This document shows positions 1 through 24,435 of a DNA stretch of 24,435 nt, piece by piece. A program made the position numbers and the translations under genes. Under the pieces are notes generated by a model. It was not told the DNA's origin. It made no database searches and worked only from the letters and a program-made list of their open reading frames with translations. How positions within the stretch are numbered: the first letter of the stretch is position 1; every line of letters starts with the position of its first letter. This DNA is from a virus, in the IMG/VR virus record IMGVR_UViG_3300017437_000031, positions 1 to 24,435 of that record; one strand, given 5' to 3'.

Positions 1-4
1 GTCT

Positions 5-94
5 ATGACACACCAAGACCCCCCAGAGGAAGCGCCAGTAGAAGGCGCGCCAGAAGCGCAACCAGAGGCACCTATTGAGGCGCCAGTGGCGTAG
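5..94 (+). CDS. Short Pro/Glu/Ala-rich ORF or C-terminal end of a truncated gene
   Basis: Twenty-nine codons from ATG to TAG. The product is almost entirely Pro, Glu, Ala and Gln, with PEA and EAP repeats, a low-complexity acidic tail with no recognisable domain. The frame is open to the left edge, so this may be only the end of a larger gene. The ATG is preceded by TCT, the start context seen at several other genes here, so a separate micro-ORF is also possible. No function can be assigned. Confidence 0.3.
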   Translation: MTHQDPPEEAPVEGAPEAQPEAPIEAPVA

Positions 95-104
95 TGGATT
101 TTAA

Positions 105-127
105 GGGGGATGTGTTTTTCATCCTCC
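105..127 (+). terminator. Hairpin, terminator-like
   Basis: GGGGGATG (105-112) pairs with CATCCTCC (120-127) over 8 bp including one G.U pair. The loop holds a run of five T. There is no T tract after the stem, so it is a weak terminator candidate. It lies between the first short ORF and the next gene. Confidence 0.3.
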
Positions 128-140
128 TATTAAGTTCAGT

Positions 141-407
141 ATGTTACAAGTCCAAGAGTGTGATGAGTATCAGCACGACTGGGGTAATGTGTTGCGGCGG
201 AACCCCTATAACCCATCAGAGAAGATGAGATTGCTTTATGTTCCATGTCGTCGGTGCATGAGGTATTTCCCACTTTTCTATGTAGAACAGGTAGTCAGAA
301 GCAAAAAGTTTCTTGAGCAGGTGTATAAGGGCAAAGAGGGCGAGGCGTGGAAGGCAAAGAAGATCACCTTTTGGGATCGGTTTAAGAGTGATAATAAGGA
401 TTGGTAA
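141..407 (+). CDS. Hypothetical small protein with a possible zinc site
   Basis: 88 aa. The sequence has Cys and His near the N-terminus (ECDEYQHDW) and a CRRC pair at about residues 36-39, a spacing that could form a small zinc-binding fold. The C-terminal half is basic (KEGEAWKAKK). No family is recognised. It sits upstream of the terminase pair, where phages often encode small DNA-binding or regulatory proteins, but that role is inferred from position only. No Shine-Dalgarno sequence precedes the ATG. Confidence 0.55.
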   Translation: MLQVQECDEYQHDWGNVLRRNPYNPSEKMRLLYVPCRRCMRYFPLFYVEQVVRSKKFLEQVYKGKEGEAWKAKKITFWDRFKSDNKDW

Positions 408-411
408 ATCT

Positions 412-603
412 ATGATAGACGGACTCGCGTCGTACAAAAAGCATCCGCCAGCAGTGTCAAAGGACTATCAAGAAAACTATGATCGCATCTTTGGTGAAAA
501 GGGGACGGAAAACAAAGCTGGAGCACTATCAGGTAATACAACAACTAGAGACAACAGAAAACCAGAAACGGAAAGAGTGGCAGATGAACCACAAGTTGAT
601 TAA
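412..603 (+). CDS. Hypothetical small hydrophilic protein
   Basis: 63 aa with start context TCT-ATG. The ATG at 412 is preferred over an in-frame ATG at 313, because 313 would overlap the previous gene by 95 nt. The N-terminal third has a YDRIFG segment; the rest is charged and low-complexity (many Glu, Asn, Thr, Lys) and probably disordered. No motif identifies a function. It ends 39 nt before the small terminase gene and probably shares its transcript. Confidence 0.5.
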   Translation: MIDGLASYKKHPPAVSKDYQENYDRIFGEKGTENKAGALSGNTTTRDNRKPETERVADEPQVD

Positions 604-642
604 AAATGTGTCAACCTAGAGAAAAAAATAACATAAAAACTT

Positions 643-1107
643 ATGCCACGACCAGGAGTTGGCAACCCAGGAAATCGGGGTGGGCAAAAAGGCAGAAGCG
701 GCAACAAATCAATTCTGCGCCAATTTGAAGAGAAGGATTTTTTAATCAACGCGTGGACAGGGAAGATAGACCCCAAAGAAAATGAGCGGATTATTGCCTC
801 GGGGAAATATGGGGGAAAGCATGTCTGGTTGAAGAAGTTATTTGAGGGAAATGATCTCGTGGTGAATAAGCTATTTGAGCGGATACACCCACCACCGCTA
901 GAGCCAGAGAAGCCATACACGGTAGTTGTGTTTAATGCTTATGGAGATCAGACAGGTACAGTTGGAGCTGGACATGTCGCGGGCAAGACCTTGGCAGCTG
1001 GAGGTGCATTATTCCCAAGCCAGGTTCAAGATCGTCGTAGCGCATCGGCGGTCTGGGAAAACAAGCATGTGTCTGACCGAGCTAGTACGGCAAGCTCTCA
1101 AAAATGA
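643..1107 (+). CDS. terS: Putative terminase small subunit
   Basis: 154 aa, directly before and overlapping the large terminase. The N-terminus (GNPGNRGGQKGRSGNKS) is the basic Gly/Asn/Arg-rich leader often seen in small terminase-like phage proteins. A charged, probably helical region follows to about residue 95 (ILRQFEEKDF, KLFERIHPPP). In phages this subunit binds the packaging site and loads the motor. The last 45 or so residues are read from DNA that also encodes the large terminase in another frame and look like compositional noise. The true C-terminus may therefore lie earlier, or a frameshift may have extended the frame. Assignment rests on position and N-terminal composition. Confidence 0.6.
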   Translation: MPRPGVGNPGNRGGQKGRSGNKSILRQFEEKDFLINAWTGKIDPKENERIIASGKYGGKHVWLKKLFEGNDLVVNKLFERIHPPPLEPEKPYTVVVFNAYGDQTGTVGAGHVAGKTLAAGGALFPSQVQDRRSASAVWENKHVSDRASTASSQK

Positions 1108-2251
1108 CAGCGCTCGGCACTTCTACATTGCTCCGACGTATCGGCAGGCGAAGATGATTGCCTGGGAGATGCTAAAGGCGATGGCGCCTAGACAGGCCGT
1201 CAAGGCAGCAAACGAGGCAGAGTTATTGATGCGCTTTGACAACCGTAGCGTGATAGAGTTAAAGGGCGCTGACTCCCCCGACAGCTTGAGGGGAGTGGGG
1301 CTGAATGGGGTAGTATTTGACGAGTACAGCCAGCAGCCAAGCAATATCTACACCGAGATCATCAGGCCAGCCATTTCAGATAAAAGGGGCTGGGTCATTT
1401 GGATCGGGACGCCAAAAGGCAGGAATGAGTTTTATCGGCTCTACAAGGAGGCCATAGACAAAAATGACTGGGAACGGTGGCTGTTAAAGGCGAGTGAGAC
1501 GCACATCCTAGCCGCAGAGGAGCTAGCGCTGGCTCGGCAGGACATGGATGAGAACGAGTTTAATCAGGAGTATGAGTGCAGTTTTGAAAATATCGTTAGG
1601 GGGGCTGTTTATGGGGACGCCTGGGGGAAACTGATAGAACGTGGAGGCATCAAACGAATAGAATACGATCCAACCTTGGCTACCTACACTAGCTGGGACT
1701 TTGGGATTGGGGATGCCACGGCTATTGGGGTTTATCAGGTGCTGCCGCTTGGCACAGAAGTGCGGTTGATAAACTGCTATGAAAATACCGATAAGCCACT
1801 TGAGCACTACATCCAGTGGGTCAAGGGGCTGGGGATTGAGAAGTTTACTGGTCATTACGGCGATCCGTCAGGGAAGAGCCGAAATCTATTGACGGGAAGA
1901 TCGGTATTTGAGGAGTTGCATCGCAACAAGCTCTACATCACGGCGAGGAAAAGTGACGTGATAGACAAGATAGAGGCGACAAGAAAACTTATCACTAACC
2001 AACTGGTCGTTGATGAGCGGTGCAGCAAGCTCATAGATGCCATTACGAGCTATCACTACACCTGGAACGAGGACAGGGGGCAGTATACTAGGGAGCCGTT
2101 TCACGATTGGAGTAGTCATCAGTGCGACCAGTTAGGTTACTTTGCAGTGAATTACTTGACGCCAGCTAAGTTGATGAGCCACGTTGAAAAGATGTTGGTT
2201 GAGTTAAAGGAGCGTGAGACAGGGCTTAATCTTGACATGTACAAGATATGA
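974..2251 (+). CDS. terL: Terminase large subunit (packaging ATPase and nuclease)
   Basis: 425 aa from the chosen ATG. This is the motor that pumps DNA into the prohead and cuts the concatemer. The ATPase domain has Walker A AHRRSGKT (residues 23-30), Walker B VVFDE (113-117) with the catalytic Glu, and a coupling-like IWIGTPKG (142-149). The RNase H-like nuclease domain has candidate acidic residues in TSWDFG (D242), HYGDPSG (D297) and HDWSSHQCDQ (D378 or D385). The ATG at 974 has GGAG six bases upstream. In-frame starts at 926 (TTG), 935 and 941 lack any ribosome site but cannot be excluded. It overlaps terS by 134 nt, and its TGA overlaps the next ATG as ATGA. Confidence 0.95.
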   Translation: MSRARPWQLEVHYSQARFKIVVAHRRSGKTSMCLTELVRQALKNDSARHFYIAPTYRQAKMIAWEMLKAMAPRQAVKAANEAELLMRFDNRSVIELKGADSPDSLRGVGLNGVVFDEYSQQPSNIYTEIIRPAISDKRGWVIWIGTPKGRNEFYRLYKEAIDKNDWERWLLKASETHILAAEELALARQDMDENEFNQEYECSFENIVRGAVYGDAWGKLIERGGIKRIEYDPTLATYTSWDFGIGDATAIGVYQVLPLGTEVRLINCYENTDKPLEHYIQWVKGLGIEKFTGHYGDPSGKSRNLLTGRSVFEELHRNKLYITARKSDVIDKIEATRKLITNQLVVDERCSKLIDAITSYHYTWNEDRGQYTREPFHDWSSHQCDQLGYFAVNYLTPAKLMSHVEKMLVELKERETGLNLDMYKI

Positions 2252-2421
2252 AAGTTATGCACATGTTTACAAGTTCTAGGCCCGTGGTGTATAATGTGCT
2301 TGAGGAGTGGAAATCACTTTACTGTCGCTGCGGGATGTTCTTACTTTCATTCAGGCCAAACAGGATGAACGGTGGCGTGCTGGTATTCTGTCGGCGCTGT
2401 GGGAGTAGGGTGATAATCTAG
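2248..2421 (+). CDS. Com-like zinc-finger micro-protein
   Basis: 57 aa, joined to terL by an ATGA overlap. The core CRCG (C26, C28) then FCRRCG (C48, C51) forms a compact four-cysteine ribbon, with hydrophobic strands between and after it (MFLLSF, VLVF, RVII). This matches the layout of the phage Mu Com family, small zinc-finger proteins that in Mu act as a translational regulator of mom. The first 20 residues are a non-conserved leader, and translation could also begin at ATG 2257 or 2263. Tight coupling to terL supports it being a real gene. The target, if it is a regulator, is unknown; a structural zinc ribbon is an alternative. Confidence 0.65.
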   Translation: MKVMHMFTSSRPVVYNVLEEWKSLYCRCGMFLLSFRPNRMNGGVLVFCRRCGSRVII

Positions 2422-2512
2422 CAACAAGCGGTTGAGCCGCTCATGAGCGTTCATTAGTTGACAAAAGGTCACGGTTGGCGATGATGTGTTGGACTGCCTC
2501 GCTTGCATTAAG

Positions 2513-2568
2513 ACCCAGACGTTAGATACCAAGGCGTTTACGCCTTCTTGTCTGACGCCTGGGTTTTT
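2513..2568 (+). terminator. Candidate intrinsic terminator downstream of the terminase block
   Basis: ACCCAGACG (2513-2521) pairs with CGCCTGGGT (2556-2564) with a single mismatch. It encloses a perfect 6-bp hairpin AAGGCG-TTTA-CGCCTT (2531-2546). A T5 run (2564-2568) follows. No convincing ORF spans 2422-2643, so this gap appears to be a regulatory spacer between the packaging genes and the chaperonin/portal genes. Confidence 0.5.
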
Positions 2569-2578
2569 AGTTTATTCA

Positions 2579-2633
2579 CGCCTGGTTCCAGGGCTTTGGC
2601 CTGCTCCCTTTTCGGCTTTTGGGGAGCCAGGCG
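2579..2633 (+). promoter_or_regulatory. Structured leader just upstream of the GroES-like gene
   Basis: CGCCTGG (2579-2585) pairs with CCAGGCG (2627-2633) as a perfect 7-bp outer stem. Inside are CCAGG/CCTG and CTCCC/GGGAG hairpins, giving a branched fold. It ends 10 nt before the ATG of the GroES-like gene, which lacks a clear Shine-Dalgarno. A translational control element or mRNA 5'-end stabiliser is possible; no known riboswitch was recognised. Confidence 0.35.
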
Positions 2634-2643
2634 CGAGAAAACT

Positions 2644-2895
2644 ATGATACCCAAGAACAACTATCTTATCGTTGAGGTGATAAACCCAGCAGAGGAAAAG
2701 ACCAGCAGTGGTATTGTCCTTCCTGAGATTACGCAGGCAGACAAGGTGTTCAGCTACGGCACTGTCTTATTTGGAAACGAGGAATACAACGTTGGTGAAA
2801 CAGTGCTCTATAACAGGTATGTCCCCTACGACTTTGAGTTTGAGGGAAAGGTCTGCGTGGCCATTAAAGCGACAGACATTATTGCGGTGATATGA
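2644..2895 (+). CDS. GroES-like co-chaperonin
   Basis: 83 aa, close to the roughly 95-aa length of GroES/Cpn10. The N-terminus NNYLIVEVINPAEEKTSSG aligns in pattern with the Cpn10 start (hxDRVhVxxxxxExxTxGG). The mobile-loop tripeptide IVL, which contacts GroEL, is present in SGIVLPE. The middle GTVLFG, NVGETVLYNRY and the C-terminal ATDIIAVI match Cpn10 strands. It would cap the host GroEL chamber during folding of a phage protein, most plausibly the capsid. Its 4-nt overlap with the portal gene (ATGA) places it in the head operon, as phage co-chaperonins such as T4 gp31 assist head assembly. An upstream in-frame extension from 2548 is rejected because it runs through the leader hairpins. 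Confidence 0.85.
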   Translation: MIPKNNYLIVEVINPAEEKTSSGIVLPEITQADKVFSYGTVLFGNEEYNVGETVLYNRYVPYDFEFEGKVCVAIKATDIIAVI

Positions 2896-4841
2896 CAGAC
2901 ACCTATTCTCCAGTGGATAAAGAGCTGGAGGATTACAATTTTACCACCAAGCGGATAAGTAAACTGATGAAAAGTCGGGATAATGTTGAGGGCAGGAACA
3001 TCACGGACATCTGGCGGCGTGCTGATAGGGATTATGAGCCACATTCATTGAGGGGCAGTCGTAAGGTAGATAATCTTCGCACTGATAGGCGGGTTGTCTT
3101 GTCCGAGAATGATTGGCAAGTAGATAATTCCCAACCAAATCCATTTATCAAGGTACAGACAGCTATTGCGCTCCTGTTTGACCAGAATCCGACTGCTATT
3201 CTAAGACCGCGGACAAAAAAATACGCCGCCACGACCGCCCTGATGAAGGCGCTGTATGAGAACAACTGGGAGCAAGCAAAGTCAGACATTCAGCTTCATA
3301 AGTTTATTATGAACCTTGGGAAGTATGGGTTTGCTATTGGACGAACCTATCATCGTTACCGCGCAAGGGAGATACATGAGCTTGAGGAATATGATCCGAC
3401 GACTGACCTGCGGAAATACAAAAAACGAGACATGGTGGAGTATGACGATGTATTTAGAGAGAGTTTGAATCCCTACGATTGTTTTATTGACGAGGGCGCA
3501 GTGCCTGGGGACATGCTCTCGGTGCGGGATTGGGTACATGTGAAGGACTATGATAAAGAATCCCTGAAAAACGAGTTTCAAGATTTCAAGAATTGGAAGT
3601 TTATTGATGAGGAAGGAGTAGAGAGATATAGGGTGTTTTTCTATGAGAACCAACAGATAGATGCCTATCGGGTGCTAGCGGTGCCCGTGGGAGACGAGAT
3701 GAACCAACTAGAGGAAATTGTCTATCCTGGCGGGGTGATGTTGGTCAATGAGCCGCTCCCCTACGCACACAAGAGAGTATCCCTCTGGTTTGCGTGGTGG
3801 AACCTTAGAAGCACCCAGACGATTTACGGCATCGGGCTCCCTGAAATGATGCGGCAAGACCAGAATTTCTTGGACAGGGTACGGAACATGAACGCTGACC
3901 AGTTGCTCCTGTCAATTTACAAGATGTGGTTTTACTCGGGGACAGATCAGGTTGGGAGCGAGGGGCAGTTAGTAATAAAGCCAGGGAAAGGTCAGATGGT
4001 ATTAGACCCAAAGGCCATTACGTTCCTTGATGTTCCTGGGCCAAGCCAGGCAGCGGTAAATACGATAGAACAGACAAAGAAGGATATAGATGACGTGACA
4101 GGGGTTATCCCTACCCTCATGGGTGAGGTAACTGGGAAGACCAAGTTTGAGGTAGGGTTGGCAAGAGAGGCGGCGCTACGACGATTGAGAAACCCACTCT
4201 TTAGCATCCAGCAAGCCCTAGAGGTAGACGCAAGTTTGACGATAGATTTGATGAAGCAGATTTATTCAGAGCCAGAGGTAGAACACATAGCCGACCCGAA
4301 AGAGATCATCAACTACCTAGATGAGGTAGAGAACAACCCTGATTTACACTTTATCCAAGATGGGGAGTTCTATGCGAATAAGTACCGAGAGTTCTGGCTA
4401 CCGGTGAAACAGGATGAAAAAGGTGAGTTTACGCCAAGCAGAGAAAAAGATTTTTTCAGGGCAACGCCAGAGTTCATTCGCTGGGAAGGCGAGGTGAAGA
4501 TTCAGGGAGAGTCAATTCTACGGCCAAGTAAAGAATTAGAGCGACAGAACAAGTTAGAACTTGCGAATCTCCTTATCCCACTATTAGGCCAGCCGCCGGA
4601 GATGGTATCAAAGCCCGCGCGAAGATTACTGGAGATAAACGACGAAGACCCAGACGAGTGGTTGCCTGACGCGTGGTTGGACAAGGGTGAGCTGGCGGAG
4701 AAGGCAGAGGTAGGAGCTGTCCCGAAGCAAGCGTTACAACAACCAGAGGCAGAGACCGTAGTGCCGGAGAGTGACATCGGCCAAGCCCAGCAACCTGGTC
4801 CATTACGACGGGCATTTAACAAAATAAACCCATTCTCATGA
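2892..4841 (+). CDS. Portal protein
   Basis: 649 aa, immediately after the terminase, Com-like and GroES-like genes. Portals form the dodecameric ring at the unique capsid vertex through which DNA enters and leaves, and onto which the tail docks. Supporting features are the length, the mixed alpha/beta N-terminal wing (NPFIKVQTAIALLFDQNPTAILRP), the conserved-looking region GIGLPEMMRQDQNFLDRVRNMNADQ, a long helical stretch (QAAVNTIEQTKKDIDDVTGVIPTLMG) typical of the portal stem and crown, and a disordered Pro/Glu/Gln-rich tail. The large size resembles podovirus-type portals, although morphology cannot be proved. It is translationally coupled on both sides by ATGA overlaps. Confidence 0.88.
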   Translation: MTDTYSPVDKELEDYNFTTKRISKLMKSRDNVEGRNITDIWRRADRDYEPHSLRGSRKVDNLRTDRRVVLSENDWQVDNSQPNPFIKVQTAIALLFDQNPTAILRPRTKKYAATTALMKALYENNWEQAKSDIQLHKFIMNLGKYGFAIGRTYHRYRAREIHELEEYDPTTDLRKYKKRDMVEYDDVFRESLNPYDCFIDEGAVPGDMLSVRDWVHVKDYDKESLKNEFQDFKNWKFIDEEGVERYRVFFYENQQIDAYRVLAVPVGDEMNQLEEIVYPGGVMLVNEPLPYAHKRVSLWFAWWNLRSTQTIYGIGLPEMMRQDQNFLDRVRNMNADQLLLSIYKMWFYSGTDQVGSEGQLVIKPGKGQMVLDPKAITFLDVPGPSQAAVNTIEQTKKDIDDVTGVIPTLMGEVTGKTKFEVGLAREAALRRLRNPLFSIQQALEVDASLTIDLMKQIYSEPEVEHIADPKEIINYLDEVENNPDLHFIQDGEFYANKYREFWLPVKQDEKGEFTPSREKDFFRATPEFIRWEGEVKIQGESILRPSKELERQNKLELANLLIPLLGQPPEMVSKPARRLLEINDEDPDEWLPDAWLDKGELAEKAEVGAVPKQALQQPEAETVVPESDIGQAQQPGPLRRAFNKINPFS

Positions 4842-5080
4842 TAGACGCGCAATATAAGACGGTATTAAGGGGATTTGCCTCGTCAGTACAGTTTCAGGCG
4901 ATTGCGGCCATCATTCTGGAGCTGACGAAGATGTATCGTGAACAGGGCGGCAAGCAGGAGACCGAGTTTCAGACGCTATGGCAGTACGCCGAGATGGAGG
5001 GGCGGATTAAGGGTCTTAACACGCTTAGAGACGAGTTAGAACGACTGTCCTATGAACCACCTCCACATCCAGCGGAATAG
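4838..5080 (+). CDS. Small helical protein downstream of the portal
   Basis: 80 aa, coupled to the portal by ATGA. It looks mostly alpha-helical (VQFQAIAAIILELTKMYREQG, ETEFQTLWQYAEMEGRIKGLNTLRDELERL) and ends in a Pro-rich tail. No catalytic motif is visible. Short helical proteins in this position are common in head operons and may act as connector or scaffold helpers; this is a guess from context. Confidence 0.65.
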   Translation: MIDAQYKTVLRGFASSVQFQAIAAIILELTKMYREQGGKQETEFQTLWQYAEMEGRIKGLNTLRDELERLSYEPPPHPAE

Positions 5081-5117
5081 GTACGCAGTGGCTGACCTGA
5101 CACAACAAGAGGAGCCC

Positions 5118-5444
5118 ATGATTGTTGAGGTGAATTGGAACGATAAGGTGCGTGGGTGCAAGGCGTATAAGTTTATCTGGCAAGGGAAGGAAATCATCGT
5201 GGACGCCAAGAACTTTGAGTCACTGCTGTTTACCGTGGGAAGCGAGAAGGTACAGAACACACTCCTCTCCATGCAGCAAGACAGGGCATTTGATCAGTCA
5301 GCCATCATGGAGGTGCCTATCGTCATCAAGACGACACGAGACGTTAGGTCAGGAGAGCTCATTAAGACGACAGCGAGGATTAACATCCCCGATAAGATAA
5401 AAGAGTATTACTCACTTAGATATCAAAAGTATGCCATACGTTAA
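5118..5444 (+). CDS. Hypothetical head-region protein
   Basis: 108 aa from the ATG at 5118, which has AGAGGAG four bases upstream, one of the few strong ribosome sites in the window. An in-frame ATG at 5052 lies inside the preceding gene and is less likely. The sequence is rich in beta-prone segments (MIVEVNWNDKVRG, YKFIWQGKEIIVDAKNF, VPIVIKTTRDV) and appears soluble. No family is recognised. Its 3' end overlaps the next gene by 14 nt, consistent with one translated operon. Confidence 0.65.
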   Translation: MIVEVNWNDKVRGCKAYKFIWQGKEIIVDAKNFESLLFTVGSEKVQNTLLSMQQDRAFDQSAIMEVPIVIKTTRDVRSGELIKTTARINIPDKIKEYYSLRYQKYAIR

Positions 5445-6024
5445 GAAGCAAAAGTCACCAGAAGACACGTCTGACAAGCAGGCGGGTCAAATCTTAGAGG
5501 TGCTGTCAGCGTTAAACTTATCTCTCAAGGAACTCGGCGAGCGGGTAAATAAGATTGAAGTTGGCATGGAACACGCAGCCGTGCCCGTAGAGGTGATTAA
5601 GGAGTCCATTGCACCAACACCGCATTTTCCAGCTCGCGTGCCGGTAGAGATTGAGAATACGGTGCGGGAGTTCTTCGGGCCGAGTTTTGGGATTAAGGTA
5701 GAGGATTGCATTGACAAGCCCGCGTATATCTTAACGATTGACGTGCCGACTAAGTTTGCGTCAAGCATGGTCTTTCAAGGCGAGGTTGAGTATAAGTGCC
5801 TCTGTGGGCAAAAGGGGAAATATGTCCGCAAGGAGACAACTGCTGACTTTGCCTGTCCGAATGTTACCTGCACACGGGTCATCCCTATTCAGAAAGACCT
5901 GCGGGTAAAGGTTATCGGTCATGCCGAGGGCATCCCGAAGATACGCGAATGGTGTGGACTCGTGCGGAAGCAAATTATGTCTTACATGAACGATAAAGAT
6001 GCGCCGTTGGCACTCTTAACTTAA
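5431..6024 (+). CDS. Hypothetical protein with a four-cysteine zinc-ribbon-like insert
   Basis: 197 aa. The N-terminal 55 residues contain a helical heptad-like stretch (ILEVLSALNLSLKELGERVNKIE), a possible short coiled coil. The C-terminal half has CLCG followed by CPNVTC, four cysteines spaced like a zinc ribbon between beta-rich segments (FQGEVEYKC, KYVRKETT). A basic C-terminal helix (IREWCGLVRKQIMSYM) follows. It lies between the portal-associated genes and the scaffold gene. A DNA- or head-binding role is conceivable, but no function can be named. Confidence 0.6.
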   Translation: MPYVKKQKSPEDTSDKQAGQILEVLSALNLSLKELGERVNKIEVGMEHAAVPVEVIKESIAPTPHFPARVPVEIENTVREFFGPSFGIKVEDCIDKPAYILTIDVPTKFASSMVFQGEVEYKCLCGQKGKYVRKETTADFACPNVTCTRVIPIQKDLRVKVIGHAEGIPKIREWCGLVRKQIMSYMNDKDAPLALLT

Positions 6025-6030
6025 TTAACC

Positions 6031-6098
6031 GTGGAGGGCCGTGGGGTGCTGGAGGATACCCCCAGGCTCTTCACACCAAGCACGCGGTCAGGGCCGTG
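6031..6098 (+). promoter_or_regulatory. Structured, SD-less leader of the scaffold gene
   Basis: The 113-nt gap before the scaffold gene holds a direct repeat AGGGCCGTG (6035-6043 and 6090-6098). Between the copies, GTGCT pairs with AGCAC around an inner CTGG/CCAG hairpin. No ORF fits here, and the scaffold ATG has no Shine-Dalgarno. The role is unknown; a regulatory mRNA fold is inferred. Confidence 0.3.
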
Positions 6099-6137
6099 AT
6101 ACCAACCTGCCAGACGGGACTGGTTCACCCGACATAT

Positions 6138-6902
6138 ATGGATGAAGAAAAAGATTTCGCTGCTGCTCTCACGAAAGCGGCGAAGGAGTTAGACGATATT
6201 GCGGCGGAGCAACCCGCCCAGGAGCCGTCACCTGAACCAACCACTGATTCGCGCGGGAGTGAACCCGATATCAACACCGAACCAGCTGAGACCGCCGTTG
6301 AAGAGGAGGACAAGGAAGAAAAGAAAGAGGACATCTCTATCCCGAAGTATCGCTTTGATGAGGTGGCGAGGGAACTGCGCGAGACAAAAGCTCTTATCCA
6401 AGAGCTGAAGAAGGGTCAAGAACCGAAAGAAGAAGAGGACGACCTTGATCCAGCAACCCTGGAGCTCATCAAAAAAGGCGTAAAGAAACTTGGCCTGCTG
6501 ACGAAGGAAGAGGCATCCCAGCTTTCCTACGACCAAATTATCAAGCAACAGGAGGATGTCTTTCTCAAGGAGCACCCAGAGTACAACTCTGATAGCGATC
6601 TCCGTGGGCGACTACTCGCGGAACTTTCCTACTACAACACGAAGCCAACTGACCCAACTCAATACCGTGAAAAGGTACTGGAGCGTGTCCATCAGACACT
6701 CTCTCCAGCTAAAGACACGAATGAGAGCAAGGTCAGGGCGAAACTTCAACGTGAGCGTACTGCCTCTCTTGGCTCTGGGGGTGGCGCGACAAAGGTCTCA
6801 CCGAAAGAACCAGCGTTAAGCCAAGCTGAAGTTGATTACTACCGAAATACCGGCTGGTCTAACGAAACGATTGAAAAGTATTTCGGAGTGAAGATTACTT
6901 AA
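6138..6902 (+). CDS. Putative capsid scaffolding protein
   Basis: 254 aa from ATG 6138; a GTG at 6096 in the same frame would add 14 unrelated-looking residues. The protein is very acidic and hydrophilic. It has an Ala/Glu/Pro-rich disordered N-terminal third, then a strongly charged helical segment (YRFDEVARELRETKALIQELKK), and a C-terminal helix-rich end (ALSQAEVDYYRNTGWSNETIEKYFG). Composition, length and location one gene upstream of the capsid gene are typical of internal scaffolds that nucleate procapsids and then leave. Scaffolds diverge quickly, so the call relies on context and composition. Confidence 0.7.
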   Translation: MDEEKDFAAALTKAAKELDDIAAEQPAQEPSPEPTTDSRGSEPDINTEPAETAVEEEDKEEKKEDISIPKYRFDEVARELRETKALIQELKKGQEPKEEEDDLDPATLELIKKGVKKLGLLTKEEASQLSYDQIIKQQEDVFLKEHPEYNSDSDLRGRLLAELSYYNTKPTDPTQYREKVLERVHQTLSPAKDTNESKVRAKLQRERTASLGSGGGATKVSPKEPALSQAEVDYYRNTGWSNETIEKYFGVKIT

Positions 6903-6912
6903 TTCATTTTCT

Positions 6913-7356
6913 ATGGCTTTTATTCTATTAAGCGGTGTTTCGCCAGATAATGCTGGCGCGATCACTGTGCCAAAGACTGCGGCGGCTATTGTGGTTAATG
7001 CGCTGCTTCAAAAAGCAATGGCAACCAATAACGTGGAGCACGCCACCGATAACGCGGTGATGCAGGCGGCAAACGCGGTGTTCGCGGTGTCTAACCAAGC
7101 GCGAGCGGCCGCAGATGCCACTGTCTCCTGTGTGCCAATCAACGATTCACAGATTTGGCGCGCAGATGGGTCAGCAGACTCGGCGGCAAACCAGCTCTTA
7201 GAACGCGTTTCCATTAACAGTCATCTGTTGGTTCAGAGCGATCAGGGTGACACAGCCACCACGGCAGGTATCTTTGAGATTTTAATGAACGTGGGTGTGG
7301 CGGCTGATCGTCTTCAGCTGGGACGGTTCATTGGCGGGAAACAAGTAACAGCATAA
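6913..7356 (+). CDS. Small structural protein, possible capsid decoration or head protein
   Basis: 147 aa in start context TTCT-ATG, between scaffold and capsid genes. The sequence is Ala/Asn/Val-rich with probable helices (AIVVNALLQKAMATNN, NAVMQAANAVFAVSNQARAAAD) and a C-terminal segment (IFEILMNVGVAADRLQLGRFIGG). It has no signal peptide, membrane segment or enzyme motif. Genes at this position often encode decoration or minor head proteins, which is inferred here. Confidence 0.6.
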   Translation: MAFILLSGVSPDNAGAITVPKTAAAIVVNALLQKAMATNNVEHATDNAVMQAANAVFAVSNQARAAADATVSCVPINDSQIWRADGSADSAANQLLERVSINSHLLVQSDQGDTATTAGIFEILMNVGVAADRLQLGRFIGGKQVTA

Positions 7357-7376
7357 TTAACAATTAACTATTCAGT

Positions 7377-7611
7377 ATGCCTTTTCTATTGGATCAGGCG
7401 GCTGACCTCACTAACAAGGCGATTCAGAAGATCTGGTTAAAGAGCTCTGAGCTTGATGACAAGAACTTTGAGAAGTATGTCAACGTAAGCACGGGCGTGA
7501 AGGATTACCTCTATCGGGATTCCTCACTCTCGGGGCTTGGGACGGTGTCTTTTCACCCTGAAAATGCCAACATTGTTGAGGTGCAGCCAGTACAGGGTTT
7601 TGACCAACTCT
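7377..7611 (+). CDS. Capsid gene exon 1
   Basis: Codons 1-78 plus the first base of codon 79. The open frame continues to TAG at 7623-7625, but those last 14 nt belong to the intron. The last 7 exon bases CAACTCT pair with the intron guide GGAGTTG at 7626-7632, with a U.G pair at the splice site. The join to exon 2 creates a Tyr codon (T+AT). Confidence 0.8.
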
Positions 7612-9968
7612 TGGAAACTGTGTAGGGAGTTGTAAAATCATCTCTGATCTACGGCGAACGCTGAAATGCCAACGCCTCGCAAGCAGGGAAACCGTGCAGC
7701 GACAACGACTGAGCGAGATGACGCCAAAAGGTGAAGCAACAGTCTGAACATGGGGAAATACAACTCCATGAGAAGTCTCCGAAGCGGGACTTCCGTACAT
7801 TTACAACTACAAGTGTAGTAAAAATGTAGCGTAACATTGTGATACACAAGAAGCGTACAGCGGTCTGCTTTCATTCTCATTGCAGCAATGGAAGTTTGGT
7901 ATCCAGGCACGTGACCTGGAGGCCTTTACGCAGCAGTTATATATAGCGGCAGTCAGAAAACGTGAGCAGAACTTTGCGGAGCGACTATCGGTGGCCACCG
8001 CGGCTACCTATGTGCAGCAAAACGATACTGGGGCGAGAACGGTCGCTACCACTGGAGGTGATGGGATTGCGTTAATACCTAGCGCAATAAAAATTCTCTT
8101 TAATTTTCTTGAAAACCTAGCGATAGGCAACAAGGCGCAAGCAAGAGTAATCTGTGCAGCGTGAACGACTAAACAAGAGAACACCTGAAAAGGTGATGTG
8201 ATAGTCTGAACAGCACGAATAATCGTAAAAAATGTGCTGATAGAGACCCGAAGAGGTTTCTACGTCCTTTGATAAAGTAGTTGAACAAAGGGGCGATCTT
8301 CTAAAAGATGCCAATCTTCAAAAACAATTACGAGAGTTGTTTGAAGATTTCAAAGGAAAGTAACAAATTGTTGGAAGCGCGGCTCACACTCGCGAAGACG
8401 GTAAATATGTACTGCCGTCATACTCTATAACTTGTTATGTATAAAGAGTAGTTTCGCAAAAAGTTCTTTGAAAATTTACCCTAGGCAATAAAATCTTCTC
8501 TGATCAATGTGGAAACTCTTCATTGGTTGTACGGCAATACAATCATTAAGACAACCACCTACAAGTAAGATTACAAGACAAATCCGTGAATACTGGCGTC
8601 AAAGACTTACAGTAGCAGAGACTAAGTGAGAAGACACCCTGCAAGAGGGTGAAGCGATAGTCCGAACTTATAGGAAACTATAAGAAGAAGGCAGAAATGT
8701 CCTTCTCCACTTTTAATAAGTGAGCAACAAAAATGGGTACTGCCTGGGGGAACTTGGTAACCGATGGGACGACGACCAACATGGATTTGGTGTGCACTTT
8801 CGCTTAAACATTGTTCTTTACAATGCGAAAGTCAAAAATTCAAAGTTCATGTAAAATCTCTACTGATTTCATGGAAACCCTGAAGATTCATAACTCAACA
8901 TAGGCAAACACATGCAACCTATCAACTATGAAAAAAAGGCAACCAGATGCAAGCAAACTCCTGTTTTTTTAGCCTATATTGCTGGAATCATTGACGGTGA
9001 GGGAAGTATCTTTATCGCAAAGGTGCTCAACAAAAAAAGTGGAACATGGCAACATATCCTTCGCGTTACATGTGGTATGTGTGATGAAGCGCCAATCAGA
9101 TTGATTCGTGGTGCGTTCAACTACAACAGCCGTACGTGTCTCTATCGTCAAGGTAGGAAAGAATCATATCGCCCAATCTACCAGTGGATTATTTCTGGGC
9201 CGATGGCACTGAATTTTCTACGTAAGATAGAGCCGTATCTCTTGGTAAAAAGAAAACAGGCATTACTAGGAATCAAGTTTCAAGAAGATAAAAACAACGG
9301 AAGATCTAACACGTCTGGTGGAAGAAAAGTTTCTGGTGGCACGCTCAATGAGCGAGAAAAAGATTATCTTCAAATGAAAGTATTAAATGGTACAGTTTTG
9401 CAGCAGCAACGACTAAGTGTAGAGACCACCGAAGAGGTGGAAGCGATAGTCTGAACTCGTAAGAAATTACGAGAAGGAAACCCGAAGAGGTTTTCTCACC
9501 CTTTATTGGGGAGTAACAACATTGTATGAATACGACGCGCATCGTGCGGCACTCCGCACCGCGTCACTCATAGTAGACCCGCGTGGCAACCCGATGGACT
9601 TGGAACCTTCTTTGTTCATCTTCCGCCGAGGGTCAGCGTCATACTTCCGCGCCCAGGAAATCTTGGGAGCCGTGAAGAAGGGACAGCTTCCTGGTGGTAA
9701 CGACAACGATGGTTCTGGAGTACCAGCATTCAAAATCCTCGCATTGCCCTACATGACCAACGCGGCAAACGCCTATTGGTTTGGGCTGGACGAGCGATAC
9801 AAGAATGCTAAGTATGGCCTTCAGTACCTTGAATCACAGCCGATTAGTTTGGATCCAGTACACGTCGTGTATCGGACAAAAGAGATCCAATGGACGGTGC
9901 AACATCTTTATGCCTGGGGGCACAATGATTCGCGTCCTTGGATAATTTCGGAAGGGGATAATTCCTGA
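7377..9968 (+). CDS. Major capsid protein, five exons, interrupted by four group I introns
   Basis: Spliced join: 7377-7611, 7842-8072, 8371-8402, 8736-8786, 9525-9968, giving 993 nt and 330 aa. No single frame encodes it: stops occur inside each intron. After excision the product reads through MPFLLDQAADLTNKAIQKIW, GFDQLY|TQEAYSGLLSF, WKFGIQARDLEAF, GGDGIA|FGSAAHTREDG|GTAW, TTTNMD|YEYDAHRAALRTAS and VDPRGNPMDLE, where bars mark junctions. These match in order and spacing my memory of an HK97-fold-type capsid family of about 330 aa, so the cut sites are well constrained. The protein forms the head shell. The scaffold gene upstream and GroES in the operon fit. Main uncertainty: junction 1 by one or two bases. 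Confidence 0.88.
7612..7841 (+). ncRNA. Group I intron 1 of the capsid gene
   Basis: 230 nt, no ORF. P1 is exon CAACTCT (7605-7611) with GGAGTTG (7626-7632). P10 is GTGTA (7620-7624) with exon-2 TACAC (7843-7847). P3 is TCATCTC (7638-7644) with GAGATGA (7715-7721). P7 is GACT (7707-7710) with AGTC (7741-7744), within the diagnostic CAACGACT...AGTCTGAAC. P6 is capped by GAAA (GCAGG/CCGTGC), P9 is CATGG/CCATG and P9.1 carries CCGAAG. The intron ends in G. An alternative pair of sites (after 7612 and after 7839) keeps the frame but adds one residue. Confidence 0.88.
7842..8072 (+). CDS. Capsid gene exon 2
   Basis: 231 nt, codons 79-155 plus the first base of codon 156. It encodes YTQEAYSGLLSF through GGDGIA and includes the WKFGIQ segment. 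Its open frame continues to a TGA at 8162-8164, well into the next intron. It has no start codon of its own at its real 5' end. Confidence 0.85.
8073..8370 (+). ncRNA. Group I intron 2 of the capsid gene
   Basis: 298 nt. P1 is exon ATTGCGT (8066-8072) with GCGCAAT (8082-8088), a perfect 7 bp with U.G at the splice site. P3 is TTCTCTT (8094-8100) with AAGAGAA (8175-8181). P7 is GACT (8167-8170) with AGTC (8203-8206). P8 is CACCT/AGGTG and P9.1 is GAGACC-CGAAGA-GGTTTC. The 3' domain carries an extra long hairpin (AATCTTCA / TGAAGATT) enclosed by CCTTTG/CAAAGG. The intron ends AACAAATTG, like introns 1, 4 and the fibre intron. No endonuclease ORF remains. Confidence 0.92.
8371..8402 (+). CDS. 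Capsid gene exon 3 (32-nt mini-exon)
   Basis: With the T carried over from exon 2 it encodes 11 residues, FGSAAHTREDG, which bridge GGDGIA and GTAWGNLV without gap or overlap. The exon is bounded by the intron 2 terminal G (8370) and by the U of the intron 3 P1 helix (8402). It is far too short to be found as an ORF. Confidence 0.88.
8403..8735 (+). ncRNA. Group I intron 3 of the capsid gene
   Basis: 333 nt. P1 is exon GACGGT (8397-8402) with GCCGTC (8414-8419), U.G at the splice site. P10 is GTACT (8409-8413) with exon-4 GGTAC (8736-8740), directly adjacent to the P1 guide. P3 is TCTTCTC (8494-8500) with GAGAAGA (8628-8634). P7 is GACT (8620-8623) with AGTC (8659-8662), here AGTCCGAAC instead of AGTCTGAAC. 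P8 is CACCCT/AGGGTG and P9 is CTTATAG-GAAA-CTATAAG. A P2-like hairpin (ACTCT/AGAGT) follows P1. No ORF is present. Confidence 0.92.
8736..8786 (+). CDS. Capsid gene exon 4 (51-nt mini-exon)
   Basis: Exactly 17 codons in phase 0, GTAWGNLVTDGTTTNMD. It starts after the terminal G of intron 3 and ends at the T of GAT, which is the U of the next P1 helix. The apparent open frame continues for another seven codons to TAA, but those bases are intron 4. Confidence 0.88.
8787..9524 (+). ncRNA. Group I intron 4 of the capsid gene, carrying a LAGLIDADG ORF
   Basis: 738 nt. P1 is exon ACATGGAT (8779-8786) with GTTCATGT (8845-8852), 8 bp with U.G at the splice site. P10 is ATTCA (8838-8842) with exon-5 TGAAT (9527-9531). 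A large hairpin in L1 (ACTTTCGC/GCGAAAGT, then CATTGT/ACAATG) brings the guide close. P3 is TCTCTAC (8857-8863) with GTAGAGA (9419-9425). P7 is GACT (9411-9414) with AGTC (9448-9451). P8 is CCACC/GGTGG, P9 CTCGT/ACGAG, P9.1 AACC-CGAAGA-GGTT. The nuclease ORF fills the region between the P3 5' strand and P7, probably the P6 loop. The intron ends AACAACATTG. Confidence 0.93.
8912..9454 (+). CDS. Intron-encoded LAGLIDADG homing endonuclease
   Basis: 180 aa with one LAGLIDADG helix, LAYIAGIIDGEG (residues 20-31), ending in the acidic pair region that binds the catalytic metal. One motif and this length suggest a homodimer of the I-CreI type. It should cut intron-less capsid alleles near the exon 4/exon 5 junction and so drive homing of its host intron. 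The C-terminal 20 or so residues are translated from the catalytic core (P3', P7, P8), and the TGA stop lies within the conserved AGTCTGA of P7. The ATG has only a weak AGG upstream. Codon use is more A-rich than the neighbouring capsid exons, as expected for a mobile gene. Confidence 0.92.
   Translation: MQPINYEKKATRCKQTPVFLAYIAGIIDGEGSIFIAKVLNKKSGTWQHILRVTCGMCDEAPIRLIRGAFNYNSRTCLYRQGRKESYRPIYQWIISGPMALNFLRKIEPYLLVKRKQALLGIKFQEDKNNGRSNTSGGRKVSGGTLNEREKDYLQMKVLNGTVLQQQRLSVETTEEVEAIV
9525..9968 (+). CDS. Capsid gene exon 5
   Basis: Codons 184-330 and the TGA stop. It encodes YEYDAHRAALRTASLIVDP, then RRGSASYFRAQEILGAVKKG, GLQYLESQPISLDP and a C-terminal GHNDSRPW. These segments look like the second half of an HK97-fold capsid protein. 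It starts after the terminal G of intron 4 in phase 0. Confidence 0.88.
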   Translation, partial: YEYDAHRAALRTASLIVDPRGNPMDLEPSLFIFRRGSASYFRAQEILGAVKKGQLPGGNDNDGSGVPAFKILALPYMTNAANAYWFGLDERYKNAKYGLQYLESQPISLDPVHVVYRTKEIQWTVQHLYAWGHNDSRPWIISEGDNS

Positions 9969-9973
9969 TTTTC

Positions 9974-10048
9974 GGCTAATTATAGCCAATTTCAAGGAGT
10001 GGTGATGGCAATTATAAAGTTGGGGTGGGTAGCTAGTTTATCCACCCC
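9974..10048 (+). terminator. Two hairpins in the capsid-HNH gap, terminator-like
   Basis: GGCTA-ATTA-TAGCC (9974-9987) starts six bases after the capsid stop. An 11-bp stem runs from 10022 (GGGGTGGG) to 10048 (TCCACCCC) with a CTAGT loop. A T5 run occurs only about 17 nt later, so intrinsic termination is possible but not typical. The stem could also limit or time expression of the HNH gene. Confidence 0.35.
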
Positions 10049-10082
10049 TCCACCACATAACATATTTTTAACTAGCAAGAAT

Positions 10083-10610
10083 ATGAGAATCCATTACAAA
10101 GATTGTCTCATTTGTGGAAGTAGATTTTGGAAAAAAATAACTACTTCAAAAAATGAATGGGACAACCAAACAAAATACTGCTCTCGTCAATGTTATTGGG
10201 AAGCAAGAAAGGGCGGCATAAAATATCCCGCTTACTGGAAGAGTAAACATCTGCCTGAAGATTACCGAAAAAGAATAAGTGAGACCTGTAAACGCAAAGG
10301 CATCAAGCCAAAAATTATCTCGGTAAGATACGGAAAAGATAATAACAAGTGGAAAGGTGGAATCACGCCACCTTACGCTAAAATACGGCACTCATTTGAG
10401 TATAAACAATGGCGTAAGGCAGTATTTAAGCGTGATAATTGGACATGTCAGATGTGTGGTGCACAAAACGTGATACTCAACACAGACCATATAAAACCAT
10501 TTGCCCTATACCCTAAATTACGGATGAACTTGGCAAATGGACGAACGCTCTGTGTACCGTGTCATCAAAGTGTACCGACTACTGGCTTAAATCAGTGGAC
10601 AAAAAGATAA
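10083..10610 (+). CDS. Free-standing HNH homing endonuclease
   Basis: 175 aa. The N-terminus has a four-Cys zinc motif, CLIC (C8, C11) and CSRQC (C33, C37), typical of HNH-associated DNA-binding modules. A basic linker follows (KRISETCKRKGIKPK). The C-terminal HNH fold has CQMC, the catalytic-type NTDHIKPF, an Asn in RMNLANG and CVPCH. It would nick or cut a phage target to promote its own spread. A same-frame ATG at 10005 with a good AAGGAG site (9994-9999) would add 26 residues that do not resemble HNH proteins and would cover the strong 10022-10048 hairpin, so 10083 is chosen tentatively. It is A/T-richer than the neighbouring genes. Confidence 0.87.
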   Translation: MRIHYKDCLICGSRFWKKITTSKNEWDNQTKYCSRQCYWEARKGGIKYPAYWKSKHLPEDYRKRISETCKRKGIKPKIISVRYGKDNNKWKGGITPPYAKIRHSFEYKQWRKAVFKRDNWTCQMCGAQNVILNTDHIKPFALYPKLRMNLANGRTLCVPCHQSVPTTGLNQWTKR

Positions 10611-10615
10611 CGTAT

Positions 10616-10671
10616 CTGGGTGGTAGCTCCCGTAAGTGGGGGAGGAGGGCAAGTCTCCTCCCCCTGCCCAG
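10616..10671 (+). promoter_or_regulatory. Strong hairpin in the fibre-gene leader
   Basis: GGGGGAGGAG (10638-10647) and CTCCTCCCCC (10655-10664) form a perfect 10-bp GC-rich stem with a 7-nt loop. CTGGG (10616-10620) and CCCAG (10667-10671) can enclose it. No T tract follows, so termination is not supported. The rest of the 191-nt gap to the fibre ATG has a second hairpin (GGTGGTGT...ACACCCACC, about 10750-10770) and AAGGAG too far from the ATG to act normally. Confidence 0.4.
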
Positions 10672-10801
10672 AGAGCTAAACTTGCCTAATGCTCTTAGAA
10701 GCAATTATTAACCTTTTCTCTGGGCTACCTTTGATTCCTAGTCAAGGGAGGTGGTGTGGCAACACCCACCGTTTGGCAAAGGAGAAAATAACTTCTAGGA
10801 T

Positions 10802-10987
10802 ATGGCAATTCATGATGGATTCCCCGTCGTACGGGGAAAATCATTTTACGCGAATGGACGGTCGCAAGGAGATGGGCGCGGGTCATTTTATTTCTTTGAC
10901 GCCCAGGAAGGAACTGATCCACTAGCAACAGCGACAACGCGCGGACTCTTTGTGGATTCAACTAACCGTCTCTCGTACTGGAACGGT
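10802..10987 (+). CDS. Fibre gene exon 1
   Basis: 62 codons in phase 0, MAIHDGFPVVRGKSFYANGR through LSYWNG. The open frame continues for one codon to a TAG in the intron. The exon ends AACGGT, which pairs with the intron guide GCCGTT at 10996-11001. Confidence 0.85.
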
Positions 10988-13766
10988 AGATAGTTGCCGT
11001 TAAAAAATCCTCTCTGATATACGGCGAAAATCTTGAAGAAGATAACGCCTCGCAAGGTTCCTCACAAGGTGATACCGGCGACAACGACTGAGCGAGAGGA
11101 GCGCAGAAATGCGTATGCAACAGTCTGAACACGGACAATAACAATAAGAAATCCGTGAGAGATACCCGAAGAGGTGTCTCCGCTCGTTGACAACTAATGC
11201 TTGGTTAATACTGACAGGAGCGATTTGAAACATGGTTTTAGGTAGAAAAGATATATCTTTGCTCAACAAAATAAAGCATTAGTTGACGAGTAGTAACATA
11301 TTGACATCTACGGTGCGCTTGACTGGAGAAGGCGGCGTGGCGACAACGTGGGAAGGTCTTTACGCGGTAGACGCGACCTTTGCGTTGACAGCCGCGACAT
11401 GGACAATTACACAATCGGCAGCCGCGGCACTCCTAACGCTCAACAAAACGAACGTCGGGGCAGGAGCAGTCATCGCAATCACTAACTCTGGCACAGGCGA
11501 CGACATCACGGGAAACGCCGGCAACTGGTCAGTGACAGCAGGAGGGGCTATCTCTGTTGTGTCGGTGACCTCAACTGGAGCAATCACCTGTACAGCAATT
11601 TCAGATAACGCTGCGGGAGCCACACTTCAGGTTGATGGCAACGCGGGAGGTGGGGTGGACATTGGCTCTATCTCTACTGGTGGTATCACGCTTGGCCGAG
11701 CGACAACGATTACGACTGGCGGGCTTACGGTCACTGACACAGGAATTACGGTCTCTGATGGCATTACGGATTTGATTGACAACTCCAACGTGCTGTCAGG
11801 CCTTCGGTTGACCAACAACACCGTGACAACCTTTGGGGCTGGTGGCGCGTCCACTGGCGTGGCGTTGCTTCGTTCCACCTCACTGACGACTGGCTCGCTT
11901 CTCTCGCTTCAGTTGGCAGAAGGAGCGTTAGTTGGTGGATTTTATTTAAGGTGTTTTGACACCACTGGCGGCGCTGATGTATTTACCGTCGGAGAAGATG
12001 GAGCAGCCGTCATCACTGGGTTAGAAGGGTCAAACATGCTGACGGTGACTGCTGGCGATGTGGTTGTTTCTGATGGTTCACTTCTCATTACTGACGATGA
12101 TAACGCGGCCTCATTCAGCGTCACCAACAATACCGCTACCACGGCGAATGTCATCGCCTTTCAAGGTTCAGGCGTCTTTACGGGGACGGGGACAAGCGCG
12201 TTTGTGTCCATTGAGCCGTCTGGCTTGACTACGGGCACGATCATTGACTTGACTTCAGCGACATTGACATCAGGCAACGGCATCACCATGACTCTGGCTG
12301 GGTTGACAAGTGGCGTTGGCCTCTCAATCACGGCAGCCGCGGCAACCACCTCAGCGGGTGTTGTAACAATTAACTCAACCATCACCTCAGGAAGTCAGTT
12401 ACTTATCACTGGTGGCGGCGCCGGCATGCTTGTCGGTGGCACAAACATTGAAGTAGTAATGGGTGCGGCAGTGACCGGCACGGGACTTTCTATTACGAAT
12501 ATTGGTGTGTACACTGGCGCGTCTGGGATTCTTGATATTGATGCTGACTCGCTGACAACGGGACGGGTGGTAGACATACTTTGTGGTGATATTACAACAG
12601 GCCGCGCGCTCTCCATTGACATGGGGAATGGCGTCTATACGGGCACAGGCGCGGTGGTGATTACGGGTACTGGTGTCACAACTGGCGTTGTCTTTGTGCT
12701 TACGGGCAACGGTGTCATTACAGGCGCAGGACGATTAGCGTCATTTACCTCAACAGGATTAGTTGATGGGGTCGCCGTTGAACATACCTACTCGGCAATG
12801 ACCACGGGGACGGGTGAGCAATTTGTCTGTGATGCGCTTACCACGGGAAACATCCTGTCGCTCACCTCTACGGGAGTGGTTATAACCACGGGTGAAGTTC
12901 TAAACATCGTGGCAAACTCTGCTACGACGTCTACTGGCTTGCTCCGAATCTCTGGCACCGCTCTCACTGATGGATGGTGTGGGCAATTTACTGGCGGTGG
13001 GGCAAACATCACTGCGACTGGCGGCGTGCTTGACCTTGTCTGTGGCGCGTCTACTACAGGAGGCGGTCTTCGGGTTGTCTCAACTGGTGCTTATGTTGGT
13101 ACCGTTGGATTGTTAACCTTAACAGCTAATACGGCAGCGACTGGAGTGCTCGCAGTCATCACGGGAAACGGGCTTACGACCGGCACGGGGCTTCTGGTTA
13201 CGTCGTCTGGAACCATGACATCTGCTGGTGAAGGTCTTGTTAATATCGTTGGTTCAGGCATCACGACTGGTTTTGGACTCAAGATTGACTTGACTGAAGC
13301 AACGCTGACCACAGGTTTCTACCTCAACTGCTTCGATGACACGGCAGTCGCGTCAGTGTTTTCTGTTGGTGAAGACGGTGTTACCACGATTGCTGGTGCA
13401 GCTAGTACCACGGTACTTGCCTTAACTGCTGGCAACGCGGTGCTTTCGGCTGGTTTTGTACGCACCACACGTCAAGCCGTTACACTTGGTGTCGCAGCTG
13501 CTACATTCGCAGCTACAAGTAACGTGGTTGAGGTAACTGGTGATGGCGGTGGCAACAGTGTCACGACCATTACCGGTGGCGGTTCAGGGATGGTCATCAC
13601 GCTCATTTTCGTTGATGGCAACGTGACGATTGTCAATGACAACACTCACGCTGCTAACACGATTGACTTAGTCGGCGCAAACACGACGTTTGCTGACGAC
13701 GCAACCCTAACGCTTGTCCATGATGGGACGGCATGGTACGAGGTGGCGCGGTCGGTGAATGCTTAA
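10802..13766 (+). CDS. Large beta-repeat fibre or head/tail surface protein, interrupted by a group I intron
   Basis: Spliced join 10802-10987 and 11304-13766, 882 aa. The junction reads LSYWNG|TSTVRLTGEGG in phase 0. After a 75-residue N-terminal part, the protein is made of many short repeats rich in Thr, Gly, Ser, Val, Ile and Ala (LTTGxxLxL, TGTGLxI, GVYTGxGxL), spaced about 15-20 residues. This is typical of a beta-solenoid or fibre shaft. A longer duplication reads GFYLRCFD...FTVGEDG and GFYLNCFD...FSVGEDG near the start and end of the shaft. The C-terminal end (VTIVNDNTHAANTIDLVG...LVHDGTAWYEVARS) resembles compact fibre-tip domains. A virion surface role is likely; whether it is on head or tail is not decided. 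Confidence 0.8.
10988..11303 (+). ncRNA. Group I intron of the fibre gene
   Basis: 316 nt, no ORF. P1 is exon AACGGT (10982-10987) with GCCGTT (10996-11001), U.G at the splice site. P3 is TCCTCTC (11008-11014) with GAGAGGA (11094-11100). P7 is GACT (11086-11089) with AGTC (11122-11125). P8 is GCGCA-GAAA-TGCGT-like, P9 ACGGA/TCCGT and P9.1 GAGATACC-CGAAGA-GGTGTCTC. An extra 12-bp P9.2 stem pairs 11191-11202 with 11274-11285. It ends AACATATTG. Its core (TACGGCG, CGCCTCGCAAG, GGCGACAACGACTGAGCGAGA) is nearly the same as capsid intron 1, so the two are recent relatives. Confidence 0.93.
11304..13766 (+). CDS. Fibre gene exon 2
   Basis: 820 codons plus TAA, starting TSTVRLTGEGG after the intron terminal G in phase 0. 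It contains the whole repetitive shaft and the C-terminal domain. The in-frame ATG-less stretch 11283-11303 belongs to the intron. Confidence 0.85.
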   Translation, partial: TSTVRLTGEGGVATTWEGLYAVDATFALTAATWTITQSAAAALLTLNKTNVGAGAVIAITNSGTGDDITGNAGNWSVTAGGAISVVSVTSTGAITCTAISDNAAGATLQVDGNAGGGVDIGSISTGGITLGRATTITTGGLTVTDTGITVSDGITDLIDNSNVLSGLRLTNNTVTTFGAGGASTGVALLRSTSLTTGSLLSLQLAEGALVGGFYLRCFDTTGGADVFTVGEDGAAVITGLEGSNMLTVTAGDVVVSDGSLLITDDDNAASFSVTNNTATTANVIAFQGSGVFTGTGTSAFVSIEPSGLTTGTIIDLTSATLTSGNGITMTLAGLTSGVGLSITAAAATTSAGVVTINSTITSGSQLLITGGGAGMLVGGTNIEVVMGAAVTGTGLSITNIGVYTGASGILDIDADSLTTGRVVDILCGDITTGRALSIDMGNGVYTGTGAVVITGTGVTTGVVFVLTGNGVITGAGRLASFTSTGLVDGVAVEHTYSAMTTGTGEQFVCDALTTGNILSLTSTGVVITTGEVLNIVANSATTSTGLLRISGTALTDGWCGQFTGGGANITATGGVLDLVCGASTTGGGLRVVSTGAYVGTVGLLTLTANTAATGVLAVITGNGLTTGTGLLVTSSGTMTSAGEGLVNIVGSGITTGFGLKIDLTEATLTTGFYLNCFDDTAVASVFSVGEDGVTTIAGAASTTVLALTAGNAVLSAGFVRTTRQAVTLGVAAATFAATSNVVEVTGDGGGNSVTTITGGGSGMVITLIFVDGNVTIVNDNTHAANTIDLVGANTTFADDATLTLVHDGTAWYEVARSVNA

Positions 13767-13776
13767 TTATTAAGTT

Positions 13777-13841
13777 GTTACTCGCTCCTCTTTTCTTCTC
13801 ACACCCGCGCGTTAGCGCAAGATGAGGGGAGGAGCAGTAAC
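13777..13841 (+). promoter_or_regulatory. Long stem-loop between fibre gene and next small gene
   Basis: GTTACTCGCTCCTC (13777-13790) pairs with GAGGAGCAGTAAC (13829-13841), 13 bp with one bulge. It encloses a GCGC-GTTA-GCGC hairpin (13807-13818). It fills the 83-nt gap and ends 8 nt before the next ATG (context TTCT-ATG, no SD). The pyrimidine run TCTTTTCTTCTC lies in the loop, so it is not a standard terminator. Confidence 0.45.
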
Positions 13842-13849
13842 TTAATTCT

Positions 13850-14158
13850 ATGGCTAGAATGTTAAATGCGAGTACCTTACGAGTAGAGACGATGACTATT
13901 GACGTCGCTGGCACAGCGGAACAACCTACAACATTTCCCGTTCCTGACGGTATTGAGGTGGTCATCTTGGCGCATCGTGATAACGTAGGAATTATTAAGG
14001 TTGGCAATTCTGCGGCAAATGCTCAAGCGGCTGCAGGTGTGGGGAATATCCCTCTGGCGCAGAATCAATCAGTGAGCTTCCAGCTTACTAATCCAAACCT
14101 TCTTTTTGTGGACGCGACAGTCGCTGGTGAGAGAGCGATAGTATTCTTTGAGACGTGA
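13850..14158 (+). CDS. Small structural protein (hypothetical)
   Basis: 102 aa, start context TTCT-ATG. The sequence is beta-rich (TLRVETMTIDVAGTAEQ, IEVVILAHRDNVGIIKVGN, SVSFQLTNPNLLFVDATVAG) without charged low-complexity regions or enzyme motifs. It lies between two large fibre genes and is probably a virion component or fibre-associated protein. It has the size and strand pattern of a single small beta-sandwich domain. No family was recognised with certainty. Confidence 0.6.
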   Translation: MARMLNASTLRVETMTIDVAGTAEQPTTFPVPDGIEVVILAHRDNVGIIKVGNSAANAQAAAGVGNIPLAQNQSVSFQLTNPNLLFVDATVAGERAIVFFET

Positions 14159-14161
14159 CGT

Positions 14162-14746
14162 ATGGCTGGAGATGGAAGATTTGTCGTAGGGCATGTTACA
14201 TGGAATAAAGGTTTGCCCGCGTGGAATCGTGGAACAAAAGGAATTGTTAAGCCAAATAAAGGATCATTCAAAAAAGGACACAAATCTTTACTTGAAAAAC
14301 ACACCGAAGAGACCAAACGTAAGATAGGAAATGCGAATCGTGGAAGGAAACAATCTGAGGAAGTAATAAGAAAGAGAAGAATAAGAATGATGGGTCATGT
14401 AATGCCAGAAAAAACAAGAAAAGCAATAGCGGCAGGAATAAAGAAGAAATGGGATAGGATTGGTAGGATGAGTAAGGAAGAACGGATATGGCAAAAACAT
14501 AAAAGACATCGTGTCCTTAAATTACTTCGCCAAAATAACAATTTACACACATACGGAGAATGGGAAATTCTGAAAAAACAATATGATTTCACTTGTCCCT
14601 CGTGTAAAAAACAGGAACCAGAAATTAAACTCACCGAAGATCACATCATTCCTCTTTCAAAAGGTGGATCAGATTCTATTGAAAATATACAACCGTTATG
14701 TGGACATTGTAATGCAGTAAAGCATACAAAAATAATAAAATTCTAG
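14162..14746 (+). CDS. Free-standing HNH homing endonuclease with NUMOD3-like region
   Basis: 194 aa, starting 3 nt after the previous stop. The N-terminal half is very basic with NUMOD3-like DNA-binding repeats (KGHKSLLEKHTEETKRKIGN, NRGRKQSEEVIRKR). The C-terminal HNH domain has CPSC, EDHIIPLSKGG, an Asn in SIENIQPL and CGHCN, the metal and zinc ligands of the family. The gene is clearly richer in A (many AAA and AAT codons) than the flanking fibre genes, a sign of recent transfer. No intron core surrounds it, so it is an intergenic nuclease gene and differs from the HNH gene at 10083 in its N-terminal domain. Confidence 0.9.
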   Translation: MAGDGRFVVGHVTWNKGLPAWNRGTKGIVKPNKGSFKKGHKSLLEKHTEETKRKIGNANRGRKQSEEVIRKRRIRMMGHVMPEKTRKAIAAGIKKKWDRIGRMSKEERIWQKHKRHRVLKLLRQNNNLHTYGEWEILKKQYDFTCPSCKKQEPEIKLTEDHIIPLSKGGSDSIENIQPLCGHCNAVKHTKIIKF

Positions 14747-14756
14747 TTTAATCTAT

Positions 14757-17700
14757 ATGTGTGCAAAATTCCTAGATTCGTGGAGAGCGGGTGGTACCGG
14801 ACAAGGGCCGTATATCCTTATCTCTCGCACGACAGGTGAAATTCCATTGATTGCTCGCGGGGTTGCGGGTCAGACAGCTAATATCTTTGAAGTCGAAAAC
14901 TCCGCAGGCACGAACCTCTTTACGGTAGACCCATCAGGGAATGTCTCTATAGCTGGTTCCATTACCGCCGTGGTCAGTGAAACCGTGACGGGAAACATCA
15001 CCTTGACGGGGAATCTAGTGGTAAACGGCAACACTACCCTCGGTGATGTGGCGGGAGATACATTAACAGTCAACGCAACCACTACATTTGCCAACCCAGT
15101 GACACTTTCTTCAACGTTAGCAGTGACGGGGCAGTCAATTTTCAGCTCATTTATCTCGGCGCCAACTCTTAATTTAGTACGACGCGGTGCGACTCCAGCA
15201 ACCATTGGTGCCACTGGTCGGCTGTATACTTTCGCAGGGGATGCCGATACGACAGAGCTTTGGTACTTGGATGCGGCAGGTAATGCGGTGCAGATAACTG
15301 ACGCGGGGGCGCTTGATGGCGCTGGAGTTCATTGGGACGATGATGAGGCGGCGACATGGGGAAATACTCCTGCGGCGCCAAATGTGCAACTTCTCTGGGA
15401 AACCGCTGATGCCAATGCAAACGAACTTTTATTGGTACTCCCAACAGGTGGTGCGGTTGATGTGCCAGTATTTGTTATTGGAGATGAATCAGCCCTGAAT
15501 GTTGATTTGGGATTCTTTAATGGCGAAACAGCACCTGCTGTGGCGGTATTAAACGCAACGCAGGCATCATATCTGTCCATGAGCCACGACGGCACTAATG
15601 GGCGATTCGTTTTAAGCAACGCGGGGAGCGTGGCTTTTGTGCGTCCTGGACCAGCGGTTATCCAGTCGCAGATTGGGATGTTTGCGGGTGGTACGACCGT
15701 ATTTAATGAAAATGGTATTGATGTTGATTTTCGGGTTGAATCAGACAACGTGACGAACATTATTAACGTCGATGCGGCATTGGATGTTGTGTCATTTGGC
15801 GGAGCGGGAGTTGATAATCAATTTATTACAATTACAGAACGCACGGAAACATCGGGTACCCCATCAGCGCTCGTTATCACAGGCGCCGCTCATACAGGAA
15901 TCACCGCCGCAACAGAGGCGATTGGCATTAACTTAAATCAATCAGCTACGAAAACATGGGCAGCGGGTGCAGGTCCTTTGGCAACGCAACGGGAAATTGT
16001 GTTCCAGGCGCCAACGTATGTGGGAAACGCTGGGGGTGCACTTACTATTACCAATGCGACGACTGTGTACATCTCCGATGCTCCGACTGCTGGGGCGAAT
16101 ATGACGATCTCAAATTCTTACGCGCTTTTTGTTGATGCTGGAATTACAAGATTAGATGACCTGATTCGTTTTGGGGCTGATGGCACTGCTTTAACGGCAG
16201 GGAATCATGAGATAGGACGGGTGGTTACTGGGCTATCGTACAATGTGCCAACTGGAGATATTCATATTTTTTCTATAAATAATGTTGAGTCATTTAGGGG
16301 AACTACTTCTGGCGGATTTGGTTCATTGACCCTGATTGATGATAAGCGACTTGTTTTTGGTAGTGATAGTGATTGGCTTGCCTTCTCTTCCACAGCGTTT
16401 ACCATTGATTGGTTAGAAAATGCAGTAGCAGCTTTTAAGTGGAGCGGGGCTGCGATTGCGAACTTTGCGGCAGCTGCCGATACAGCTGGAAATAGTATAT
16501 TTTGGGAATTTCAGGGCGGTGGCACTTCAACTGGGGTAGGTCGCACAGCGGGAGCGTGGACAATAACTATGGGAGCTGGATCGGCTGCAGCGGGAGCCTC
16601 TGGGCTTGCCGGTGGAAACGGTGGTGACTTTATCTTGGAGGGTGGTGCTCCTGGTGCGGGAGATGGGGCTGGAAATGATGGTGAGGCAACAATCGTGTAC
16701 TTCGGGCAAGTCGGAACTGGGGTTGGTGGTGTCAGCATTACCCAGCGTGCAAAGAATGAGGGGTCGCCTTCGGTCGGCGCGTTTGCAGTCACTGGAGGGG
16801 CACACACTGATCTCGCAAACAGTATCTTCACTGATACTTCGTTCTCCTTTAGCAACACTGCTAATTTTGTTGGAGGCGGTGCGGCGATTTCAACCTTGAG
16901 CGTCATTGGGGTTCGATCTCGTACCTATTCTGCTGATGCGGCACAGACAATTACGAACTCAATCGTGCTTTCAATAGATAATGTTAATGATGTCGCTGGT
17001 GCGAATGTTACCCTAACAAACTCCTATGGTATTCAGGTTGGCGGAGCGGCGGCTATCGGCGCGACTTCAGCGTCAATGACGTATGGTTTAATTGATATTC
17101 CTGCTCATACTGTGACGGTGACTGGTTCAACACAAGTTACGTCAAGCCCTGGAATTGCTGGTGTCAGAATTGGAATTGTTACGGTAACTGACGCGGCGGC
17201 AGTGACCATTGATTCGGGCGCGTCGTTATACATTGCAGGCGCAGTAACTGCGGCAGGTTCAGTGACGCTCACAGCTCCGTTGTCATTATGGCTTGACGCT
17301 GGAAGAGCACGTTTTGATGACCATCTGGTATTTGGGGCTGGAGTGGCCGTTGTCGGGGCTGACTATATGATTGGTCGAGATGCTGACGGCACAAACCAAC
17401 TTCACCTTAACGTGCCAACGGGGGCTACGATGGAATTTTCGGTTAATGATGCCGCTGTCTGGACGAGTGGCGCATCGGTTATCACGACGACGGCAAATAC
17501 CGATATAAACATGAGCGCCGGCGGGCGATTGTACGGTGGCGGGATGCAAATTAACTCACAGACACTAGCGGCAGATACCAATCTCACCATGGATGAAAAT
17601 GATGGACATGTTGTGATTACTACTGGCGCGGTGTCAGTAAATACGGTGACACTTCCTGCCGCGTCAGGTAATGAAGGCATGGTTGTTTCATTTTATGTGA

Positions 17701-17882
17701 CGACTGACGGCGGCCAGAACGCAAACATCGTGCGCGCTGGAGCAGATGTGATTCAAAACGGCAGCGCTGATTTAGGCAATACGCAGGTGGCGCTTGACGA
17801 TGCGGGTGATTATTTGATGCTTGAGTGCGTGTCAAGCACCATGTGGCAGGTAGTTGTTAATAATGGCGGGACAGTTACCTAA
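14757..17882 (+). CDS. Large tail fibre-like protein
   Basis: 1041 aa. The N-terminal region (GQTANIFEVENSAGTNLFTV, NITLTGNLVVNGNTTLGD) resembles fibre shaft repeats. The middle and C-terminal thirds contain diverged copies of one domain set: ITERTETSGTPSALVITGAAH and ITQRAKNEGSPSVGAFAVTG; then AGANMTISNSYALFVDAG and AGANVTLTNSYGIQVGG; then DDLIRFGADG...IGR and DDHLVFGAGV...IGR. The last 80 residues (LPAASGNEGMVVSFYVTTDGG, DAGDYLMLECVSSTMWQVV) look like a compact tip domain similar in outline to that of the upstream fibre. A role in receptor contact or as a tail shaft is likely. No enzymatic motif is visible. Confidence 0.8.
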   Translation: MCAKFLDSWRAGGTGQGPYILISRTTGEIPLIARGVAGQTANIFEVENSAGTNLFTVDPSGNVSIAGSITAVVSETVTGNITLTGNLVVNGNTTLGDVAGDTLTVNATTTFANPVTLSSTLAVTGQSIFSSFISAPTLNLVRRGATPATIGATGRLYTFAGDADTTELWYLDAAGNAVQITDAGALDGAGVHWDDDEAATWGNTPAAPNVQLLWETADANANELLLVLPTGGAVDVPVFVIGDESALNVDLGFFNGETAPAVAVLNATQASYLSMSHDGTNGRFVLSNAGSVAFVRPGPAVIQSQIGMFAGGTTVFNENGIDVDFRVESDNVTNIINVDAALDVVSFGGAGVDNQFITITERTETSGTPSALVITGAAHTGITAATEAIGINLNQSATKTWAAGAGPLATQREIVFQAPTYVGNAGGALTITNATTVYISDAPTAGANMTISNSYALFVDAGITRLDDLIRFGADGTALTAGNHEIGRVVTGLSYNVPTGDIHIFSINNVESFRGTTSGGFGSLTLIDDKRLVFGSDSDWLAFSSTAFTIDWLENAVAAFKWSGAAIANFAAAADTAGNSIFWEFQGGGTSTGVGRTAGAWTITMGAGSAAAGASGLAGGNGGDFILEGGAPGAGDGAGNDGEATIVYFGQVGTGVGGVSITQRAKNEGSPSVGAFAVTGGAHTDLANSIFTDTSFSFSNTANFVGGGAAISTLSVIGVRSRTYSADAAQTITNSIVLSIDNVNDVAGANVTLTNSYGIQVGGAAAIGATSASMTYGLIDIPAHTVTVTGSTQVTSSPGIAGVRIGIVTVTDAAAVTIDSGASLYIAGAVTAAGSVTLTAPLSLWLDAGRARFDDHLVFGAGVAVVGADYMIGRDADGTNQLHLNVPTGATMEFSVNDAAVWTSGASVITTTANTDINMSAGGRLYGGGMQINSQTLAADTNLTMDENDGHVVITTGAVSVNTVTLPAASGNEGMVVSFYVTTDGGQNANIVRAGADVIQNGSADLGNTQVALDDAGDYLMLECVSSTMWQVVVNNGGTVT

Positions 17883-17888
17883 CTTGAT

Positions 17889-18098
17889 ATGGAAGAAGAA
17901 CTCCACAATAAGGACATCCAGCATCTCGGTGAGAAGTTAGAGGCCGTGCACGAGGACGTGAAGGAGATTAAGGCGCAGGTCATTAGGGTTAATGGACGTG
18001 TCTCTAAACTGGAGATGTGGCGAAGTTTTATTTTGGGCGGTGTAGCGGTAACAGTAGTGTTCTTCGCTCTTTTCAAGGCAGTCATTCCGCTCATCTAA
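17889..18098 (+). CDS. XhlA-like membrane protein, putative lysis accessory or holin
   Basis: 69 aa. Residues 1-45 are charged and heptad-like (KDIQHLGEKLEAVHEDVKEI), a probable coiled coil. They are followed by one transmembrane segment (FILGGVAVTVVFFALFKAVI). This architecture matches the XhlA/hemolysin family that cooperates with holins. It sits directly upstream of the M23 endopeptidase gene with one base between them. Confidence 0.7.
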   Translation: MEEELHNKDIQHLGEKLEAVHEDVKEIKAQVIRVNGRVSKLEMWRSFILGGVAVTVVFFALFKAVIPLI

Positions 18099-18099
18099 T

Positions 18100-18909
18100 A
18101 TGACGCCACTAGACGCTAGTGAATTAGCAAGATACTGGGAGTTTGAACCAGTGTGCCGCAACTACAACGGCAAGATGAAAGTCAATCAATTCTTTGGCAA
18201 GGAAAATACCTCCCTGAATCTACAGAAGCTGTACGTGAGGTATGGGTGGTTAGGCCATAATGGGCTTGATATCTCAGCAGAGTACGTTCATTGCTACGCC
18301 CCAGTTAAGTGTACCGTGCAAAACTTCAGGGATGAGAAGGACAATGAGAAGGCGAGGGGCGACTTCTTGAACCTCATCAGTGAGGAGCGAGAGATACATG
18401 GTCATAGAGTGCGGCTCGTAATCCACTACTTTCATCTCAATGATGTGTTGGTAGACGATGACCTGGTGGATGATGTCATAGCGGGAGAGGCCGTGGCCGT
18501 GACGGGTAATACAGGGTTGGATGCACAAGGTAAGCCACTCTCTACTGGCCCGCACCTTCACTTTGGAGTGTACCCAGAATACTTTGAAGGCGGAAAGTGG
18601 GTGAGAGATGGTACTAATGGTTATGGTGGCGCGGTAGACCCAATCTGGTTCTTTAATCCTAAAGACGTGGGTAATTATCCAACTAAGATTAAGAAATCTA
18701 TGGCATTGCGACTCATTAAGGGGATGAACTCTGGAAAGGTGTACGCTCTTGGTTTAGATGGTAAGAAACACGCGCTAGAAACCGAGGCACAGCTTAAATT
18801 GGGTTCACAAATTGGACTCTGGGTTGACGAGTCAAAGATTGAAACAAGAGTCCAGGCAGAGATAGATGAATTATTAGAGGGAAACCCTATCTCAATCGGG
18901 GTTAAATAA
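18100..18909 (+). CDS. M23-family peptidase, putative endolysin
   Basis: 269 aa. The LytM/M23 zinc site is visible as GHNGLDIS (H53, D57), a middle IHYFHL (H109, H112) and GPHLHFGV (H152, H154). These enzymes cut peptide cross-links of peptidoglycan. The domain fills residues 25-190. The last 75 residues (KKSMALRLIKGMNSGKVYAL, GKKHALETEAQLKLGSQIGLW) may form a wall-binding or tail-anchoring part. There is no signal peptide, so export would need a holin, in line with the small membrane proteins on either side. A virion-associated role is a less likely alternative. Confidence 0.88.
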   Translation: MTPLDASELARYWEFEPVCRNYNGKMKVNQFFGKENTSLNLQKLYVRYGWLGHNGLDISAEYVHCYAPVKCTVQNFRDEKDNEKARGDFLNLISEEREIHGHRVRLVIHYFHLNDVLVDDDLVDDVIAGEAVAVTGNTGLDAQGKPLSTGPHLHFGVYPEYFEGGKWVRDGTNGYGGAVDPIWFFNPKDVGNYPTKIKKSMALRLIKGMNSGKVYALGLDGKKHALETEAQLKLGSQIGLWVDESKIETRVQAEIDELLEGNPISIGVK

Positions 18910-18913
18910 AACT

Positions 18914-19135
18914 ATGAAACAATTACTTAAAGACCATTGGAAACGTTACGTCATATCGTCAGTTCTTTCATTTTTGAGTGGGTTCGCTATCGCAGTCATC
19001 CCAGACATCGGTAATCTAGGCATTGAATCATTGAGGGACGGTTCGCTTGTTGGTCTGCTTTTTCTTGGAGTGCGGGCGGGCGTCAAGGGATTGCTTGAGG
19101 TGTTTTTGGGCTGGTATTCATTAAGAAAACAATAA
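18914..19135 (+). CDS. Holin-like small membrane protein
   Basis: 73 aa with a basic N-terminus (MKQLLKDHWKRY) and two hydrophobic segments, VISSVLSFLSGFAIAVI and SLVGLLFLGVRAGVKGLLEVFLG, giving a class II holin-like topology. It follows the M23 endopeptidase by 4 nt. It would form membrane lesions that let the endolysin reach the wall. Small holins share little sequence, so this relies on topology and position. Confidence 0.7.
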   Translation: MKQLLKDHWKRYVISSVLSFLSGFAIAVIPDIGNLGIESLRDGSLVGLLFLGVRAGVKGLLEVFLGWYSLRKQ

Positions 19136-19136
19136 T

Positions 19137-19244
19137 ATGCCACATAAAGGTTCCTACGGCGGGATGAAGCCGTCAAAAGCAATGAAAGTAGAAGCAATGA
19201 AGATGCACGAAAAAAAGAACATAGGTAAAAAGAAAGGTCGCTAG
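19137..19244 (+). CDS. Very small basic protein
   Basis: 35 aa from ATG to TAG, one base after the holin-like gene. The composition is Lys/Met/Gly-rich (MPHKGSYGGMKPSKAMKVEA, then KKNIGKKKG). Such Lys/Met-rich micro-proteins recur in phage structural blocks, but their function is unknown. Close spacing to the lysis genes suggests cotranscription. Confidence 0.5.
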   Translation: MPHKGSYGGMKPSKAMKVEAMKMHEKKNIGKKKGR

Positions 19245-19338
19245 TCCACTGTCAATCTCGTCCGACGGGGAATATCAACACCCAAATTATTGGATAGTAT
19301 CCCCATCAACACAGAGACAGACGGTGGTTGAGGCCTTA

Positions 19339-19369
19339 CCATGGCCATGATCCTAAATAGTGGCCATGG
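19339..19369 (+). repeat. Perfect inverted repeat, possible operator or terminator
   Basis: CCATGGCCA (19339-19347) and TGGCCATGG (19361-19369) are exact inverted copies separated by 13 nt. They lie in the 141-nt gap between the lysis block and the next small gene. Each arm is itself built round the palindromes CCATGG and TGGCCA. No T run follows. A weaker GGGGA/ATCCCC stem lies at about 19266-19305. Confidence 0.45.
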
Positions 19370-19385
19370 ATAAGTTCTTAATAAT

Positions 19386-19592
19386 ATGATAGTGCGACAA
19401 AAAGACAACTGGAGCATGTGGCAGGACTGCCATCCGTCAAAGTTTCACTGCGACAAGAAACCACACAGTCGTTATGGTGTGACTGACGGGAAAGAGTGTT
19501 CGTTTTTTGATGATTGGCAAGAGGCAGAGGCGTTTTTTATTCAAAAGACAGGTGAAAGGTCGCTAGATGAGCTGTTAATTAAAAAGATATAA
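19386..19592 (+). CDS. Hypothetical small protein
   Basis: 68 aa. It has three Cys (DCHPSKFHCDKK, ECSFFDD) and several His in the first 40 residues, and a helical C-terminal half (WQEAEAFFIQKTGERSLDEL). A metal site is possible. It lies 4 nt before the connector-like gene. The ATG lacks a Shine-Dalgarno. No family recognised. Confidence 0.5.
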   Translation: MIVRQKDNWSMWQDCHPSKFHCDKKPHSRYGVTDGKECSFFDDWQEAEAFFIQKTGERSLDELLIKKI

Positions 19593-19596
19593 TTCT

Positions 19597-20859
19597 ATGG
19601 CTACCTGGGGCACTTTACGCACGACTCTCAATCAACGGCGCCTGACAACGAGTACCAATCCGATAGACATAGATGTCGCGGGACTTCAGGCGATAAACGA
19701 CACACTTCAGGAACTCAAGACGTCAATCGGAGCATCAGGACTCCCGCACTTTTGGGACTTTGACATCCGCCGAAGCACGATAACGTACTACACTGACGTG
19801 GAGGATTATGCGCTTCCCGCTGACTTTATGCACCTGATGGACGTACAGGCAGTGACGAACAATAATTATTATTTTAGATATGTGCAGCCGACCAGATTTG
19901 ATGTGTTACAAGCAAAGTCAGAGTTTGACAACTTTTTAACTATAGAACGACGTGATGGCACCGAGCGTATCAGAATTGACTATACGAATACCATCGCCTC
20001 TGACATTGACCTCCACGCGGCGACAGGGTTTGACACGAACGGCACCTGGACAAGAACCGTGGCCACCTCTGATGCGACGAACATCACGACTGATACGTCA
20101 CTCTATAAGCGGTCGCCGTCATCCATCAACTTTGACATCCTTGTCGCCCAGTCAGCAAATAATTCGGCGACCATCTACGTGCCAGACATGTCAGTCGTTG
20201 ATGCCACGGCATATGATGAACTCGGTTCAATCGTGATGTGGTTTTACATCCCACTCGTGACTAACATCACCTCTTGTGATCTGTTCTGGGGCTCCGATAC
20301 GGCTTCAACACCAGCGACGAGAGCTAATTTTTGGACACGAAATGTGACCACGCAGGCCGACGGGACTGCCCTTGCGACTGGTTGGAATAAATTAAGATTT
20401 GACTGGAATGGCGCGACTGAAACTGGAACCGTGGTGCCATCTACCATTCGCTATCTTGAGTTTCGGGTGAACTACGCGGTCGCTCAAGGCAATGACACTG
20501 ATTTTAGAATTAACGACATTCGGCTTAACCAGCCAGAGGAGCTTGACCTGTTCTACTACACTGAAAACGCGGCCAAGAGCACGGCGGGCACCTATCAGGC
20601 AGAGCTTACGACGGCTGGTGGAAATACCGACGAGACCCTGTGGACAGGGACTCACGAGTGGATGAGGCAAGTTGTCATTGAGGGAGCTCTTGAAAAGATA
20701 TTTCACGAACAGCAACGGTTTGACCTGTCAGATAAACACCTTGCGAGATACCAGCGACTGCTTCAGCAAGCGATGATTCGGCTTCCGAGCCAAGCGAGAT
20801 TTCCCGAACTTCCCCAGATAGTCGCGCCGGAGTTTGACTATCCTTATTATGACCTATGA
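19597..20859 (+). CDS. Putative head-tail connector / tail tubular A-like protein with an inserted domain
   Basis: 420 aa, context TTCT-ATG. Residues 1-100 look like the start of connector or tail-tubular proteins: helices (AGLQAINDTLQELKTSIGAS), a Trp-rich strand (LPHFWDFDI) and the phrase YALPADFMHLMDV. The C-terminal 70 residues return to helices (VVIEGALEKIFHEQQRFDLS, KHLARYQRLLQQA). Between about 140 and 320 is a Thr/Asp-rich beta region (NGTWTRTVATSDATNI, TSLYKRSPSSINFDI, LRFDWNGATETG) resembling a jelly-roll carbohydrate-binding module. That region appears to be an insertion between the two halves. The next gene overlaps by ATGA. The connector role is inferred. Confidence 0.6.
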   Translation: MATWGTLRTTLNQRRLTTSTNPIDIDVAGLQAINDTLQELKTSIGASGLPHFWDFDIRRSTITYYTDVEDYALPADFMHLMDVQAVTNNNYYFRYVQPTRFDVLQAKSEFDNFLTIERRDGTERIRIDYTNTIASDIDLHAATGFDTNGTWTRTVATSDATNITTDTSLYKRSPSSINFDILVAQSANNSATIYVPDMSVVDATAYDELGSIVMWFYIPLVTNITSCDLFWGSDTASTPATRANFWTRNVTTQADGTALATGWNKLRFDWNGATETGTVVPSTIRYLEFRVNYAVAQGNDTDFRINDIRLNQPEELDLFYYTENAAKSTAGTYQAELTTAGGNTDETLWTGTHEWMRQVVIEGALEKIFHEQQRFDLSDKHLARYQRLLQQAMIRLPSQARFPELPQIVAPEFDYPYYDL

Positions 20860-22262
20860 GCAAGGTGTGGGTATTGGACAAGTGGTACGGGGGACTTTCT
20901 ACTGGCACGAAAGTGGGGGTGTCAGGGAGTTTTGCCGCTGGGAGAGGGTTAGATATTTATACCGACCCTGATTTGTTATCAGTGAATCGGCGCACCACGT
21001 TAGACAGCGGGGCGACCGTCACTGATCTTGTTAAGTGGCAGAAGAAGCTTGGGACATCAAGTTTCTTCTATGGGAACACCGGCCGACTTTACAACCGCAC
21101 GGCGGCTGGGGTGTGGGCGTTAGACAGGTCAGTTGGGGCAAGTTCGGGGAATGGGTTAGAGGTTTTTAACAGCATCCTTTACTATTCGCGGGATGCCTTC
21201 CTCGGAAGTCGGACGGCAGCCGGAGTATTCAATGATGCTGTGGTCGCGCTGAACAATGATGCCGACTGGCACCCGCTCAAATCTTTCTTAAACGTTCTCG
21301 CCGTTGGTAACGGCAATACACTGTCTACGTTGAGCACCGCAAATGTCTTAACCAATGCCTTTTCACTGCCGGCGGGATTAAAGATTAAGTGTCTAGAGGT
21401 GGTGGGGGATTACCTGGCGATTGGCGCGTGGTCAGGGGCGACGATCACGGAGAATGACGAGGGGTACCTCTTTTTCTGGGATGGTGTAGCGACAACATAC
21501 AACTCTTACATCACGGTTAAGGAGTCAGGAGTGAACGCGCTTATCTATGATGACAACCAGCTTATCGTCTTTGCTGGCACCAAAGGGAACTTCTATGTCG
21601 CCACGGGGAGTGAGCTGATAAAACTCAAGCGACTCCCTGGTATTGGGACGAGCTACGCGGATGTCTGGCCTGGAGCAGTGACTAGGTGGAACGGACGAAC
21701 TCACTTTGGGGTGTCGGGAGAAACTGGTTCTGCTACGATGATTCAGGGAGTTTACTCTTGGGGATCGGTTGAGAAGAATTACCCAGCCGTCTTAAACCTT
21801 GAGTATCCTATCTCAACGGGGACGACCACGGGAACCACGCTTCAAATTGGGTCAGTGGGGGCGATGTCGCCGACAGAATTATTTATCGGCTGGCGAGATG
21901 GGGCATCTTTTGGGGTAGATCTTGTTTCCACAACAACCCCGTTTGCTTCGGCGACTTATGAGAGCGTGGTTTTTGACGGTGGCAATCCATTTCAAGGGAA
22001 GGTGTTTTACAAGGAAAAAGTGACAATGGCACCATTACCTACCAATACCACAGTCGCCGTGGCGTACCGAACAGACAGAAACACCGCATATACAACCATC
22101 GGCACCATCACGGGCGATGGAGCTATGACAGAGTTTGTGTTCTTTGAGCACATTGTTGCCAATGCTATTCAGTTTAGATTGACCCTTTCAGTGTCGGCTG
22201 GGACAGCCGCCCCGCAGATTTCAAGTGTGTCGTTTGAATATGATGATACCTCTGACGTATGA
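20856..22262 (+). CDS. Putative tail or neck structural protein, beta-propeller-like
   Basis: 468 aa, coupled to the preceding gene by ATGA. It contains repeated beta-strand blades with Gly/Trp/Tyr phrases (FFYGNTGRLYNRTAAGVW, NSILYYSRDAFLGS, EGYLFFWDGVATTYN, QLIVFAGTKGNFYVATG), each about 50 residues. This suggests a propeller-like middle. The last 120 residues are a separate beta domain (KVFYKEKVTMAPLPTNTTVA, FRLTLSVSAGTAAPQISSV). Location between a connector-like protein and a fibre resembles tail tubular B or stabilisation proteins of podovirus-like tails. Direct homology could not be tested. Confidence 0.55.
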   Translation: MSKVWVLDKWYGGLSTGTKVGVSGSFAAGRGLDIYTDPDLLSVNRRTTLDSGATVTDLVKWQKKLGTSSFFYGNTGRLYNRTAAGVWALDRSVGASSGNGLEVFNSILYYSRDAFLGSRTAAGVFNDAVVALNNDADWHPLKSFLNVLAVGNGNTLSTLSTANVLTNAFSLPAGLKIKCLEVVGDYLAIGAWSGATITENDEGYLFFWDGVATTYNSYITVKESGVNALIYDDNQLIVFAGTKGNFYVATGSELIKLKRLPGIGTSYADVWPGAVTRWNGRTHFGVSGETGSATMIQGVYSWGSVEKNYPAVLNLEYPISTGTTTGTTLQIGSVGAMSPTELFIGWRDGASFGVDLVSTTTPFASATYESVVFDGGNPFQGKVFYKEKVTMAPLPTNTTVAVAYRTDRNTAYTTIGTITGDGAMTEFVFFEHIVANAIQFRLTLSVSAGTAAPQISSVSFEYDDTSDV

Positions 22263-24435
22263 GCGAACGCATTGAACAAGAAACCTTACCAGATGTGTCT
22301 GTGAATGGGCGCCCTACTTTTGGTAATCAAAATCAAAATGAAGTTCAACCGGTGAGTGGGTTGGGGAACATCGGGAATAAACAACTCGGGATGCCGGGGA
22401 TTACCCTCGTCAACGGTACTATCGGTGGATGGAGGATCGCTGACCAACAGATTTCATCGGGGAGTGTGAGCATCAGTGCCGTTAATCAGTTAATGCTTTT
22501 CGGCGCAGCAACCGCTCCTCTTACGGGGACAGGTATCTATCTCGGCCTGGATGGTGGTTCGGCCTATGATTTCAGAGCTGGGAACCCCGCGGGTCAGTAC
22601 ATCCATTGGGACGGGTCAGCAGGGACGCTTACGGTGTCTGGGGCGCTTATCGCGGGAGAAATCCACATCCCTGACAGAGACACCACGGCAAACAGTTTCC
22701 ATGTTAATACTGGGGGAAACATGTGGATTGGCGCCACCGAGACTAATTTCAACGCGCTTAATCAAAACGCCCAGGTCTATTTTCTCAACACTGGCGCGGG
22801 ATTTACAAGAACAACTTTGCAGGTGGGACTCTCCACGGGAAACTTCATCACGATAGATGGGGCTAACCTTCGGATTCGCTCCAGCACCTACGTAACGGGT
22901 GTTTCGGGCTTCACGGTTGAGCCAACACTCGTGGAGGCGGAGAATCTTCTCGCGCGTGGGATGATGCGCGGTTCCGTCTTTCAATTTGACATTATTTCAT
23001 CAGTAGGCGGACAGGTTATGGTGGCAAACAGTGACACTCTGTCAACTGACATGACGGCTTTAGATGCTTCTACTCTCACGATTCGCGGTTTATCAGCTAC
23101 CCTCGCAGTCAATGACATCCTCGTCATGCGGGCAACGACTGCTTTAGGTATTCAAGAAGAGTGGTTGCGAGTCACTGCCATCGGCGCGGCGCCGACATAT
23201 ACGGTTACCCGTGACCTTGCGGGTTCATTCGCGGCAGATACGAATCCAATCTGGCAGGCAGGCACCCCTGTGGTAAAACAAGGCGTTTCAGACGGTGCCG
23301 CGGCCTTTTCAGGTGGATGGCTTCGGTTATTCGGTGAGGGCACCAATAGTCCCTATTACAGCGTCTACCAACGAACAGGGGTGGCCTATAATGCCTTCAC
23401 CGAACGAGTGCGGATGGGGAATCTCAATGGCTACCTTGATTATGTGGCGGACATTTTTGGGTTTGGAGTTGGGTCTTCAGTAGCGGGAGAAGCCAACATT
23501 ACCTTTGACCCAACCAACGGCATTCGGATACGCCAGGGGACAACGAATCTCATTACCATGGACATGGCAGGCACAGCCACACTTCTTAATCTAACTGTCG
23601 GCGGTTCTCTTAATATCTTAACTTCTGGAAACATACGGTCAGGCCAGACGGCCTATAATACGGGAACAGGATTTTTCCTTGAATATAATGCAGGGACACC
23701 ACGGTTCTCTATTGGTGATGGCGGGGTGTCGCAGTATCTAACTTGGGACGGAGTCACGCTAACAGTCAATGGCAGAACTTTTGGTTCTGAACCTACCTTT
23801 GGTGATGGGTCAGACGGCGCCGTGACGATTGCGGCCGACACAACACTCACCCGTGACATGTTTTATTCAACACTCACGGTAAACGCTGGATTTATTCTTA
23901 CCACTGATGGCTATCGTATTTTCTGCACAGGGACAGTGACAGTCAACGGGACGATTCAGCATAATGGTAATGCTGGAGTTGTTGGGACAGTTGGCGCAGC
24001 CGGAGCTAACGGTCCAGCAGGAGCAGGCGGGGCAGGCGGGGCAGGCGGGGCAGCGGCCACCGCACTCTCAAACACGCGATCATTATTTGGAAACCTCACG
24101 AATCAGGCAGGTGGCACAGGTGGAGATGGCGCCGCGGCTGGAGGAAACGGAGCGAACTCTGCGGCTGGAGCCGCAGGAACGGCATCTACCGCTTCGGTTG
24201 CGGCGGTAAATGGTGCCGCAGGTGGTGTAGGAGGCACCGCGGGTACTGGTGGTGGTGGTGGAGCTGGAGGTGGAGCTGGAAGTGGCGGAGCGGCTGGAGC
24301 AGGGGGAACAGCCGCAGAATCTGGCACTAAACCACGGGCATCGGCGACCGCTGTTCTGATGATTGACACTCGTTCTACCGTGGTGCAGCTTCAAGGCCCT
24401 GCCAATACGGGAGTATCATCGGGTGGCGGTGGCGG
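22259..24435 (+). CDS. Glycine-rich tail adhesin / receptor-binding fibre, truncated by the window edge
   Basis: Open from an ATGA-coupled start to the last base: 725 codons visible, no stop, so it is partial at its 3' end. The N-terminus (GIIGGWRI-type phrase TIGGWRIADQQISSGSVSI) is common in fibre and host-specificity proteins. The middle contains beta-rich fibre domains (VNTGGNMWIGATETNFNALN, GVSGFTVEPTLVEAEN). From about residue 520 comes FGDGSDGAVTIAADTTLTRD with YRIFCTGTVTVNGTI, a domain that often precedes glycine-rich adhesins. After this lies a stretch of more than 100 residues dominated by Gly and Ala (AGAGGAGGAGG, GTGGGGGAGGG), a probable polyglycine-type sandwich forming the receptor-binding tip. 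Confidence 0.85.
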   Translation, partial: MSERIEQETLPDVSVNGRPTFGNQNQNEVQPVSGLGNIGNKQLGMPGITLVNGTIGGWRIADQQISSGSVSISAVNQLMLFGAATAPLTGTGIYLGLDGGSAYDFRAGNPAGQYIHWDGSAGTLTVSGALIAGEIHIPDRDTTANSFHVNTGGNMWIGATETNFNALNQNAQVYFLNTGAGFTRTTLQVGLSTGNFITIDGANLRIRSSTYVTGVSGFTVEPTLVEAENLLARGMMRGSVFQFDIISSVGGQVMVANSDTLSTDMTALDASTLTIRGLSATLAVNDILVMRATTALGIQEEWLRVTAIGAAPTYTVTRDLAGSFAADTNPIWQAGTPVVKQGVSDGAAAFSGGWLRLFGEGTNSPYYSVYQRTGVAYNAFTERVRMGNLNGYLDYVADIFGFGVGSSVAGEANITFDPTNGIRIRQGTTNLITMDMAGTATLLNLTVGGSLNILTSGNIRSGQTAYNTGTGFFLEYNAGTPRFSIGDGGVSQYLTWDGVTLTVNGRTFGSEPTFGDGSDGAVTIAADTTLTRDMFYSTLTVNAGFILTTDGYRIFCTGTVTVNGTIQHNGNAGVVGTVGAAGANGPAGAGGAGGAGGAAATALSNTRSLFGNLTNQAGGTGGDGAAAGGNGANSAAGAAGTASTASVAAVNGAAGGVGGTAGTGGGGGAGGGAGSGGAAGAGGTAAESGTKPRASATAVLMIDTRSTVVQLQGPANTGVSSGGGG

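Follow-up and report, generated by a model that had tools for sequence, protein, structure and literature searches.

The window analyzed here is a 24,435-nucleotide stretch of viral DNA (positions 1 to 24,435 of IMG/VR record IMGVR_UViG_3300017437_000031). Downstream of its terminase and portal-like genes, an order also found in contig L003, lies a capsid gene (7377-9968) whose five coding pieces are in different frames and are separated by inserts of 230, 298, 333, and 738 nt. The features of this region are as follows; the core scores are those of the covariance search described below.

7377-7611, plus strand: capsid exon 1, 235 nt, residues 1-78 plus one base; 3' end CAACTCT, with P1 U.G at the last base
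7612-7841, plus strand: group I intron 1, 230 nt, no ORF; core 7632-7748, 60.6 bits, E 7e-11
7842-8072, plus strand: capsid exon 2, 231 nt, placed by the joined frame and the alignment to L003
8073-8370, plus strand: group I intron 2, 298 nt, no ORF; core 8088-8210, 73.1 bits, E 2e-13
8371-8402, plus strand: capsid exon 3, 32 nt; FGSAAHTREDG, gap-free across 51 homologues
8403-8735, plus strand: group I intron 3, 333 nt, no ORF; core 8494-8662, E 9e-5
8736-8786, plus strand: capsid exon 4, 51 nt, 17 whole codons, gap-free in homologues
8787-9524, plus strand: group I intron 4, 738 nt, with an internal ORF; 3' part of the core 9359-9455, E 5e-5
8912-9454, plus strand: putative LAGLIDADG-type homing endonuclease ORF, 180 aa, within intron 4
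9525-9968, plus strand: capsid exon 5, 444 nt including the stop, placed by the joined frame and the alignment to L003

Read through without splicing, exons 1 to 4 each meet a stop within the next insert. Joined, the five exons form a 993-nt sequence of 330 codons plus a stop, with no internal stop codon, in agreement with the original prediction that removal of four introns leaves a single 330-codon frame. Searches with the joined capsid found no relative among GenBank phages or by direct search of IMG/VR; viral contigs queried with the joined capsid, the terminase, or exon 5 alone gave 0 or 1 relative; profile searches of Pfam and PHROGs returned no capsid model; and the GTDB genomes contained no relative of the capsid or the portal. 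A portal search led to contigs L003 and L004, each with an uninterrupted 337-aa capsid homologue. As the prediction had also anticipated for a BLASTP comparison, the joined protein aligns to the intact homologue of L003 (5692-6702) with 46% identity over 323 aa (E 2e-100), and the gaps in this alignment fall away from the junctions. Further, the gap fraction is 0.0 in the columns around each junction in 51 uninterrupted homologues; intact homologues thus align across all four junctions, and the refuting outcome named in the original prediction did not occur.

The fold of the gene product was predicted on a homologue of the joined protein, that of contig L007 (52% identity to the window capsid), which was modelled by AlphaFold using 50 homologues (pLDDT 86.4). 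In Foldseek, the PDB entries that best match this model are capsids with the HK97 fold, from T5, Adjutor, SaPI1, Muddy, and HK97 itself (probability 1.00, E about 2e-10, TM about 0.5). The interrupted gene is thus, on this modelled homologue, a predicted HK97-fold major capsid gene.

A solver that demands a U at the exon end, a P1 helix with U.G, a G at the intron end, maintenance of the frame, and the best alignment placed junction 1 at the identical position. Placing the last exon base before intron 1 at 7612 or 7623 gave lower alignment scores and extra or changed residues, and these alternatives were rejected. P1 of introns 1 to 4 comprises the U.G at the exon end and 6, 6, 5, and 7 further pairs, respectively, and the last base of every intron is G. 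All four introns have a perfect P3 of 7 bp, each time of a different sequence (TCATCTC/GAGATGA in intron 1, TTCTCTT/AAGAGAA in intron 2, TCTTCTC/GAGAAGA in intron 3, and TCTCTAC at 8857 with GTAGAGA at 9419 in intron 4), and P7 pairs GACU(A/G) with (U/C)AGUC in each. P10, which had been proposed for introns 1, 3, and 4, indeed has 6, 5, and 5 pairs in these introns compared with 3 in intron 2, where it is weak. P4-P6 and P8 are covered by the covariance model in introns 1 and 2; in introns 3 and 4, where long inserts may interrupt them, these helices are putative. Overall, the sequence, the frame, homology, and the RNA helices confirm that the inserts are four group I introns, with the coordinates, junctions, P1, terminal G, and P3/P7 pairings all holding.

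The original prediction had further expected Rfam RF00028 to find all four introns, and here it failed: at the gathering score, the model has no match in the window, and at relaxed E-values it has three (3e-7, 3.5e-4, and 0.07), with intron 1 missed. Even the best of these, intron 3, reaches 37.1 bits (E 3e-7) compared with a cut-off of 50. This cut-off is a threshold of the database, not a structural feature, and Rfam alone is too insensitive here; the Rfam model has itself been called incomplete (PMC11878797). Because RF00028 returned nothing at its gathering score, we built a covariance model from six introns of related contigs, with the window introns excluded. Of the 18 pairs counted in this training set, 12 have changes on both sides; the helices covary (score 0.63 compared with 0.28 for shuffled and at most 0.17 for slid alignments), and P3 and P7 covary across all six introns. 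With filters off, the model matched the four capsid introns at E values from 2e-13 to 9e-5, and, leaving aside an intron in a tail gene, its other matches in the window have E values above 2. In the case of intron 4, the model placed the 5' half of the core within the ORF region, the true 5' strand of P3 being the one at 8857.

The ORF of intron 4 contains the motif IAGIIDGEGSI. Its match to Pfam LAGLIDADG_1 (E 0.0028) is under the Pfam cut-off; it also matches phrog_5046 (E 2e-19), for which the name in PHROGs is HNH, and it is 48% identical over 178 aa to an intron ORF of contig L100.

The same covariance search found a fifth intron in the window that the original prediction does not contain. 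This intron interrupts a tail gene downstream of the capsid gene.

10802-10987, plus strand: tail gene exon 1, 186 nt, start MAIHDGFPV
10988-11303, plus strand: fifth group I intron, 316 nt; core 11002-11129, 62.9 bits, E 2.4e-11
11304-13766, plus strand: tail gene exon 2

The fifth intron has a P1 formed with AACGGT at the exon end, a perfect P3 (TCCTCTC/GAGAGGA), and a terminal G, and shares 73% identity with intron 1 over 135 nt. Homologues of the tail gene in other contigs read through the junction as YWNG^TST.

To place the window among related phages, we compared at least 115 contigs gathered by iterated searches, a count from which double listings were removed but which is not dereplicated and depends on the peptide patterns used as queries. 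Among the matches listed, 21 of 115 contigs have an interrupted capsid gene, and most relatives of the window capsid are intronless. Junctions were solved in L010, L017, L026, L096, L097, L099, L100, and L018 and, in a second set, in L117, L137/L138, L142, L145/L146, L152, L153-155, L158, and L166; L089 ends inside a further capsid intron. In the contigs listed, there are at least 27 distinct introns, those of the window included, at about 17 capsid sites, of which 12 were mapped by alignment and the later ones by sequence context. The sites vary between related phages: L018 also has four introns in its capsid gene, at sites other than those of the window, with exons of 55, 108, and 104 nt, and a site within the codon of tryptophan 95 is common to seven contig sets. 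Around the 12 sites mapped by alignment, the flanking sequence shows stronger conservation than positions chosen at random (entropy 1.06 compared with 1.51, p about 0.001). Most of the longer introns bear ORFs, which are of HNH or LAGLIDADG type among those tested.

Two of the window introns have their nearest relatives at the same site in another contig. The L152 intron, which is 78% identical to intron 1 over 195 nt, lies at the identical position, between a T and ATACACAA; that of L100, the nearest relative of intron 4, likewise lies at the identical position, directly after CAACATGGAT, and the second intron of L117 shares this site. The same-site relatives in L152 and L100 are compatible with homing. 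In a capsid tree, the interrupted genes are scattered, requiring 8 changes, at least 6 of which are forced by well-supported branches. All 12 covariance matches in 740 kb from 84 sources are in capsid genes, as are all 18 in a further 235 kb. Since introns with a nuclease gene inserted into the core may go undetected by the model, and since a tail gene of L040 is apparently interrupted as well, the capsid gene is to be seen as a preferred, not the sole, target. Taken together, the comparisons suggest that the capsid gene has been invaded repeatedly by group I introns across this phage lineage.

The 32-nt exon 3 of the window is not the extreme of the family. In L117, the predicted exon ACTACTTACAACATGGAT has 18 nt (TTYNMD) and lies between introns at 5529-5706 and 5725-6432, for which there are two separate core matches (E 6.5e-11 and 6e-5). 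The joined protein then reads VVYDG-TTYNMD-FDYDAL, matching uninterrupted relatives. A reading with a single intron, which leaves TTYNMD unmatched, was rejected in favor of the two-intron reading, which restores it.

We consider it highly probable that the locus is an HK97-fold major capsid gene of an uncultured tailed phage with four group I introns acquired by homing and that this gene has been a repeated target in the lineage. As is general for group I introns, each would fold in the transcript around its P3-P8 core, and the end of the exon would pair with the internal guide sequence to form P1, the U.G pair lying at the cleavage site. Attack on the 5' site by external guanosine would be followed by attack of the freed exon after the terminal G; four such splicing events would yield the 330-codon capsid message. 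The sequence, frame, homology, RNA helices, and distribution of the introns are observed; guanosine-started splicing in cells, its efficiency, and homing are inferred. As mobile elements, the introns would have arrived singly by homing into conserved capsid sequence, a mode of spread to which their distribution points. Intron 4 would have retained its predicted LAGLIDADG nuclease, whereas introns 1 to 3, which are without one, may be relics or may have been moved by a nuclease encoded elsewhere.

The introns could also regulate the gene, with splicing that is tuned (by GTP level or translation) or alternative, in which case the array would be of use to the phage. One such product would be a second capsid protein minus 17 residues, made by skipping exon 4; because this 51-nt exon consists of 17 whole codons, its loss would preserve the frame, and Twort orf142 and phage SIOphi are documented cases of exons skipped between group I introns (PMC11878797). 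However, the sequence of exon 4, GTAWGNLVTDGTTTNMD, shows good conservation across the capsid family, and intron sites that vary among related, mostly intronless phages argue against a conserved regulatory role. We therefore regard such regulation as unlikely; selfish invasion accounts better for the scatter of sites and the intronless relatives. It is likewise improbable that, beyond being a landing pad for group I introns (about 17 sites, at most 4 introns per gene, exons of at least 18 nt), the capsid gene of the lineage gives alternative or regulated capsids through its micro-exon arrays. That the gene is instead decaying, its inserts dead or non-splicing and the phage, or a defective relic of one, making no such capsid, might be read from the lack of a nuclease ORF in three of the four introns. 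We find this very hard to reconcile with exons that contain neither stops nor frameshifts and, at 42-52% identity to relatives, have retained the invariant residues, with the preservation of P1, P3, P7, and the terminal G in each of the four introns, and with the other four-intron capsid gene in L018.

A gene spread over several frames would in principle also arise if inteins, translational bypassing, or frameshifting joined the pieces at the level of the protein or the ribosome, but all four inserts match the group I covariance model and the in-frame stops within them make inteins impossible, leaving this explanation with next to no probability. An assembly artefact or a chimera of metagenomic reads might be suspected because the locus comes from one metagenomic contig, of which a near-identical copy was not found. 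The inserts are, however, structured introns with guide sequences matched to the capsid gene itself, and introns occur at identical sites in the independent contigs L152, L100, and L117; we thus give the artefact practically no credence.

A split capsid gene is of a kind already known. In the relevant part of Yutin et al. (2021, PMC7886860), the capsid ORF of the crAss-like Zeta-group phage OLRF01000054 is described as broken, like that of the window, into five fragments, and group I intron-type domains are encoded in three of its four separators; the claim that no capsid gene with four such introns was known is therefore overtaken in part, whereas the micro-exons and the junctions at nucleotide level remain new. 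As described there, OLRF01000054 is a large crAss-like gut phage whose introns were recognized mainly by their endonuclease domains, and neither junctions nor RNA structure are given in that part; the window gene belongs to another capsid family and has three ORF-less introns, micro-exons, and over 100 relatives for comparison. Mycobacteriophage LittleE and lactococcal phage Tuc2009 have capsid introns of group I type like those of the window, but one each, and efficient splicing was proven by RT-PCR for LittleE (PMC3706429). Several group I introns per gene, short exons, and exon skipping are known from Twort orf142, a tail tube gene, and from Bastillevirinae, but with at most three introns per gene compared with four in the window capsid gene, and the Bastillevirinae introns reside mainly in genes for DNA polymerase, terminase, and nucleotide metabolism, not in capsid genes; a small exon of unstated size is mentioned for phiNIT1 (PMC11878797). 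Mirusvirus capsid genes, also of HK97 type, have been invaded repeatedly by introns with homing endonucleases at sites that differ in close relatives, but those introns are spliceosomal and in eukaryotic viruses, whereas the window introns are group I (PMC12768974). In the open-licence literature, we found no report on the capsid family of the window or on phage group I introns that are separated by an exon of 18-32 nt. What is new is thus the lineage, the nucleotide-level junctions, the micro-exons, and the number of sites invaded in one gene.

The capsid protein is usually the most abundant product late in infection. Because it is made in the largest amount, a message that needs four ribozyme reactions and includes exons as short as 32 nt and 51 nt (and 18 nt in L117) raises the question of how efficient and accurate group I splicing in phages can be. 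Because split capsid genes of uncultured phages escape both gene callers and the Rfam cut-off, capsid-based surveys may overlook such phages. Overall, the family provides a natural series in which one gene has 0, 1, 2, or 4 introns, distributed over about 17 sites, and in which one can compare how introns are gained, how sites are chosen, how nucleases are lost, and what splicing costs.

The HK97-fold capsid of alignment A4, to which the intron-split capsid of the window belongs, was found in at least 115 contigs; it matched no model in Pfam or PHROGs and was not found in the GTDB genomes or GenBank phages searched. Several introns in one capsid gene also occur among its relatives. Four introns likewise split the capsid gene at L018:1695-5430, at sites that differ from those of the window; two of these introns contain HNH ORFs in reverse orientation, and one contains a LAGLIDADG ORF. 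In the capsid gene at L117:5529-6432, two group I introns flank an exon of only 18 nt (TTYNMD), which is shorter than the 32-nt exon of the window.

At capsid residues 165-167, within TREDGG, the introns of L018, the window and a further contig, L145, occupy three consecutive codon boundaries (D^GG, DG^G and DGG^, where ^ marks the intron), as though either the insertion or the pairing with the guide had slipped 3 nt along the gene.

Introns and endonuclease ORFs were also located outside the capsid genes, as follows.

Window 10988-11303: group I intron of 316 nt, the fifth in the window, interrupting the tail gene 10802-13766.
Window 9999-10610: HNH endonuclease ORF immediately 3' of the capsid gene, in no recognised intron.
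Window 14162-14746: HNH endonuclease ORF among the tail genes, in no recognised intron.
L082:4582-4986: LAGLIDADG-type ORF in two pieces, between a cement-like gene and the capsid start.

The tail-gene intron is 73% identical over 135 nt to the first capsid intron (7612-7841). In L040, the tail gene after the capsid (6168-7628) seems to be interrupted as well, with LAGLIDADG-type and HNH ORFs in the inserted stretch. The two HNH ORFs of the window may be homing genes that stand alone and confer mobility on introns lacking an ORF. Elsewhere in the family, the introns L099:884-1166 and L096:4299-5007 share a common site and 83% identity over 214 nt, one with an ORF and the other without, and this pair provides a comparison case for nuclease gain or loss.
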